This document shows, piece by piece, positions 1-64,000 of a stretch of DNA of 64,000 bases. This stretch comes from Chryseosolibacter indicum (GTDB lineage: Bacteria > Bacteroidota > Bacteroidia > Cytophagales > Cyclobacteriaceae). The DNA lies in assembly GCF_018598585.1 (NCBI RefSeq), contig NZ_JAHESD010000007.1, positions 1-64,000 on the forward strand. The letters run 5' to 3'. The notes beneath the pieces were generated by a model. It saw only the letters and a list, made by a program, of their open reading frames with translations, was not told the origin of the DNA and did not search any database. Each line of letters opens with the position of its first letter. Position 1 is the first letter of the stretch. The position numbers and the translations under genes are program-made.

Positions 1-9
1 ATTTCTACC

Positions 10-426
10 TCACAATTGATGAAAATTCAGACCCGGGGGCGTGGCCTGCAATGACAAATATGCATTTGCTGGTCCAAGATCGTAACGCGCAGAGGTATTT
101 GGACGATTGTTACGGCTAAAATTGACGCGTACCAGGCTGGCAATTAACAGCGGAGCATTTTGTACCCAAACTTTATTACTATCATTCAGAGAATCGAATA
201 TTTTATGCCATAACTCGGGCTGATCTTTAGTTGCATAAACATAGATCCACGGCTGCTCATTTATGCTAGAAGGCGCCCATCGGGCAGCTTCAAATAAAGA
301 GTCAATCTTTTCCTTTTCAACAGGTCTATCTGCGTAAGCTCTTCTACTTCTTCTGTTCTGAATGACCTCCAGTACAGGAGAGTGAAATTCTGATGATTTT
401 TGCATTCCGACTGTTTGCACTTCCAT
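10..426 (-). CDS. Nitroreductase family protein, apparently truncated
   Basis: FMN-dependent nitroreductase-fold oxidoreductase. The N-terminal FMN phosphate-binding signature (RRSRRAYADRPV), the AARWAPSSINEQPW segment and the later YDLGPANAYLSLQAT segment are all clear. Family members normally run to about 190-210 residues. This frame stops at about 138, immediately after GLNFHQL, where relatives usually continue with HQM-GGF. After the TGA the same frame continues G-R-N up to the window edge, so a point nonsense change or frameshift is possible. Start: I prefer the ATG at 426; a TTG lies four codons upstream. It is divergent from susC. The family call is firm. Whether this is a pseudogene cannot be settled because only nine bases remain beyond the stop. 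Confidence 0.75.
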   Translation of the reverse strand: MEVQTVGMQKSSEFHSPVLEVIQNRRSRRAYADRPVEKEKIDSLFEAARWAPSSINEQPWIYVYATKDQPELWHKIFDSLNDSNKVWVQNAPLLIASLVRVNFSRNNRPNTSARYDLGPANAYLSLQATPPGLNFHQL

Positions 427-638
427 TTGCTCAATCAATTATTCTGGTTGTTTAACACTCCTTACCACCTCTTTGTTTCAAGTAAAGTTAACCAACGTGC
501 GATTCTTAATCCAGATTTAAAATTAATCACCTTTCGTGATCCGCCTGAGCGCCAGAATATTTAGATGAAAAAGCATGGAAATATCAACAGTTGTTACCTC
601 TTTGATTTTGAATCAACAATTTGAACCTAAGGAACTTA

Positions 639-679
639 CAAATAATGACGTAGTCATGACGTACCGGTACAATTATTTG
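639..679. promoter_or_regulatory. Nested dyads upstream of susC
   Basis: Outer arms CAAATAAT (639-646) and ATTATTTG (672-679) are perfect inverted repeats. Between them lie ATGAC-GTA-GTCAT (645-657), the palindrome GTCATGAC (653-660) and the perfect palindrome GTACCGGTAC (661-670). The cluster sits just upstream of the predicted -33 element, a position suited to an activator. The binding protein is unknown, and no dedicated regulator gene adjoins the SusC/D genes. Confidence 0.4.
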
Positions 680-702
680 CAGTATTAGAACTGTAGTAGC
701 AT

Positions 703-735
703 TTTCTGTCAGCAATATAGGCCATCATACTTTTG
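703..735 (+). promoter_or_regulatory. Putative susC promoter (Bacteroidota type)
   Basis: The -7 element TACTTTTG (728-735) matches the TAnnTTTG consensus exactly and is identical to the -7 element of the tRNA-Val promoter in this window. A weaker -33 element, TTTC (703-706), lies 21 bases upstream. The predicted start is near 742, giving a leader of about 70 bases before the ATG. Confidence 0.5.
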
Positions 736-739
736 GAGC

Positions 740-782
740 AAACGAAATCGTTTCCGACCTCTTTCTGGGGAAAAACGATTTC
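740..782. promoter_or_regulatory. Inverted repeat at the predicted susC transcription start
   Basis: GAAATCGTTT (744-753) and AAACGATTTC (773-782) are perfect 10-base inverted copies, separated by 19 bases. The left copy is itself part of the dyad AAACGA-AA-TCGTTT (740-753). The position over the start and early leader suits a repressor operator or a leader hairpin. No T-tract follows, so it is not a terminator. Confidence 0.45.
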
Positions 783-813
783 AAACTAAATCCAAACAAT
801 TAACTCTAAACGT

Positions 814-3800
814 ATGATGAAAACTTTACAGCGGAGAAACAGGCTTATTCAGCTTGCCATGATTTTCTGCTTTACCCTTTTGTGGGGGAATCTATTAGCG
901 CAGTCGCGGACGGTAACAGGCACAGTAAAAGACAACGACACGGGAGAAGTGGTGCCAGGGGTAAGTGTTCTGGTGAAGGGAACGAGCACCGGGACATTAA
1001 CCGATGCTGATGGAAGATTTACAATTCAGGCATCTGATGAGAGTATACTGGTGATCTCCTTTGTTGGATACACAAGGGTTGAGGTACCAATAGGTACACA
1101 AACAGATATTCAGGTATCTCTAAAAGCTGATGTAACCCAACTGAGTGAAGTTGTAGTTGTCGGGTATGGTGAGCAAAAGAAGAGTGTAGTAACTGGTGCC
1201 ATCTCGAGCATTAAGGCAGAAGATCTTCAGTCGATGCCTGTTACACGCATAGACCAGGCGCTTCAAGGGCGTTCTTCAGGGCTAATCATTGCTGCTAACT
1301 CAGGACAACCCGGCTCAAGCGCAACTGTGAGACTAAGGGGAATTACATCATTCAATCGTAATGGTGGAGATAACAATCAACCACTATGGGTTGTTGATGG
1401 TGTAATTGTTGACAATGGCGGAATTGGTGTTATAAACCAGTCTGATATTGAATCTATCGAAGTTTTAAAAGATGCAGCCTCACAAGCAATTTATGGGGCA
1501 AGAGCGGCTTCTGGCGTGATCCTAATTACGACCAAAAAAGGGAAAGCTGGGGGAATACAGATAAACTATAATGGATATTATGGGTTCTCTGAACCGGCAA
1601 GAAAACTTGACCTTCTTAATGCGACCCAGTATGCTACTCTTATCAATGAATTAAAAGTAGCTGATGGGAAACCTTTAAAGTATGAAAACCCTGCTTCCTT
1701 TGGAGAGGGAACAGATTGGCAATCCGCCATTTTTAACAATAGCGCTAGACGTCAAAATCATGAATTGAGTATCTCCGGAGGTAGCGACAAATCAACTTTT
1801 TACACTTCATTTGGTTATTTAAAGCAAGAAGGAATTGTAGCAACAGATATATCGAAGTACGAACGATTTAATCTGCGATTGAACTCATCACATAAGTTAG
1901 CCAAGTGGTTAACATTTGGACAAACCTTAGGGTATACTCACGATAAAACCATTGGAATTGGAAATACAAACAGCGAATATGGTGGTCCGCTTAGCTCCGC
2001 CATTAATCTAGACCCAATAACACCTGTTGTTGTTACCAACGACTCAATAGCGAACGAGGCACCATATGCACCTTCTCAAGCGAATTACGACGGTAAGGGA
2101 ATTATTCGTGATGAAAAGGGACGTCCTTATGGTATTTCTTCTGCAGAAATAGGTCAGGAGATAACCAACCCTGTTGCTTACATCAAAAAACAATTAGGCA
2201 ACTATAACTGGGGCGATAATGTCATTGCTAACGCTTATCTCGAAGCAGAACCATTAAAAGGATTAAAATTACGTTCAACATTTGGAACAAAGTTGGCTTT
2301 CTGGGGTGACGAGTCTTTTACACCTGTTTTTTGGCTGAATTCTTCTACTCTAAACGCCGTAAACTCTCGTTCGAGGTCCATGAATACAAGATTCGACTGG
2401 AATGTAGAAAATACGATCTCCTACACAAGAGCCATTGATAAACATAACATTACTTTCCTGGTTGGACAAGGTGCTTACAGAGACAACAACACGAGGAATT
2501 TAAACGCCACAAAAAACGATGTTCCAGGAAATAGCCTTGAAGATGCATCCTTTAACTACAATGTACCGGGAAGAATTGGAAATGGTTCAGAGGGACAAAT
2601 ACATAAAGTAGCGTCTTTCTTTGGCAGAGTAAACTATAATTACGAAGAGAAGTACCTTGTTACTGCTTTATTCAGAACCGATGGCTCTACAAGATTTGGT
2701 GAAAACTATCGATATGGAACTTTCCCTTCACTCTCTCTCGGATGGGTACCTTCTCTTGAGACCTTCTGGCCTTCAAACAATACTGTTAACTTTCTTAAAG
2801 TTCGAGGTAGCTATGGCGTTGTGGGGAATGATAATATCGACGATTTTGCCTATGTGTCAACCATTGGAAGCGGAAGGAATTACACTTTCGGAACCTCAGG
2901 CAGCTACCTCAATGGCTTTAGCCCTAATGCGCCTGCTAATCCTAATTTGCAATGGGAAGAAACAACTTCTACCAATATAGGTTTTGAAGCTACACTACTA
3001 ACTAACTTCTCGTTTACTTTTGACTGGTTTTTGAAAAGAACAACTGGTATTCTTATGAATCCAAGAATTCCAGGTTATGTTGGAGCTGTTTCTAACCCGG
3101 CAGCCAATGTTGCAGACATGGATAATAGAGGGGTTGAACTTGAACTTGGCTGGAGAAAGAGTTTTGGGGAGCTTAACGTAAATTTAAACAGTAACTTTTC
3201 CTACATAACAAACGAGGTTACTAATATTGGTCGCGACAGGAAATTTATAGACAATGAGAGATTCCAGGGGAGTACATATAACATTACCCGTACTGAAGTT
3301 GGCAGACCGTACAGCTCATTCTTCGGATTCAAAACCAACGGAATTTTCCAAACCGATGCAGATGTCAACAGTTATGTAGATGCAGATGGTAACAAGATTC
3401 AACCTAACGCAAGGCCTGGTGATTTTCGCTGGGTTGACATAAACAATGATGGCAAAATTAATGAGAATGATAGAACATATCTTGGAAACCCACTTCCCAA
3501 ATACACCTATGGGTTTACTATAAGTGCGTCCTATAAAGGATTTGATGTTGTTTTGTTTGGACAAGGGGCAGGAGGAAATAAGATTTTTCAAGGACTTAGG
3601 AGATTTGGTATCCCTACTACAAACTTCCAGACAGAAGCACTTGGAAGATGGACCGGGCCTGGTACGTCTAATTCATATCCACGTCTTATCGAAAGTGATC
3701 CAAATGGCAACTTTTCCAATCCCTCAGATTTTTATTTGAAAGACGGCGATTACTTCCGCATTAAAACACTTCAAATAGGTTATACCATTAATACATCACT

Positions 3801-3975
3801 ATCATCAAAAGTAGGATTAAATCGAGCTCGTATTTATGTGATGAGCGAAAACCTGGCAACATTCACTCAATACAATGGATATGATCCTGAAATCGGAGGA
3901 GGGACGATGAGCATTGACCGCGGAATATATCCGCAGGCGCGCTCATTTATGGTTGGATTAAATTTAGGATTCTAG
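814..3975 (+). CDS. SusC/RagA-family TonB-linked outer-membrane glycan transporter
   Basis: TonB-dependent outer-membrane channel for oligosaccharide import, working with the SusD-like lipoprotein encoded 18 bases downstream. In order: signal peptide (about 1-30, ending LLAQ), a carboxypeptidase-regulatory-like beta-sandwich (about 33-105), the family motif SEVVVVGYG (111-119), the plug with YGARAASGVILITTKKGKAG (227-246) diagnostic of the SusC/RagA subfamily, then a long beta-barrel ending in MVGLNLGF with a terminal Phe. At 1053 residues it has normal length. Two ATGs are adjacent; the first is used here. Transport substrate is not readable from sequence. The GH30 gene downstream suggests a beta-glucan or glucoside, which is inference. 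Confidence 0.95.
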   Translation: MMKTLQRRNRLIQLAMIFCFTLLWGNLLAQSRTVTGTVKDNDTGEVVPGVSVLVKGTSTGTLTDADGRFTIQASDESILVISFVGYTRVEVPIGTQTDIQVSLKADVTQLSEVVVVGYGEQKKSVVTGAISSIKAEDLQSMPVTRIDQALQGRSSGLIIAANSGQPGSSATVRLRGITSFNRNGGDNNQPLWVVDGVIVDNGGIGVINQSDIESIEVLKDAASQAIYGARAASGVILITTKKGKAGGIQINYNGYYGFSEPARKLDLLNATQYATLINELKVADGKPLKYENPASFGEGTDWQSAIFNNSARRQNHELSISGGSDKSTFYTSFGYLKQEGIVATDISKYERFNLRLNSSHKLAKWLTFGQTLGYTHDKTIGIGNTNSEYGGPLSSAINLDPITPVVVTNDSIANEAPYAPSQANYDGKGIIRDEKGRPYGISSAEIGQEITNPVAYIKKQLGNYNWGDNVIANAYLEAEPLKGLKLRSTFGTKLAFWGDESFTPVFWLNSSTLNAVNSRSRSMNTRFDWNVENTISYTRAIDKHNITFLVGQGAYRDNNTRNLNATKNDVPGNSLEDASFNYNVPGRIGNGSEGQIHKVASFFGRVNYNYEEKYLVTALFRTDGSTRFGENYRYGTFPSLSLGWVPSLETFWPSNNTVNFLKVRGSYGVVGNDNIDDFAYVSTIGSGRNYTFGTSGSYLNGFSPNAPANPNLQWEETTSTNIGFEATLLTNFSFTFDWFLKRTTGILMNPRIPGYVGAVSNPAANVADMDNRGVELELGWRKSFGELNVNLNSNFSYITNEVTNIGRDRKFIDNERFQGSTYNITRTEVGRPYSSFFGFKTNGIFQTDADVNSYVDADGNKIQPNARPGDFRWVDINNDGKINENDRTYLGNPLPKYTYGFTISASYKGFDVVLFGQGAGGNKIFQGLRRFGIPTTNFQTEALGRWTGPGTSNSYPRLIESDPNGNFSNPSDFYLKDGDYFRIKTLQIGYTINTSLSSKVGLNRARIYVMSENLATFTQYNGYDPEIGGGTMSIDRGIYPQARSFMVGLNLGF

Positions 3976-3993
3976 AATTTAAAACCTGAAATA

Positions 3994-5526
3994 ATGAAAA
4001 AGCAAATAATAAATCTGTCTGTTACTATTATTTTAATAATTCTGTCCTCGTGTGACAATTTTTTAGAAGTAGCGCCAAAAGGACTTAACCTAGAATCAAA
4101 TTATTACAAAACCCCAGAAGAAGTTTTTGCAGGTATAGTAGCGGTTTATGATGTTGTAGGGTGGCAAGGTGGAAATCTTGTAACTAAAGTTGGTGCTACC
4201 ATGGCCGCATCTGACGACCACCATGGAGGAGGAGAAGGCGCAGGTGATAAAAATTTTACTGCATGGGATGATTTCACCCTTACGCCTGCACAAGGACCTC
4301 AAGAAGAGTTATGGAAGAAAGGATTTTCTGGCATTTTTCGAGCCAATGTTGTTCTTGAAAAGCTTCCTACAGCACCAATCGCAGAGGGTTTAAGAAGACG
4401 ATACACGGCAGAGTTAAAATTCTTACGTGCTCACTTTAATTTTGATCTTGTCAGATTATTCAATAATATTCCCTTACTTCTTTCGCCAGTTTCTCCTGAC
4501 AAAATGTATGACATTGAGCAAGTGGCTCCCGCACTGGTTTATCAGCAAATTGAACGTGATCTCACTGAAGCAATACCTGATCTACCTGAAACTGTTACAA
4601 CAGCCGCAGAAGGAGGTAGAGCTACCGAAGGTACAGCACGCGCTTTACTTGGTAAAGTTTATCTCCAACAGGAAAAATTTGCACTTGCGGCTGAACAATT
4701 AGAAATTGTAAATGGAACACCGGGGTCAACAAATAAATTCGGCTATAAACTTCTGACAAACTTTGGTGATCTATGGAAGTCTACTTCAGAGTTTAAATTC
4801 AATAGCGAATCAATTTTCGAAGTCGGCTTCACGAACACTTCTGCGGGTGATTGGGGTTGTACTGCATGTACTGAAGGTAATTTGCTTAACATCATGTCGG
4901 GTCCAAGAGGTTACAATCCACTTGCCGCCAACGCTCCCGATTACATTTCAGGATGGAGCTACTTTCCAGTTACCCAAAGCTTGTATGATCTAATGAAATC
5001 AGATCCGCGGTTTATTTATACAATAGCTGATTTAAAAACAATGAAGGCTAATGGTATTGCAGATTACACTCCTGGCGCACAAGATACAGGCTACTTTATT
5101 GAAAAGTTTTTAGGAAGGAAATCAAATTCACCAACAGGCCTTCCTGGTGCACAGGAACTAAATTATCCACAGAATATGTATGAAATTCGTCTTGCTGACA
5201 CTTATCTAATGGAAGCGGAAGCACGCATTAGAGGTAATCTTGACGCAGGAACAGCCGGGACTAGATCTTATACATTATTAAACGCTGTGCGGCAGCGAGT
5301 TGGTCTTACTGCAGTAGACGCGACATTGCAAAATATAAAAACAGAAAGACGTCTTGAATTAGCAGGAGAAGGACATCGTTGGTTCGACCTTGTTCGCTGG
5401 GGTGACGCTGCAACTGTATTAGCACCTAATTTTGTAGCAGGAAAGCATGAACACCTCCCTATTCCATTAAATGAGTTGACAAACACCAAACTCCAGCAAA
5501 GCAAAGAGTGGGGTGGCACCTTATAA
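3994..5526 (+). CDS. SusD/RagB-family outer-membrane glycan-binding lipoprotein
   Basis: Surface lipoprotein that caps the SusC channel and binds oligosaccharides. The lipobox LSSC puts the acylated Cys at residue 20, followed by DNFLEVAPKG, the typical SusD N-terminus. The body shows SusD TPR-like helices (KFLRAHFNFDLVRLFNNIPL) and the C-terminal signatures LADTYLMEAEARIRG and RRLELAGEGHRWFDLVRWG. At 510 residues it is a usual size. The gene follows susC after 18 bases and is followed by the next lipoprotein gene after 19 bases, so one transcript is likely. Confidence 0.94.
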   Translation: MKKQIINLSVTIILIILSSCDNFLEVAPKGLNLESNYYKTPEEVFAGIVAVYDVVGWQGGNLVTKVGATMAASDDHHGGGEGAGDKNFTAWDDFTLTPAQGPQEELWKKGFSGIFRANVVLEKLPTAPIAEGLRRRYTAELKFLRAHFNFDLVRLFNNIPLLLSPVSPDKMYDIEQVAPALVYQQIERDLTEAIPDLPETVTTAAEGGRATEGTARALLGKVYLQQEKFALAAEQLEIVNGTPGSTNKFGYKLLTNFGDLWKSTSEFKFNSESIFEVGFTNTSAGDWGCTACTEGNLLNIMSGPRGYNPLAANAPDYISGWSYFPVTQSLYDLMKSDPRFIYTIADLKTMKANGIADYTPGAQDTGYFIEKFLGRKSNSPTGLPGAQELNYPQNMYEIRLADTYLMEAEARIRGNLDAGTAGTRSYTLLNAVRQRVGLTAVDATLQNIKTERRLELAGEGHRWFDLVRWGDAATVLAPNFVAGKHEHLPIPLNELTNTKLQQSKEWGGTL

Positions 5527-5545
5527 TGAATGTTTATTTTAAATA

Positions 5546-6430
5546 ATGACAATGAAATTAAAATCAATCATAACAAAATATTCCATTGCATTTGGGATAT
5601 CTGCAATCGCAATAATAATTGCTTGTCAGCCCGATGAATTTGAAGGAAATGGCAATGGCATTCTTTCGCCCAAGTTAGACTCTACATTTACAATAACACC
5701 TGTTATTGTAGAAGGAAAGACTAATACTTACGTGTTCAACGTAAATGATATGACAAACGTCCTCGGCGTAAAATGGGACCTAGGTCAAGGGTTAGTGTCT
5801 ACAAGCGAAAGAACAGACACCATTTTTTATCCGCTCAAAGGTGTTTATAATCTAACTCTTAAACTGACGGGAATCGGCGGAAGAATTTTTTCTACCACTC
5901 AACAATTATTAATAGAGAAGTCAGATCCAAATGCAATAAATATACTTCAAGGTCCAGAATTTAATACTGGGGATGAAGCATATTGGACTCAATTGAATAT
6001 CACCCCAGGTGTAACTTTTTCTTTTGCAGATGGCAAGACTGTTGTAAGCGGTGGAAACGGAGGACATGCCGCCTTATATCAACCTGTTAATGTTACTGAA
6101 GGGAAAAAATACAAATTAGATATGACTGTATCTGGCAAAGGTGCAGTAGATACTTGGTTTGAAGTTTATTTAGGTTACGATGCTCCTGTTCAAGGGAAAG
6201 ATTATGGCTCAGGTGGCAATTTAATGGGACTAAACACATGGAGTAAATGCGGCGACACGCCCTTCAATACCAAACTCTCGTCTATTGCCTGTTCTGGTAA
6301 TATTAAAGGAAATGCTCTTATTTCAATTACAAAAACTGGAACTGCATATCTGGTTATTAAGTGTGGTGGAAAAGATCTGGGTGAAGGAGGGATTTCTATT
6401 GATGATGTCGAACTCAGACTAATTCCTTAA
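5546..6430 (+). CDS. PKD-like surface lipoprotein of the SusC/D locus (putative glycan-binding)
   Basis: Probable outer-membrane-anchored accessory glycan-binding protein, occupying the SusE/SusF position of a polysaccharide utilisation locus. A hydrophobic signal ends in the lipobox IIAC with Cys at residue 27. Residues of about 45-125 look like a PKD/Ig-like beta-sandwich (VKWDLGQGLVSTSERTD then GVYNLTLKLTG). The C-terminal half, with KYKLDMTVSGKG, WFEVYLGY and a final SIDDVELRLI strand, resembles a jelly-roll carbohydrate-binding module. No catalytic motif is seen. Start: ATG at residue 1, with another ATG two codons later. The glycan-binding role is inferred from context and fold. Confidence 0.75.
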   Translation: MTMKLKSIITKYSIAFGISAIAIIIACQPDEFEGNGNGILSPKLDSTFTITPVIVEGKTNTYVFNVNDMTNVLGVKWDLGQGLVSTSERTDTIFYPLKGVYNLTLKLTGIGGRIFSTTQQLLIEKSDPNAINILQGPEFNTGDEAYWTQLNITPGVTFSFADGKTVVSGGNGGHAALYQPVNVTEGKKYKLDMTVSGKGAVDTWFEVYLGYDAPVQGKDYGSGGNLMGLNTWSKCGDTPFNTKLSSIACSGNIKGNALISITKTGTAYLVIKCGGKDLGEGGISIDDVELRLIP

Positions 6431-6435
6431 GTAAT

Positions 6436-6516
6436 AAAAACCTTGGTTTGGGTTAATGGTGTCAACCAACACCAGCTTGTGGCCTTCGGGTATCCATACG
6501 ATACTCGAAGTCACAA
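6436..6516 (+). other. Structured intercistronic region before the GH30 gene
   Basis: A strong hairpin pairs 6475-6493 with 6499-6516: CTTGTG/CACAAG, a small internal loop, then 11 pairs including one G-U, with the five-base loop CATAC. Just upstream, GGTGT and ACACC form a second small inverted repeat. No T-run follows, so this is not a typical terminator. It lies in the roughly 184-base gap between the lipoprotein and GH30 genes. Confidence 0.5.
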
Positions 6517-6614
6517 GTGTTTACTTTACATGTCCTTTCGCAAAGAACTCCTTAATAACCGGGACACATTTACAAAATCACTTAACTTACTTTATCACAC
6601 AAGGAGATACATCT

Positions 6615-8075
6615 ATGAAACAAAAACTTTTTGTCGGGCTGCTATGTGTTGCTTCGCTGTCTGGTGCAGCACAATCAGGGCCGACTAACTACTCAGCAAA
6701 AGACATTCAATCAAAATCTGTGACTGTTTATACTACTGCTGAAAAAACTGATCTGAAAATCACGCAAACTGACAAACTACAATTCAAGAATTTTGGTCAA
6801 CCGTTGGAAACGCAGGTATGTGTGTTTGTTGATCCTTCAAAAACTTTTCAAACACTTATTGGTATAGGTGCAGCCTTAACAGATGCCTCCGCCGAAACAT
6901 TTGCTAAATTAAACAAGCAAACTCAACAGGAATTTCTTACCGCTTACTATAATCCTGAAAAAGGCATAGGATATACGCTCGCAAGGACGAACATTAACAG
7001 TTGTGATTTCTCCAGTGGCAGTTACACCTATGTGAGTGATGGGGATGAGTCGTTAAAAACCTTTAGCGTATCGCACGATGAGAGGTACCGCATACCATTT
7101 ATTAAGCAGGCTATAAGTGCTGCAGGTGGAAGCCTTACGATGTTTGTAAGCCCCTGGAGTCCGCCGGCGTGGATGAAAGACAACAACAGCATGTTACAAG
7201 GCGGTAAACTCCTCGAAAAGTATAAGCAATCCTGGGCCAATTACTATATCAAGTTTATCAAGGAATATGAGTCACGTGGGATACCTGTATGGGGATTATC
7301 TGTTCAAAATGAGCCGATGGCAAAGCAAACATGGGAGTCTTGCATTTACACGGCTGAAGAAGAACGAGATTTTGTAAAAGAATACCTCGGCCCTACATTA
7401 CACAAAGCAGGCATGGGAGATAAGAAGCTTATCGCGTGGGATCATAACCGTGATTTAATTTATCAGCGCGCAAGCACAATATTCTCTGACCCTGAGGCAG
7501 CGAAATACATCTGGGGCCTCGGTTTTCACTGGTATGAAACGTGGACCGGAAGCGCCATGCAATTCGATAATTTAAAAAGGGTAGCTGAGGCGTACCCGGA
7601 TAAGAACCTTATCTTTACTGAAGGCTGTGCAGAAAGTTTCAATTTAAATAGAATATCAAACTGGGCTCTTGGTGAACGTTATGGTCTTTCATTGATCAAC
7701 GACTTCAACAGCGGTACCGTCGCATGGACAGACTGGAATATTCTTCTTGATGAAAAAGGAGGACCAAACCATGTAGGCAATTTTTGCTTTGCTCCGGTGC
7801 ATGCAGATACAAAAACAGGCAAACTTATTTACACCAACTCTTACTATTACCTGGGTCACTTTTCGAAATTCATTCGTCCTGGTGCAAAACGCATTGTTAG
7901 CTCATCAAATAGAGATAAATTACAAACCACAGCATTTGTAAATACAGATGGAAAAATTGCAGTGGTAGTGATGAACACGTCAGATGAGAAGATCTCTTAT
8001 CGGTTATGGATTCAAGGACAGGCTGCTGAAACAGTCAGTTTACCGCATTCGATATCTACTATGATAATCAATTAG
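6615..8075 (+). CDS. Glycoside hydrolase family 30 (GH30) secreted beta-glycosidase
   Basis: Retaining glycosidase of the GH30 TIM-barrel plus beta-sandwich type; characterised relatives include glucosylceramidases and endo-beta-1,6-glucanases. Signal peptide is about residues 1-19 (ending GAAQ). The acid/base Glu lies in SVQNEP (E233) and the nucleophile in FTEGCAES (E336); FVSPWSPPAWMK is another hallmark. The frame is open further upstream, but I choose the ATG at 6615: it starts the signal peptide, has the strong ribosome site AAGGAG eight bases upstream (uncommon in this phylum), and the upstream part overlaps a hairpin. It gives 486 residues. Last gene of the SusC/D locus. Exact substrate is not determined. 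Confidence 0.9.
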   Translation: MKQKLFVGLLCVASLSGAAQSGPTNYSAKDIQSKSVTVYTTAEKTDLKITQTDKLQFKNFGQPLETQVCVFVDPSKTFQTLIGIGAALTDASAETFAKLNKQTQQEFLTAYYNPEKGIGYTLARTNINSCDFSSGSYTYVSDGDESLKTFSVSHDERYRIPFIKQAISAAGGSLTMFVSPWSPPAWMKDNNSMLQGGKLLEKYKQSWANYYIKFIKEYESRGIPVWGLSVQNEPMAKQTWESCIYTAEEERDFVKEYLGPTLHKAGMGDKKLIAWDHNRDLIYQRASTIFSDPEAAKYIWGLGFHWYETWTGSAMQFDNLKRVAEAYPDKNLIFTEGCAESFNLNRISNWALGERYGLSLINDFNSGTVAWTDWNILLDEKGGPNHVGNFCFAPVHADTKTGKLIYTNSYYYLGHFSKFIRPGAKRIVSSSNRDKLQTTAFVNTDGKIAVVVMNTSDEKISYRLWIQGQAAETVSLPHSISTMIIN

Positions 8076-8095
8076 CATTTCGCTATTCAACGGTG

Positions 8096-8131
8096 AAGAC
8101 CCGGGCATTCAAAACGCTCGGGTCTTTTTTA
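8096..8131 (+). terminator. Rho-independent terminator after GH30
   Basis: Stem AAGACCCGGGC (8096-8106) pairs with GCTCGGGTCTT (8116-8126) with a single G-U, nine-base loop, and a run of six T immediately after. It closes the SusC/D-GH30 transcription unit. Confidence 0.88.
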
Positions 8132-8201
8132 TTGCTTTATAAACAGACTTTTTTTCTATTATTTCTGATGCCTGACTTAAGCGACACTTTGCTCGGCAAA
8201 T

Positions 8202-8690
8202 TTATGGCTTCTTTCCTTTCGATCGTTTAACCGCCGACCTGAGCTGGGTTTTCTTCTTACCTTGCTCAGACATTGCAAAGCTTCTTGTCATCTTCTTGAT
8301 ATGCTCTGCTTTCCGAAATCTGAGTGCACTCCAATCCTCATCTATCGCTACCATTCTTACTCCTTCGAATCCATGCTTTCCAAGTTCTGTCCATCCTGTA
8401 TCCCTGTTAAACTCACACTTATACTTCTTTGATGTTCCTTTCGGATAGGCAAACCAAACTATACCATCGACACTGATTTGTCGGGCGATCTTCTCTGCAA
8501 GCATATCTACTTCATTTTGTTTTGTAACAAAAGCCAAAACAAATTCTATTGTTTCCGCAGGCTTTAAGCTTACCTTAATCTCCGTGTCAGATTCCATTTC
8601 TTTTAATGGAGGCATGAACGATTCCGGCGCATTTAAAATAAAAATCTGCTTTTGATCCTTAAAATTTAACTTCTTGAATATAGCATTCAT
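8202..8690 (-). CDS. DUF3052-like cytoplasmic protein
   Basis: A 162-residue protein with no signal peptide or membrane segment. Strongly patterned parts are FILNAPESF near the N-terminus, VDGIVWFAYPKGTSKKYKCEFNRDTGW in two shorter recognisable pieces (IVWFAYPKGTSKKYKCEF, then NRDTGW), and VAIDEDWSALRFRKAEHIKK. The tail is rich in Lys and Arg. This pattern fits the DUF3052 family, whose function is unknown. The gene runs opposite to its neighbours and is divergent from the dehydratase gene. The family name is from memory of its conserved motifs and should be checked by profile search. Confidence 0.7.
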   Translation of the reverse strand: MNAIFKKLNFKDQKQIFILNAPESFMPPLKEMESDTEIKVSLKPAETIEFVLAFVTKQNEVDMLAEKIARQISVDGIVWFAYPKGTSKKYKCEFNRDTGWTELGKHGFEGVRMVAIDEDWSALRFRKAEHIKKMTRSFAMSEQGKKKTQLRSAVKRSKGKKP

Positions 8691-8844
8691 AACGGCGCTC
8701 GATAGAAGAATAAAGATAACTGATATCTTACCTCAATGAAGAAATAAAATTCGACCCAAGAGATATTTTGCACTTTCAGTTTTAAACCTATCTTTAGTTG
8801 TACTATTCGTGCAACAATCGTAAAGTTTGAAATAAACGGACACC

Positions 8845-10557
8845 ATGAACGGAAAATACAGAAGCCAGAACTGGTTTGGTAAAACAGGAAAAGATGGGTT
8901 CATCTACAGGGCCTGGATGAAAAATCAGGGAATACCTACCCATGAATTTGATGGCCGACCGGTTATCGGCATTTGTAATACGTGGTCTGAACTAACCCCT
9001 TGCAATGCACATTTCCGTGAATTAGCAGAATCGGTGAAACACGGTGTTTATGAAGCCGGTGGGTTTCCTGTTGAATTTCCTGTAATGTCGCTGGGCGAAA
9101 CACTTATTAAACCTACCGCCATGCTCTATAGAAATCTTGCGAGCATGGATGTTGAAGAATCGATAAGGGCAAATCCTGTTGATGGAGTAGTATTGCTATG
9201 TGGTTGTGATAAAACAACGCCATCTCTTGTTATGGGCGCTTGTAGCGTAAACATCCCGACTATTGTTGTTTCAGGAGGACCAATGTTAACGGGCAAGTTT
9301 CAGGGTAAGGATATAGGCACAAGCGATGTATGGCGATTTAATGATGCGGTAAGATCCGGAGCTATGGACCAGGACCAGCTTGTAATGGCCGAAGCAAGTA
9401 TGTGTCGCAGCCGTGGCCATTGTGCTGTAATGGGAACAGCCTCTACTATGGCTTCTATGGTAGAATCTCTCGGCTTGTCACTCCCACACAATGCCGCTAT
9501 TCCGGCAGCTGACGCCCGAAGAAAAGTATTAGCTCATTTATCAGGAATACGGGCCGTAGAGCTTGTAAGGAACCAAGTTAACATCTCTGATATCCTAACA
9601 AAAGAAGCTTTTGAAAACGCCATTATAATAAATGCTGCTATTGGTGGATCCACGAATTTTATAATACATCTTTTAGCAATAGCCGGCAGAATCGGCGTAG
9701 ACCTTTCATTGGATGATTTCGACAGGCTTTCGAGAAACGTTCCTTTAATAGCCAACCTTCAGCCATCAGGAAAGTACTTTATGGAAGACCTCTACTACGC
9801 AGGAGGTATACCATCCGTTATGCGCGAGCTTGACAGCTTCCTTCATAAAGATTGTATCACTGTGAATGGAAAAACCATTGGAGAGAATTTCCAAAAAGAA
9901 GAATGTTATAACCGCCAGGTCATCGCTACTGTTAATCAACCTTTCAATGAACTATCAGGCGTTGCAGTCATTAAGGGTAATCTTTGTGAAAATGGTGCGG
10001 TAATTAAACCATCTGCTGCAAGTTCACATTTGCTTCAGCATACAGGAAAGGCGGTAGTATTTGAAGATATTGAAGATTATAAAGCGAGAATAGATGACCC
10101 AAATCTTGACGTTGACGAAAACAGTATCCTTGTTTTAAAGAACGTCGGTCCAAAAGGATACCCAGGTATGCCGGAAGTAGGCAATATGGGAATACCGACA
10201 AAACTGTTAGCTAAAGGCGTTACAGACATGGTTCGCATTTCAGATGGAAGAATGAGTGGCACCGGGTTTGGCACTGTAGTACTGCATGTTTCTCCTGAAG
10301 CTGCCCTTGGTGGTAACTTTGCTGTAGTACAAAACGGTGATCTTATCTCACTTGATGTTCCTGGGAGGTCAATTACCCTTCATGTTTCGGAAGAAGAATT
10401 AAAGGAAAGGAAGAAACGATGGAAGCCGCGAATAAAAAATTACGACCGCGGCTATGTTCATCTGTATCAAACACACGTAGAACAAGCACACCTTGGCGCA
10501 GACCTTGATTTTTTGAAGGGTAGTTCGGGAAGTGAAGTAACAAGAGACTCGCATTAA
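8845..10557 (+). CDS. IlvD/Edd-family sugar-acid dehydratase
   Basis: [2Fe-2S] dehydratase of the IlvD/Edd family, probably converting an aldonic acid (arabinonate- or xylonate-type) to the 2-keto-3-deoxy acid. Candidate cluster cysteines are C53 (TPCNAH), C121 (GCDKTTP) and C193 (GHCAVMGTAST); their spacing of 68 and 72 residues is close to that of characterised pentonate dehydratases. The C-terminal half carries DGRMSGTGFGTVVLHVSPEA. Length (570) fits the sugar-acid branch better than biosynthetic IlvD. An SDR gene follows after 10 bases, so the pair likely acts in a non-phosphorylative sugar-acid route. Substrate is inferred. Confidence 0.87.
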   Translation: MNGKYRSQNWFGKTGKDGFIYRAWMKNQGIPTHEFDGRPVIGICNTWSELTPCNAHFRELAESVKHGVYEAGGFPVEFPVMSLGETLIKPTAMLYRNLASMDVEESIRANPVDGVVLLCGCDKTTPSLVMGACSVNIPTIVVSGGPMLTGKFQGKDIGTSDVWRFNDAVRSGAMDQDQLVMAEASMCRSRGHCAVMGTASTMASMVESLGLSLPHNAAIPAADARRKVLAHLSGIRAVELVRNQVNISDILTKEAFENAIIINAAIGGSTNFIIHLLAIAGRIGVDLSLDDFDRLSRNVPLIANLQPSGKYFMEDLYYAGGIPSVMRELDSFLHKDCITVNGKTIGENFQKEECYNRQVIATVNQPFNELSGVAVIKGNLCENGAVIKPSAASSHLLQHTGKAVVFEDIEDYKARIDDPNLDVDENSILVLKNVGPKGYPGMPEVGNMGIPTKLLAKGVTDMVRISDGRMSGTGFGTVVLHVSPEAALGGNFAVVQNGDLISLDVPGRSITLHVSEEELKERKKRWKPRIKNYDRGYVHLYQTHVEQAHLGADLDFLKGSSGSEVTRDSH

Positions 10558-10567
10558 ATATGCAAAC

Positions 10568-11323
10568 ATGTTTAAGAATAAGGTTGCCATTGTAACAGGA
10601 GCTGGCCAGGGAATAGGACTTGAGATTTGCAGACAACTTGCAAGCCAGGGGACAAGCGTAATACTTAACGACGTTGAAGAGTCTCTGGCACTAGAAGGAG
10701 CGGATAAAATCAAAAAGGAAAAAGGCAATTGTATCCCGTTTCCGGGAGATGCTTCTGATGCCAATTTTATTCAGCATATGGTTGATAAAGCTGTAAGTGA
10801 ATTTGGAAAACTTGACATCGCCATAGCAAATGCAGGGATAACTTTATTTGGAGATTTTTTTGATTATAAGCCTGACGATTTTTACCAGGTTTTAAAAGTA
10901 AACCTTGGAGGTTCATTCTTTCTTGCACAGGCGGCAGCAAGACAAATGAAGTTACAGGGAAATGGGGGAAAGATACTTTTCACCTCCTCTGTTACCGGTC
11001 ACCAGGCACATAAAAACCTCGCAGCTTACAGCATGACAAAGGCAGGCGTTGAAATGTTAGCCAAAAATCTTGTCATAGAGCTCTCTTCGTATAAGATTTG
11101 TGTAAATGCAATCGCACCTGGGGCCACACTTACAGAACGAACCATGCTTGATCCTACATACAAAGACACATGGGATAATCTTACACCTACTGGAAGAACA
11201 TCTACCGTAACAGATATTGCACAAGTAGCCATGTTCCTTGTTTCACCGCAAAGCGATCAAATCACCGGCCAGACAATTGTAATCGATGGTGGATGGTCAA
11301 GCATAAGCCCATCGCCATTCTAG
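10568..11323 (+). CDS. Short-chain dehydrogenase/reductase (SDR), probable sugar or deoxy-sugar-acid dehydrogenase
   Basis: Classical SDR with a Rossmann fold. The NAD(P)-binding motif TGAGQGIG spans residues 10-17, NAG is at 88-90, and the catalytic Ser140/141, Tyr154 and Lys158 (YSMTK) are intact. The end GQTIVIDGGW is typical. At 251 residues it has usual length. It follows the sugar-acid dehydratase with a 10-base gap, and in known non-phosphorylative pathways an SDR oxidises either the starting sugar or the dehydrated acid. That pairing supports the role but does not fix the substrate. Convergent with the trehalose gene. Confidence 0.88.
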   Translation: MFKNKVAIVTGAGQGIGLEICRQLASQGTSVILNDVEESLALEGADKIKKEKGNCIPFPGDASDANFIQHMVDKAVSEFGKLDIAIANAGITLFGDFFDYKPDDFYQVLKVNLGGSFFLAQAAARQMKLQGNGGKILFTSSVTGHQAHKNLAAYSMTKAGVEMLAKNLVIELSSYKICVNAIAPGATLTERTMLDPTYKDTWDNLTPTGRTSTVTDIAQVAMFLVSPQSDQITGQTIVIDGGWSSISPSPF

Positions 11324-11331
11324 AACTACCG

Positions 11332-13566
11332 CTAAAGCGCTGAAACGTGTTCTGTCTCCTGACAGAGTGCTCTCAACAGTTTTATAACTTCAATCTGATT
11401 GGTTAAGTTATATTGCGCCAGTGTATGGCCAGAACCAATTTTAATTGTAATGGCTTTATCGGCCAATGCACGAAACATGTCTTCATCCGTCTTATCATCT
11501 CCTATGGCCATGATAAAATCATAATCTCCCTCATCAAGAAACTTCTTCGCTACCGAGCCTTTGTCTACACCAGAAACACGAACTTCGATGACCTTGTTGC
11601 CATCGATAATCTGCAATTGTGAGTTTCGTACCATATGATGAAGATTGTCCAAAAGCTCACGTGATCTTATGAAACCTAGTTCGGATTCTACATTTCTGTA
11701 ATGCCAGGCCAACGTATGGTTTTTCTCTTCAATAAAAGAGCCGGGACTTCGCTGCATGTATAGATCTAACGTAGGTTTAATAATTGGTTTCCACGATTGA
11801 TCGATTTCACGCTCATATTTCCATTCACTATTCCTAAGCCTTATAGCAGCCCCATGTTCAGCGACCAGGTTTATGTCAAGCTCGCGGAACCAACTATCAA
11901 GTGAAGCACGATCCCTGCCACTTATTATGGTTAAGGTCGTTCGCGCGTCAGAAGATAGTGTTTTTAATAATTGAATAAGTTCGCTATCAGGCACTGCCAT
12001 CTTCGGTAGCTTCGTGAATGGCACTAACGTTCCATCATAGTCCAGGAAAAGATGTCTTCTTTCAGCCCTTCCAAACTGCGCTGCTACCTCACGTACTAAT
12101 TTTGGTGTAATGTTTCGGGTCTGCTGCGCCTTCTGATGCTCTTTTGTCTCTTCAAGTTGTTTTAAAAAGTCATTTACCCAATGGATAACGTTATACTCCC
12201 TTAGTCGCTTGTGTAAAACTTCAATCTTCTGTTGTTGCTCACTGGCATCCATTATTAAGGCGGTGTGTATGGCATGAGAAACTTCTTCTCTGTCCATCGG
12301 GTTTACTTGCAATGCCTCTCCCATTTCATTTGCCGCACCTGCAAGTTCACTCAGTATCAAAACACCTTGTGTTGTTTGGCTGGCTACGTATTCTTTAGCC
12401 ACCAGGTTCATACCATCGCGCAAAGGAGTAATCAAACCCACATCAGCTACCTGGTATAAAGCACTTAATTCATCAAAACTTAAATGATTATATCGGTAGA
12501 TAATGGGCTGCCATTTTAAGGTAGAATACTTTCCATTAACACGTCCGATATGTTCTTCTATCAACTTTTTACGTTCATTGTATTTGGATATAATCTGTCG
12601 TGAAGGAACAACAACCAGAACAAATACAACACGTTCTCTCCATTCCGGATGCAGCTCCAGGAATCTTTCAAAGCCCGACAAACGATGGGTAATACCCTTT
12701 GTATAGTCAAGGCGGTCAACGGAGAAAATTATTTTCTTGTCTTCAAAATTACTTCGTATTGAATTACGCAGCGTTGTTACTTCAGTCGACCGTGTGGCAT
12801 TATGGAACTTATCAAAGTCAATACCCAGCGGAAACAAGTCGGCCTTAACAATTCTATCTTTAAGAAATACAGTACGGAACTGGTAATCATAACCAGTAAC
12901 CATTTGAACAGACTTGAGAAAATGCTGAACATATTCGTGGGTATGAAAGCCAATGAGATCAGCCCCAAGCAAGCCGTTGATTATTTTCTCTTTCCACGGC
13001 CTGTGAAGCATACGGAAAACTTCAAATGAGGGGAAAGGAATGTGAAGAAAATAACCGATGGTAGCATCAGGACGTTGTTCTCTGATCATCCCGGGCAACA
13101 ACATTAACTGGTAATCATGTATCCATAATGTATCACCAGGTTGCAGAATGGTTAATAATTTGTCTGCAAAATGTCTGTTTACCTCTTCATAACTTTTGAA
13201 AGTCTCTTCATCAAATTCTACAAAGGAGGGAAAATAATGAAACAGTGGCCATAGGGTTGCGTTGCAGAACCCATTATAGAACTTATTATAAGTTTTTTTC
13301 TCAATAAAAAGAGGCTCAACTGAAAATGACGATGTTTGTTCCTGCGCTATATACTTCTTCCACCGCTTTTCAGGAAAATCAGCAGAACCAATCCACCATT
13401 TTGAGTTAAACGTTCCTTGTGGTCCTGAAGTCTCAAAATAGCTTTTCAACGCACTTACCAATCCCCCATCGCTTTCTTTGAGTGTTACAGAATTGTTCTT
13501 CTCAAGTAGTTGAAATGGCAACCTGTTAGAAACCACAATCAACCTTTTTTGCATTACATCTTCCAT
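11332..13566 (-). CDS. Bifunctional trehalose-6-phosphate synthase / trehalose-6-phosphate phosphatase
   Basis: Makes trehalose in two steps: UDP-glucose plus glucose-6-phosphate to trehalose-6-phosphate, then dephosphorylation. The N-terminal GT20 synthase (about 1-480) shows LIVVSNRLPF, LWIHDYQLMLLPGM, DRLDYTKGI and RDGMNLVAKEYVASQ. The C-terminal HAD phosphatase (about 500-740) has the nucleophile motif FLDYDGTL, TIISGRD, and AIGDDKTDEDMF. The fusion is common in Bacteroidota and eukaryotes, whereas otsA and otsB are separate in E. coli. The product is a stress protectant and osmolyte. A start four codons downstream (MQKRLIVV) is equally good. Convergent with the SDR gene, eight bases between stops. 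Confidence 0.93.
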   Translation of the reverse strand: MEDVMQKRLIVVSNRLPFQLLEKNNSVTLKESDGGLVSALKSYFETSGPQGTFNSKWWIGSADFPEKRWKKYIAQEQTSSFSVEPLFIEKKTYNKFYNGFCNATLWPLFHYFPSFVEFDEETFKSYEEVNRHFADKLLTILQPGDTLWIHDYQLMLLPGMIREQRPDATIGYFLHIPFPSFEVFRMLHRPWKEKIINGLLGADLIGFHTHEYVQHFLKSVQMVTGYDYQFRTVFLKDRIVKADLFPLGIDFDKFHNATRSTEVTTLRNSIRSNFEDKKIIFSVDRLDYTKGITHRLSGFERFLELHPEWRERVVFVLVVVPSRQIISKYNERKKLIEEHIGRVNGKYSTLKWQPIIYRYNHLSFDELSALYQVADVGLITPLRDGMNLVAKEYVASQTTQGVLILSELAGAANEMGEALQVNPMDREEVSHAIHTALIMDASEQQQKIEVLHKRLREYNVIHWVNDFLKQLEETKEHQKAQQTRNITPKLVREVAAQFGRAERRHLFLDYDGTLVPFTKLPKMAVPDSELIQLLKTLSSDARTTLTIISGRDRASLDSWFRELDINLVAEHGAAIRLRNSEWKYEREIDQSWKPIIKPTLDLYMQRSPGSFIEEKNHTLAWHYRNVESELGFIRSRELLDNLHHMVRNSQLQIIDGNKVIEVRVSGVDKGSVAKKFLDEGDYDFIMAIGDDKTDEDMFRALADKAITIKIGSGHTLAQYNLTNQIEVIKLLRALCQETEHVSAL

Positions 13567-13929
13567 CCCTGTTCATGTTTTAGTTTAACATGCTTGGGTG
13601 AGTATCACCGCAAATCATAAGCCCGCAAGCTACTATTTTAATAGCCACCAGCATTATATTACCAAAAAAATCATTCCTCAACGCGTGCGAACGGTATTTA
13701 CAGCCAACTCCCTCATTTTTTTTACAAAAGTAAAATACATCTGGCGAGTATACTTTTCATTACCTGGCTCAACCTTGTTTACAACATTAATGTTACAATC
13801 GTTACTACTTTTCTCCTTACACGTAGTTCCTCCGTTGATAATTTATATCTACTGAAATAATAGCACTTTACAATTAAGTTAATTCGTCTTTTCAAAACGT
13901 TGGTAGAAGGGTTGATTTTTTAGAGTTGA
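13567..13929. promoter_or_regulatory. Divergent intergenic region between trehalose gene and Nudix regulator
   Basis: No convincing gene is seen. It contains the dyad CATGTT-N7-AACATG at 13574-13592, right upstream of the trehalose gene start, and the perfect 12-base palindrome AACATTAATGTT at 13783-13794, about 135 bases before the regulator gene. Either could be an operator of the adjacent regulator. Confidence 0.4.
13783..13794. promoter_or_regulatory. Perfect 12-base palindrome AACATTAATGTT
   Basis: It is self-complementary over all 12 bases and flanked by ACA on both sides in near-repeat form (TTTACAACATTAATGTTACAAT in two overlapping pieces). Candidate operator for the divergent Nudix-winged-helix regulator; no experimental or comparative support is available here. 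Confidence 0.35.
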
Positions 13930-14712
13930 ATGAGAATTATTACTTTAGCGGATATGGTCAAAAAACGCCCTGTCCTTAAAGAATCGGAATTCTTCAGTAA
14001 AGGCCAACTTTACTTTTTACCGCACATCTCCATAGATTGTGTTATTTTTGGATTTCATAATAATGAATTGAAGGTGCTTCTGTTACAGTGGAAGGAAACG
14101 TTGAAGTGGTGTTTACCAGGAGGCTTTATTTACCGAGATGAGCATGTTAATGATGCAGCGATCAGAATTTTAAAATCAAGAACAGGATTAGAAGATGTTT
14201 ACCTCCAGCAATTTTACACCTTTGGCGATCCTCAACGCGACAGGGGTAACCATGGTGTAAAACAAAAAAAGAATAGCTGGATAAATGATAGGTTTATCAC
14301 CATTGGGTACTGGGCCATTGTAGAGTACTCGCAAGTAAAACCTACTGCAGATGAATTTAGTAAAACCTGCGAATGGTGGGATATTGATAAGGTTCCTAAA
14401 TTAATTCTTGATCACAATGACATTCTTAAGGAAGCATTGGAGTCGTTAAGAAAAAATGTCAATGAATATCCCGTAGGAAAAAATCTGCTACCCCCCAAAT
14501 TCACAATGCCTGATCTTCAAAGGCTTTATGAAACACTTCTTGGTAAGAAGCTGGACAGACGAAACTTCCAGAAGAAAATGCTTAGTCTTGACATCTTACA
14601 GCGCTTAAAAGAACGTAAAAGTGGTGTGGCCCATAAAGCTCCCTATCTTTATAAATTCGACGAAAAGAAATATCAACGTGCCTTAAAACAAGGATTAAAG
14701 TTTGGTCTTTAA
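13930..14712 (+). CDS. Nudix-winged-helix transcriptional regulator (NrtR/AraR-like)
   Basis: Predicted DNA-binding repressor with an N-terminal Nudix domain used as a ligand sensor (about 35-175) and a C-terminal winged helix (about 185-255, LQRLYETLLGKKLDRRNFQKK). The Nudix box begins normally at GFIYRDE, but the REUxEExGU part reads RILKSRTGL: the catalytic glutamates are replaced, so hydrolysis is not expected. That is the known pattern for NrtR-type NAD regulators and for AraR-type pentose regulators of Bacteroidota. The neighbouring sugar-acid and trehalose genes favour a sugar-related ligand (inference). Alternative start at the internal ATG nine codons in. Confidence 0.85.
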   Translation: MRIITLADMVKKRPVLKESEFFSKGQLYFLPHISIDCVIFGFHNNELKVLLLQWKETLKWCLPGGFIYRDEHVNDAAIRILKSRTGLEDVYLQQFYTFGDPQRDRGNHGVKQKKNSWINDRFITIGYWAIVEYSQVKPTADEFSKTCEWWDIDKVPKLILDHNDILKEALESLRKNVNEYPVGKNLLPPKFTMPDLQRLYETLLGKKLDRRNFQKKMLSLDILQRLKERKSGVAHKAPYLYKFDEKKYQRALKQGLKFGL

Positions 14713-14749
14713 AAAAACGTCTTCCGTCCAATAAAGAACAGAAGACGTT
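14711..14749 (-). terminator. Terminator for the TonB-receptor gene
   Basis: Perfect nine-pair stem AACGTCTTC (14716-14724) with GAAGACGTT (14741-14749). Read on the minus strand, the stem is followed by seven T, overlapping the stop codon of the regulator gene. It terminates the minus-strand gene. Confidence 0.8.
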
Positions 14750-14771
14750 AGACCGAATTTTATAACCTTGT

Positions 14772-17711
14772 CTACTGAGTACGTTTACCTGTCAGATTAA
14801 AGCTTCTGAATTGAGCTATATCCATGGTACCTTGTATATCATCTTTGCTGATGGTATACGATACGGTCACGGTGCTCGTATTACCACCAAAGTTTACGGG
14901 GTAAGAGAAGCTAACCTGATTACCATTTACTGTTACATTGGTAAGAACAGTTTCCTGAGGCATTCTGTTGGTTTTAATGGTACCTGTATAGGTGTCATTC
15001 TCCTTCTTGAGAACTATTGTACCAGAGCCGCCCTGCGGAGAATCTATTGTAAAATCCCAGGTGCCAGTTGGCTCATATTTAACCGAATCCTGTTGTTGTG
15101 CCGCATCAGCAGGCTGTGTCTGAGGACGCTGAGCAGGCTGTTGATTTCTTGCTCCTCCAAATGAAGGGGCCTGACCTTGACCACGAGGTTGCTGACCTCC
15201 ACCTGTACCACCTTCACCGCCCATCTGCATATTGTCTCCACCACCATCTTTTAAGTCGTCGTTATTGATAGATCTCTTTCTTCTGCGTGAAGAATTATCT
15301 AACCCCATTTTACCGATGCGATAGCTAAAGTTAACCCTGAAGCTTAAGTTATTTAAAGTGTTAACACTTCGCTGGTCAATAAGCAGTGATTTGGTTTCAC
15401 TGTTAATCTTCATAGATGGGGTTAAGAAGTTTTCAGCTGCAAGGCCTATACTTCCACGCTTTTCATTAAACTCTTTGCGGAAACCTACGCTATACATTCT
15501 AAAGCTTCCTTGCGTTCCCTGCAATTGGACTTGTCTGCCTCGGCCAAATCCAAAGAACTGAATAGCCCATCCCTTATCGAGATTATAGCTACCAAATAAA
15601 CGACCACTAACAACCCATCCTTCGTTCTTTGCCTTATACTCAGGCAGAGGACTGTTATTATCTAAAACGGTATAGAATACATCACCACCTCCATTCAAGG
15701 TCAGTTTTCCAAGCATAATATTGGCGAAGACGCTACCGCCATAGGCATTTTCAAGCCCTATATTTTGATAGGTTGTTCTGATGGTGTCTTGATCTTCAGC
15801 AACTTTATTAATTACATCTCTTATGCTTTGAATTGCGTCATTTGTATTTCTCACAAAACCTGTAAAGCTTAGTGACACACCTTTCACAAAAGTGCTATAT
15901 CCAATTTCATAATTGTTTGTGTATTCAGGTTGCAGGGTTGGATTACCTACTGTTACATTAAGATTGTTTTGAAACTGGGCGTTAGGATTTAAGAAGCGAA
16001 TAGATGGCCTTTGAATTCTTCTGTTATATGAAGCCTTAATAGTGTTACCGTTCTTTAGCTTTTTAGAAGCGTTTACACTTGGTACAAATACCCCATAGCT
16101 AGGTATTTTAATGTTATCCTCTGTTCTGGTATAAGCATCAATCGTAGTGTACTCATAACGAGAACCTGCTTTGAAGCTATAACCTTGCTTAGTTGTAATG
16201 GTATACGAGAGATAACCCGCCATTACATTCTGATCATAATTCAAATTGTTATTGAGACTTACTCCCATACCCGTGCGAGGCACGTATATTCCATCCTGAT
16301 TCTCGAAGGATGAGAAATCGCTGTATACCTTTCTCATAATATCCTTACCACCCAACTCCAGCATCTGATTCGTACCAATAGGCATTTGATAATCTACCTG
16401 AAGCGTAGCTTCCTGATTATAACTATCATTTACGTTTTTAAAGTCAAGCGTGGGAACAGTACTTTCAAAAACATCATTAATAAAATCACTGGTCTGGTTA
16501 TTCCTGCTAAACTGGCCCTGGAAGCTTAACTCATGCTGCGGCTTTTCGTATAAATGTGTAAACGTAAGACTGGCATCAACTGTATTGGAGTTATCAAGAT
16601 TTTGAACACCACTTAAGCTGTATCTTTGCAACACATCATCAATATCATAAGTACCTGTAAACAGATCAAATTGTTTCCTCTTATTGTTCCTAACGCCAAA
16701 ACGAACAGATGACGTTATGAAATTCTTTTCGTTAATATCGTAATCCCATCCAAAAGTATAGTTACCGAATAAGCCACGATTACGAGTGTCAGCGCTTTGT
16801 ATACTATTTGATACCTCTGTTCGCACTCCATCAATCATTTGGTAGGTAGTTTGTTCATTTTCAAATTCGCCGGTTACATTATAGTTGGCTCTTCCCCATC
16901 CACCAAGCGAAAAGCCCATCTTCTTTCTTCTGTAGTTACCGTTTAACCCCAGGTTCGATCCTCTGAGACCAACACCTGCATCCAGATTCAATGTAAGGCC
17001 TTCGAGATTATTCTTTTTCGTTACGATGTTTATAATACCTGCCGAGCCTTCTGCATCGTATTTAGCCGAAGGCGAAGTGATTACTTCTACCGTTTTAATC
17101 TGATCGGCAGGAATTTGTTTAAGTGCATCAGCAATACTGCTTGCTACAATGGTTGATGGTTTATTGTTGATCAAAACCTGGATGTTCTGATTGCCTCGTA
17201 ACGAAACATTCCCATCCATATCAACAGAAAGCATAGGAACACGCTTAAGTACATCAGTTGCATCGCCACCTTTTGCGGTAGCATCATTCTCGGCATTGTA
17301 AATAGTTCTGTCTACTTTCTCTTCTATAAGAGCCTTTTGTCCTTCAACAGTCACCTCCTTTAATACACGGGGTGTAGGGCTAATGATGATTGTACCAAGA
17401 TTAATGTCTTTACGATCATCAACTGTTACGTTTACGGTACGTGTATCAAAACCAATAAAAGAAATAAGAAGATTATAATTACCTTCAGCAACCTTACGAA
17501 GCGTAAATCCTCCCTTTTCGTCACACACCGCACCGTCAATAGGTGTGTTGTTATCCGCTTTTGTTAAAGCAACATTGGCAAATTCAACAGGCTTTTGCGT
17601 TACGGAATCAACAACTGTTCCTTTTATCTCTGCATTTCCTTTCTGCGCGAGCGCTGGTAACGAACAGCATAATGACAGGACAACTAAACTTAAGTAGTAA
17701 ATATTTTTCAT
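14772..17711 (-). CDS. TonB-dependent outer-membrane receptor with C-terminal calycin-like extension
   Basis: Outer-membrane receptor of the type with N-terminal carboxypeptidase-regulatory-like domain, plug and barrel. Signal peptide is about 1-22 (SLPALAQ). The regulatory domain spans about 27-115 (ISFIGFDTRTVNV), then plug (VLKRVPMLSVDMDGNVSLRG, AEGSAGIINIVTKK) and barrel to about residue 806. The protein then continues with a Gly/Gln/Pro-rich linker (807-882) and a compact all-beta domain (883-979: GTWDFTID, TYTGTIKTNRM, VNGNQVSFSYPV, FRSFNLTGKR), resembling lipocalin-like modules found at the ends of hydrolases. A domain after the barrel is unusual. Divergent from a LytS/LytT-type pair. 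Ligand unknown. Confidence 0.88.
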   Translation of the reverse strand: MKNIYYLSLVVLSLCCSLPALAQKGNAEIKGTVVDSVTQKPVEFANVALTKADNNTPIDGAVCDEKGGFTLRKVAEGNYNLLISFIGFDTRTVNVTVDDRKDINLGTIIISPTPRVLKEVTVEGQKALIEEKVDRTIYNAENDATAKGGDATDVLKRVPMLSVDMDGNVSLRGNQNIQVLINNKPSTIVASSIADALKQIPADQIKTVEVITSPSAKYDAEGSAGIINIVTKKNNLEGLTLNLDAGVGLRGSNLGLNGNYRRKKMGFSLGGWGRANYNVTGEFENEQTTYQMIDGVRTEVSNSIQSADTRNRGLFGNYTFGWDYDINEKNFITSSVRFGVRNNKRKQFDLFTGTYDIDDVLQRYSLSGVQNLDNSNTVDASLTFTHLYEKPQHELSFQGQFSRNNQTSDFINDVFESTVPTLDFKNVNDSYNQEATLQVDYQMPIGTNQMLELGGKDIMRKVYSDFSSFENQDGIYVPRTGMGVSLNNNLNYDQNVMAGYLSYTITTKQGYSFKAGSRYEYTTIDAYTRTEDNIKIPSYGVFVPSVNASKKLKNGNTIKASYNRRIQRPSIRFLNPNAQFQNNLNVTVGNPTLQPEYTNNYEIGYSTFVKGVSLSFTGFVRNTNDAIQSIRDVINKVAEDQDTIRTTYQNIGLENAYGGSVFANIMLGKLTLNGGGDVFYTVLDNNSPLPEYKAKNEGWVVSGRLFGSYNLDKGWAIQFFGFGRGRQVQLQGTQGSFRMYSVGFRKEFNEKRGSIGLAAENFLTPSMKINSETKSLLIDQRSVNTLNNLSFRVNFSYRIGKMGLDNSSRRRKRSINNDDLKDGGGDNMQMGGEGGTGGGQQPRGQGQAPSFGGARNQQPAQRPQTQPADAAQQQDSVKYEPTGTWDFTIDSPQGGSGTIVLKKENDTYTGTIKTNRMPQETVLTNVTVNGNQVSFSYPVNFGGNTSTVTVSYTISKDDIQGTMDIAQFRSFNLTGKRTQ

Positions 17712-18007
17712 GAATCTGTTTGAGAATTAAAGCCTGATTAAATCAATGGGGTACTATAACGGATTAAACTAACGGCAAAAAAATATGTTTTGTTTCTGAT
17801 CCCAATAGGGTATTAGACTATTCCTTCAATTATATCGACACATCCGTAAAACTTAATGAATCTGAAAGGTATATCGGATTTTCGGTCTCTGTCGATCAAT
17901 TTTTTTTAACGGTCGAAAATTATCAATGAAATACATGTAAATGCCCACATGCCTCTACTTTTAATGTACTTTTAATTCCCTTTTTATTTTTGCCTTTATC
18001 CAATCCC
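17712..18007. promoter_or_regulatory. Divergent intergenic region, TonB receptor / sensor kinase
   Basis: No gene seen. The right end carries a candidate promoter for the two-component genes: TTTA (17960-17963), 21 bases, TATTTTTG (17985-17992). I found no clear match to the consensus in the leftward direction. Confidence 0.4.
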
Positions 18008-19051
18008 ATGCAATCGCTTTTTCAAAGGAAACGTCTTTTACTTGTTCATATATCCTTTTGGTTAATGTACCTCTCCTTTTTCCTTTACCAGGTAAGCCAT
18101 TTCAGGCACGGTAAAGATTTTGAATGGGGACGCGCAACAACGTTTGCAGCCGTACAACTTTTGTCGACCATGTTGGTAGTCTATTTAAACTACTTTATTT
18201 TCTTTCCGAGGTTTCTTGTTCAACAAAAATTATGGAAGTACCTGCTTGAGTTCTTGGTGCCTTTTGCTATTATTATCTTTGCGCGCGTACACCTACAAAG
18301 GTATCTTATTGATGGGTACACCTATCAACGACAATATTTCTATTCGCATATTTATGTTGTTGAACTTGTTATAGTTACCCTATTCATCACTGGGTTTATA
18401 GCCATGCTTCGCTTTGCTGCCGACTGGTTTGAGCTCATGGCCACCAAGCGCGAAATTGAAAACGAAAGGCTTACCGCTGAATTAAACTTTTTAAAGGCAC
18501 AAATTAACCCGCATTTTCTTTTTAATACTTTAAATAACCTTTACTATCTGGCCTATACCAACTCATCAAATACTACAGAGGTAATAGCCAAGCTATCGCA
18601 GATGATGCGGTATATGATCTATGATTCTAACCACGACCGGGTACCATTAACAAAAGAGATTGAATACATGGAAAATTATATAAGCCTTGAACGTTTGAGA
18701 CTTAACAATCAAATTCCAATATCTTTCGATATAACCGGCGATGTTGATAGATACCTGATTGCTCCATTTATCTTTATAACTTTTTTAGAGAATGCTTTTA
18801 AACACGGTGTAAGTAACACAAACCCGAAAGCGTGGGTAAAGGTGGGTATTCGTTTACAGGGCAATATTTGCATTTATACCGTAGAAAACAGTAAGATTAC
18901 TTCTGCAAAACCAGAAGCAGAAGAAAAATCAGGGATAGGATTGCAAAATGTCCAACGAAGACTAGAGTTGAGTTATCCAAAGCGGCATGAACTTAAAGTT
19001 GAAGATGGGTCAGGTCAATACAAAATAACTTTAACGCTTACATTATTATGA
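18008..19051 (+). CDS. LytS/YehU-type membrane sensor histidine kinase
   Basis: Sensor kinase of the His_kinase (LytS) class that pairs with LytTR regulators. Four transmembrane helices at about 10-29, 45-65, 79-95 and 115-137, a short coiled linker, then the H-box AQINPHFLFNTLNNL with the phospho-acceptor at about H169, N-box FLENAFKHGVS and a final GIGLQNVQRRL. There is no large periplasmic sensor, so it may sense membrane state or a partner protein. Start: a TTG 18 bases upstream is in frame but lies inside a TATTTTTG promoter element, so the ATG at 18008 is chosen. Overlaps the next gene by four bases (ATGA). Confidence 0.9.
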   Translation: MQSLFQRKRLLLVHISFWLMYLSFFLYQVSHFRHGKDFEWGRATTFAAVQLLSTMLVVYLNYFIFFPRFLVQQKLWKYLLEFLVPFAIIIFARVHLQRYLIDGYTYQRQYFYSHIYVVELVIVTLFITGFIAMLRFAADWFELMATKREIENERLTAELNFLKAQINPHFLFNTLNNLYYLAYTNSSNTTEVIAKLSQMMRYMIYDSNHDRVPLTKEIEYMENYISLERLRLNNQIPISFDITGDVDRYLIAPFIFITFLENAFKHGVSNTNPKAWVKVGIRLQGNICIYTVENSKITSAKPEAEEKSGIGLQNVQRRLELSYPKRHELKVEDGSGQYKITLTLTLL

Positions 19052-19767
19052 TAAGATGTTTGATTGTAGACGATGAGCCTTTAGCACGTAATCTTTTATC
19101 TGATTATGTTAAAAAAGTACCCTACCTTCAACTGATTGACGCCTGCCCCAATCCATTAACCGCGCTTGAAGTAATAAGAAATAATAATGTAGACCTTCTG
19201 CTCCTCGACATCCAGATGCCTGAAATAACAGGACTTACGCTTCTAAAGACCTTACAAAAGAAACCATTTGTGATACTAACAACAGCATACTCGGAGTATG
19301 CCCTTGAGGGATATGAACTTGATGTTATAGACTACCTGTTAAAGCCTATTACTTTTGAACGCTTTCTGAAAGCTGTTGAAAAAATGAATCAACGGATCCA
19401 ATTGCCTGAGGCATCAGAAGAAACAACTGCAATCAAAGAGCCGGCGCAACCTTTTGTGTTCGTTAAAGACGGCACCAAGCTGGTTAAAGTTCAGTGGGAA
19501 GATATTTTATATGTAGAAGGGCTTAAAGATTATGTTACAATTCATACCAAAATCCAGAAAGTTGTTACCCTTCAGCGGCTTAAGAGCCTGGAAACACAAC
19601 TACCTGTTAACCAATTTGTAAGAGTACATCACTCTTATATTGTAGCGCTTAAAGCAATTGATGCCGTCCATCGGAACGAGATCCAGATAGGGTCTACTTT
19701 TATACCGATCAGTGATAGCTATAAGAAGACCTTCCGTGAAATTGTTGAGAAGAACCAGATGCAGTAA
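19048..19767 (+). CDS. LytTR-family response regulator
   Basis: DNA-binding response regulator. The receiver domain (about 1-120) has the acidic pair D8/D9, phospho-acceptor D54 (LLLLDIQMP) and the conserved KP in DYLLKPITF. The LytTR DNA-binding domain (about 140-237) shows ILYVEGLKDYVTIHT, LKSLETQLP and FVRVHHSYIV. Its start overlaps the kinase stop by four bases, indicating translational coupling. Targets are unknown; the divergent TonB receptor is a candidate by position. Confidence 0.93.
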   Translation: MIRCLIVDDEPLARNLLSDYVKKVPYLQLIDACPNPLTALEVIRNNNVDLLLLDIQMPEITGLTLLKTLQKKPFVILTTAYSEYALEGYELDVIDYLLKPITFERFLKAVEKMNQRIQLPEASEETTAIKEPAQPFVFVKDGTKLVKVQWEDILYVEGLKDYVTIHTKIQKVVTLQRLKSLETQLPVNQFVRVHHSYIVALKAIDAVHRNEIQIGSTFIPISDSYKKTFREIVEKNQMQ

Positions 19768-19795
19768 AAAATATTTTCACCTGCTATTAACTTTT

Positions 19796-19826
19796 TTTGC
19801 AGATATCGAAATCTCTTATACTTTTG
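19796..19826 (+). promoter_or_regulatory. tRNA-Val promoter, exact Bacteroidota consensus
   Basis: TTTG (19796-19799), spacer of 19, TACTTTTG (19819-19826): an exact match to TTTG-N19-21-TAnnTTTG. The predicted start lies a few bases before the mature tRNA 5' end. It serves as the reference promoter for judging the weaker ones in this window. Confidence 0.8.
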
Positions 19827-19841
19827 CAATCCCAATTCAAT

Positions 19842-19916
19842 GGGAGCTTAGCTCAGCTGGTTCAGAGCATCTGCCTTACAAGCAGAGGGTCGGGGGTTCG
19901 AATCCCTCAGCTCCCA
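19842..19916 (+). tRNA. tRNA-Val (anticodon UAC)
   Basis: A full cloverleaf can be drawn over 75 bases. Acceptor GGGAGCT pairs with AGCTCCC, D-arm GCTC/GAGC, anticodon stem TCTGC/GCAGA with loop CTTACAA giving anticodon TAC (valine), T-arm GGGGG/CCCTC with loop TTCGAAT, discriminator A. The 3' CCA is not encoded. Flanked by an exact promoter and a terminator, so it is a single-gene unit. Confidence 0.97.
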
Positions 19917-19922
19917 CATCAC

Positions 19923-19956
19923 AAACCTCGGTCTAAAACCGAGGTTTTGTTTTTTA
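19923..19956 (+). terminator. Rho-independent terminator after tRNA-Val
   Basis: Perfect nine-pair stem AAACCTCGG (19923-19931) with CCGAGGTTT (19939-19947), seven-base loop, followed by a T-rich tail TGTTTTTT. Confidence 0.88.
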
Positions 19957-20123
19957 TGCCACCTTTACGTTCGACAAGATCCAGGAACGCTCACTCGTAG
20001 TCCTATTATTGCAAAGGCCGTAGATTCCGTCGCAATTTCTTTGGCACATTATAGTCTCTCGCGTAGGCACGAATTACAGATGAAAAGCGTGCTCCTTTTA
20101 TTTAATAAATAACATTTAAATAG

Positions 20124-20239
20124 CTGGCAAATACATTCTGCCAGTACCGTGCGAGCACCATGCCAGCACCATGTCTGCGAGAAAATACCCCCGTTTCTCG
20201 CAGACATACCGCACGCACGGTGCCGGCATGGTGCTGGCA
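20124..20239. repeat. Large nested imperfect palindrome, possibly REP/MITE-like
   Basis: A 14-pair perfect inner stem ATGTCTGCGAGAAA (20171-20184) / TTTCTCGCAGACAT (20194-20207) with a nine-base loop lies inside outer arms TGCCAGCACCATG (20161-20173) / CATGGTGCTGGCA (20227-20239); CCGTGCG (20147-20153) also matches an inverted copy in the right arm. The left side repeats AGCACCATG directly (20154-20162, 20165-20173), and near-copies lie inverted on the right. A smaller hairpin CTGGCA/TGCCAG (20124-20144) precedes it. The element looks richer in G and C than its A/T-rich surroundings. No T-run follows. Confidence 0.7.
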
Positions 20240-20346
20240 TCGGAGACTCCCGAGCTTCTTAGCCTGTTATGAGGATGGGTAAGCTGGACTGCCTGGCAAA
20301 AGCGCATCTGAGCTGCAGTTGAAGGTTTCTTCAGTTAAAACTTTAT

Positions 20347-20377
20347 TTTGAATTGTCCGTTTCAGAATACATATTTG
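20347..20377 (+). promoter_or_regulatory. TetR-gene promoter
   Basis: TTTG (20347-20350), spacer of 19, CATATTTG (20370-20377): one mismatch from TAnnTTTG. The predicted start falls at or close to the ATG at 20384, suggesting a very short leader or leaderless message. Confidence 0.5.
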
Positions 20378-20383
20378 CCTCCG

Positions 20384-20962
20384 ATGCCGCGCAATGTTGA
20401 GTTTAACGAAGAAGAAGCAATCCAAAAAGCCATGGAAGTTTTCTGGGAGAAAGGCTATAATGCTACTTCGCTTCGCGACCTCACAGATGCTATGAAAATC
20501 AACAGTAGCAGCCTTTACAACACTATAGGTGATAAGCAGGAATTATTCGTAAGGTGTGTTAAGCACTATACCGACATCAGGAAAAGAGACCTTCAAAAGC
20601 GGTTGGCTAGTTCAAAATCTCCGTTTACCATACTGGTTGACTACATTAACGATGCTGTTGATGTTATCATCAGTGGCGATAACAGCTGTATGGCCGTGAA
20701 GACAGCTTTTGAGGTGGCAACCAATGATCAACGCGTTAAGGATATTCTTAAAGAAGACAGCGGCTCTGCCTATCAGTTCTTATACACATTGATCAAAAAA
20801 GCTATTGAAGAGGGGGAGATATCTCCGGAAGAAGATGCCGAGGTACTTGCTGACTACTTCATCAGCACCTGGACGGGCTGGTACGAGTCGTACATTCTTC
20901 ATAAAGATCCTATCAAGATCAGGAAGATGGCGCAGTACTTCATTAAACAAATCTCCAAGTAA
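20384..20962 (+). CDS. TetR/AcrR-family transcriptional regulator
   Basis: One-component repressor. The N-terminal helix-turn-helix is clear (AMEVFWEKGYNATSLRDLTD, then MKINSSSLYNTIGDKQELF), followed by a helical ligand-binding domain (192 residues in all). An in-frame TTG 36 bases upstream overlaps the promoter -33 element, so ATG 20384 (MPRNVEFN) is chosen. The next gene encodes an SDR in the same direction 93 bases on, with repeated sequence between them, which suggests that the regulator controls the SDR gene. Ligand unknown. Confidence 0.9.
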   Translation: MPRNVEFNEEEAIQKAMEVFWEKGYNATSLRDLTDAMKINSSSLYNTIGDKQELFVRCVKHYTDIRKRDLQKRLASSKSPFTILVDYINDAVDVIISGDNSCMAVKTAFEVATNDQRVKDILKEDSGSAYQFLYTLIKKAIEEGEISPEEDAEVLADYFISTWTGWYESYILHKDPIKIRKMAQYFIKQISK

Positions 20963-20981
20963 ATTTTTTTATTCCTTTTTG

Positions 20982-21031
20982 AAACAATCATTTTAAAATA
21001 ATTCAAGTCAGCACTCATTTTAAAACAATCA
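20982..21031. promoter_or_regulatory. Duplicated motif between tetR and SDR gene (candidate operator)
   Basis: AAACAATCA occurs at 20982-20990 and 21023-21031, and CATTTTAAAA at 20989-20998 and 21016-21025. The block is thus partly duplicated, in the gap just before the SDR gene. TetR-type regulators usually bind next to their own target genes, so this is a reasonable operator candidate. Confidence 0.4.
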
Positions 21032-21055
21032 ATTCAGAATCACTAAATAAACAAC

Positions 21056-21847
21056 ATGGAAAACAAAACAATCTACAAAGACCTTCAAGGCAAAAGAGCA
21101 TTGGTAACAGGTGGCACCAAGGGCATTGGAAAAGCAATTGCCGATCAGTTGGCACAGGCAGGTGCTCAGGTTATTGTATCGGCGAGAAATTATCCTGTTG
21201 ATACACTGGCTCATCATTTTATTGCGGCAGACTTAACACGGCCTGACCACGTATCAAAACTAGAACAAGAGATCAACGAGAAGTTTGGCGGAATTGATAT
21301 TCTGATTAATAATGTTGGTGGTTTAACCACACCAAGCGGAGGTTTCAGTACGCTAACAGATCAGCATTGGGAAAGTGAGTTGCAATTGAATCTGCTTGCA
21401 GCCATCCGCCTCGACAGGGTTCTATTGCCAAAAATGCTTGATCAGAAAAGTGGTGTAATCATTCATATATCTTCCGTTGCCGGCAGACAGCCTCTCTGGC
21501 ATCTCAATATGGCCTATGCTGTTTCCAAAGCTGCATTAAATAGTTACAGTAAAACACTATCTTCTGAGCTTGCCAGCAAAGGCATACGTGTGCTTACGGT
21601 ATCTCCTGGCGCCACCAAAACTCCCCCAATGGAAAAGGTTATTCATGACCTGGCTGCATCTCAAGGTATTCCTGTTGATGATGCCTTTCAGCAATTACTA
21701 AATCATGTGGGAGGCATACCGATGGGTAGAATGGCTGAACCTGAAGAAGTGGCATCGCTGGTTCATTTCCTGGTTTCACCAGCTGCAGCATACCTCACAG
21801 GAGCTAATTACGCGATTGACGGCGGCTCTTTACCGGTTGTTAACTAG
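21056..21847 (+). CDS. SDR-family oxidoreductase under probable TetR control
   Basis: Classical short-chain dehydrogenase (263 residues). Cofactor motif TGGTKGIG, NNVGG in place of the usual NNAG, catalytic HISSVAG serine and YAVSK Tyr/Lys are present, with the C-terminal LTGANYAIDGGS. The shortened region between the cofactor motif and the FIAADLTRPD segment gives a compact N-terminal half. It follows a TetR gene, which in many bacteria regulates an adjacent SDR involved in detoxifying or modifying small carbonyl compounds. Substrate not identifiable. It ends at a hairpin shared with the convergent gene. Confidence 0.88.
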   Translation: MENKTIYKDLQGKRALVTGGTKGIGKAIADQLAQAGAQVIVSARNYPVDTLAHHFIAADLTRPDHVSKLEQEINEKFGGIDILINNVGGLTTPSGGFSTLTDQHWESELQLNLLAAIRLDRVLLPKMLDQKSGVIIHISSVAGRQPLWHLNMAYAVSKAALNSYSKTLSSELASKGIRVLTVSPGATKTPPMEKVIHDLAASQGIPVDDAFQQLLNHVGGIPMGRMAEPEEVASLVHFLVSPAAAYLTGANYAIDGGSLPVVN

Positions 21848-21859
21848 ATTTTATATTAG

Positions 21860-21886
21860 AGGTGCATGTCTAAAACACATGCACCT
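21860..21886. terminator. Convergent hairpin between SDR and SnoaL-like genes
   Basis: Perfect ten-pair stem AGGTGCATGT (21860-21869) / ACATGCACCT (21877-21886), seven-base loop. No T-run on either strand, so termination strength is uncertain, but the position between two convergent stops supports a bidirectional terminator. Confidence 0.55.
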
Positions 21887-22271
21887 AATCTATTTGATCA
21901 CGGATAGCTTCTCTATCAATCAATGACAATACCTCGCTGATCTTACCATTAACGAGCTTATAAAATACATGCTCGGAGAAAGAGACTCTTCTTCCGTTTA
22001 CAACAACGCCCATAAATTCACCGGCTGGCGTACAATTAAAATTCAAACGGCACGCAATGGTATCTTCATTCGCTACTAGCAAGCCAATCTCAAAGTACAG
22101 ATCAGGTATGTCTTTAAAGTTCTGGGCAAGCAGATTCTGATAGTCTTTTAAATGCATTGCTTTTTTATTGTACGTGAGATCTTCATTTACAAACAGATCA
22201 AGATCCTGAAGCCTTCTGTTGTTGAGGCAGCTTATATAATTTTGATAGAACTGGGTGAGATTTGAATCCAT
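21885..22271 (-). CDS. SnoaL-like / NTF2-fold protein
   Basis: Small (128 residues) cone-fold protein of the NTF2/SnoaL type. Recognisable features are the N-terminal helix with FYQNYISCLNNRR, DLTYNKKAMHLKDYQNLL, and the strand pair GEFMGVVVNGRRVSFSEHVFYK followed by GKISEVLSLIDREAIRDQ (pieces of a typical SnoaL core). Members are often cyclases, isomerases or ligand-binding proteins. No catalytic assignment is possible. Convergent with the SDR gene with overlapping terminator hairpin. Confidence 0.75.
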   Translation of the reverse strand: MDSNLTQFYQNYISCLNNRRLQDLDLFVNEDLTYNKKAMHLKDYQNLLAQNFKDIPDLYFEIGLLVANEDTIACRLNFNCTPAGEFMGVVVNGRRVSFSEHVFYKLVNGKISEVLSLIDREAIRDQID

Positions 22272-22603
22272 TTTGCCTTATTACCTTTAGTATAGAGCAA
22301 AAAACCTTACGCCAGCAAATACAAAAACATTGCTAAGCGCGGGTATCAGACATTCATTATCGTCGTATTAACCCATGTTCCTAAGGCTCCTCTAACTGTC
22401 CTCCAAGTCCCCTCCAATACTTTCAAATACCTTTCCGAGACTTTCCCAAGCTTTCTCAGACTTCCTAGGCTTTACGTTAAATAGTGGTGATTTTGCTTGA
22501 TTACGGTTAAACTTACGAGTATGATTTTGCCTTTAATCATAATAAAACCAACTTATCTCGGTTTCAATTAAGTACGTATTTTTGCAATACTATTCTTTTA
22601 CCA
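22272..22603. other. Intergenic region with phased pyrimidine-rich repeat
   Basis: No gene is seen. 22386-22475 is strongly C/T-rich on the + strand, with CTTTC-like units starting at 22420, 22431, 22441, 22451, 22461 and 22470, a spacing of about 10 bases. A -7-type element TATTTTTG lies at 22577-22584 in front of the AsmA-like gene. Confidence 0.5.
22577..22584 (+). promoter_or_regulatory. Putative -7 element of the AsmA-like gene
   Basis: TATTTTTG matches TAnnTTTG exactly, 20 bases before the start codon. I see no good -33 TTTG at the right distance, so only the -7 half is supported. Confidence 0.35.
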
Positions 22604-25093
22604 TTGAAGACGCTTCGCAAGCTCCTTTTTTATATTTCACTTACAATTGGCATTCTGTTAATTGCACTGGTAGCATCTGTTTTCCTGTTTAAGGATAAGA
22701 TCATCAACGAGTTTATCAGAGAAGCCAATAAGAGTCTTAACACTCCCGTAAAGGTTGGAAAAATAGATGTCTCTGTTTTCCAGCAATTTCCCAAGCTCTC
22801 CATTGTAATAACCGACGTTTATGTTGAAGACAGCCATCATGGTCAGTACCCGCTTTTAACAGCCAAAAAAATTTCGTTTCAGATGAATCCCATTGAAGTA
22901 TGGCAGGGGAATTACAAGATTGAAGGATTAAAGATTATTGATAGCGAAACGAATTTCAAGATCAACGCGGACGGAGAAAATAACTATAAGATCTTAAAGA
23001 AAACCAAAAGCACAGGAAAAGAAACAGTGAGCTTTGCATTAAATAATGTTGAGCTGGAGAAAACCGTCTTTAACTATTTCGACCTTTACGGGAAACAAAA
23101 CCTCAGGTTCTCAAGTAAGGCGTTGACTGCTTCCATTGGCATTACTGACTTTAACTACAACATAAAGGCAAAAGGCCAGCTCACTACTGAAAAAATTGAG
23201 ATAGAAGGTAAGCCCTACCTTGCCGGAAAAGCATTTAACATTCAAAGTAGTCTTATCTATAACGATAAGGATAAAACACTTTTAATAGATCCATCTTTAC
23301 TCGAACTTGGAAAAGCATCTTTTAATGTAAGTGGCTCCTACGCCTGGAAAGAGAAAAACCTGATAGACCTTACCACAGAAGGCACCAATACATCGATACA
23401 AACCATCCTCTCGCTACTGCCACAAACTGTTAGTAGCAGTGTTGAGAAATACAGAAGTGAAGGCGATGTATATTTTAAATCGAGATTAAAAGGAGAGATC
23501 GGCAAGAACAAACACCCGTCTTTCTCCGCAGAGTTCGGGTTTGATAATGCAACCATTTATCACCCTGAATACAAATCGAAAATAGAAAAAGCGACCTTGC
23601 AGGGCTCATTTGCCAGCGGTACGTACAGCGATCTCAGGCAAGGTTCTCTGGTTCTTAAAAATGTAAGAGGCGAACTCAACGGCGAGCCTTTCCAGGCAGA
23701 CTTTGTTCTCAATAATTTTGTTGACCCTGCTATCATTTTTAAGTTCAAGGGCAAGCTGGATGCATCATCTGTACTCGGCTTCTACCCTATAGAATCAATT
23801 GAAGAGGCCAACGGATCGCTTACTACAGACATTGCTTTCGAAGGGAAGATCGGTCTTCTTAAAAACAAGGCTACAGCACAACGTGTCTCAACGCAGGGAA
23901 CTATTGATCTTAACAACATTACCCTCACATACGGCGAGCACAAGATTAAACTCCAGCAATTAAACGGAAGCTTACAGTTTAGTAACAATGATCTCGCGCT
24001 AAGCAACGTAAAAGGGAAACTCGGCAAATCTGATTTTCTTCTTAATGGATTCTTTAAAAACGTCATTACTTTTCTGCTTTTCGACAACCAGCCTATTGGC
24101 ATTGAAACCGATCTCAAATCTGCTTTTTTAGACCTGGATGAAATCTTTGCCCTAAGCTTCGGCACTAAGTCAGCAGAGAAAGAAGAGCAGTACGAATTTG
24201 CAATCTCGCGCAATGTTAACCTTAACTTTAATTGTGATGTAACCAAACTACGCTACAGAAAATTTAATGCAAGGAATATCAAAGGCGATTTACTGGTAAA
24301 AAATGAGGTGGCGGTATCAAGGAATTTATCGTTCCAATCCATGGGGGGCGACATGACTTTATCAGGAATTGTTGACGCTAAAAATCATAAGGCTATAGAC
24401 CTTGTGAGTACGGTAAAGCTGAATGGCATCCACGTGGACAGCGCCTTCTATGTGTTCGAAAACTTCAACCAGGATTTTATTAAAGACAAACATCTAAAAG
24501 GCCGCACCTTTGCAGAAGTTAATTTGGAAATGACCTTTAACCAGAACCTAAGGTTATTTCCGGAAACATTAATCGCAGATATCGGCATGGTTATTAAAAA
24601 CGGCGAGCTCAACAACTTTGAGCCCATGAAAAAATTAAATAAATACCTTGATGATGAAAGCCTGAGCAAACTCCGCTTTTCGGATATAAAGAACGACATC
24701 CACATAGAAAACAAAACTGTTTACATACCCCAAATGGAGATCAGAAGTAATGTTACCGATTTAAAAGTAAGTGGCACACATACCTTTGATCAGCGCATCG
24801 AGTACCGCATTGTTACTCCCCTAAGAAGAAAAAGAATTGTAGATGTTGAAGCACAAAATGCTATTGAAGAAACAGGGGGCCAGTCGAAGCTCTTCCTTAA
24901 AATTTATGGAACCACAGATAACTATCGCATAGCCTATGACGTGGAAGCTGTACGGAAGAAAATCGGGAACGATATCAAGCGCGAAGTACAGGAGCTGAAG
25001 GATGCTTTTAAAGGCAAGAAGCAACAAAAGGAAATCGAGTTACAAAAAGATGATTATTTCGATTGGGATGATCAGACTCCTCAGGATAATTAG
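22604..25093 (+). CDS. AsmA-family inner-membrane protein
   Basis: Large envelope protein (829 residues) of the AsmA class, a bridge-like lipid-transfer family anchored in the inner membrane and extending into the periplasm. One N-terminal transmembrane helix (about 8-30, YISLTIGILLIALVASVFLF) is followed by NTPVKVGKIDVSVFQQFPKL, the typical AsmA opening, and long runs of alternating beta-strand pattern with repeated function-defining sequences such as LNNVELEKTVFNYFD. The tail is rich in Lys/Glu/Gln and Asp. The start codon is TTG: there is no in-frame ATG near enough to keep the membrane helix. Stands alone between two long gaps. Confidence 0.85.
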   Translation: MKTLRKLLFYISLTIGILLIALVASVFLFKDKIINEFIREANKSLNTPVKVGKIDVSVFQQFPKLSIVITDVYVEDSHHGQYPLLTAKKISFQMNPIEVWQGNYKIEGLKIIDSETNFKINADGENNYKILKKTKSTGKETVSFALNNVELEKTVFNYFDLYGKQNLRFSSKALTASIGITDFNYNIKAKGQLTTEKIEIEGKPYLAGKAFNIQSSLIYNDKDKTLLIDPSLLELGKASFNVSGSYAWKEKNLIDLTTEGTNTSIQTILSLLPQTVSSSVEKYRSEGDVYFKSRLKGEIGKNKHPSFSAEFGFDNATIYHPEYKSKIEKATLQGSFASGTYSDLRQGSLVLKNVRGELNGEPFQADFVLNNFVDPAIIFKFKGKLDASSVLGFYPIESIEEANGSLTTDIAFEGKIGLLKNKATAQRVSTQGTIDLNNITLTYGEHKIKLQQLNGSLQFSNNDLALSNVKGKLGKSDFLLNGFFKNVITFLLFDNQPIGIETDLKSAFLDLDEIFALSFGTKSAEKEEQYEFAISRNVNLNFNCDVTKLRYRKFNARNIKGDLLVKNEVAVSRNLSFQSMGGDMTLSGIVDAKNHKAIDLVSTVKLNGIHVDSAFYVFENFNQDFIKDKHLKGRTFAEVNLEMTFNQNLRLFPETLIADIGMVIKNGELNNFEPMKKLNKYLDDESLSKLRFSDIKNDIHIENKTVYIPQMEIRSNVTDLKVSGTHTFDQRIEYRIVTPLRRKRIVDVEAQNAIEETGGQSKLFLKIYGTTDNYRIAYDVEAVRKKIGNDIKREVQELKDAFKGKKQQKEIELQKDDYFDWDDQTPQDN

Positions 25094-25479
25094 CGCGCTG
25101 TATCAATGGTTTTACTTTTAAATTACATTAATAAACTTGGTTCGCTCATAAAAAGGAGGCTATTGAGATAGAAGAAGTAGCTTGTCCGTTGGGTGCTTAT
25201 TCTCTACTCGGTCTTGAACTGTAATGATAATTGTCTGATCAAAACTGTCTCTTATTTAAATTCATTATAAAAACCTGTAAAAAGGTCTGCTTTTCTTTCG
25301 ACAGGCGACAATTTCATCTTAAACGAATCCCTTAGTTATAAACCTTACCGGAGTACATCTTATCCTGTCTTTACTTGTGTAAAACTTACATGATTATCAT
25401 CACGGATTATTGCCTTTTATAACTACCGGGCTATCTAATGTTATATTTTTTATAAATTGCAGTGCCCTCACCAATAACC
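25094..25479. other. Long intergenic region before response regulator
   Basis: No gene, tRNA or strong hairpin is seen. The region is A/T-rich and only short open frames of about 20 codons occur. Confidence 0.4.
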
Positions 25480-25881
25480 ATGCACCAAAATTCAAGTTTT
25501 CTGATTATTGATGATAGCTACATCGATCGTATTGTTACTGCGTCGATGCTCAAAACTACATTTGAAGAATGTGTTGTGCATGAGGTAAATGGTGCCATGG
25601 AGGGTTTACAATTTTTAACGGAGAAGAAATACCAGGCGCCGTTGGTGATTTTGTTGGATATAAAAATGCCAAAGGTTGATGGCTTCGACTTTCTTGCACG
25701 ACTTGAAAAAACAGATGACATCGCGAAAGAAGACCTGGCAATTATCATGCTTAGTTCTACTATAGACCCAACTGACATTCAAAAAGCAAAGGAGAATACA
25801 AATGTGAAGAAATTGTTAAGCAAACCCCTTTCTATACAAGAGCTCAATCTTGTATTACATGCTATGAAATTGCTTCCTTAA
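25480..25881 (+). CDS. Single-domain (CheY-like) response regulator
   Basis: Stand-alone receiver domain with no output domain (133 residues). Acidic pair D11/D12 (LIIDDS), phospho-acceptor D60 (ILLDIKMP), Ser in MLSSTID and the conserved Lys in LLSKPLS are all intact. It may act as a phosphotransfer intermediate or bind a partner protein; no kinase gene adjoins it. An in-frame GTG 18 bases upstream is possible, but ATG (MHQNSSFLIIDD) fits the domain better. Its end overlaps the convergent DUF2461 gene by 20 bases. Confidence 0.9.
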   Translation: MHQNSSFLIIDDSYIDRIVTASMLKTTFEECVVHEVNGAMEGLQFLTEKKYQAPLVILLDIKMPKVDGFDFLARLEKTDDIAKEDLAIIMLSSTIDPTDIQKAKENTNVKKLLSKPLSIQELNLVLHAMKLLP

Positions 25882-26524
25882 CAAAATCATTTAACGGTTT
25901 TATTGTCTTACAAATCTCAGCTGCATTTTTAACAAATGATTTATCTGCAACTTCTTTATCCGTTAAGTTCTTGCTTACAATAAGACTTTTTAATTGAAGC
26001 CAATGTAGATGAGGATGATCTTTGGCATAGCCCTTCGGCGCTGTCTTCAATTTGTCAAACTCATCAAAGCCATTAAAAAGGCTTTTAAACTTTTTCTGGT
26101 TTACAATCTTCTCCAGCTTCTCACTATTATAATCAATCTCTTGTCTTATTTTCGTTAGGTTAGTTGCGTCAGGCATATAAATACCTCCCGCTACAAAACT
26201 TCTATTTCCCGGCTCCAGATGTAAATAATAGCCTGGCTCTTGTACCAGTTTTCCATTTGGTGAAAAGCCAGCGCCCATATTTGTTTTATACGGGCGTTTA
26301 TCTTTACTGAACCGGACATCCCTGTATATTCTAAAGATCAGTTTTCTTGCCTCGAGGTGCTGCATGCCATCATCAAATTTTCCGAGCTCCTTTAGCAACG
26401 CAGACACTACATCTTCAAAAGCTTGTTTGGAATCGAGGTAGCGTTGTTTATTCTTCTCAAACCAATCACGATCATTATTCTTGCTTAAGTCTTTTAGAAA
26501 CTTAAGTATAAGTTCTGTATTCAT
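25862..26524 (-). CDS. DUF2461 domain-containing protein
   Basis: A 220-residue soluble protein of the DUF2461 (TIGR02453) family, function unknown. Family marks are FLKDLSKNNDRDWFEKNKQ at the N-terminus, FRIYRDVRFSKDKRPYKTN, and YYLHLEPGNRSFVAGGIYMP. Length is the family norm. The gene is directly downstream of murF on the same strand (22 bases from the murF stop), so the two may be cotranscribed. It overlaps the convergent response-regulator gene by 20 bases. Confidence 0.9.
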   Translation of the reverse strand: MNTELILKFLKDLSKNNDRDWFEKNKQRYLDSKQAFEDVVSALLKELGKFDDGMQHLEARKLIFRIYRDVRFSKDKRPYKTNMGAGFSPNGKLVQEPGYYLHLEPGNRSFVAGGIYMPDATNLTKIRQEIDYNSEKLEKIVNQKKFKSLFNGFDEFDKLKTAPKGYAKDHPHLHWLQLKSLIVSKNLTDKEVADKSFVKNAAEICKTIKPLNDFVKEAIS

Positions 26525-26546
26525 TAGAATGATATTTTGAAATTAC

Positions 26547-27830
26547 TTACAAGTAGTCAACTATAGTTTCGAGGCCTATACCTCGGGATGCCTTTACCAA
26601 TATAGTAGCATCTTTAATGGGAAAGGTTTTAAGCTCGTCAATCAGCTCGTCTTTCTTGGCAAAATATTTCGCCTTGGGTATTTCATGAAGGGCTGTTTTA
26701 AATAATGCACCGCATAAGTACACTTGTTCAAAACCTTTTTCTTTGATCAGCCTTCCTATTTCCTGGTGTTCTTTTGCAGCTTCATCTTCCAACTCAAACA
26801 TATCGCCGAGAATAAGAACCTTTTTAGGTACATTCATAGCCGCAATGTTTTCAATTGCAGCCTGCATAGAGCTAGGGTTAGCGTTGTAGGCATCTAAAAT
26901 AATTGCATTGGAATTCTTTCTTACTACCTGAGAACGCATGTTACTGGGTACATACTCAGCAATTGCGCGGTTAGCGAGCTGTGCATCTACACCAAAGAAC
27001 TTTCCAATACACAACGCCGCAGCTATGTTTTCGAAGTTATAGGCACCAATAAGGTTGGTAGTAATCTCTTCACCATTCTCCGCCAGCACTTTTACTATCG
27101 GATCAGCACTTAGCAATTGTGCATGGTAATAATCGCCCTTTTGGGGATATAAAATAGGGGTTGTGAATTGTTTTGCCAGTCTTGCAAGAATCTCGTTCTG
27201 TGAATTGATAAATACCTGGCCACCTGTTAGAAGAAGATGCTGATACAATTCTGATTTTCCTTTGATAATGTTCTCAAAACCACCAAAAGTGCCTATGTGT
27301 GCTTTACCAATGTTGGTAATAAAGCCATGGGTTGGATTTGCAATAGAAGACAGGAGCGCTATTTCACCTAAATGATTTGCTCCCATTTCAACAACAGCTA
27401 TTTCTACCGACTTATCAATTGCTAATAAAGTAAGCGGCACTCCAATGTGATTATTCAGGTTTCCCCTGGTAGCGTATGTTTTAAATTTCTTGCTTAATAC
27501 GGCGTTTACAAGTTCTTTGCTGGTGGTTTTTCCATTAGAACCTGTCAACCCGATTACAGGGATTCTAAGCTGATCACGATGATAGCGGGCAAGCTTCTGT
27601 AAAGTATTCAATACATCATCAACAAGAAGACAACGCTCGTTTGTGTTGTATTTCTCTTCATCAATTACAGAATAGCTGGCTCCTTTCTTTAAAGCTTCTT
27701 CCGCAAATTCGTTTGCATTGAACTTATCGCCCTTAAGGGCAAAGAATATAGAACCAGAAGTTATTTGCCTTGTATCAGTGGAAACTTTACCACTTTCAAT
27801 AAACTTTTGATATAAGTTTTCTATTTTCAT
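26547..27830 (-). CDS. murF: UDP-N-acetylmuramoyl-tripeptide--D-alanyl-D-alanine ligase
   Basis: Cytoplasmic Mur ligase that adds D-Ala-D-Ala to UDP-MurNAc-tripeptide, completing the peptidoglycan pentapeptide. The N-terminal domain has STDTRQITSGSIFFAL, the ATP-binding loop GLTGSNGKTTSKE is at about 94-106, and NLNNHIGVPLTLL and ILDAYNANPSSMQAAIEN are specific to MurF. Length 427 residues. An in-frame TTG three codons upstream is less likely than the ATG used here. It stands alone rather than in a dcw cluster. Divergent from the FG-GAP gene with a dyad between them. Confidence 0.95.
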   Translation of the reverse strand: MKIENLYQKFIESGKVSTDTRQITSGSIFFALKGDKFNANEFAEEALKKGASYSVIDEEKYNTNERCLLVDDVLNTLQKLARYHRDQLRIPVIGLTGSNGKTTSKELVNAVLSKKFKTYATRGNLNNHIGVPLTLLAIDKSVEIAVVEMGANHLGEIALLSSIANPTHGFITNIGKAHIGTFGGFENIIKGKSELYQHLLLTGGQVFINSQNEILARLAKQFTTPILYPQKGDYYHAQLLSADPIVKVLAENGEEITTNLIGAYNFENIAAALCIGKFFGVDAQLANRAIAEYVPSNMRSQVVRKNSNAIILDAYNANPSSMQAAIENIAAMNVPKKVLILGDMFELEDEAAKEHQEIGRLIKEKGFEQVYLCGALFKTALHEIPKAKYFAKKDELIDELKTFPIKDATILVKASRGIGLETIVDYL

Positions 27831-27881
27831 GATTACCAATAATCTAAACTTTTACGCTGTTGTATGCGCTTTTTATTGAGG

Positions 27882-27916
27882 CAATATAACAGCATCAGCC
27901 GGCCCGCGTTATATTG
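27882..27916. promoter_or_regulatory. Inverted repeat in the murF / FG-GAP divergent region
   Basis: Arms CAATATAAC (27882-27890) and GTTATATTG (27908-27916) are perfect inverted copies around a 17-base G/C-rich spacer. Each arm contains a near match to the -7 element (TATATTG) facing outward, so the dyad may be two back-to-back promoters or an operator controlling both genes. Confidence 0.4.
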
Positions 27917-27934
27917 GTGGCGAATTTAATTCTC

Positions 27935-30112
27935 ATGTTCCGATATTTACTTACCGTATTGCTATACCTTCCTGCCGTATGCCTGGCCCAGTTTACCTAT
28001 GTACAAGATCAGGGTATACCTGTAAGAGACCTTAACAATAAATTAATTGGAAACCCTTGGGCCGGTGGCTTAAACGCAGCCCAGTATAATACCATGGACC
28101 TGGATAATGATGGGTTGGAGGACCTGGTACTGTTTGATCGTATGGCCAACAAGGTGATTACATTTGTAAATATTAGCAACACCTCCTATAAATACTCCCC
28201 CGACTTTGAGAAACTCTTTCCTGCTGAAATAACAAACTGGTTATTGCTAAGGGATTATAACTGCGATGGCAAAAAAGACATTTTTACAGGAGATATATTG
28301 GGTATTAAAGTATTTACTAATACATATAACGGAAGCCAACTTACCTGGGAAAAGTATTTATTTGATACTGGTGGGCCACAAAAAAGTGAAGTATTAATAA
28401 CAGAAGGCTCGGCCAAAGTAAATCTTCAACTTGGCTTTGATGACCTACCCGCTATAATTGATGCAGATGGTGATGGCGACCTGGATATTTTTAATTTCCG
28501 ATATCCCGGAGGCGGAGCTGTAGACTTTCATGAAAATGTGAGCAATAACTGCAATGTTTTAACATTCAAAAGAGTAACAAGAACCTGGGGCAACTTTTCA
28601 GAATGCCAGTGTGGCATATTTGCCTTTAATGGAGAAAGCTGTGCACCTGGAGGCCGCATAGAACACGCTTCCGGCAAAAGCCTCCTCGTGTTTGATGCAG
28701 ATGGTGATGGTGATCTTGATATTGTAATGTCTGAAGCAGAATGCTTCAGGCTTTATTTATTAAACAACACCGGAACAGCCCAGGCGCCGGCTATTACATC
28801 ATCTACAGATTTTCCAGCTAATAGCCCCGCCAATTTTTACATATTTCCGGGAGCGTTTTATGAAGATGTTGATTTTGATGGTGTGAAAGACATCATTGCT
28901 ACACCAAATATCTACAGCAAGGAATTTATCAACACCAATCTTCAGCAGTCTAACTGGTTTTATAAAAACAACGGAACGAATACCAGCCCGTCCTTTACAT
29001 TTATTAAAAGTAACTTTTTGCAGGATGACATGATTGATGTTGGTGATCAATCAGTACCTACATTGATTGATTATGATGGTGACGGAGATTTAGATCTACT
29101 TATTAGCAGAAGTGCTTCTGAAAACCTGACCTCTTCCATATACCTTTATGAAAACACGGGAACGAAAGACCTGCCCGACTTTAAATTGGTAACAGAAGAC
29201 TACTTGAGGTTTTCGCTATTAAATTATTATAATCTTAAAATTCAGTTCGCTGATATCGATAAGGACAATACTACTGATCTCGTCTTTACAGGAACGGACC
29301 TCTCAACAGGTAGCACAAGATTATATTACGTGCCAAACAAAAGTGCTGACAAAGCCGACTTCTCGGGTCAATCGGTACATCCAGTCAACTTTAGCCTCTC
29401 ATTTTCCGAGAACCTGTTTGTAATAGATGTTAATACAGATGGATTGCCTGACTTATTGGTGGGAAGAAGCAATGGCACCATTGAATATTGGAAAAACACA
29501 GGCATAGCTTCTGCGCCTTCATTTACACTTGAAAATGCGAGCTTCCTTGGTTTTAGCTCATCAGTAAACAGGCAAAATATGGCCATATCTTCAGGTGACC
29601 TTAACGCAGATGGAAAGACCGACCTGGTTTTAGGCGATCAAACCGGGGTAATCAATATTGTCAGCGACTTCAGAAATCGTGGCGACAATGCAGAGCCAAT
29701 GCACGAAATCATCTTCAATAAAAGGTTGGCCAGCTATACTGATGCTAATTTAGGTGGACGCATATGGCCTGTTGTTGCTAACCTCTTTAATGCAAACCAA
29801 CCTGCGCTTGTGGTAGGTAATATTCTTGGAGGAATTCAGATACTCAAGAATGACGAAGGCAAATCTTTGGCTTCAAAACCAGTGATAGAAGTTTATCCTA
29901 ATCCCGTAGCATCATCAGAAATTCTGAAAATAAGAGCCGACAGGCCAGTGACGGTACAGATCTTTTCTTTGCTGGGTGCACTTATGGAGCCCAAGCAAAT
30001 AGAGGCAAATGAAATCCATGAATTTAAACTTCCTAACCTGGCGGCAGGCCTGTACTTGTTAAGATTTACCTCACACGGAAAAACAACCACCAAAGAGTTA
30101 GTCATTCATTAA
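27935..30112 (+). CDS. Secreted FG-GAP/VCBS-repeat protein with type IX sorting domain
   Basis: Exported protein with a predicted beta-propeller and a T9SS C-terminal signal. Signal peptide is about 1-18 (YLPAVCLAQ). At least nine calcium-binding-like repeats are visible, for example DLDNDGLEDLVLF, DADGDGDLDIFNF, DADGDGDLDIVMS, DYDGDGDLDLLIS, DVNTDGLPDLLVG and DLNADGKTDLVLG. The last ~80 residues are a type A sorting domain (VYPNPVASSEILKI ... AAGLYLLRFTSHGKTTTKELVIH in parts). Start: ATG 27935; an in-frame TTG seven codons upstream overlaps the dyad. Probably surface-attached or secreted, with binding or adhesion as a plausible role; no enzyme domain seen. Confidence 0.9.
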   Translation: MFRYLLTVLLYLPAVCLAQFTYVQDQGIPVRDLNNKLIGNPWAGGLNAAQYNTMDLDNDGLEDLVLFDRMANKVITFVNISNTSYKYSPDFEKLFPAEITNWLLLRDYNCDGKKDIFTGDILGIKVFTNTYNGSQLTWEKYLFDTGGPQKSEVLITEGSAKVNLQLGFDDLPAIIDADGDGDLDIFNFRYPGGGAVDFHENVSNNCNVLTFKRVTRTWGNFSECQCGIFAFNGESCAPGGRIEHASGKSLLVFDADGDGDLDIVMSEAECFRLYLLNNTGTAQAPAITSSTDFPANSPANFYIFPGAFYEDVDFDGVKDIIATPNIYSKEFINTNLQQSNWFYKNNGTNTSPSFTFIKSNFLQDDMIDVGDQSVPTLIDYDGDGDLDLLISRSASENLTSSIYLYENTGTKDLPDFKLVTEDYLRFSLLNYYNLKIQFADIDKDNTTDLVFTGTDLSTGSTRLYYVPNKSADKADFSGQSVHPVNFSLSFSENLFVIDVNTDGLPDLLVGRSNGTIEYWKNTGIASAPSFTLENASFLGFSSSVNRQNMAISSGDLNADGKTDLVLGDQTGVINIVSDFRNRGDNAEPMHEIIFNKRLASYTDANLGGRIWPVVANLFNANQPALVVGNILGGIQILKNDEGKSLASKPVIEVYPNPVASSEILKIRADRPVTVQIFSLLGALMEPKQIEANEIHEFKLPNLAAGLYLLRFTSHGKTTTKELVIH

Positions 30113-30177
30113 TTAAGGAAATGATCCCGGCGAATAAAAAATACTTCTCATATTTGCGGGCTCATTAAAATTATAAG

Positions 30178-30837
30178 ATGCAACCTATAGCTTTTCTCTT
30201 CGACATGGACGGTGTTATTATAGACAGTAACCCTTTTCATAAAACTGCACTTAAACAATTCTGCAAAAAACATGGTCATGAATTGACTGAAGAAGTTTTA
30301 AAAGAGAAAATATACGGCCGCACCAACAAAGATTGGCTTACCAACCTTTTTGGAAAACTTGAACCTGAAAAATTAAAAGCTTACGCAGAGGAGAAAGAAC
30401 AACTTTTTCGCGACCTGTATGAAAACGACATTAGGCTGGTAGATGGACTGGATTCATTTCTTAAAAAGCTGGATGAATATAAGATACCGCGCGCTATTGC
30501 CACTTCGGCACCAAGGGCAAACGTCGATTTTACTTTAGCTAAAACAGGAACACATAAGTATTTTGAGACCATTCTTGACGATTCTTTTGTGACTGAAGGG
30601 AAGCCGAACCCGCAGATCTATCTTAAAAGTGCTGCTGCGCTAAATTTTAAGCCAGAAAATTGCATTGTTATAGAAGATTCCATTTCTGGCGTGCAGGCAG
30701 GAAAAAATGCAGGCTGTAAAGTTATTGGCATCACAACCACGCATATAAAAGAAGAGCTGGCTGATACCGACATGATCATTGAGAATTTTGTCGGATTAGA
30801 CCCTAAAGAAGTCATTTCACAGCTTTTTCGGGTTTAA
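30178..30837 (+). CDS. HAD-superfamily phosphatase / beta-phosphoglucomutase-like
   Basis: HAD subfamily IA hydrolase or mutase (219 residues). Nucleophile motif FDMDGVIID (D9, D11), cap region, motif II serine/threonine in IATSAPR, Lys in EGKPNPQIYL, and acidic motif VIEDSISGVQAGKNAG. The DGVI... opening with a helical cap resembles beta-phosphoglucomutase and sugar-phosphate phosphatases. Substrate cannot be set from the sequence. It is upstream of the ribosomal-protein operon but separated by about 140 bases that include a separate promoter. Confidence 0.88.
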   Translation: MQPIAFLFDMDGVIIDSNPFHKTALKQFCKKHGHELTEEVLKEKIYGRTNKDWLTNLFGKLEPEKLKAYAEEKEQLFRDLYENDIRLVDGLDSFLKKLDEYKIPRAIATSAPRANVDFTLAKTGTHKYFETILDDSFVTEGKPNPQIYLKSAAALNFKPENCIVIEDSISGVQAGKNAGCKVIGITTTHIKEELADTDMIIENFVGLDPKEVISQLFRV

Positions 30838-30905
30838 CTAAGTATCACACAATGGCTAAAAGCACTTTTGCATGGCAAGTTTTTCCCAGAAATGTGGATT
30901 CTGAC

Positions 30906-30937
30906 TTGGATTATTAGATTGCTTTTACCGATATTTG
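30906..30937 (+). promoter_or_regulatory. Putative rpmB operon promoter
   Basis: TTGG (30906-30909), spacer of 20, GATATTTG (30930-30937): one mismatch in each element relative to TTTG and TAnnTTTG. A small stem AATCCCTT/AAGGGGTT (30939-30959) begins right after it, in the leader. Confidence 0.4.
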
Positions 30938-30976
30938 CAATCCCTTTAAAAAAGGGGTTAAAATCAAAGAGCTGAT

Positions 30977-31216
30977 ATGGCACGAGTTTGTCAAATTACC
31001 GGAAAGAGACCTCAAGTAGGTAACAATGTTTCTCACGCGAACAACAAAACGAAAAGAAGATTTTATCCTAATCTTCAAAAGAAGCGTTTTTTCGTTCCTG
31101 AAGAAGACCGTTGGATCACATTGAAAGTATCCACTAAAGCTATCAAGACCATCAACAAGCATGGTATTTCTGCTGTATTAAAAGAAGCCAGAGCCAACGG
31201 CAACCTGGTGTTATAA
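30977..31216 (+). CDS. rpmB: 50S ribosomal protein L28
   Basis: Small basic large-subunit protein (79 residues). The N-terminus [19 protein letters not shown] and [31 protein letters not shown] are characteristic. First gene of the rpmB-rpmG-DUF4295 operon typical of Bacteroidota. Confidence 0.97.
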
Positions 31217-31234
31217 TAAAAACATTAAAGAATC

Positions 31235-31417
31235 ATGGCAAAGAAAGGCAATAGGATTCAAGTGATTATGGAGTGTACAGAGCACAAAGCTACTGGTATG
31301 CCAGGCATGAGCCGCTACATCACTACAAAGAACCGTAAGAATACAACCGAAAGATTGGAACTGAAGAAGTACAATCCTATCTTGAAGAAATATACCGTTC
31401 ACAAAGAAATTAAATAA
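31235..31417 (+). CDS. rpmG: 50S ribosomal protein L33 (zinc-free form)
   Basis: Sixty-residue ribosomal protein. [32 protein letters not shown] and [17 protein letters not shown] identify L33. Only one Cys remains, so the two zinc-binding CxxC pairs are absent and this is the zinc-independent type. Eighteen bases after rpmB and two bases before the DUF4295 gene. Confidence 0.97.
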
Positions 31418-31419
31418 TT

Positions 31420-31575
31420 ATGGCAAAGAAAGTTGTTGCTACCCTGAAGAAAGGTGATGGAAAAAGCTTTGCAAAAGTTATTAAGGCTGTAAAGTCTGAA
31501 AAAACTGGCGCATACACCTTTAAAGAAGAAATTGTTCCTGCTGAACTGGTTAAAGAAACATTAGCCAAAAAATAA
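31420..31575 (+). CDS. DUF4295 small basic protein of the rpmB-rpmG operon
   Basis: A 51-residue Lys-rich protein starting MAKKVVATLKKGDGKSFAKV and ending ELVKETLAKK. A small protein of this family follows L33 in most Bacteroidota genomes and is thought to be ribosome-associated, but its role is not established. It starts two bases after the rpmG stop and is followed by a strong terminator. It is often missed because it is so short. Confidence 0.9.
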   Translation: MAKKVVATLKKGDGKSFAKVIKAVKSEKTGAYTFKEEIVPAELVKETLAKK

Positions 31576-31597
31576 GGAATCATCAATTTTAACACGG

Positions 31598-31625
31598 AAG
31601 TCCCTTTTAAAAGGGACTTTTTTTG
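31598..31625 (+). terminator. Rho-independent terminator of the rpmB operon
   Basis: Self-complementary AAGTCCC-TTTTAAAA-GGGACTT (31598-31619) followed by a run of T. Closes the three-gene ribosomal operon. Confidence 0.9.
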
Positions 31626-31702
31626 CTTTTATACTGGCCGCAATTTTTACTAATTTGTAATTATTGAAGTTTCTAGCCATCTCGCTTAAATAAAAAAATA
31701 CC

Positions 31703-32659
31703 ATGGCATTATTCGGATTGTTCTCAAAAGAAAAGAAAGAATCTTTGGACAAAGGTCTCGAGAAATCTAAAGACAGCTTCTTTTCAAAGTTGGGTAAAGC
31801 TATCGTTGGTAAATCAACCGTAGATGATGAGGTGCTGGATAATCTTGAAGAAGTACTGGTTACATCGGATGTGGGTGTTGAAACTACACTTAAAATCATT
31901 GAGAGAATACAAGCCCGAGTTGCAAAAGATAAATATATGGGCACCTCAGACCTTGATCGTATTCTTAGAGAAGAAATAGCGGGATTGCTAACGGAGTCCA
32001 ACGCAAAAGACACTGAAGATTTTGAAATTCCGTCAGGCAAAAAACCATATGTAATTATGGTGGTAGGCGTAAACGGGGTAGGCAAAACTACAACCATTGG
32101 CAAGCTCTCTGCTCAATTCAAAAAAAGAGGAAAGAACGTAGTACTTGGTGCTGCGGATACGTTCCGTGCCGCAGCCGTTGACCAGCTTAAGTTGTGGGGT
32201 GAACGTGTTGGAGTTCCTGTAGTTGCAAAAGGTATGAATACAGATCCTTCTGCCGTTGCTTTCGAGGCTGTTAAAGAAGGTGTCGAACGAAATGCTGATA
32301 TTGTTATTGTTGATACTGCAGGCAGATTACACACGAAAGTGAACTTAATGAACGAACTCTCGAAGATTAAGCGAGTGATGGAAAAAGTAGTCCCCGACGC
32401 TCCTCACGAAGTACTACTTGTATTAGATGGTAGCACAGGACAAAATGCTGTTATCCAGGCAAGAGAGTTCACAAAAGCAACAGAGGTTACAGCACTTGCC
32501 ATTACAAAACTTGATGGTACTGCCAAAGGTGGTGTTGTTATTGGAATTTCAGATGAATTTAAAATCCCGGTTAAATATATCGGCGTTGGAGAAAAAGCTG
32601 AAGATCTTCAGCCTTTCAACAAAATGGAGTTTGTTGATTCCTTCTTTAAGAAAAATTAA
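31703..32659 (+). CDS. ftsY: Signal recognition particle receptor FtsY
   Basis: SRP GTPase that docks ribosome-SRP complexes at the membrane. N-terminal four-helix N domain (about 20-95), then the G domain with G1 GVNGVGKTT (122-130), DTFRAAAVDQL, DTAGRLHTKVNLMNEL, TKLDGTAKGG and GVGEKAEDLQPF. It lacks the long acidic A domain of E. coli FtsY (318 residues in all), the usual short form in this phylum. It ends exactly where the convergent DUF6048 gene ends, with no spacer. Confidence 0.96.
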   Translation: MALFGLFSKEKKESLDKGLEKSKDSFFSKLGKAIVGKSTVDDEVLDNLEEVLVTSDVGVETTLKIIERIQARVAKDKYMGTSDLDRILREEIAGLLTESNAKDTEDFEIPSGKKPYVIMVVGVNGVGKTTTIGKLSAQFKKRGKNVVLGAADTFRAAAVDQLKLWGERVGVPVVAKGMNTDPSAVAFEAVKEGVERNADIVIVDTAGRLHTKVNLMNELSKIKRVMEKVVPDAPHEVLLVLDGSTGQNAVIQAREFTKATEVTALAITKLDGTAKGGVVIGISDEFKIPVKYIGVGEKAEDLQPFNKMEFVDSFFKKN

Positions 32660-33373
32660 TTACTTCTTCTTTTTAGGCGGCAGAATGGGATAAGCTTTCC
32701 TGAACGGGATTCTAAAGAAGACGTAATAGTTAAAACCCCAGTAAGTATCTCTATCTGTTCTTCCGTAACCCGGCACTTCATGTGTTAACATCGGGTTAGA
32801 CGTATTCTCGCTTAATCCGAATTTAAGCCGGCCGGTAAAGCCCAGCCAAACATACTCCCAGATTTTAACTTTTAGGCCACCATTCAATTCCATCCAATGA
32901 GCGGTTAAATCATTATTAGAAAAAGTGTGTCTTTGTCCGTCTCCCCAATTCTCATCTCTAGGAATGATAGACATTTGTTCAGAATACCTGGCCCTGCCAT
33001 ATCGCAAGCCGATAAAAAATACATTTCTATCTTCATCACGTGTTAAAAAATTCGCATCTAACCCTATGCGCCAAAAATTGCCATCATTGCTGTAAGCAGA
33101 AGAATCTCCTGGATAAGATCTGCTTGATTTTCCGTAATCAACCTCAAAAAGGTATCTGTAAAGATCTACGTCGGCATTTATCTCCCAACCCGAAAAATCG
33201 TCTTGTGTTTGTGATTTCACAATACTGATAAGGTCGGTTCCGATGCGTAGACCCGTAGGAAGAAATTTGCTTTTCTTAATAGCCGCGGTATCTAACTTAA
33301 GGGAATCAGGGAGCGTCTGAGCAAACACTGGCCAAGAAAGAAGCATTAACGATATCGCCAGTGTAGTTCTCAT
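32660..33373 (-). CDS. DUF6048-like outer-membrane beta-barrel protein
   Basis: Exported protein of 237 residues. Signal peptide is about 1-19 (LLSWPVFAQ). The rest shows amphipathic beta-strands with aromatic girdles (WEINADVDLYRYLFEVDYG, FFIGLRYGRARY, YVWLGFTGRLKFG, YWGFNYYVFFRIPF), suggesting a small outer-membrane barrel. The pair with the preceding DUF6452-like lipoprotein gene, overlapping by four bases, is a recurring Bacteroidota arrangement. Function unknown. Confidence 0.78.
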   Translation of the reverse strand: MRTTLAISLMLLSWPVFAQTLPDSLKLDTAAIKKSKFLPTGLRIGTDLISIVKSQTQDDFSGWEINADVDLYRYLFEVDYGKSSRSYPGDSSAYSNDGNFWRIGLDANFLTRDEDRNVFFIGLRYGRARYSEQMSIIPRDENWGDGQRHTFSNNDLTAHWMELNGGLKVKIWEYVWLGFTGRLKFGLSENTSNPMLTHEVPGYGRTDRDTYWGFNYYVFFRIPFRKAYPILPPKKKK

Positions 33374-33873
33374 TTGTAATAATAGATTTCAATATTTCTG
33401 GCATTATTATCCCTACCCGGCTCTCGATTAAGAAGCCGTACTTCATCAAAGGTATGCCTAAGGATCCTCAAATTAGAAAGAACAAAACGCTCACCACAAT
33501 CATCTGAAACATACTGCGCTTGTGTCCTATAGGCAACCACAAGTGTGTCTATTAGAGTATCCTGCACGTTCAAGCTATTTTTGCCATTAAATTTATAGAA
33601 AATCAATTCCGTGCTATCATGTAAGAAATCAACTGGCAATCCAACTCTGTCCCCTTCTTTAACGACGCTAGTAGTGTCGGTAAATCGAAATGTTTTTGAA
33701 CGATTTGCAAAAAAATAAGCAAAAGTATCTATCCCTGTGGAATCTCTGATTGTATCTCTTATAGAGAATCCAACAATATTATTATTCAATGTAAAGCAAT
33801 CCGGCTCCTCAAGGCATGATATTACCACCATCACCAATAGAATACACCAGATAATATTTCGTATAAAATTCAT
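33370..33873 (-). CDS. DUF6452-like lipoprotein
   Basis: A 167-residue probable lipoprotein: hydrophobic N-terminus with lipobox VISC (Cys at about residue 20) followed by LEEPDCFTLNNN. The body is beta-rich with CGERFVLSNLRILRHTFDEVRLLN near the C-terminus in two adjacent strands. It overlaps the downstream barrel gene by four bases, so the two products are probably made together and may interact at the outer membrane. Function unknown. Confidence 0.75.
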   Translation of the reverse strand: MNFIRNIIWCILLVMVVISCLEEPDCFTLNNNIVGFSIRDTIRDSTGIDTFAYFFANRSKTFRFTDTTSVVKEGDRVGLPVDFLHDSTELIFYKFNGKNSLNVQDTLIDTLVVAYRTQAQYVSDDCGERFVLSNLRILRHTFDEVRLLNREPGRDNNARNIEIYYYK

Positions 33874-33954
33874 TTTCGGCCGTAAAGATAAACCAACCGC
33901 TTTAAGGCCACATCTCTCATAAGCTATTTTTTAAAATTCAAGGTATTATTTCCG

Positions 33955-33987
33955 TTCGGTATTCCTGATGCATTATTTGTACCTTTG
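33955..33987 (+). promoter_or_regulatory. Putative rimO promoter
   Basis: -7 element TACCTTTG (33980-33987), an exact TAnnTTTG, with TTCG (33955-33958) 21 bases upstream. Leader to the ATG at 34059 is about 65 bases. Confidence 0.45.
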
Positions 33988-34058
33988 TGATTTAAACAGT
34001 ACTGCTCTTCCGAATTATAAGAGCAAGTTTGTTGTTTAGAAGGCTACCTGAAGGCAAA

Positions 34059-35372
34059 ATGAAAACAAAAGGGATAAAAAACACCAAAGTAAACATAGTT
34101 ACACTAGGCTGCTCTAAAAACCTGGTTGACTCAGAAGTGCTGCTCACGCAATTAAAAGGCAACGGCATTAATGCAGTTCATGAATCAGCACAAGACGACG
34201 CCAATGTTGTTGTTATAAATACCTGCGGTTTCATCGATAATGCCAAGCAAGAATCTATTGACACCATTCTTCGTTACGTAGATGCAAAAGAGGAAGGTGT
34301 TGTTGATAAGGTTTATGTGACAGGGTGCCTTTCCCAGCGATATAAAGATGATCTCGAAAAAGAAATTCCTGAAGTAGATGCCTGGTTTGGTACACGAGAT
34401 CTTTCCCGACTCTTAAAAGTTTTTAAAGCCGATTACAAACACGAACTTGTTGGTGAACGCATCTTAACTAATCCAAGCCATTTTGCATATTTGAAAATAT
34501 CAGAAGGGTGCGACCGTCCATGTTCTTTTTGTGCTATCCCGTTAATGCGGGGTAAACATATTTCAAGGCCTATTGAAGAACTGGTGAAAGAAGCAAAAAA
34601 CCTGGTAAAAACAGGAACCAAAGAACTGCTTATTATCGCGCAGGATTCTACGTATTACGGTTTAGACCTTTACAAAAAAAGAAATTTAGCAGAATTGCTT
34701 AAAAACCTTTCGGATGTTGAAGGCATCGATTGGATAAGACTACACTATGCATTTCCTGCCGGGTTCCCGATGGATGTTTTAGATGTTATGGCAGAAAGAC
34801 CAAACATTTGTAAATACCTCGATATTCCACTTCAGCATGGGTCAACTAAAATGCTCCAGATGATGAGAAGAGGGATTACCCGTGAGAAAACCGAAGAGCT
34901 TCTTGCTACAATACGCTCAAAGGTGCCTGGCATTGCCATCAGAACAACAATGATTACCGGACACCCTGGTGAGACAGAAGATGAGTTTAACGAACTCTAT
35001 GATTTTGTAGAAAAGTCTAGATTCGACAGACTAGGAGTATTTGGTTATTCGCACGAAGAGAATACACATTCGTACTCTTTTAATGATGATGTACCTGCCG
35101 AATTAAAGCAAGAAAGAACCGATGCTATTATGGAGCTGCAGCAAGGCATTTCACTTGAGTTAAATCAAAATAAAATAGGTAAAACCTTTAAAGTTATTAT
35201 CGACAGAAAAGAAGGTGGCAATTATATTGGCCGCACCGAGTTCGATTCACCTGAAGTAGATAACGAAGTAATTATTGATGCTACATCTGAGTACTTAAGA
35301 GTTGGTGATTTTGTTAATGTTAGAGTTAAGGATACATCAGAATTTGACCTTACAGCAGAGCTTGTTAAGTAA
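34059..35372 (+). CDS. rimO: Ribosomal protein S12 methylthiotransferase RimO
   Basis: Radical-SAM enzyme that adds a methylthio group to an aspartate of ribosomal protein S12. N-terminal UPF0004 domain with cysteines in LGCSKNLVDSE (C18), NTCGFI (C56) and TGCLSQRY for one [4Fe-4S] cluster; radical SAM motif GCDRPCSFCAIP for the second; C-terminal TRAM domain (about 370-437). HPGETEDEF and FGYSHEENT fit RimO rather than MiaB. An in-frame TTG ten codons upstream is weaker than this ATG. Confidence 0.95.
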   Translation: MKTKGIKNTKVNIVTLGCSKNLVDSEVLLTQLKGNGINAVHESAQDDANVVVINTCGFIDNAKQESIDTILRYVDAKEEGVVDKVYVTGCLSQRYKDDLEKEIPEVDAWFGTRDLSRLLKVFKADYKHELVGERILTNPSHFAYLKISEGCDRPCSFCAIPLMRGKHISRPIEELVKEAKNLVKTGTKELLIIAQDSTYYGLDLYKKRNLAELLKNLSDVEGIDWIRLHYAFPAGFPMDVLDVMAERPNICKYLDIPLQHGSTKMLQMMRRGITREKTEELLATIRSKVPGIAIRTTMITGHPGETEDEFNELYDFVEKSRFDRLGVFGYSHEENTHSYSFNDDVPAELKQERTDAIMELQQGISLELNQNKIGKTFKVIIDRKEGGNYIGRTEFDSPEVDNEVIIDATSEYLRVGDFVNVRVKDTSEFDLTAELVK

Positions 35373-35458
35373 CAATATAATTTCTTAGAACCTTATCATT
35401 AAATTGCCGTTATTCGATTATGGTTTAAAATTTCCACCACCCATATCTTGTTGTTAAC

Positions 35459-37027
35459 ATGCGGCTAACGAAAATTCCGTTTACAGATACAAAAGCGTTC
35501 TCTTCATTTTTTACAGATTATATTCATCAGAAAGAATCGTTAAAACCTTTCTTTGATCAATTCCCTTCAATAGAGAATTTTAACAAAACATTAACAAATA
35601 AAGGTCAGTCTTTTAGTACTGAAAACCGAAAGGTGCTTGAAGCGGTAATTCAAAAACAATACTCTTCTCTAATACAGTCAGAGCCTGTTAGAAACAATAT
35701 TGCCTCTCTCACAGATTCTAAAACTTTCACAGTAACTACCGGGCACCAGCTTAATATTTTCACCGGCCCCTTATACTTTATTTATAAAATAGTTACGGTC
35801 ATTAATGCTTGCAGAGCGCTGAAGAAAAAGTATCCTGCATACAGCTTTGTTCCTGTTTATTGGATGGCCTCAGAAGATCATGACTACGATGAAATAAAAT
35901 ACTTTCGTCTGTACGGAAAAAAATATGTGTGGGAAACCAAACAAACCGGAGCTGTCGGCAGATTTAAAACAGAAGGCTTTGAAAAAATTCTGAATGAATT
36001 ACCAGGCGACGTAACGCCGTTTAAAGAAGCCTATTTAAAACACAAAACGCTTAGTGATGCTGTAAGGTATTATTTTAATGAATTGTTTGGGAACGAAGGT
36101 GTAGTTGTAGTTGATGCCGACGACCATGATTTAAAATCGCTTTTAAAAGAAGTGATGAAAGAAGACATTCTCAAACAAGCCACAATCAATCATGTTGATA
36201 ATACGAACAAAGGACTTGAAGACTTGGGTTATAAAACGCAGATCTTTTGTCGCGATATTAACTTCTTTTACCTCGATAACAATATTAGAAGCCGAATAGA
36301 AAAACAAGGAGACAGATTTCAAGTTTTAGACACTCAACTTAATTTTTCTGAAGAGGAGATACTGACGCTAATCAATACACAACCTGAAAAGTTTAGTCCA
36401 AATGTTATTCTAAGACCGCTGTATCAGGAAATCATCCTTCCTAATCTCGGTTATGTTGGTGGCCCGGCTGAAATAGTATACTGGCTACAGTTAAAAGCAG
36501 TGTTCGATCATTTTAATACACCATTTCCTGTTCTCATACCAAGAAATTTTGCATTAGTCATCGATCATACTGTTAACAGAAAGCTTGAGAAGACAGGATT
36601 AAATTTAACAGACTTCTTCGAGGAAAAGAATTATATATTTAACCACTGGGTACTAAAAAACACCAGGCACAATCTAACTGTTGGAGAAGAACACAATACC
36701 ATTAGCAATATCTACAACTTATTAAGAAAAAAAGCCGAGTCTATCGACCCAACGTTAGGCCCATTTGTTGGTGCAGAAGGAAAACGTGCTATAAATAGCC
36801 TTGAAAAGATCGAGCGCAAACTTCTTCGGGCAGAAAAAAGACTACATACAGATAGACTTAAACAAATAGAAAGTGTTAAAGATGCGTTGTTCCCGAATGG
36901 TAATCTTCAGGAAAGAACCGATAATTTTCTTAACTTTTATCAGCAAGACAATCGATTTATTGCTAAGTTGATAGAACACTTTGATCCTTTTGATTTTTCC
37001 TTTAATGTTTTAACGTATACTGAATAA
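35459..37027 (+). CDS. bshC: Bacillithiol biosynthesis cysteine-adding enzyme BshC
   Basis: Last step of bacillithiol synthesis: attaches cysteine to GlcN-malate. VTTGHQLNIFTGPLYFIYKI in parts, MASEDHDYDEIKYF, and LGYVGGPAEIVYW are BshC hallmarks, with the C-terminal coiled coil (INSLEKIERKLLRAEKRLH). Length 522 is typical. Its stop overlaps the start of the cyclo-ligase gene by one base (TAATG), so they are translationally coupled. A bacilliredoxin gene later in the window supports use of bacillithiol as the main thiol. Confidence 0.95.
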   Translation: MRLTKIPFTDTKAFSSFFTDYIHQKESLKPFFDQFPSIENFNKTLTNKGQSFSTENRKVLEAVIQKQYSSLIQSEPVRNNIASLTDSKTFTVTTGHQLNIFTGPLYFIYKIVTVINACRALKKKYPAYSFVPVYWMASEDHDYDEIKYFRLYGKKYVWETKQTGAVGRFKTEGFEKILNELPGDVTPFKEAYLKHKTLSDAVRYYFNELFGNEGVVVVDADDHDLKSLLKEVMKEDILKQATINHVDNTNKGLEDLGYKTQIFCRDINFFYLDNNIRSRIEKQGDRFQVLDTQLNFSEEEILTLINTQPEKFSPNVILRPLYQEIILPNLGYVGGPAEIVYWLQLKAVFDHFNTPFPVLIPRNFALVIDHTVNRKLEKTGLNLTDFFEEKNYIFNHWVLKNTRHNLTVGEEHNTISNIYNLLRKKAESIDPTLGPFVGAEGKRAINSLEKIERKLLRAEKRLHTDRLKQIESVKDALFPNGNLQERTDNFLNFYQQDNRFIAKLIEHFDPFDFSFNVLTYTE

Positions 37028-37602
37028 TGACAAAAGAAGCACTTAGAAAATTGTTCCTTGAGAAGAGGTCATCGCTTTCGCAAGAGACTTATGATAAGTT
37101 AAATGAAAGCCTTATTGACAACTTTTTTAAGTCAATCGACTTCTCAACACTAAGTGTTCTTCATTCCTTTCTTCCTATTGAAAAAACGAAAGAACCAGAT
37201 ACACGAAAACTTATTAAGCGAATTAAGAAACAATTGCCTTCTGTAAAGATAGCGATACCGAAGATCAACACGCAGACATCTAACCTGGATCACTTTTATT
37301 TTGAAGGAGAAAATCAGTTAGAAAAAAATACATGGGGCATCCCTGAGCCCAAGCAAGGTGTGCCCGTGCCATTGGAAAAAATCGATGCTGTTATTGTTCC
37401 TCTTTTAGCTTTCGATAAGAGCGGTCACCGAGTAGGATACGGAAGAGGCTTTTACGATAAGTTCTTAAATCAATGTACAGGAAGGATACAAAGAATTGGT
37501 ATCTCCCTGTTCCCTCCCGTTGATGAAATTGAAAACGTAAATCTTAACGATCAGCGATTAACTTGTGCAGTTACTCCTGACGAGGTTTTTGTCTTCGACT
37601 AG
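37027..37602 (+). CDS. 5-formyltetrahydrofolate cyclo-ligase
   Basis: ATP-dependent conversion of 5-formyl-THF to 5,10-methenyl-THF in folate salvage (191 residues). N-terminal KEALRKLFLEKRSSLS, WGIPEP, and the ATP/Mg motif VGYGRGFYDKFL are clear. Starts within the stop of bshC. Its stop codon shares the four bases CTAG with the stop of the convergent agmatine deiminase gene. Confidence 0.93.
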   Translation: MTKEALRKLFLEKRSSLSQETYDKLNESLIDNFFKSIDFSTLSVLHSFLPIEKTKEPDTRKLIKRIKKQLPSVKIAIPKINTQTSNLDHFYFEGENQLEKNTWGIPEPKQGVPVPLEKIDAVIVPLLAFDKSGHRVGYGRGFYDKFLNQCTGRIQRIGISLFPPVDEIENVNLNDQRLTCAVTPDEVFVFD

Positions 37603-38645
37603 ACTGCCGGCTCTTGTTGACTTAAGCAATGGAAAGATCCTAGGCCCCAGATAATATCAAGAGAGTCAAGTCCTACCACCTTTCGGTCAGTAAAACATTG
37701 CTCTAATAGCAACAACGCTTTATCGTCGTTTTTATCTCGGAAAGTTGGAACAATAACATACTTATTGCCTATATAGAAGTTTGCATACGATGCAGGGAGT
37801 CGCATGTCTTCGTGTATAACAGGAGATGGCATTGGCAATTCAATTATGTTCATTTGCTTGCCGTTCTCAAGCCTCAGTTTCTTAAGAAGTTTAAGATTTT
37901 CCTGAAGAGGTTCGTAATTCTCATCCTTCTTATTGCTCTCAACAACTGTAACTACGGTATCCTGGTTTACAAACCTTGTAAGGTCATCTATATGTCCATC
38001 AGTGTCATCCCCCACAATTCCATCACCTAACCAAAGAATATTATCAACTCCATAATACTTATGAAGGTATTCTTCAATCTGCTGCTTATTTAAATGAGGA
38101 TTTCTGTTTTCATTTAATAAGCAAGAAGTCGTTGTTAAAACGGTACCCGTACCGTTGAAATCAACAGAGCCACCCTCCATTACAATACCCGGATAGTAAA
38201 CCGGAATATTATAATGTTTTGCAATCAGCGTCGGGATGTTGTCGTCAAGATCAAAAGGAGGATACTTCCCACCCCATGCGTTATAGCCCCAGTCTACAAC
38301 AATCTTCTTTTGTTCTGCCTTTGGATTAACCAGAAAAGCAGGTCCATGATCACGACACCATGCATCATTCGTTGGATGAAAAAAGAACTGGATATTGTTT
38401 AAGTCAGCACCAACCTCATACAAGTACCCGATGGCTTTTTGCTTCATCGCTTCATCAATCACATTAATATTAACCTTCTCACCTTCGGCAAGAAGTTTAA
38501 TAAACTGTGCATACACAGGGTAAATACTTTCAATCTTGCCGGGCCATGACGCCTCCTTGTGAGGCCAGCTCAGCCATGTTGCAGTATGTTTTGCGAATTC
38601 AGCTGGAAAATAATATCCGTGTTCTTTAGGAATAAAGCTATTCAA
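37599..38645 (-). CDS. aguA: Agmatine deiminase
   Basis: Hydrolyses agmatine to N-carbamoylputrescine and ammonia; a member of the guanidino-modifying (PAD) superfamily. Key features: TWLSWPHKEASWPG, NDAWCRDHGP, the strand with EGGSVDFNGTGTVLTT, LGDGIVGDDTDGHIDDL, and the catalytic Cys near the end (GSFHCLSQQEP, about C340). Length 348 is typical. The partner amidase gene lies 54 bases upstream on the same strand, so the two give agmatine to putrescine in one operon. The gap between them contains AAGTTC/GAACTT inverted repeats (38677-38694). Confidence 0.94.
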   Translation of the reverse strand: MNSFIPKEHGYYFPAEFAKHTATWLSWPHKEASWPGKIESIYPVYAQFIKLLAEGEKVNINVIDEAMKQKAIGYLYEVGADLNNIQFFFHPTNDAWCRDHGPAFLVNPKAEQKKIVVDWGYNAWGGKYPPFDLDDNIPTLIAKHYNIPVYYPGIVMEGGSVDFNGTGTVLTTTSCLLNENRNPHLNKQQIEEYLHKYYGVDNILWLGDGIVGDDTDGHIDDLTRFVNQDTVVTVVESNKKDENYEPLQENLKLLKKLRLENGKQMNIIELPMPSPVIHEDMRLPASYANFYIGNKYVIVPTFRDKNDDKALLLLEQCFTDRKVVGLDSLDIIWGLGSFHCLSQQEPAV

Positions 38646-38699
38646 GAATTTAAGTGTTTAAGGTCCGAAAGTTATAAAGTTCATTTAAGAACTTAACTG

Positions 38700-39584
38700 T
38701 TAGATCTCTTCGTCGATATAACGCTTGGTAATCGGTTGATAAGAGTCTATCCTCCTGTCGCGAAGGAAAGGCCAATGCGTTCTGTAACGATCCGTTTTAT
38801 CGAGATCCAGTTCCTGAACATGTACTTCTTCCTTATCATGGGAGGCTAGATAAAGTAATTTACCAAAAGGATTGGCAATAAAAGAACCACCCCAAAACTT
38901 CATTGCTCCATTTTGCTCCAATCCTACACGATTAACACTTACTACGTGAATGCCATTTGCTACCGCATGACTTCGTTGAATTGTCTGCCATGCATTGTAT
39001 TGTTCATTATTTGTGTCTTCGTCCTGAGACGTTGCCCAACCAATAGCAGTAGGATAGAAAAGTATTTCGGCTCCCATTAAGCTTGTAATCCGAGCTGCCT
39101 CGGGGTACCACTGGTCCCAGCAAATTAAAACTCCTATTGAAGCGAATTTGGTCTTAAAAACCTTATATCCAAGGTCACCAGGGGTAAAGTAAAATTTCTC
39201 ATAATACGCGGGATCATCGGGTATGTGCATCTTGCGATACTTACCGAGGTAAGTGCCGTCAGCGTCAAGCACAGCTGTTGTGTTGTGGTAAATACCATTT
39301 GTACGCTTCTCAAATAATGACGCGATAACTACCACTCCAAGTTCTTTGGCAACTTTAGATAGCGCATCAGTAGATGGACCTGGAATTGGCTCAGCCAGTT
39401 TAAAATTCTCGTAATCTTCTACATCACAAAAGTAAAGTGATGTAAATAGCTCCTGAAGACAAACAACCTGTGCTCCTTTGGCTGCAGCTTCCTGAATTTT
39501 AGTAATAGCTTTTGAAAGGTTTTCTTCTTTATTGGCGGTACAAGACATTTGCACCATTCCAACTTTTACTTTTTTATTAGACAC
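38700..39584 (-). CDS. aguB: N-carbamoylputrescine amidase
   Basis: Nitrilase-superfamily amidase converting N-carbamoylputrescine to putrescine, CO2 and ammonia. Catalytic Glu in LQELFTSLYF, Lys in KYRKMHIPDD, Cys in GVLICWDQWYPEAAR; DPAYYEKFYFTPGD is typical of this subfamily. Followed by aguA. Start: the frame is open to a TTG at 39608, but that TTG is part of a TATTTTTG promoter element, so the GTG at 39584 (MSNKKVKVGMVQ) is preferred; the choice is uncertain. Confidence 0.92.
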   Translation of the reverse strand: MSNKKVKVGMVQMSCTANKEENLSKAITKIQEAAAKGAQVVCLQELFTSLYFCDVEDYENFKLAEPIPGPSTDALSKVAKELGVVVIASLFEKRTNGIYHNTTAVLDADGTYLGKYRKMHIPDDPAYYEKFYFTPGDLGYKVFKTKFASIGVLICWDQWYPEAARITSLMGAEILFYPTAIGWATSQDEDTNNEQYNAWQTIQRSHAVANGIHVVSVNRVGLEQNGAMKFWGGSFIANPFGKLLYLASHDKEEVHVQELDLDKTDRYRTHWPFLRDRRIDSYQPITKRYIDEEI

Positions 39585-39605
39585 GTCACTATAATTAAAG
39601 TCGCA

Positions 39606-39637
39606 CAAAAATAGTTCTATCCTACCAAATAATCATA
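39606..39637 (-). promoter_or_regulatory. Putative aguB-aguA promoter
   Basis: On the minus strand: TATG, spacer of 20, TATTTTTG. The -7 element is exact and the -33 element has one mismatch. The nominal TTG start at 39608 is the last three bases of the -7 element. Confidence 0.45.
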
Positions 39638-39644
39638 AATAAGA

Positions 39645-39672
39645 AGGCCTTCCCTTTTTACAGAGAAGGCCT
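39645..39672 (-). terminator. Hairpin terminator after gltD
   Basis: Perfect eight-pair stem AGGCCTTC (39645-39652) / GAAGGCCT (39665-39672) between the gltD stop and the aguB promoter. On the minus strand it is followed by TCTTATTTAT, a weak T-rich tail. Confidence 0.55.
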
Positions 39673-39695
39673 CCAAGGAAAATCTAAATTTTCAA

Positions 39696-41168
39696 TTAAG
39701 CTATCTTTGCCATATTAAGAAAAGATTCATCTTTCGATTCAAGGTTAGATGAGCCCATCAACCAGGTATCAACTGCACGGGCTGCTTCTCTTCCTTCAGA
39801 AATTGCCCATACCACCAATGATTGACCTCTTCGGATATCTCCTGCAGCAAAGATTCCTTCCTGGCTCGTCATGTAGTTTTCAGTCTTAATATTGGTTCTC
39901 TCATCTAATTCGAGGTTCAGCTCTTCAACCATGCCCGACTTTTCAGCACCTGTAAACCCAATAGCAAGCAACGCAAGTTCACATGGCAAAACACGCTCAG
40001 TTCCTGCTATCTCTTCAAAACCCATTTTACCCTGCGCATTGACACCACACTTAATATCGACAACCTTCAAACCAGTCAGCCTGCCATTGTTATCGCCTAG
40101 AAACTCTTTAGTCAAAATAGCCCATTGGCGGTTCACACCTTCTTCATGTGATGAGGAAGTCATGAGTACCATCGGCCAGAGAGGCCATGGATTACTATCT
40201 GTTCTTTGCAAGGGGGGTTTAGCCAGTAGCTCTATTTGAGTAACACTTGCGGCACCCTGACGGTTAGAAGTGCCAACGCAGTCAGAACCTGTATCACCAC
40301 CGCCTATTACCAATACATTTTTACCAGTTGCGAGAATATCGCCTGAAAAAATTTTATCACCCGCTACGCGCTTATTTTGCTGAGGAAGAAACTCCATTGC
40401 AAAATGAACACCTTTTAAACTTCTTCCTGGAATAGGAAGATCACGCGGTGCCGACGCCCCGCCACATATTACAACTGCGTCAAATTTTTTTTGTAGGTGT
40501 TGTGCGCTCACATTTACACCTACATGTGCATTTGTCCGGAATATAATTCCTTCCTGCTCCATTAGCCGTACTCTACGCTCAATCACTGACTTCTCTAATT
40601 TAAAGTCAGGTATCCCATAGCGTAAAAGTCCCCCTACCCTGTCACTGCGTTCAAAAACAGTTACCCAGTGTCCTGCCTTGTTAAGCTGTGCTGCTGCAGC
40701 AAGGCCAGCCGGGCCTGAACCTATAACTGCTACTCGCTTTCCTGTTCTGGTATAAGGGGGATTTGCCTTGATGTATCCTTTTTCAAAAGCAGTCTCCGCT
40801 ATACTCTTTTCAATGTATTCAATAGTTACAGGTTTGTTGTTAATGCTTAACACACAACTTGCCTCACAAGGCGCAGGGCAAATTCTACCAGTGAATTCTG
40901 GAAAGTTATTGGTGCTGCTAAGAATCTGAATAGCTTCTTCCCAGCTACCGCGATAAACAGCATCGTTAAAGTCAGGAATGTTATTACCAAGCGGGCAACC
41001 ATTGTGACAAAAAGGAACGCCACAATCCATACACCTTGCGGCATTTGTTTTCAGCTTTTCCTTCTCAAGAGGTACATATACTTCTTTGTAATCTTTTACT
41101 CTTTCTTTTGGATCGCGCAACGGAGGGTTCTCGCGATTATATTTCATGAAACCATCTACTTGTCCCAT
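39696..41168 (-). CDS. gltD: Glutamate synthase small subunit
   Basis: Beta subunit of NAD(P)H-dependent glutamate synthase; feeds electrons to GltB. N-terminal [4Fe-4S] cysteines in ARCMDCGVPFCHNGCPLGN and GRICPAPCEASCV, FAD-binding GSGPAGLAAAAQL, NAD(P)-binding GGGDTGSDCVGTS, and C-terminal AAGDIRRGQSLVVWAISEGR. Length 490. Downstream of gltB by 55 bases on the same strand; the pair assimilates ammonium with glutamine synthetase. Confidence 0.96.
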   Translation of the reverse strand: MGQVDGFMKYNRENPPLRDPKERVKDYKEVYVPLEKEKLKTNAARCMDCGVPFCHNGCPLGNNIPDFNDAVYRGSWEEAIQILSSTNNFPEFTGRICPAPCEASCVLSINNKPVTIEYIEKSIAETAFEKGYIKANPPYTRTGKRVAVIGSGPAGLAAAAQLNKAGHWVTVFERSDRVGGLLRYGIPDFKLEKSVIERRVRLMEQEGIIFRTNAHVGVNVSAQHLQKKFDAVVICGGASAPRDLPIPGRSLKGVHFAMEFLPQQNKRVAGDKIFSGDILATGKNVLVIGGGDTGSDCVGTSNRQGAASVTQIELLAKPPLQRTDSNPWPLWPMVLMTSSSHEEGVNRQWAILTKEFLGDNNGRLTGLKVVDIKCGVNAQGKMGFEEIAGTERVLPCELALLAIGFTGAEKSGMVEELNLELDERTNIKTENYMTSQEGIFAAGDIRRGQSLVVWAISEGREAARAVDTWLMGSSNLESKDESFLNMAKIA

Positions 41169-41223
41169 TGTAATTAATGTCTGTTGTTTAGTACGTGTTT
41201 AATTTAACTGAACTCCGCTTGCT

Positions 41224-44200
41224 TTATTTCAATACTGTAGCTGTTTCTAGCTTCAATGCGCTGGCAGCTTCTTTTTGTTTTTGAAGCACAGCCTTGTAAT
41301 CCTGCGGCATTACTTTTACAAACAACTCAGACGCTACTTCCCAGTTCTCAAGGATCCATTCAGCAGGGTCACTTCCAGTATAATGGAAGTGGCGTTCCAC
41401 CAAAGCCTTTACTTCTGCCTTGTCTTCGTCAGTTAATGTTTCTAGCTCAACCATGTCTTTATTGCAAAGACGCTCAAGTGCATGTTCTGTATCAAAAACA
41501 TAAGCAATACCACCACTCATACCTGCGGCGAAATTTCTTCCTGTTTTACCAAGCACTACTACGCGTCCACCAGTCATATATTCACAAGCGTGATCCCCAA
41601 CGCCTTCAACTACAGCCTTTACTCCGGAGTTACGCACGCAGAAACGCTCTCCTGCTTGCCCGCGGATAAAAGCTTCGCCGGAAGTAGCACCATAGAACGC
41701 CACATTACCGATAATGATATTATCTTCTGGTTTAAACGTTGCTTCTCTGTCAGGATAAACAATAAGTCTTCCTCCTGATAATCCTTTTCCAAAGTAATCG
41801 TTAGCCTCACCTTCAAGTTCAAACGTAACACCAGGCGCTACAAAAGCTCCAAAGCTTTGTCCTGCCGAGCCTTTAAAATTGAAGTGAATTGTATCTGGTG
41901 GTAATCCGGCAGCTCTGTATTTCTTAGAGATCTCGTTAGAAAGGAGTGCACCTACAGAACGATCTGTATTACGAATGATGAATCTGTTTTGTACCAGTTC
42001 TCCTTCTTCCAGTGCAGGCTTAGCAGCCTCAATAAGTTTCCAATCAAGAACTTTCTCAAGCTCAAAATCCTGCTCTATCTGCTTGTATACACCAATGTGT
42101 TCGCGTGGTGGTTCTCTATGAAGAATTGGAGAAAGGTCAAGTTTTTTAATCTTCCAATGATCGATATTTGTACGGAGACGTAATACATCCGTACGTCCTA
42201 TCATTTCATTTACAGTTCTGAATCCAAGCTCTGCCATAATCTCGCGCAGGTCTTGTGCTAACAGATGGAAGAAGTTAACAACATCTTCCGGGTTACCTGT
42301 GAAAAGTTTTCTTAACTCAGAATCTTGAGTAGCAATACCCACAGGACATGTATTTAAATGACACTTGCGCATCATAATACAACCTTCAACAACAAGTGCT
42401 GCTGTTGCAACACCCCATTCTTCAGCACCAAGTAAAGCAGCGATTGCAATATCTCTTCCTGTACGAATCTGGCCGTCAGTCTGAAGCACTACACGGCTTC
42501 TTAAATTATTTTTAACCAATGTCTGGTGTGCTTCCGCAAGGCCGAGTTCCCAAGGCAACCCTGCATGGCGCATAGAGCTAATCGGAGACGCTCCTGTGCC
42601 TCCATCAGCACCAGAGATGAGAATTGCATCTGCTTTTGCTTTTGCAACACCCGCAGCAACGGTACCTACACCAGCTTGTGATACAAGTTTTACGTTGATG
42701 CGCGCCTGACGATTGGCATTCTTTAAATCAAAGATAAGCTGAGCCAAGTCTTCAATAGAATAGATATCATGATGAGGAGGAGGCGAAATCAAACCAACAC
42801 CCGGTGTTGAGTGACGTACCCTACCAATCCATTCATCTACTTTATGACCTGGAAGCTGGCCGCCTTCACCTGGCTTTGCTCCCTGTGCCATCTTAATTTG
42901 AAGTTCATCGGCATTAGAAAGATAATGGCTTGTTACACCAAATCTTCCAGACGCCACCTGTTTTATGGCCGAACGCTCCCAGTCGCCATTCGCTTTCTTC
43001 TCAAAACGAATTTCATCCTCACCACCTTCACCGCTATTGCTCTTGCCTCCTATTCTGTTCATGGCAATTGCAAGGGTGCTATGTGCTTCATGAGATATAG
43101 AACCGAATGACATGGCGCCCGTAGCAAAGCGTTTAAAGATCTCTTCTACTGGTTCTACTTCATCAATCGAAATAGAATGACGTTTTTTGAATTCAAGCAG
43201 ACCTCTTAAAGTAAATGCATCTCTTGTCTGATTGTTAATCTTTTCAGTATACTTTTTAAAGGTCTGATAATTTCTTGTCTTCGACGCATGCTGTAACAAG
43301 TGTATTACATCCGGGCTAAACAAGTGTTTCTCACCCCTTCGCTTCCATTGATAAATTCCACCAACTTGCAACGGAGAACTTTCATGCTTGTAAGCGAGTT
43401 GATGACGAACAAGAACTTCACGTGCAAGGTCATCGAATGACAAACCTTCAATACGGCTTATCGTACCTTTAAAGCATTTCTCTATTACTTCGCTTCCCAA
43501 ACCTAATGCCTCAAATATCTGCGCAGATTGGTAAGACTGAAGCGTACTGATACCCATCTTTGACATGACCTTTAGCAATCCGTTACCAATTGCCTTTTGG
43601 TAATTAGCCCACGCCTGCTCATCAGTCATCGGTGTTTTGCTAAGCAAGCCCTGCTTGTTAAGAGAATGAATAGTCTCTAATGCCATATATGGATTAATAG
43701 CACTTGCACCATAACCAATAATGGTCGCAAAATGATGAACTTCCCAAACATCGCCAGCCTCTACCAGTAAACCTGCCTGTGTTCTTATTCTTTTCTCCAC
43801 CAGGTAATGATGCACAGCACCTATTGATAACAAGGAAGGAATTGGTGCATAATCAGGACTTATCTTTTTATCAGAGAGCACAATAATTTTCTTTCCTGCA
43901 CGAATTGCTTTCTCTGCCTCACTGCAAATTCTGTTCAGACTTTCTTCAAGTCTTCCCGGCTGACCATCAGCCTGAAACACGCATCGAATAATTGCATATT
44001 CATAACCATGAGCAGGAAGATGCTTTAGTTTCTCTAAATCAGCATTAAGAAGCACAGGCTGAGAGATGTGAATCTGCGCTGTATGCTGTGGTGTTTCTTC
44101 CAATACGTTTAAGCTCTGTCCTATTCTTGTAAAAAGAGACATTACCAATCGCTCGCGAATAGGATCGATAGGTGGATTACTTACTTGAGCAAAATGTTGT

Positions 44201-45765
44201 TTAAAATAATTCGAGATATGTCTGCTCTCTTTTGATAACACAGCAAGTGGTGTATCATCACCCATAGACCCAATGGCTTCATATCCTTTCTCTGCCATTG
44301 GTGTGATAATGGTACGAATATCCTCAGCAGAATAACCATAGGCATTCTGTCTCTGGTTTAATGTCTTGTCGTCAAAACTCTCCTCATACCATTCTTGCTC
44401 AGGCTCAAGTCTTAACTTTAAACGATTTTGAATAATCCAGTTGTAGTAAGGTTTACCTTCATATACACTGCGTTTTACTTTTTCGTCGTCAAGTACTTTA
44501 CCTTGTTCAAGGTCTACAAGCATCATCTTACCTGGAGTAATACGGCCCTTCTCAAGAATATCTTTCGGATCAACCGGAAGCGCTCCTGCCTCTGATGCCA
44601 TTACAATCTTTCCAGAACGGGTAATGTAATAACGCAGGGGCCGAAGACCATTTCTATCAAGTGTTGCACCAATACGTACACCATCTGTAAACACCAATGC
44701 CGCAGGTCCATCCCATGGCTCCATCATTGAAGCATGGTACTTATAGAATGCCTTCCTGTGCGGATCCATCAGCTTGTTATCCTGCCATGCTTCAGGCACA
44801 AGCATCATCATTACGTGTGGTATACTTCTTCCTGCAAGCACCAGCATCTCGATCATTGCATCAAGATTGGCTGAATCAGAACCATCCGCTACTGTAATAG
44901 GCAGAAGCATTTTCATTTCCTCATCTGTAAACAAGGAGGATTTGAACATGGCTTCTTTTGACTTCATTTTATTTACGTTACCACGAATGGTATTAATTTC
45001 ACCATTATGGGCCACATAACGGAAAGGCTGCGCAAGTTTCCAGTTAGGGAAAGTATTGGTTGAAAAGCGTGAGTGAACTAACGCAATGGCAGTGCGTAAT
45101 CTCGGATCCTGAAGATCGAAGAAATATTTTCGTAACTGCTCCGTGCGTAATTGTCCCTTATAGACTATGGTTTTTGTTGAAAAGCTTGTGATGTAAAATT
45201 CTTTATTACTTCCTTTTACCTCTTTGCAAACTTTGTGAGATGTATAATTTCTGAGAACAAAAAGTTTGCGCTCCAACGCATCATCTGTTATCTCATCATT
45301 TTTTGATTTAACAAATACCTGTTCAATGTTCGGCTCTACTTCAGCCGCACCCGGCCCTGGTACACTATGATCTACAGGTACACCCCTGTAACCAATCAGC
45401 TCCAAACCCAACGCCGTAATGTTCTTCTTGAGAACTTCACGGCAAGCATTAGTTACTTTCTTATCACGTGGGAAGAATACCATACCTACTCCGTATTTCC
45501 CGCTGGCAGGAAGTTCGAATCCAAGGCGAGCTGCTTCCTCACATAAAAATTCATGGGGTAATTGAATAAGAACACCTGCTCCATCTCCTGTTTTAGCATT
45601 GCATCCTCTGCCTCCGCGATGCTCCATATTCTCTAACATTGAAAGTGCATCGCGCAAAACAGAATTGGTCCTGGTTCCGTTAATGTTGGCTATAAACCCG
45701 ATTCCACAAGCATCGTGCTCTAGCTCTGGCGTGTACAAACTGCGGCTGGTTGTTGTTTTTTTCAT
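41224..45765 (-). CDS. gltB: Glutamate synthase large subunit
   Basis: Alpha subunit: takes the amide of glutamine, channels ammonia and makes glutamate from 2-oxoglutarate. The N-terminal amidotransferase nucleophile would be C20 after removal of a 19-residue propeptide ([11 protein letters not shown]). Then the central domain, the FMN domain ([21 protein letters not shown]), the [3Fe-4S] cysteines in [19 protein letters not shown], and the C-terminal beta-helix ([29 protein letters not shown]). Length 1513 is standard. First gene of gltB-gltD. Confidence 0.97.
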
Positions 45766-46169
45766 CTTTTAACTTCTGGTGGCGTAAGGTAAATGGCCAT
45801 TTCTGACCAAATTAATTTCTGAATTTACGAAAGATGCACCTGAAATATTTGATAGGACCTAAGCAAGCCCGAATTTTTCCATATTTTTTACATTTTCGGC
45901 AGAATAGTATTAAAAATAAAAAACGTTAACGATTGCAAGGTCGCAGAATTCTAATGCCTTTGTAAGGTTTCATTTCAAATAGTCCAGCTTCTATTTGAGA
46001 CGCTTTTGTGAGAATATTGCTCATAGCTGCCACTTTGTCCTGATTTAGCAATCGAGGGAGTACTCAAAACTTAGGGCGAAGCTAGGACGGAGCCAGGTTA
46101 GAGGAACAAAAGTCGATTAAAGCTGCTATTCTGGCAGCATTATCTAGAGGAAATACGATCTCGTTCTTG
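45766..46169. other. Intergenic region upstream of gltB
   Basis: No convincing gene. It must hold the leftward gltB promoter but I could not fit the consensus cleanly. Small features are the palindrome CGTTAACG (45924-45931) and a short stem GCTGC/GCAGC near the mnmD end that could be a weak mnmD terminator. Confidence 0.35.
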
Positions 46170-46847
46170 TTATAATGTGCGCTTTGTAGCCCGTACCATT
46201 TCCTTTTTGCCCGGAGGGCCCGGTAAGGTTTCTACCTCTAAACCAATACTTTTTAAGTCGCGCTTCAGTTGTCCTTTGGCGCAATAAGTTACAAATACGC
46301 CATTATAAGCTAAAGATGCAGCTACCTTTTCTAGAATGGCAGGTGCCCACATTTCACGCTGTTTATTGGGTGCAAAGGCATCAAAATAAACCAGGTCATA
46401 GCTTTCTGGCTGCAGTACTGTCTGCTCAAGAAAAGCACTTAGCTTTTTCAATTTAAATTGAGGTACGATCTCAATGTCTTCATTCCATGCACAGGCGTGG
46501 ATCTTATGGAAATATTCATAAAGTCCTGGCACTTCGGCATAATTTAGCTTTTCCCAGATGGACCTTTCAAGCGGAAAAGCTTCAATAGAAGTATATTTAA
46601 CTTCAATCGCCGATTTAACTACTTGCTGTAGGGTTAACAAGGCATTCAGTCCGGTCCCAAAGCCCACTTCAAAGATCCGTAACTGTTTTTGATCTATCTT
46701 ATTTAAAAGGTGATGAAATCCATTGTTTATAAAAACATGGTTCGACTCCTGAATGGCCCCATGCTGCGAGTGATAGGTTTCATTAAGCTGTACGTTAAGC
46801 AAGGAGTTAGAACCATCTGCGGTAACAATAAATTTTATATCATCCAA
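46170..46847 (-). CDS. mnmD: tRNA 5-methylaminomethyl-2-thiouridine methyltransferase MnmD
   Basis: SAM-dependent methyltransferase for the wobble uridine of certain tRNAs, equivalent to the N-terminal half of E. coli MnmC but without the FAD oxidoreductase half. YHSQHGAIQESNHVFI, SAM-binding FEVGFGTGLNALL, YFDAFAPNKQREMW and VTYCAKGQLKRDL are the DUF752/MnmD signatures. Length 225. Follows ispF on the same strand after 37 bases. Confidence 0.93.
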   Translation of the reverse strand: MDDIKFIVTADGSNSLLNVQLNETYHSQHGAIQESNHVFINNGFHHLLNKIDQKQLRIFEVGFGTGLNALLTLQQVVKSAIEVKYTSIEAFPLERSIWEKLNYAEVPGLYEYFHKIHACAWNEDIEIVPQFKLKKLSAFLEQTVLQPESYDLVYFDAFAPNKQREMWAPAILEKVAASLAYNGVFVTYCAKGQLKRDLKSIGLEVETLPGPPGKKEMVRATKRTL

Positions 46848-46884
46848 TGTAGTTGTTCTTTTTATAGATAGAATTCTACTCCAT

Positions 46885-47364
46885 TTACTTCTTACTGATC
46901 AACGCCACAGCATAAGCATTTACACCCTCCTGTCTGCCTACGTAGCCCAACGTTTCATTGGTGGTTGCCTTAATGGATACGTCACCTTCCGTCACATTCA
47001 TTAATGGTGCAAGTATCTTCTTCATCTCTTCAATGTGCGGATTTACCTTTGGCTTTTCCAGGGTAATAGTGCAATCAACATTCTCTATCTGCCAACCTTC
47101 TTTCGAAAGCATTTCCGTTACCGTTTTCAAAAAGAACTTACTGTCCATTCCCTTCCAGCGATCATCTTTATTTGAAAAATGAAAGCCGATATCCCTCATG
47201 TTTGCAGCACCAAGAAGCGCATCACATATAGCATGGATTAATACATCTGCATCTGAATGCCCCACCGCTCCCTTTCCTGAAGGAAGCTTGATCCCCCCTA
47301 AATAGAAATCGCGACCTTCTTCTAACTGGTGTACATCGAAACCCATGCCTACACGAATTTTCAT
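46885..47364 (-). CDS. ispF: 2-C-methyl-D-erythritol 2,4-cyclodiphosphate synthase
   Basis: Isoprenoid (MEP pathway) enzyme. Metal ligands D10 and H12 (GFDVHQL) and H44 (VLIHAICDALLGA), with GHSDADV and the C-terminal IKATTNETLGYVGRQEG are exact family features. Length 159. Lies between the M16 peptidase and mnmD genes, all on the minus strand with short gaps. Confidence 0.97.
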   Translation of the reverse strand: MKIRVGMGFDVHQLEEGRDFYLGGIKLPSGKGAVGHSDADVLIHAICDALLGAANMRDIGFHFSNKDDRWKGMDSKFFLKTVTEMLSKEGWQIENVDCTITLEKPKVNPHIEEMKKILAPLMNVTEGDVSIKATTNETLGYVGRQEGVNAYAVALISKK

Positions 47365-47386
47365 AAGTATAAAGTATAAAGAAAAG

Positions 47387-48628
47387 CTAGTTATTTTTCG
47401 CTTGGTAATACATCACACTTGCATTTGCGTCTTGTAAGACATCTGCAGCTACTCGTTTAATATCCTCAGTAGTCACGGCTTTTATCTGCGGGCCTTCCTG
47501 GTTAACAAGATCTGCATTTCCTGAAAGTTTGGCGAAAGCCAGGTTCATTGCCCTGTTCATCACCTCAACTTCACCAAATTCCAATGTTGAATAGGCCTGA
47601 TTCTTCACTTTCTCCAACTCCTCCTCCTCGACACCATTAGCCACAACGTCTTTAAGTATAGCATCAACTTCGGCTTCTGCGTCTTTAAGATCAATACCGT
47701 TTTTAACTCGGCCATTAATTACCAGCAATCCAGGATCAATGGTTCCCATCACAAAAGAAGATATAGAAGTGAAGATCTCTTTTTCCTTTACAAGCTTCTG
47801 ATATAATCTGCTCGAGTAGCCACGGCTCAACACATCGCTAAGCAGATCTATCGCGTAATAATCCTGGTGAAAACGGCCAGGCATATGGTATGATTTATAT
47901 AATGCACTTGCCGGTACATCAGCTTCTACTTCGAGCACGCGCTTCTGTTGCTGACGAGGTTCTTCCGGCAGTATTCTGTGTTTTTTCTTCCCGGAAGAAA
48001 TGTCGCCAAACCACTTTTGCGTAAGTTTCTTTACTTGATCAACGGTCACATTACCCGCGACAACAAGAATAGCGTTTGAAGGATTGTAATGTTCGAAAAA
48101 GAAGTTCCGAACATCATCCATAGTAGCATTTTCAATATGACTGATCTCTTTACCAATGGTTGCCCATTGATACGGGTGAACTTTATAAGTTAAAGGCCTC
48201 AGCTTTAACCATACGTCGCCGTAAGGCTGATTTAAATAGCGTTGTTTAAATTCTTCAATAACAACCTTTCTTTGAACTTCCAGCACTTCAGGATCAAAAG
48301 AAAGACTCAGCATTCTATCAGACTCAAGCCAAAAGCCAGTTTCAAGATTTGCAGCAGGAACCGTCAGATAATAGTTCGTAATGTCTGTATTTGTAAAGGC
48401 ATTGTTCTCACCGCCCACCATCTGCAGAGGTTCGTCATAATTTGGAATGTTCACCGACCCCCCGAACATCAGGTGCTCAAATAAATGAGCAAAACCCGTT
48501 TTATCAGGATTTTCATCCCGCGAGCCTACATCGTACAGAATATTTAATACGGCTATCTGAACCGTGTGGTCTTCGTGCACAATCACCCTTAACCCATTAC
48601 CCGTCGTAAATTCTTCAAACTTTATCAT
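47387..48628 (-). CDS. M16-family zinc metalloprotease
   Basis: Insulinase-type peptidase of the short, single-unit form (413 residues). Inverted zinc motif HLFEH at residues 48-52 with the third ligand in VIEEFKQRY; the C-terminal inactive half contains VLSRGYSSRLYQKLVKE. No signal peptide is visible, suggesting a cytoplasmic location, although related enzymes in this phylum are often exported. Might act alone as a homodimer because no second M16 gene adjoins it. Confidence 0.9.
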   Translation of the reverse strand: MIKFEEFTTGNGLRVIVHEDHTVQIAVLNILYDVGSRDENPDKTGFAHLFEHLMFGGSVNIPNYDEPLQMVGGENNAFTNTDITNYYLTVPAANLETGFWLESDRMLSLSFDPEVLEVQRKVVIEEFKQRYLNQPYGDVWLKLRPLTYKVHPYQWATIGKEISHIENATMDDVRNFFFEHYNPSNAILVVAGNVTVDQVKKLTQKWFGDISSGKKKHRILPEEPRQQQKRVLEVEADVPASALYKSYHMPGRFHQDYYAIDLLSDVLSRGYSSRLYQKLVKEKEIFTSISSFVMGTIDPGLLVINGRVKNGIDLKDAEAEVDAILKDVVANGVEEEELEKVKNQAYSTLEFGEVEVMNRAMNLAFAKLSGNADLVNQEGPQIKAVTTEDIKRVAADVLQDANASVMYYQAKNN

Positions 48629-48675
48629 ATGGCTCCAAAGTAAATGAGATTTTCTTGATATCTAAATTCTGCAAG

Positions 48676-48694
48676 CCGGTACTTTAAATACCGG
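48676..48694. promoter_or_regulatory. Small dyad between M16 peptidase and E1 genes
   Basis: CCGGTA (48676-48681) and TACCGG (48689-48694) around CTTTAAA, in the 123-base divergent gap. Could be an operator or part of either leader. Confidence 0.25.
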
Positions 48695-48751
48695 AGCCAC
48701 CGAAACAACCTATTACTAACATTTATAACTTGCACATGGTTTATTACACCT

Positions 48752-50731
48752 ATGAATTTTAATCGCAAACAGTATAGTAATCAGGTACTTCAGGAATTAT
48801 ATGAGGGCCTGGTGAGACCCAGGATGATTGAAGAAAAAATGCTCATCCTTCTGCGGCAAAACAAGATTAGCAAGTGGTTTAGCGGCATTGGCCAAGAAGC
48901 TATTTCCGTAGGATTAACATTAGCGCTGCATGAGGATGAATACATACTGCCGATGCATCGGAATTTGGGGGTGTTCACGTCACGGAAGATGCCTTTTGAA
49001 AGATTGTTTGCTCAGTGGCAAGGAACGATGATGGGATATACAAAAGGCCGCGATCGCTCCTTTCATTTTGGCACAAACGAGTACCACATTGTAGGAATGA
49101 TCTCTCACCTTGGGCCTCAAAATGGTGTCGCTGATGGCATTGCCTTGGCTTCCAAACTTAAAAAGGAAAATAAAGTTACAGCAGTCTTTAATGGCGATGG
49201 CGGCACCAGTGAAGGCGATTTTCATGAAGGTGTAAATGTTGCTGCCGTATGGGATCTTCCGCTCATCTTTATTATCGAAAACAATGGTTATGGATTATCT
49301 ACGCCAAGCGCTGAGCAGTTCCGGTGTGCAAGTTTTGCTGATAAAGGAATAGGTTACGGAATAGAGGCAGTAAGCATTGACGGAAACAACGTGCTTGAAG
49401 TTTATGATACAATAACAAGGCTTGCAGAATCATTAAGAAAAGAACCAAGACCAGTACTTGTAGAATGCAGAACCTTTCGCATGCGCGGACATGAAGAAGC
49501 CTCAGGTACCAAATACGTTCCTCAACAATTAATGGATGAATGGGCCAGGAAAGATCCTCTTGAGAACTACGAAAAATATCTTGTTGAACAAGGTGTAATT
49601 GACAAGGCATTTATTGAATCACTACGAAATAAGATTAAAGCAGAAATTGAATCAGGATTACAAATTGCTTTTGAAGAGCCCTATCCCAACGCAGATACTG
49701 CTCTGGAAATTGCTGATGTTCATGCCCCCCACAACCAGGTTGTCACTAAACCCATAAGCGATAAGAAAACAGAAAAGCGATTTATAGATGCCATCAGCGA
49801 TGGCCTTCGTCAAAGCATGGACCGCTTTGATAACCTTGTACTGATGGGGCAGGACATAGCTGAGTACGGTGGAGTTTTCAAGATCACAGACGGATTCGTA
49901 AGTAGGTTTGGGAAAGAAAGAGTACGCAATACACCGCTATGTGAATCTGCCATCGTAGGTGCTTCACTGGGGCTCTCCATAAAGAACATGAAGGCCATGG
50001 TTGAAATGCAGTTTGCAGATTTTGTTACAGAAGGCTTCAATCAGATTGTAAACAATCTTGCCAAAGCACATTGGAGGTGGGGTCAACACGCAGATGTTGT
50101 AGTACGAATGCCAACTGGGGCCGGAACTGCAGCAGGTCCTTATCACTCGCAGAGTAATGAAGCGTGGTTTTTCCATACCCCTGGGTTAAAGATTGTTTAT
50201 CCTTCCAATCCTTATGACGCCAAAGGCCTTTTATGTGCTGCATTGGAAGACCCGAATCCTTACCTGTACTTCGAGCATAAGTTTTTATATCGCTCTGTGA
50301 AAGATGTTATTCCCGCTGACTATTATACAGTTGAAATTGGCAAAGCCAACCTTATCGCTGAGGGCTCTGATCTTTCAATAATTACCTACGGAATGGGTGT
50401 TCATTGGGCGCAGGAAATTATGGCCTCCCTGCCTGATGTAACCGCGGATATATTAGACCTGAGAACGTTATTGCCCTGGGATAAGGAAGCGGTTGAGGCT
50501 ACAGTTAAAAAGACTAATCGTGTATTGATTTTACATGAGGATATTTTAACAGGAGGTATAGGAGCAGAAATCAGTGCCTGGATCAGCGAGCACTGTTTTA
50601 AATATCTTGATGCCCCAGTTTTAAGGGAAGCCGGCCTGGATACTCCCATACCTTTTGCCCCTACTTTAGAACAGAATTTTCTTCCAAAAGGCAGGGTAAA
50701 GTCACGTATTGAAGAGTTACTTAAATTTTAA
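48752..50731 (+). CDS. Fused alpha/beta E1 component of a 2-oxo acid dehydrogenase complex
   Basis: Thiamine-diphosphate-dependent decarboxylating E1 (659 residues) with alpha and beta subunits in one chain. The alpha part (about 1-330) has the TPP/Mg motif starting NGDGGTSEGDFHEG and ending FIIENNGYG; the beta part (about 345-659) has QDIAEYGGVFKITDGF, NTPLCESAIVGASLG, DLRTLLPWD and a transketolase-C tail. Sequence pattern (IGQEAISVG, MHRNLGVF) is nearer to the branched-chain type than to pyruvate. E2 and E3 are not in the window. Divergent from the M16 gene. Confidence 0.9.
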   Translation: MNFNRKQYSNQVLQELYEGLVRPRMIEEKMLILLRQNKISKWFSGIGQEAISVGLTLALHEDEYILPMHRNLGVFTSRKMPFERLFAQWQGTMMGYTKGRDRSFHFGTNEYHIVGMISHLGPQNGVADGIALASKLKKENKVTAVFNGDGGTSEGDFHEGVNVAAVWDLPLIFIIENNGYGLSTPSAEQFRCASFADKGIGYGIEAVSIDGNNVLEVYDTITRLAESLRKEPRPVLVECRTFRMRGHEEASGTKYVPQQLMDEWARKDPLENYEKYLVEQGVIDKAFIESLRNKIKAEIESGLQIAFEEPYPNADTALEIADVHAPHNQVVTKPISDKKTEKRFIDAISDGLRQSMDRFDNLVLMGQDIAEYGGVFKITDGFVSRFGKERVRNTPLCESAIVGASLGLSIKNMKAMVEMQFADFVTEGFNQIVNNLAKAHWRWGQHADVVVRMPTGAGTAAGPYHSQSNEAWFFHTPGLKIVYPSNPYDAKGLLCAALEDPNPYLYFEHKFLYRSVKDVIPADYYTVEIGKANLIAEGSDLSIITYGMGVHWAQEIMASLPDVTADILDLRTLLPWDKEAVEATVKKTNRVLILHEDILTGGIGAEISAWISEHCFKYLDAPVLREAGLDTPIPFAPTLEQNFLPKGRVKSRIEELLKF

Positions 50732-50789
50732 TTATCTTAGCCTGTTTCCCTGTATATTTTTGAGGGGAAATAAACGTTATATCTCCGCT

Positions 50790-53534
50790 ATGTTCAAAAC
50801 CTTTATGAAGATTGCTGGCCTGGCTATTTTGCTGCTTTTGCTGGTCAATACTTCATGGGCACAAAATTCAAAAGGAGACAGACCTCAGAATGATAGGGGA
50901 GCACGTTTTAGCAAATCTGATAAGAAGAATAAGTCTGTCAAAAGAAAACAGGACAAAAAGAGAACTACCTACTTAAAATCTTACAAGCCGCGTAAACAGG
51001 GTAAGGGAGGAGAACAAGCCGGGAAACCAATGGGTAACATCCGGAGTAGTGAACCTTCCGATAGACAAAAACCTGTGCGTTCTGGCAGGCGTGTAAGACC
51101 CGAATCAGCAAGTGGCAAAACCAGTAATGTTTTCCGCCAAAATGATCATCGCTTCGTCCATAACAATTCCAGGAAGCCCAAAAGCGAACAAAAGCCAGTC
51201 TCCAACAGGAGTACTTTAGCGCGTTTAGAAAAGCTTCAAACTCCAGAAAAACCTCCAGGTAGAAAAATCAGAGTTACACCACGTTCTGCCTCCAGGTCTT
51301 TTACCGCTAGAAAAAGTACCAATGTGATGGCTCATTATTCCAGGCCACGTCAGCGTGCTGAGAAAGCTTACACAAGAGATATTGCTGGCAGAAAACTGAG
51401 AACCAAAAACTTCGAGACAAAAAGACCTACTATTTCTGTCATAAGCCGAGGCAAAAAATTATCAAGATCGGGCAAAGGCCGAACTGCAGTAGGAAGTGAA
51501 CGAAATGGAAGATTCAGAAATTATTCTTCGAGAGCCCGCAGCTCCTCTAATCCCTATCCGCCATCAGGCACATCGGTAAGAACTTCCTCAGGAAGACCCC
51601 ACGCAGGAGTGCGATCACGTTCCAATAAATCCATCTTTTCTGGAGCAAGCGCTGTCAGAAGTCAGGGGAACCCCAGAGGCAAAAAAAGAAAGGTTACACC
51701 GCGTTCAGCATCAGGTTCATTTATTGCCAGAAGAAGCACCAATACCTGGGCACAATTTCCAAGGCCAAAACGTAGAAGCGAAAGGGCTTATACAGGAGAC
51801 ATTGCTGGGAAACCCCTGAGAACAAGAAATTATGAAACGCCTAGACCTGGTCTTATTAATCAGCCTAGAAGGATAAAAACCGGGATAAGACAAGATCGGC
51901 CTTATAGAGGACCTGCGTCGGGAGGATATTCATCGAGAACGAAACCAGGTGAAAGAGCATGGCAGGGAGACATTGCCGGGAGATCAATCAGAGGTATTAA
52001 GAAACCGAAGCACGACACCGCAGGCAAACGAGTAGGCCCTGGCATAAGAAGCGCTTCAAATCTGGGTAAAACAAGAGCAGGAAGAGCAATTCCAGGCACG
52101 AGACCGGGAATAGGAGCGAATGGAATAGGAGGGTTTAAGGGGAACTTAAGAGGCGGACGACCCTTAAAAGGTGGCGGAAGTGTTAGCGGAAGGCTTTGGA
52201 ACAACAAGGAAACGCCATTAAATGGTAGAACCCCTGGAATTGGTGCCGACAAAATAGGAGGCTTTCAGGGCAATATTAAATCAAAAAGACCAGGCAAAGG
52301 TGGAGGAAGTGTGAGTGGCAAGCTTTGGAATAATAACGGATCTCCTGTCCATGGAAGAGTTCCCGGCAGAGGCGCTGAGCATGTTGGAAACTTTCAGGGG
52401 AATATAAAAACACAGAGGCCGGATAAAGGAGGAGGAAGCGTAAGCGGTCAACTTTGGAACAACAAGGAAAAACCGTTGTTGGGGCGAGTGCCTGGCGTAG
52501 GAGCCGACAAGGTTGGCGATTTCCAGGGGAATATTAAAAATAGAAGACCTGATAAAGGAGGGGGCAGTGTGAGTGGCAAACTCTGGAACAACAAAGAAAA
52601 GCCCATTGAGGTGAGGATGCCTGGTGAGGGAACACAGCGGGGAGGAAAATTTGGTGGTGACATCAGAATCTCAAGGTTCAAAAAGGCCTACATTAAAAAT
52701 CCCAATGCCGCAGAAGAAGCAATGGCCAAAAGACGTCCTTCAAAACCGGTATATCAGGAGGGTGGCCTACAGGTAAAAGTAGCCAGAAGGCCTTACGTGA
52801 AGAACGATAATTCAGCTGAACTGGCACTAAAGAAATTAAAGCCTACTGAGAGTACAATTGCAGCAGGTGGTCTTCAAACTAAGGTAGGCCGGAGAAGCTA
52901 CGTTACAAATGATAATTCATCCGAATTAGCACTTAAGAAACTCAAACCTTCCCAGGCAGCACTTGCAACCGGTGGCCTGCAGACTAAAGTACGAACAAGA
53001 CGTTACATTATTAACCCAAATTCATCTGAATTGGCATTGAAAAAATTGAAACCAACAGAAGCTACCATTGCGACAGCAGGCCTGCAAAACAAGGTTGCAA
53101 GAAGGCGTTATGTTAAAAACCCTAATTCTGCAGAACTTGCTTTATTAAAATTACAGCCTACAAAGACAACGCAACAGGCAGGTGAATTACAGGTTAAGGT
53201 GAAGCAATACAAATACATTCATAATAGAAGCAGTAATGAATTTACTTTGAAAGTTCGTGAACCAGGTAAGGCATTTGCACGTGCTACTGATTACCAGGGC
53301 AATATTCGCATGCAGAAATTTAGATTGTTTGATAAAAATCGTGAATTACATCCCGATGCCCGGTTCGTCAAAATCAACAAAAACAATGTAGCTGAGGAAA
53401 AAGATGCCGCAACGAACTTAAAGCTATGGTGGGCGCGTTTATTTAAGAAAAACGAAACACAGCCCGATCACCTGAAAGAAAAAGGCAAAAAACCAAGGTA
53501 TGACAAAGGTGAGGCTGGTTTGTGGTATGATTAA
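50790..53534 (+). CDS. Very basic secreted protein made of three repeat families
   Basis: Exported protein of 914 residues, unusually rich in Arg, Lys, Gly and Ser. Signal peptide is about 1-26 (LLLLLVNTSWAQ), which sets the ATG start although the frame opens further upstream. Family A, two ~58-residue units at about 157 and 297 (VTPRSASRSFTARKSTN, AYTRDIAGRKLRT). Family B, four 43-residue tandem units plus a partial fifth (about 437-631; GGGSVSGKLWNN, PGIGADKIGGFQGNI). Family C, six 35-residue tandem units (634-843; YVKNPNSAELALKKLKP, GGLQTKV). The tail has TNLKLWWARLFKK and ends EAGLWYD. I do not recognise a characterised function. Bacilliredoxin gene follows after six bases. Confidence 0.85.
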   Translation: MFKTFMKIAGLAILLLLLVNTSWAQNSKGDRPQNDRGARFSKSDKKNKSVKRKQDKKRTTYLKSYKPRKQGKGGEQAGKPMGNIRSSEPSDRQKPVRSGRRVRPESASGKTSNVFRQNDHRFVHNNSRKPKSEQKPVSNRSTLARLEKLQTPEKPPGRKIRVTPRSASRSFTARKSTNVMAHYSRPRQRAEKAYTRDIAGRKLRTKNFETKRPTISVISRGKKLSRSGKGRTAVGSERNGRFRNYSSRARSSSNPYPPSGTSVRTSSGRPHAGVRSRSNKSIFSGASAVRSQGNPRGKKRKVTPRSASGSFIARRSTNTWAQFPRPKRRSERAYTGDIAGKPLRTRNYETPRPGLINQPRRIKTGIRQDRPYRGPASGGYSSRTKPGERAWQGDIAGRSIRGIKKPKHDTAGKRVGPGIRSASNLGKTRAGRAIPGTRPGIGANGIGGFKGNLRGGRPLKGGGSVSGRLWNNKETPLNGRTPGIGADKIGGFQGNIKSKRPGKGGGSVSGKLWNNNGSPVHGRVPGRGAEHVGNFQGNIKTQRPDKGGGSVSGQLWNNKEKPLLGRVPGVGADKVGDFQGNIKNRRPDKGGGSVSGKLWNNKEKPIEVRMPGEGTQRGGKFGGDIRISRFKKAYIKNPNAAEEAMAKRRPSKPVYQEGGLQVKVARRPYVKNDNSAELALKKLKPTESTIAAGGLQTKVGRRSYVTNDNSSELALKKLKPSQAALATGGLQTKVRTRRYIINPNSSELALKKLKPTEATIATAGLQNKVARRRYVKNPNSAELALLKLQPTKTTQQAGELQVKVKQYKYIHNRSSNEFTLKVREPGKAFARATDYQGNIRMQKFRLFDKNRELHPDARFVKINKNNVAEEKDAATNLKLWWARLFKKNETQPDHLKEKGKKPRYDKGEAGLWYD
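51258..51851 (+). repeat. Coding repeat family A (two ~174-base units)
   Basis: Units begin at 51258 and 51678 (420 bases apart). Both encode VTPRSAS-SF-AR-ST followed by RP, AYT-DIAG and LRT-N-ET-RP. A degenerate third copy of the DIAG part is seen near 51955. Confidence 0.75.
52098..52682 (+). repeat. Coding repeat family B (four 129-base units plus partial)
   Basis: Units start at 52098, 52227, 52356 and 52485, each exactly 43 codons, and a diverged fifth starts at 52614. Consensus elements are PG-GAD-G-FQGNI, RP-KGGGSVSG-LWNN. Confidence 0.85.
52689..53318 (+). repeat. Coding repeat family C (six 105-base units)
   Basis: Six exact 35-codon units start at 52689, 52794, 52899, 53004, 53109 and 53214. 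Consensus YVKNPNSAELALKKLKPTE then GGLQTKVRRR. The first and last are the most diverged, the middle four are nearly identical in protein. Confidence 0.88.
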
Positions 53535-53540
53535 AGAATT

Positions 53541-53891
53541 ATGAACTGGATTGAGCTTACAAACCCCGGACAATTAGAAGAAATCAAGAAAATGTCAGAA
53601 AATACACCTATTCTGATATTCAAACACAGCACGCGTTGTTCTACAAGCCGCATGGCTTTAGACAGGCTTGAAAGAAACTGGAATCAGCATGAGATGACAG
53701 ATATAAAGCCTTTCTTTCTCGACCTGCTCTCTTACCGCCAGATCTCAAATCTTATTGCAGACCAATTTGGCATTCAACATGAATCTCCACAGGTACTAGT
53801 CATCTCAAAAGGGCAATCTGTCTTGGATTTGTCACACTTTGAGATTGAATATGACCAGATCAAGAAAAAAGTAAAGGAAAAGGTATCCTGA
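53541..53891 (+). CDS. Bacilliredoxin of the YtxJ/BrxC type (DUF2847)
   Basis: Monothiol thioredoxin-fold protein of 116 residues that reduces bacillithiol-protein mixed disulfides. The active site FKHSTRCSTSRMAL carries one Cys, as in the YtxJ family; ESPQVLVISKGQ is the conserved cis-Pro region. Together with bshC in this window it supports bacillithiol redox chemistry. It lies six bases after the repeat-protein gene, so the two are probably cotranscribed. Confidence 0.9.
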   Translation: MNWIELTNPGQLEEIKKMSENTPILIFKHSTRCSTSRMALDRLERNWNQHEMTDIKPFFLDLLSYRQISNLIADQFGIQHESPQVLVISKGQSVLDLSHFEIEYDQIKKKVKEKVS

Positions 53892-54055
53892 TATCTGCAA
53901 GGGACTTAAAATAAATCGCGTAAAATAGCCTCCACGAGCACTAGATTGAGTTTGCTAAAAAAATCTACGCTTCAAAAGCTTTTGGAATAAGTTTTTACGT
54001 TATGTTTTGAACTCCCCAGATAAAGTTTAAATTTAGACTTAAGTTTACCGACAGG

Positions 54056-54784
54056 ATGAAGGGACTTTACAAATTTTCCGGCTTATTAATCGCTCTCCAG
54101 ATCGTAGTCTTCTGCTCGTTTGCTCAAACACAAGACAGTTATGAATACCAATCCGAGTTTACCTGGGGTATCAATAAAAATACGTATGGTGGTTTAATTG
54201 GTGGTTTTGTATTCAAGAAGGCACACAAGCTCAGTGATAAAGTTCTTGAAACTTTTGGGCTCGAATTGATGAACGTAAAACATCCTCAGGAGGTAAGACA
54301 AAACTCTAATCAAACTGGCAACTTCTACATCTACGGAAAAAGTAACTACTTGTATGCAGTAAGATTGCAATATGGTCGCGATCTCATCCTTTTTAAGAAA
54401 GCTCCCCAACAAGGAGTTGAAATAAAAGCTGTAACTGCTATTGGCCCGACTATAGGTGTGGTAGCACCGTATTATGTAGAACATGCTTCAGACGGTGGTT
54501 TTGTTACAATCAGAGAACAATATAATTCAAGTATAGACCCTAGCTCGATTTATGGGCCTGGTCGTTTGTTTGAAGGTCTTGGCGAATCTAAACTTCAGCT
54601 TGGTGCTAATTTAAAAGCTGCATTAAATTTTGAATTAGGTACCACTAAAAACCAGGTAACAGGTTTTGAGGCAGGCTTTCTACTCGATGCCTACGCTAAT
54701 AAAGTAATCCTTGTTCCTACAGCTAAAAACTACTCTATATATCCAACTCTTTTCCTTACGCTCTTTTACGGAGGAAGGAAATAA
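54056..54784 (+). CDS. Outer-membrane beta-barrel protein, uncharacterised
   Basis: Exported protein (242 residues); signal peptide is about 1-23 (IVVFCSFAQ). The mature part has repeating amphipathic beta-strands (YEYQSEFTWGINKN, YLYAVRLQYGRDLILF, VTGFEAGFLLDAYA, YPTLFLTLFYGG) suggesting an eight- to ten-strand outer-membrane barrel of the porin-superfamily type. No family name can be given. It follows the bacilliredoxin gene after 164 bases. Confidence 0.72.
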   Translation: MKGLYKFSGLLIALQIVVFCSFAQTQDSYEYQSEFTWGINKNTYGGLIGGFVFKKAHKLSDKVLETFGLELMNVKHPQEVRQNSNQTGNFYIYGKSNYLYAVRLQYGRDLILFKKAPQQGVEIKAVTAIGPTIGVVAPYYVEHASDGGFVTIREQYNSSIDPSSIYGPGRLFEGLGESKLQLGANLKAALNFELGTTKNQVTGFEAGFLLDAYANKVILVPTAKNYSIYPTLFLTLFYGGRK

Positions 54785-54809
54785 CTGAACCTTACCCTCA
54801 CGTTATTTG

Positions 54810-56066
54810 CTATCGAACCAGGAAACCCATAATTAAACCACCCAGAATAATAAGCGGTGAAGGTACCTTTGTAAAAACCAGTAGACAAAAGGTGGCAATC
54901 GTAACACTAAAGTTCAAGAATGTATTTTCCAGAGGTTGAAATAAAATAATAGCAGAAGCTGCAACTAACCCGGCACTCGCTGCAGTAATGCCTTCGAGCG
55001 AAGCCCTCACAGCGCGATACTGTTTAAAGTTCTCCCAGAAACGAATTACGAAAAATATCAAGAATGTTCCAGGAAGGAAAATTCCCATTGCAGACATAAA
55101 TGCACCAAGTATCTCTCCGCCAAATCCGAAATCTCTGGCAGAAAGTGCACCAATGTAAGCGCTGAAAGAAAACACTGGGCCCGGAAGTGCCTGGGCTACC
55201 GCATAGCCCGAAAGGAATTCGTGGTGTGAGATTGGATGGTGAAGGGGTTTAGGGGCGTACTGCCTTTTAATTTTTGACTTCAACTCGAGAACCTTGCTAT
55301 CGGTGTCTGGTTCGTTTTGAGCCTCAACAAATTCAGTGTACAGCAGCGGCGCCAGTACCTGGCCTCCACCAAAGATAAGACTTCCGTTGCGGTAAAAGTT
55401 TTCAAACAATTTAACAGGAAGAGCTTTAGTTACCCCTCCCAGTACCGCAGCAAAAATCAATACACCTGCCCACAGAGAAAAGTTAGACCAGTCTATATTT
55501 AATTTCTTCTTTTCCTCCTTAGGTTGAGCCCTGTACTTCAATGCGGTAATAAGTCCGGCACAAAGAATGATTATAGGAAAAATAAATGGGGTTTGAATGA
55601 AATAAGAAAGCACGGCTGCAACTACCATCAATACTACACCAGTTCTGGTTGTAACCGTTTTTAGACTTATCATGTAGGCGCCATAACTTACAAAACCAAC
55701 TGCCATTGGCTGAATAAATTTAGTAAACTCTATAGACCAGTGTTTTTCCTGAATGCTACTCATAACAATGGCTGCAGCAGTCATGATGGTAACGGCGGGC
55801 ATTATCCAAACAAGAAGCGTGAGGTAAGCCAGGTTAGGGCCTCCAATTCTAAAACCGATAGCCGTGAGCGTCTGCGTAGAAGCAGGGCCAGGCAAAATCT
55901 GGCATAGTGAATTAAGCTCCATCAACTCTTCTTCAGAAAGGTATTTCCTTTTCTGAACAAGTATCTTTTGAAAATGAGCAAGGTGAGCCTGAGGGCCTCC
56001 AAAAGTTGTAAGCGCTAACAATAATACATCTCTCAAGAAAAGATAATATCTGATGCGCTGTGTCAA
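54810..56066 (-). CDS. Chromate transporter, ChrA family (long form)
   Basis: Membrane transporter with two homologous halves. The first has LALTTFGGPQAHLAHF and QILPGPASTQT; the second has FGGGQVLAPLLYTEFV and VAQALPGPVFSFSAYIG, joined by a charged cytoplasmic segment of about 30 residues. About ten to twelve helices are predicted by eye. At 418 residues it is the long-chain form. Members export chromate or related anions; actual substrate here is not established. Downstream of the oxygenase gene on the same strand, 13 bases. Confidence 0.9.
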   Translation of the reverse strand: MTQRIRYYLFLRDVLLLALTTFGGPQAHLAHFQKILVQKRKYLSEEELMELNSLCQILPGPASTQTLTAIGFRIGGPNLAYLTLLVWIMPAVTIMTAAAIVMSSIQEKHWSIEFTKFIQPMAVGFVSYGAYMISLKTVTTRTGVVLMVVAAVLSYFIQTPFIFPIIILCAGLITALKYRAQPKEEKKKLNIDWSNFSLWAGVLIFAAVLGGVTKALPVKLFENFYRNGSLIFGGGQVLAPLLYTEFVEAQNEPDTDSKVLELKSKIKRQYAPKPLHHPISHHEFLSGYAVAQALPGPVFSFSAYIGALSARDFGFGGEILGAFMSAMGIFLPGTFLIFFVIRFWENFKQYRAVRASLEGITAASAGLVAASAIILFQPLENTFLNFSVTIATFCLLVFTKVPSPLIILGGLIMGFLVR

Positions 56067-56079
56067 TTTCTTGCTAGCC

Positions 56080-57054
56080 TTATTTCTTCTTTAATCCAAT
56101 TTCAGCAAGACGTTGATCAAGAAATTCGCCAGCCGTTATATCGTCCCATCGCTTAGGGTTATCTTGAGTAATGCATTGAGGAAGTGCTGAAAGACTCATT
56201 TCAGAACGTGGATGCATGAAAAATGGAATGGAAAAGCGAGGTGTATTCATCAACTCTCTTGGAGGATTTACAACACGATGAATAGTTGACTTAAGCGTTT
56301 TATTGGTCAGACGTTCGAGCATGTCACCAACGTTCACCACCAATTGCTCGGGAAGAGCCGTGATTGGTATCCATTTTCCATCTCTTCTTAACACCTGTAG
56401 TCCATCAGCGCTTGCACCCATCAATAGCGTAATAAGATTTATGTCTCCATGTTCTGCAGCTCTCACTGCATCAGCAGGAACTGCATCAGGATTATCAATA
56501 GGATAATAATGAATAGATCTAAGTATACTATTTCCATTTCTAATTTTGTCGTCGAAGTAATTCTCGGGCAGGTTGAGATATAACGCAATGGCACGAAGCA
56601 TATAGGTGCCTGTTTTCTCAAGGGCTTTATAAACCTCAACCGCTACAGACTTAAACTCCTCCACTTCGGCAGGCCATACGTTAGCGGGGTATCCCTCCTT
56701 CTTTAACTCTGTTTCTGGCAACTCCTGGCCTACGTGGTAAAACTCTTTAAGATCTCCAGTGTTTCTTCCCTTAGCATGCTCTTTCCCTTTTCCAACATAG
56801 CCGCGTTGCCCCGCAAGATCGTTTCTTTCGTATTTCTTCTTAACCTCATCTGGCAGCGAGAAGAATTTCTTTATCGCAGCATAAAGTCTTTGCTGCATAT
56901 CATCACTGAGAAAGTGATTTTTAATAGCTACAAATCCAATGTTATTATAGGCTGAACCAAGATCCTGAACAAACTTATCTTTTTTCGATTTATCACCTCC
57001 GTAGAACAACTCAAGGTCAAGAGACGGTACTTCGTCGTATAATATTTCTTGCAT
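56080..57054 (-). CDS. 2-oxoglutarate/Fe(II)-dependent dioxygenase, isopenicillin-N-synthase-like
   Basis: Non-heme iron oxygenase of 324 residues. The N-terminal DIOX_N part has IGFVAIKNHFLSDD; the double-stranded beta-helix has the iron ligands in EHGDINLITLL and STIHRVVNP and the 2-oxoglutarate-binding Arg in PRFSIPFFMHP. Residues LPENYFDD and NGNSILRSIHYYPI are typical of the plant- and IPNS-like group. Substrate unknown; possible roles are hydroxylation or ring formation of a small molecule. Divergent from the superoxide dismutase gene. Confidence 0.88.
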   Translation of the reverse strand: MQEILYDEVPSLDLELFYGGDKSKKDKFVQDLGSAYNNIGFVAIKNHFLSDDMQQRLYAAIKKFFSLPDEVKKKYERNDLAGQRGYVGKGKEHAKGRNTGDLKEFYHVGQELPETELKKEGYPANVWPAEVEEFKSVAVEVYKALEKTGTYMLRAIALYLNLPENYFDDKIRNGNSILRSIHYYPIDNPDAVPADAVRAAEHGDINLITLLMGASADGLQVLRRDGKWIPITALPEQLVVNVGDMLERLTNKTLKSTIHRVVNPPRELMNTPRFSIPFFMHPRSEMSLSALPQCITQDNPKRWDDITAGEFLDQRLAEIGLKKK

Positions 57055-57065
57055 AGGTCAGCTGG

Positions 57066-57108
57066 TTTAAGAGTCCCTGCAAGCTAAATATTTTTGGCTA
57101 AATTAGCC
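57066..57108 (+). promoter_or_regulatory. Putative sod promoter with overlapping palindrome
   Basis: TTTA (57066-57069), spacer of 19, TATTTTTG (57089-57096), the last an exact TAnnTTTG. The 13-base palindrome GGCTAA-A-TTAGCC (57096-57108) begins on the last base of the -7 element, covering the predicted transcription start, as expected for a repressor operator. Confidence 0.5.
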
Positions 57109-57141
57109 CTAGCTAACACACATGATTCTTAAAGTATCATT

Positions 57142-57873
57142 ATGAAAAATTCCAGAAGAGATTTTATAGAAAAAGCCTTAAAGGTAGCAGCTATTACGAC
57201 AGTCGGTGTTCCTTTTGTTAACACAATTGGGAAAGCAGCAATTGCTGATAATAACAACACACAATCAGCAACCGCGCTCCAATTTAGCCAGGTAAAACTT
57301 CCCTATGAGTACAATGCGCTGGAACCGTACATTGATGCTCAAACCATGGAACTTCACTATAGCAAGCATCACAGCACATATGTTAAAAATGTTAACGAGG
57401 CGATCGCCGCTGAAAAGGTAACAGCAGCATCAGAAAAGGACTTTTTTGCGAAAGCCGCCAAACTATCAGCAAAACTAAGGAACAATGGTGGCGGTGCATG
57501 GAATCATAACTTCTTCTGGATGGTGATGAAGCCTGGTTCAAACAATACACCTTCCGGAAAAGCATTGGAAGCAATCAATAATTCATTTGGATCATTTGAT
57601 AAATTCAAGGAACAATTCACCCAGGCAGCACTAAACCGGTTTGGTTCGGGATGGGCATGGCTTGTTGCTGATGGGAGTAAATTAAAAATAGGATCTACCC
57701 CTAATCAGGATAATCCACTAATGGATGTTTCTGAAATTAAAGGAACGCCAGTACTTGCTCTGGATGTTTGGGAGCACGCCTACTACCTCAAGTATCAAAA
57801 CAAGCGCAATGAGTATATCGCTAACTGGTGGAATGTTGTTAACTGGGAAGAAGTTGCAAAACGCCTTGCATAA
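57142..57873 (+). CDS. Exported Fe/Mn superoxide dismutase with Tat-type signal
   Basis: Converts superoxide to oxygen and hydrogen peroxide. All four metal ligands are present: H72 (LHYSKHH), H122 (WNHNFFW), D208 and H212 (DVWEHAYY). FGSGWAWLV is also conserved. The N-terminus is unusual: SRRDFIEKALKVAAITTVG is a twin-arginine signal, followed by a low-complexity linker, so the folded metal-loaded enzyme is expected in the periplasm or outside. Length 243 against about 200 for cytoplasmic forms. Divergent from the oxygenase gene. Confidence 0.94.
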   Translation: MKNSRRDFIEKALKVAAITTVGVPFVNTIGKAAIADNNNTQSATALQFSQVKLPYEYNALEPYIDAQTMELHYSKHHSTYVKNVNEAIAAEKVTAASEKDFFAKAAKLSAKLRNNGGGAWNHNFFWMVMKPGSNNTPSGKALEAINNSFGSFDKFKEQFTQAALNRFGSGWAWLVADGSKLKIGSTPNQDNPLMDVSEIKGTPVLALDVWEHAYYLKYQNKRNEYIANWWNVVNWEEVAKRLA

Positions 57874-57875
57874 AC

Positions 57876-59222
57876 TTAATCCCTGACTATTCCGCAGAAG
57901 TCATAATTCTGGTCGATGTTAATGAAAACATCGGCCTTTGCTTTTTCAAACCACTTCTGAAGAATTCTATTTTTCTTCTCATTTAAAGTTGCCGCCTGAA
58001 TTCTGTGCCAGTCTTCTTCCAGAGAAGCTATATGAGGCGGAATTCTGGATTTGTAATACAGGATTCGAACAGCATTTTTACCATCATCGGTGCGATAGGC
58101 TACTGGTTTTGAAATATCTCCAACCTTCATTGAGTCTATTTTAAAGAAGACCACCGGGTCAAGTTCATCAACGGTTAATTTTGTGCCGCCGTCAGGATCG
58201 GAAAAGAAACCTCCATTACCTTTCGTTGGTACATCATCTGAAAATTCTTTTGCAGCTTTTTGAAAGGTTAAACTATCATTCACTATAAGAGTACGGATAC
58301 TATCCAAAAAATGGGTGACGTCCTGCAAATCTTTGGCAGACGGCTCAGGAGAAATCAAAATATGTCTTGAATTATATTCATTACCTCTTCTCTCAATCAA
58401 CTGCATGATATGCATCCCGAATGCAGACTCGAAAGGCATTGAAATTTCGCCAGGTTTAAGTTTAAACGCCATCGCTTCAAACTCTGGAACCATTCTCCCT
58501 CTTGCTGACCAACCCATCTCACCGCTATTTGATAAGGCGCTGGGGTCATCAGAAAATTCTTTTGCCAATGCTCCGAAACTCTCTCCTGCAAGTATGCGTG
58601 AGCGTATATCCAATAATTGATTCCTTGTTTTCTGTTTTTGTTCGTTGCTAACCTTAGCAATTTTCACGATTTGTGCTACTTCAACAGAAGCAGAGAAGTA
58701 TGGCAAACTATCCTTAGGAATCTTGTTAAAAAACTTCTTAACTTCTGAAGGAGTTACAGCAATGCCACTGGTAATAGTTTCCTCCATCTTAGAAACAACC
58801 ATCTGTTCGCGAATCTGATCTCTCAATTCATTGCGGATTTGCTCTAATGTTTTTCCATACAATCCTTCAAGCTCATCTACCGTTCTGCCCGATTGCGCCA
58901 GAATAACATCCATCCTCCGCTGTGTATTAGCATCTACTTCTGCGTCCAATACCACAACTGAATCTATTTCTGCCTTAGCAAGCATAAGTTTATTTCTCAC
59001 AAGCATCGCAAGGTATTGGCATCTTGTCTCCATGGAAGGACTTCCGCCGTTGGCAAGGTAATCCTGATAAACTTTTTCAAGATCTGACTTCAATACAATG
59101 TAGTTATCAACCTTGGCAATAATTTCATCAACAACAAAGCCCTGGTTTTCCTGGGCAAAAAGCCGCGATGAAAGTACCACCAATAGTACCATGATATAAA
59201 TTCTTCTCAGTATTGTCGTCAT
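57876..59222 (-). CDS. SurA-like periplasmic peptidyl-prolyl isomerase/chaperone
   Basis: Outer-membrane-protein folding factor. Signal peptide is about 1-23 (SRLFAQ), SurA N-terminal chaperone domain (about 25-180), and two parvulin domains (SVEVAQIVKIA... LAKEFSDDPSALSNSGEMGW; YNSRHILISPEPS... FSDDVPTKGNGGFF). The frame opens upstream, but the ATG at 59222 starts the signal peptide and leaves four bases after the previous gene. Third of three folding-factor genes in a row. Confidence 0.9.
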   Translation of the reverse strand: MTTILRRIYIMVLLVVLSSRLFAQENQGFVVDEIIAKVDNYIVLKSDLEKVYQDYLANGGSPSMETRCQYLAMLVRNKLMLAKAEIDSVVVLDAEVDANTQRRMDVILAQSGRTVDELEGLYGKTLEQIRNELRDQIREQMVVSKMEETITSGIAVTPSEVKKFFNKIPKDSLPYFSASVEVAQIVKIAKVSNEQKQKTRNQLLDIRSRILAGESFGALAKEFSDDPSALSNSGEMGWSARGRMVPEFEAMAFKLKPGEISMPFESAFGMHIMQLIERRGNEYNSRHILISPEPSAKDLQDVTHFLDSIRTLIVNDSLTFQKAAKEFSDDVPTKGNGGFFSDPDGGTKLTVDELDPVVFFKIDSMKVGDISKPVAYRTDDGKNAVRILYYKSRIPPHIASLEEDWHRIQAATLNEKKNRILQKWFEKAKADVFINIDQNYDFCGIVRD

Positions 59223-59226
59223 ACAA

Positions 59227-60105
59227 TTATTTGTGGAATATTTCGAAATCATCATTTTCCAAAGCATTACTATAAACCTGATCCTCCAGTTTCTTCGCTA
59301 ACTCTACCTTTCGTTTGTTTAAAATGATGTTAGTAATTTCATCACGAACGAATTCAAGGGGAGAAACATTATCTGAAATTCTATACTCTATGATGCGAAG
59401 GTAGTATTGAAAGTTCTCATCTTCAGTTTCATAATAAGGATATGATTTAAGAAACTGTACTTTATTTGGTATTTCAGCAAGAGGTGAGTTGCGAACAAGG
59501 TCATCGAACACCATCCACGTTGAATCTGAAATATGGTAAGCAACTGAAAAGCTCAGACAATAAGTTCTTAGCTCCTTTTCATCCTTTTCTTTCCCCGAAA
59601 GAATCAGGTCTTTAATTTTTTTGGAGCTTGGGGCATTCTTAGGAACCTTTACATAGGTTGCCCTTACAATGTTCTGCTTAAGAATAAAATTATCGATATT
59701 GTTTTTATAGTATGTCTCTATTTCGGCAGGAGAAACGAGCGTATCAAGGTTTTGCTTTACATATTCACTTTGAAATTCGTAAGCAATTATACTATACCGA
59801 TAATCCAGGATCTTTCGCTCAACCTCGGCTTCATTTATGTTTATCTTTTTGGATGCTTCCTGTATTAGCAGTTGCTTTCTTATCCAACTATCTATGTATG
59901 CTTCAACCCGCGAAGTACTATCTTCCTTGGATACAGCAGGGTTAACAATACCGACAAGTTCATCCTTATAAAGATATGCATTATTTACTCTGGCCACCGG
60001 CTTTCGATCTTCATCGCCAGTAGCTGCATCTTTCTTCATGCGGATAAAGTCACATCCCATGACAAGAGAACAGCATACAACCAGTACTACATGAAAAAGA
60101 CGCAT
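59227..60105 (-). CDS. Lipoprotein with SurA-like N-terminal chaperone domain
   Basis: Membrane-anchored folding factor of 292 residues. The lipobox VMGC gives an acylated Cys at about residue 18. The following part has KPVARVNNAYLYKDELVGIV, WIRKQLLIQEASKKI and ALENDDFEIF, resembling the SurA/PpiD N- and C-terminal chaperone segments, but I cannot see a clear parvulin active site. ATG 60105 (MRLFHVVL) is chosen over an upstream in-frame start because it heads the lipoprotein signal and fits the 10-base gap to the previous gene. Cotranscribed with its two neighbours. Confidence 0.82.
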   Translation of the reverse strand: MRLFHVVLVVCCSLVMGCDFIRMKKDAATGDEDRKPVARVNNAYLYKDELVGIVNPAVSKEDSTSRVEAYIDSWIRKQLLIQEASKKININEAEVERKILDYRYSIIAYEFQSEYVKQNLDTLVSPAEIETYYKNNIDNFILKQNIVRATYVKVPKNAPSSKKIKDLILSGKEKDEKELRTYCLSFSVAYHISDSTWMVFDDLVRNSPLAEIPNKVQFLKSYPYYETEDENFQYYLRIIEYRISDNVSPLEFVRDEITNIILNKRKVELAKKLEDQVYSNALENDDFEIFHK

Positions 60106-60115
60106 CCTTATATTA

Positions 60116-62077
60116 TTAACGCTTCGTATTAACCAATTGCCCAATTATAGCCTGAAGAGCTTTTTTATTCACTTTAACAGAATATTTTTTCTTCAATTGC
60201 TCGATCCATTTACTCTCCAAATAACTCTGATAGTCTGTTATAACCTTAGGCCTTGCTTCTACAAACGTCTTTAATCCTGGAGGTAGTATTTTATCAATAA
60301 AGATCAGATAATTTAAGTTATTATTTTCCGCCTGGTAAACGCCTTCCTTCCACTGAATTTTGCTCAAAATTATCCGATCATCTTTTTCAAAAGCTCCTTT
60401 ATCCTCCCTGATCTTGAATTTTTTAATTTGCTCCTGGGCATTAACGCTATCCTTTTGCACAATAAAACCTTTTAATTGTTCAAGGTGGTCTTTCGTAGTG
60501 GCCGAATAAATTCTCGCTTCAACTCTTTCTGTTGCCTTATATTTACTTTTGTTCGCGTTAAAGTAGTTTAATTGTCCAACGGAATCTGAGGATGCTTTAT
60601 TCCATACCTCTTTCTCCATAATATCAAAAAGAAGAATTCCTTCGTAATACTCTTTTAGGAGCCACTTATATTCCGGTGATTTTTTAACGATCTTTTGTTC
60701 AAGTGCTGATAACAGTGCCTCTTCAGTATAGGTGTCATACAAAGACTCCATATATTTTTGCGGGCCTTGTGAACCTGGTTTTTGGTTACTTGCTACATAA
60801 GAAAAGAAGTCTTTAACAGTATATGTTCTTCCGTTTAATGAAAAGAGTGTTTCCTTTTCTATTGCCTGAGTAGGAGTAGGTTTCCATTTAGCTTTTAGAA
60901 GCGTAGAGTCGGCAAGCAACAGTGCTTTCGCTTTAACGGCAGTATTCTCCTCAAAGCCATAATCATTCTTTATTTTAGAATAAGCTGCCTCTTTCGAAAC
61001 CTCTACCCGTTCGTCTTTGCTGACGCGATTTTTAAGTGACGGCGCAATCACGTCGAAAGGTTGCAAAGGTATTTTTCGTTCTAACCTTATTATATGCCAG
61101 CCAAATTGTGTTTTAAATGGATCGGAAATATCGCCTTCATTTTCTAACTCAAAGGCTACTGCTTCGCACTCCGGCACGGCACCCAAAACTCCGACGCCAA
61201 AGGGTCTTAATCTGCCGCCATTTTCTTTTGTTGTTAAATCTTCAGAATATTGCCTGCATAGGTCTTCCCACGGTACTCCCTTGTCAAGTTGGTCATGTAT
61301 GTCGAATATTTGATTCTTTGCCTGCTCGCTATCTTTGTTTTCACCGCTCCGAATCATGATATGAGAAACTTCAACTTCTCCGGCTGCAGGTTTCCTATCA
61401 AAAACTTTGACGATATGATAACCAAACCGTGTGCGGATGGGTTGACTTATCTCGCCCTTTTTCGTTGTATACGCTGCCGTTTCAAAAGGATAAACCATTT
61501 GCATTGCAGTGAAATAACCTAGGTCACCTTTGTTGATCTTTGCTGATGGATCTTCAGAATACGTCTCTGCAAGGCCTCCGAAATCCTCTCCGTTTAATGC
61601 CCTTGTCCTAAGTTCTGTAATTTTTTTGTAAGCTTCGAGGGTATCAGATGGGCTAGCTTCCGGCTTAACATTAATTAAGATATGGGAAGCTTTTACCTCT
61701 TCCTTCATCCTGTTATAGGAAAGCAGCACAAGGCTATCAATCAGCTTTGAGTCAGGAAGGTATGGCTTACGCAGTTCATCCTTATAAGAATTATACTCTC
61801 TAATAAATGCTTTTGTGGTATCAGTGCCTCTTCGCTGCGCTTCCGTTACTTTTAATTTGAAATTTATAAACAGAGTAAGGTATTCTCTTATTTTATCTTC
61901 TGTGAATTCTTCTGTTTTACCCTGGTGGTTCTTTTTGTAGAGGTATACAAATTCACTTGTAATAACAGGTTTTTTATCAACAGAAAATAAAACCTGCTCC
62001 GATTGTTGTTGAGCAAATAATGCTAAACAGCCAGTAAGGTAACTGAGCGAAAACAAGAGAGCTTTTCTTACGTACAT
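60116..62077 (-). CDS. Periplasmic peptidyl-prolyl isomerase with two parvulin domains (PpiD/SurA-like)
   Basis: Exported folding factor (653 residues). Signal peptide is about 1-23 (LALFAQ). N-terminal helices (EEFTEDKIREYLTLFINFKL), then parvulin domain 1 (KASHILINVKPEAS ... AETYSEDPSAKINKGDLGYF) and domain 2 (EVSHIMIRSGENKD ... CRQYSEDLTTKENGGRL), each ending FG-H-I. A long C-terminal region of unknown fold follows (about 370-653). First of three chaperone genes with gaps of 10 and 4 bases, and 16 bases after the anti-sigma kinase gene. Confidence 0.9.
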   Translation of the reverse strand: MYVRKALLFSLSYLTGCLALFAQQQSEQVLFSVDKKPVITSEFVYLYKKNHQGKTEEFTEDKIREYLTLFINFKLKVTEAQRRGTDTTKAFIREYNSYKDELRKPYLPDSKLIDSLVLLSYNRMKEEVKASHILINVKPEASPSDTLEAYKKITELRTRALNGEDFGGLAETYSEDPSAKINKGDLGYFTAMQMVYPFETAAYTTKKGEISQPIRTRFGYHIVKVFDRKPAAGEVEVSHIMIRSGENKDSEQAKNQIFDIHDQLDKGVPWEDLCRQYSEDLTTKENGGRLRPFGVGVLGAVPECEAVAFELENEGDISDPFKTQFGWHIIRLERKIPLQPFDVIAPSLKNRVSKDERVEVSKEAAYSKIKNDYGFEENTAVKAKALLLADSTLLKAKWKPTPTQAIEKETLFSLNGRTYTVKDFFSYVASNQKPGSQGPQKYMESLYDTYTEEALLSALEQKIVKKSPEYKWLLKEYYEGILLFDIMEKEVWNKASSDSVGQLNYFNANKSKYKATERVEARIYSATTKDHLEQLKGFIVQKDSVNAQEQIKKFKIREDKGAFEKDDRIILSKIQWKEGVYQAENNNLNYLIFIDKILPPGLKTFVEARPKVITDYQSYLESKWIEQLKKKYSVKVNKKALQAIIGQLVNTKR

Positions 62078-62093
62078 GCAGAATGTATAATAC

Positions 62094-62513
62094 TTAATTG
62101 AATCTTACTTGTTTTATGAGGCGGCAAACGTTCTTACCACTTGCGGTTTGATATTCTACTTTGTCCATGATTGTTTTTACCAATCTGATACCCAAACCTC
62201 CTTTTCTTTTATCGTGAACAAGGTTGCCTAAATCCGGTTCTGAAAATTTGTTAATGTCGAACACTGTACCATCATCAATTATTTCAAATATAACGGGTTT
62301 GCCTTCCTGCACGGAAATATGCAATTCAAATAACTCATCAGGGTTACATTGGTGAGAATGGATCATTAGGTTTGAACACATCTCATCTAACGCGAGCACC
62401 ATCTCACTTATCTGCAGATCTTGCACGCCATGAGTCTTTAAGGTATTCCTGATAAAATCGCGAACACCTTTCAGATTTTCGATACTACAACCAACTTTAT
62501 ATCTATAGTTCAT
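62094..62513 (-). CDS. Anti-sigma-type serine kinase (RsbW/SpoIIAB-like ATPase)
   Basis: GHKL ATPase of 139 residues, the kinase partner of a switch module. N-box LDEMCSNLMIHSHQ, G1-like IIDDGTVFD and G2 KGGLGIRLVKTIMDKVEY are present. In known modules it phosphorylates a STAS partner and is opposed by a PP2C phosphatase; both are encoded directly upstream. Start overlaps the STAS gene stop by four bases, implying coupling. The final target (sigma factor or other) is not in the window. Confidence 0.9.
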   Translation of the reverse strand: MNYRYKVGCSIENLKGVRDFIRNTLKTHGVQDLQISEMVLALDEMCSNLMIHSHQCNPDELFELHISVQEGKPVIFEIIDDGTVFDINKFSEPDLGNLVHDKRKGGLGIRLVKTIMDKVEYQTASGKNVCRLIKQVRFN

Positions 62514-62848
62514 TGAATCATCCTCTTAGCTTGAGCTTTATCCTTGGTAATGTCCAGCAACTCATTTAAACCAAGAATCTCGAAAGTATTAGCTACTTTG
62601 TCGTTCATACCATACAGAACCATCTTTATGTTTTTGTCTTTGAATTCTTCTATATAAGACATAAAAACTCCAAGGCCAGCAGATGAGATATACTCCAGCG
62701 AGCTACAGTCGATAAGGATTTTAGTGGCACCCTCACCCACACTTTTGGCGATTGCCAGATCAAGCTCAATAGAAGAACTAGCATCTATTTCACCAATCAG
62801 GGCAAGAATATCAGCGCTGTCTTCCTGAAGTCTTTTGATATGGATCAT
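62510..62848 (-). CDS. STAS-domain anti-sigma-factor antagonist
   Basis: Anti-anti-sigma factor of the SpoIIAA/RsbV type (112 residues). The phosphorylatable Ser is in LEYISSAGLGVF (about S56), preceded by ILIDCSS. In the dephosphorylated state such proteins bind the kinase and free its target. Middle gene of phosphatase-STAS-kinase. Confidence 0.92.
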   Translation of the reverse strand: MIHIKRLQEDSADILALIGEIDASSSIELDLAIAKSVGEGATKILIDCSSLEYISSAGLGVFMSYIEEFKDKNIKMVLYGMNDKVANTFEILGLNELLDITKDKAQAKRMIQ

Positions 62849-62900
62849 GTGTTTAAACGTTTTTTATTCTCTTTAGTTTTGCCAACTTATCGCCAGCTTT

Positions 62901-64000
62901 TTATTTAAATTTCACAATCATCGTTGTATAATCATCATTAATGTTTTTTGTACCTGAAAACTCATACAGCTTATTAATAAGGTGCTCCTGAATCTCCTTC
63001 GGTGATAATGATTTAACTTCCGATAATATTTCGGCTAATCTTTCATAACCAAATTCTTCTCCCTTATCATTTTTGGCCTCAGTTATACCATCAGTATATA
63101 AGACCATGATGTCGTTTGGTTTGTATTCAAACTCATAGGCTTGAATAAAGCTGCCGTAACTTTTATTACGAACCATACCCAGGGCAATTCCTTTGTCTTT
63201 AAAGTATTCAGTAGAATTGTCAGCAGCATGATAATACAATACAGGGCAGTGACCTGCGCGGGAGTATTGAATCTTCTTGGTTAAGGTATTAACTATAAAA
63301 AAAGTTGCTGAAATAAAGGAACCTCTTTCCAAACAGTAAACCAGTGCCTGGTTGGCCCTTCGCATAAATTCATCGGCCTGAATACAATGCTGAGCAAGGC
63401 TATGGAATATACCTTTCATCTGCGACATGTGAAAGGCTGCCGTAGTTCCTTTACCAGAAACGTCAGCGATAATTAATGATACTTCATTGTCGTTTGTGCG
63501 AAGGGTATCATAATAATCGCCACCTACTTCATCGGCAGACTCAGAAAAGGCTGCTATTTCAAAATCCTTGTCCTGTTCCAGAACATCAGGAAGCAAACTT
63601 TTCTGAACGTTTTTGGCAATCTTCAGCTCCTCTTTATAGCGTTCATTCTGGAGCGCCTCTTCCATTAACCTGAAATTCTCAATAGAAATTCCAGCCTGGT
63701 TGGCAAATGTAGAGACGATCTTTGTCATCTCTTTATTGAAACTCTCGGCAAGTTCTTTTAGAAGAGCAAGTGTCCCTATGTTCTCCCCCTTAACATAAAT
63801 AGGAAAAGCAAGTATAGATCTAAACCTGGATCCTCTTAATGCTGCCAGGTGCTTTGACAGATTGCGTGTTTTATCACTCCCCTGATCTAAAATGCCTTTA
63901 ACGTTTTGTGCATTAAGATGACTTATAATCTCGTAAGCCTCTTTATCAGTAATTTTATAAGTATATAATTTCGATGGCTGATCAGGATGTTTCACTTCAA
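62901..64000 (-). CDS. PP2C-type (SpoIIE/RsbU) serine phosphatase with GAF domain, 5' end beyond window
   Basis: Phosphatase that dephosphorylates the STAS partner. A GAF sensory domain (residues to about 115, AFPIYVKGENIGTLALL ... FANQAGISIENFRLM) is followed by a coiled linker (NERYKEELKIAKNVQKSLLP) and the PP2C domain with metal-binding ADEVGGDYYD, ADVSGKGTTAAFHMS, and YTDGITEAKN, ending NDDYTTMIVKFK. The frame stays open to the window edge and the GAF domain looks cut, so the gene is incomplete here; the in-frame GTG at 63995 is probably internal. Confidence 0.92.
   Translation of the reverse strand, partial: EVKHPDQPSKLYTYKITDKEAYEIISHLNAQNVKGILDQGSDKTRNLSKHLAALRGSRFRSILAFPIYVKGENIGTLALLKELAESFNKEMTKIVSTFANQAGISIENFRLMEEALQNERYKEELKIAKNVQKSLLPDVLEQDKDFEIAAFSESADEVGGDYYDTLRTNDNEVSLIIADVSGKGTTAAFHMSQMKGIFHSLAQHCIQADEFMRRANQALVYCLERGSFISATFFIVNTLTKKIQYSRAGHCPVLYYHAADNSTEYFKDKGIALGMVRNKSYGSFIQAYEFEYKPNDIMVLYTDGITEAKNDKGEEFGYERLAEILSEVKSLSPKEIQEHLINKLYEFSGTKNINDDYTTMIVKFK

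Follow-up and report, generated by a model that had tools for sequence, protein, structure and literature searches.

REP elements are palindromes of 20-40 bp that end in GTAG or CGTC, and MITEs are foldable, non-coding and multicopy sequences of 70-300 bp, as both are characterised in the portion of the source that concerns them (PMC3733652). CarH operators, as set out in one section of the report on them, carry tandem 11-bp repeats at the promoter, and the DNA-binding domains are stacked there along a single face of the helix (PMC9304148). Direct repeats of 11 bp, as presented in part of another source, also make up the PHO box of Streptomyces coelicolor (PMC9019756).

Here we report an imperfect palindrome from a stretch of 64,000 nucleotides of the Chryseosolibacter indicum genome, the whole of which we refer to as the window. 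The palindrome is multicopy and foldable, it is built of 11-bp units, and it is linked to a gene family related to DUF6266 (PF19781). On balance we favour, if not strongly, the reading that the window palindrome is the relic of a multicopy cassette whose array is a protein-binding platform, with the cassette's own protein as the likeliest ligand.

Results

An array of 11-bp units arranged as a palindrome

The core of the palindrome occupies positions 20139-20239 of the window. Its 46-base arms, on the forward strand at 20139-20184 and 20194-20239, pair imperfectly along their whole length, with 36 of the 46 positions matching, around a 9-base loop (20185-20193). The left arm is made of four 11-bp units, three of the TGCCAGCACCA type and one of the TGTCTGCGAGA type plus AAA, which follow one another in the order TGCCAGTACCG, TGCGAGCACCA, TGCCAGCACCA and TGTCTGCGAGA; after the loop, like units follow in inverted orientation as the right arm. 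The 11-bp spacing that defines an array of such units is found in both arms of the window copy.

An earlier note on this DNA had described a 14-pair perfect stem lying inside 13-pair perfect outer arms. The inner stem (20171-20184 with 20194-20207) is indeed perfect in all 14 pairs. The 13-pair arms exist as well (20160-20172 with 20228-20240), but they do not form a separate outer shell: they share two bases with the inner stem and lie at least one 11-bp unit out of register with the full-arm alignment, a slipped pairing that the run of 11-bp units in each arm allows. The 9-base word AGCACCATG is present as reported, twice directly, at 20154 and 20165, and once inverted, at 20227, the spacing of the two direct occurrences being exactly 11 bases. 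The palindrome is also richer in G+C than its surroundings (0.61 versus 0.41-0.43 in flanks of about 500 bases each) and is followed by no T-run, both as described before.

Aligned copies share more than the palindrome itself. An AT-rich lead (20117-20138, forward strand; consensus ...rTrGCTTGGGAATGAATCC) precedes the left arm, and a tail (20240-20272, forward strand; consensus TCGTACATTTCGAAGCTTATTACCCTGATAT) follows the right arm. The copies align over 5' lead, arms and 3' tail, and identity is at background level outside about 20117-20272. The start first given for the element, 20124, hence falls within the repeated lead, and the bounds of the shared element have to be moved outward from it.

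Copies in the genome and in relatives

The search of the whole genome for copies that the earlier note had proposed, carried out as a DNA search of the 5.8-Mb genome (183 contigs), found 20 other places, several of them truncated by contig ends. With the window included, the element is a dispersed repeat at 21 places, as had been suspected. A covariance model built from 17 copies found 18 full-length places in the same genome, the window among them, and no copy in 38 other genomes; a DNA search was negative in all 97 relatives covered, among them two of the same genus. The set of 17 copies, on which alignment, identity and covariation are based, leaves out L022, L025, L026 and L027, which are cut by contig ends or strongly divergent. 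Mean pairwise identity in this set is 71% in the lead at 20121-20138, against 31% further left; it is 81% in the left arm and 85% in the right arm (the highest value), with the lowest value, 53%, in the loop between them, and 64% in the tail, falling to 35% beyond.

The palindrome had been put forward as a possible REP- or MITE-type mobile repeat next to a tRNA gene, with a search for a REP-associated transposase as a check. It is not a REP by its form, being 101 bp instead of 20-40 bp long and carrying no GTAG or CGTC tag at the stem base in the aligned copies. Four Y1_Tnp hits were found in the genome, and none of these loci (L029-L032) holds a copy of the palindrome. A REP/RAYT system is hence ruled out by size, by end tag and by the missing linkage to the Y1_Tnp loci. 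As to MITEs, the element is multicopy and non-coding, but its inverted repeat is flanked by a lead and a tail that are unlike. Other GC-rich palindromes, of the GCGTCCGC type, were seen by eye beside a Y1 transposase fragment (L029:1150-1250) and are possibly the true REP-like elements of this genome.

The proximity of a tRNA gene proved to be incidental: of the 20 other copies, a single one has a tRNA in its neighbourhood of about 2 kb, at a distance of 1 kb. In the window, tRNA-Val(tac) lies outside the element at 19842-19917 on the forward strand, and directly 3' of it stands a hairpin with a T-run (arms 19923-19932 and 19938-19947), so that the palindrome sits past the likely terminator of this gene. 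A same-genus relative has tRNA-Val without the palindrome. On the other side, again outside the element, is an open frame of 204 aa (20348-20962, forward strand) for a putative TetR-type regulator.

A gene cassette and its probable relics

In several copies the similarity does not stop at the tail but extends across the motif CCGCGTATGGATTGCGG and a TAnnTTTG box as far as the beginning of an open frame. The complete cassette starts with an array of 11-bp units, continues with a promoter-proximal inverted repeat that carries a TAnnTTTG box, and ends with the gene for a DUF6266-related protein of about 186 aa. Two copies have an intact gene directly downstream (L010/L042, 185 aa; L021/L041, 186 aa), and the products of these genes are about 70% identical. 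At L012, L015, L017 and L022 the motif is followed by just the first 15-40 bases of the gene; by eye, a decayed reading frame is still recognisable in L012. A promoter-proximal motif is retained in 9 of the 20 copies examined, 76-243 bp downstream, and is of the CCGC-N9-GCGG type in seven of these and TTTGACACTATTTGTCAAA in two. The exact CCGCGTATGGATTGCGG occurs six times in the genome, and all six occurrences adjoin a palindrome copy.

The TAnnTTTG box, which was read by eye, is presumably the Bacteroidetes -7 consensus. A strict scan for TTG-N17-21-TAnnTTTG promoters downstream of the 20 copies gave no match, and we therefore claim the box alone. The motif TTTGACACTATTTGTCAAA is itself a perfect or near-perfect palindrome that stands about 60 bases before many paralogs and occurs at 35 places in the genome (for example G000:C33:53220-53238); the few occurrences with no listed gene after them may be further relics. 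L018 and L019 combine one subfamily's palindrome with the promoter motif of a different subfamily, a hint that arrays and genes have been shuffled.

Both the promoter-proximal motif and the gene are absent from the window copy, which we therefore read as a relic and not as a complete cassette: it would have lost motif and gene and kept only the array with its lead and tail. Against a pure relic stands the finding that the arms (81-85%) are better conserved than the lead (71%) and the tail (64%), though most copies are gene-less. Solo arrays may therefore still be in use, or they may have been homogenised by recombination.

11-bp arrays upstream of family genes

The period of the DNA before family genes was taken, in 400 bases upstream of each gene, as the best self-match shift among 7-30 in a 60-base window, with ties split. 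The count in three genomes leaves out L050, L051 and L054, as truncated or nearly identical copies, and all regions shorter than 300 bases. Period 11 came top upstream of 21.5 of 33 genes in the C. indicum genome, of 16.5 of 20 in G015, where many genes are close copies and the counts are not all independent, and of 8.5 of 15 in G017; downstream of the same genes the counts were 1.0/33, 1.5/20 and 1.0/15. Among controls it came top in 5.6 of 319 far tiles and 8.2 of 159 window tiles, and upstream of 2.5 of 36 other long open frames in the window. None of 200 shuffles in any of the three genomes matched the observed count.

DUF6266 genes taken from genomes phylum-wide are a more independent set, and in these period 11 was top in 16.0/29 upstream against 1.0/29 downstream (Fisher p 2e-5). 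Starts were corrected for this count, which covers 30 loci, with L199 (only 160 bases) left out upstream and L172 downstream. The loci derive from 37 matches, of which L165, L166, L174 and four others were unused; L209-L211, which duplicate other loci of the count, were also left out. Arrays of 11-bp units thus recur before DUF6266-superfamily genes in many Bacteroidota. Period 11 was not top in about one third of the C. indicum paralogs, in nearly half of the 15 G017 genes and in 13 of the 29 DUF6266 genes; it was not dominant at all at the single G002 gene, and the three G088 genes have an 11-bp period downstream instead of upstream. The association between the DUF6266 superfamily and a locus-specific 11-bp array was not found in the literature searched and is, to our knowledge, unreported; the same literature yielded no paper on DUF6266.

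In most cases, 80-300 bp separate the array from the start codon, with the promoter-proximal box in between, and the unit sequence of the array differs between subfamilies within one genome. Arrays are direct or palindromic, the direct form being commoner. Six tandem units of the CTAACTATATR type are found at L170, and units of the GGATATAGAAT type at L203, while the DUF6266 locus L205 has a palindromic 11-mer array with 27-bp perfect arms of CCATATCAAGG-type units, an independent counterpart to the folded array of the window. By eye, an AAAA(A)GGGC-TTTT centre recurs between the array halves of MGKI-type genes (L044, L045, L046, L132); before the genes at L136, L139, L142 and L133, a short inverted repeat, likewise seen by eye, varies from gene to gene while its halves remain complementary.

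The gene family

The protein of L041 has 40 matches in its own genome at E<=0.1, itself included, or about 40 paralogs. No Pfam model matched any of 31 aligned family members below E 0.003, the scores in a Pfam scan of nine members were all far under the curated cut-offs, and none of eight members tested had an NCBIfam match above cut-off. PF19781 found no match in the C. indicum genome, in a scan in which control sequences likewise gave none. Aligned by hhalign with a set of 12 DUF6266 proteins, the family profile matched with a probability of 96.7% (E 3.9e-10), and we therefore place the family in the DUF6266 superfamily, though the Pfam model is silent in this genome. Seven PHROGs queries with family proteins were without match.

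The family is patchy, being present in 7 of 117 genomes, the C. indicum genome included, with about 20 copies in G015, 19 in G017 (Chryseolinea sp. H1M3-3), three in G088 and one each in G002, G013 and G034. Many other repeats share the islands in which the cassette genes of G015 (L112-L126) lie, and the open frames there often continue into differing C-terminal tails. The duplicates L053 and L054 (97%) are recent, and their similarity extends about 90 bases beyond the stop codon, ending shortly after a terminator-like hairpin; the duplicated stretch therefore spans the gene with its terminator. On the upstream side, both are truncated by contig ends.

An AlphaFold2 model of the cassette protein (pLDDT 91) has short strands plus three helices in its N-terminal part and a C-terminal beta part. 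A fold search with the whole protein gave nothing at E<=0.001, and the best matches, of the whole protein as of the C-terminal beta part, were mostly Ig-like domains. With the model of the N-domain (pLDDT 89) the search was likewise empty at E<=0.001, and no known DNA-binding fold could be recognised in it. This domain is strongly basic in all four sets, with a median net charge of +8 to +13 and a median pI of 10.2-10.4.

Discussion

Eleven bases make up about one helical turn, and the units of the array therefore present the same DNA face again and again. PhoB boxes, too, have an 11-bp head-to-tail spacing. We suggest that a protein would stack along one face of the array, upstream of the gene's own promoter, in the way that CarH does on its tandem 11-bp repeats. 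A protein-binding hairpin array was among the possibilities named in the earlier note, and it was a good guess. The most likely ligand would be the cassette's own protein, with its strongly basic N-terminal domain as the candidate part, and such binding of a gene's own product would provide for the self-regulation of a multicopy gene that is probably mobile or duplicating. Binding, mobility and regulation are what we infer. A single reader for all arrays would be hard to reconcile with their units, the sequence of which is too variable within one genome for one regulator to recognise them all.

The main rival to a protein-binding platform gives the array a role in mobility: a transposase or recombinase would recognise it in trans as a palindromic or iterated end, solo copies would be MITE-like, non-autonomous elements, and the gene would be cargo. 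We regard this as possible, but decidedly the less likely of the two. It would account well for dispersed intergenic copies in all neighbour orientations, for a patchy family with many copies in few of the 117 genomes, and for the recent duplicates L053 and L054, which end just past the hairpin 3' of the gene. The loop, moreover, is flipped relative to the other copies at L016:1989-2089 and L018:2012-2112, a sign that the inverted arms may have served for recombination or flipping. On the other hand, no transposase is linked to the element, the four Y1_Tnp loci being devoid of copies. The element ends are ragged among the aligned copies, and a target duplication could not be defined; a comparison with G001 and G002 defined no empty site, as the right flank is not conserved there. 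Most arrays are direct and do not have the form of terminal inverted repeats, and the promoter motif or gene remnants kept in 9 of 20 copies fit the decay of cassettes better than independent hopping.

An action as RNA, in which the palindrome would be a long hairpin in a transcript (a small RNA, an mRNA stabiliser or an attenuator), appears improbable to us. The earlier note had allowed for a structured RNA, and the strong folding that this calls for is real: the fold has an energy of -72.7 kcal/mol versus -36.7 +/- 3.6 in 200 shuffles, none of which was as good (z -10), and 82.7% of cells pair in the 17 copies. The pairing, however, is not backed by covariation above shuffles (score 0.076 versus 0.075 when shuffled, with 196 of 500 shuffles as high), and in Rfam only tRNA reached the gathering score. 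Since a complete cassette has its array upstream of the promoter-proximal box, the gene's own message probably does not include the array; most arrays are direct repeats, which form no long hairpins, and the window copy is located past the likely tRNA-Val terminator. From its location between tRNA-Val and the regulator gene, the palindrome might be taken for a terminator or local cis-regulator of one of them. This is highly improbable, given that the 20 other copies have unrelated genes on either side, whether convergent, tandem or divergent, and all but one have no tRNA within about 2 kb, that tRNA-Val already has a hairpin and T-run of its own, and that the same-genus relative retains tRNA-Val without the palindrome.

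Returning to the protein-binding platform, we would extend it to the whole superfamily only as a conjecture, which we ourselves consider rather doubtful. DUF6266-superfamily genes would then be widespread, multicopy and self-addressed, each cassette having in its array, direct or palindromic, a private 11-bp code read by its own basic N-domain. Array and protein would co-diverge, tens of mutually insulated copies would coexist per genome, and solo arrays would be abandoned or decoy addresses.

An odd palindrome has in this way become an entry point into a large gene family of no known function. Should the arrays prove to be binding sites for the family's own proteins, a single genome would supply dozens of naturally diverged protein-array pairs, ready for studies of how DNA-binding specificity evolves; as mobility ends, they would point to an undescribed route for the multiplication of small genes in Bacteroidota. 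In both cases DUF6266-type genes gain, in the 11-bp array, a property that can be tested.

Among known systems, REP/REPIN elements and RAYTs have in common with this element that they are short, dispersed, GC-rich intergenic palindromes limited to one lineage, but the element described here is about 101 bp long, is composed of 11-bp units, lacks the GTAG/CGTC tag and is linked to a DUF6266-like gene. MITEs, as far as the cited account of them goes, are likewise short, non-coding, foldable and multicopy, whereas defined terminal repeats, a target duplication and a parent transposase were not found for the palindrome element. CarH operators share tandem 11-bp repeats at a promoter, and here it is spacing and position alone that agree; the CarH units have one consensus and overlap the promoter, while the unit here is specific to each gene subfamily, some arrays are palindromic, the usual position is 80-300 bp before the start codon and the two proteins are not related. 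The 11-bp head-to-tail spacing recurs in the PHO boxes of OmpR/PhoB-type regulators (PMC9019756), but these represent one regulator and one consensus, with no linked multicopy gene family. For the gene itself, the known counterpart is DUF6266 (PF19781): the proteins of the C. indicum cassettes fall short of its Pfam model, but they match it profile to profile, and DUF6266 genes, too, have 11-bp arrays upstream.
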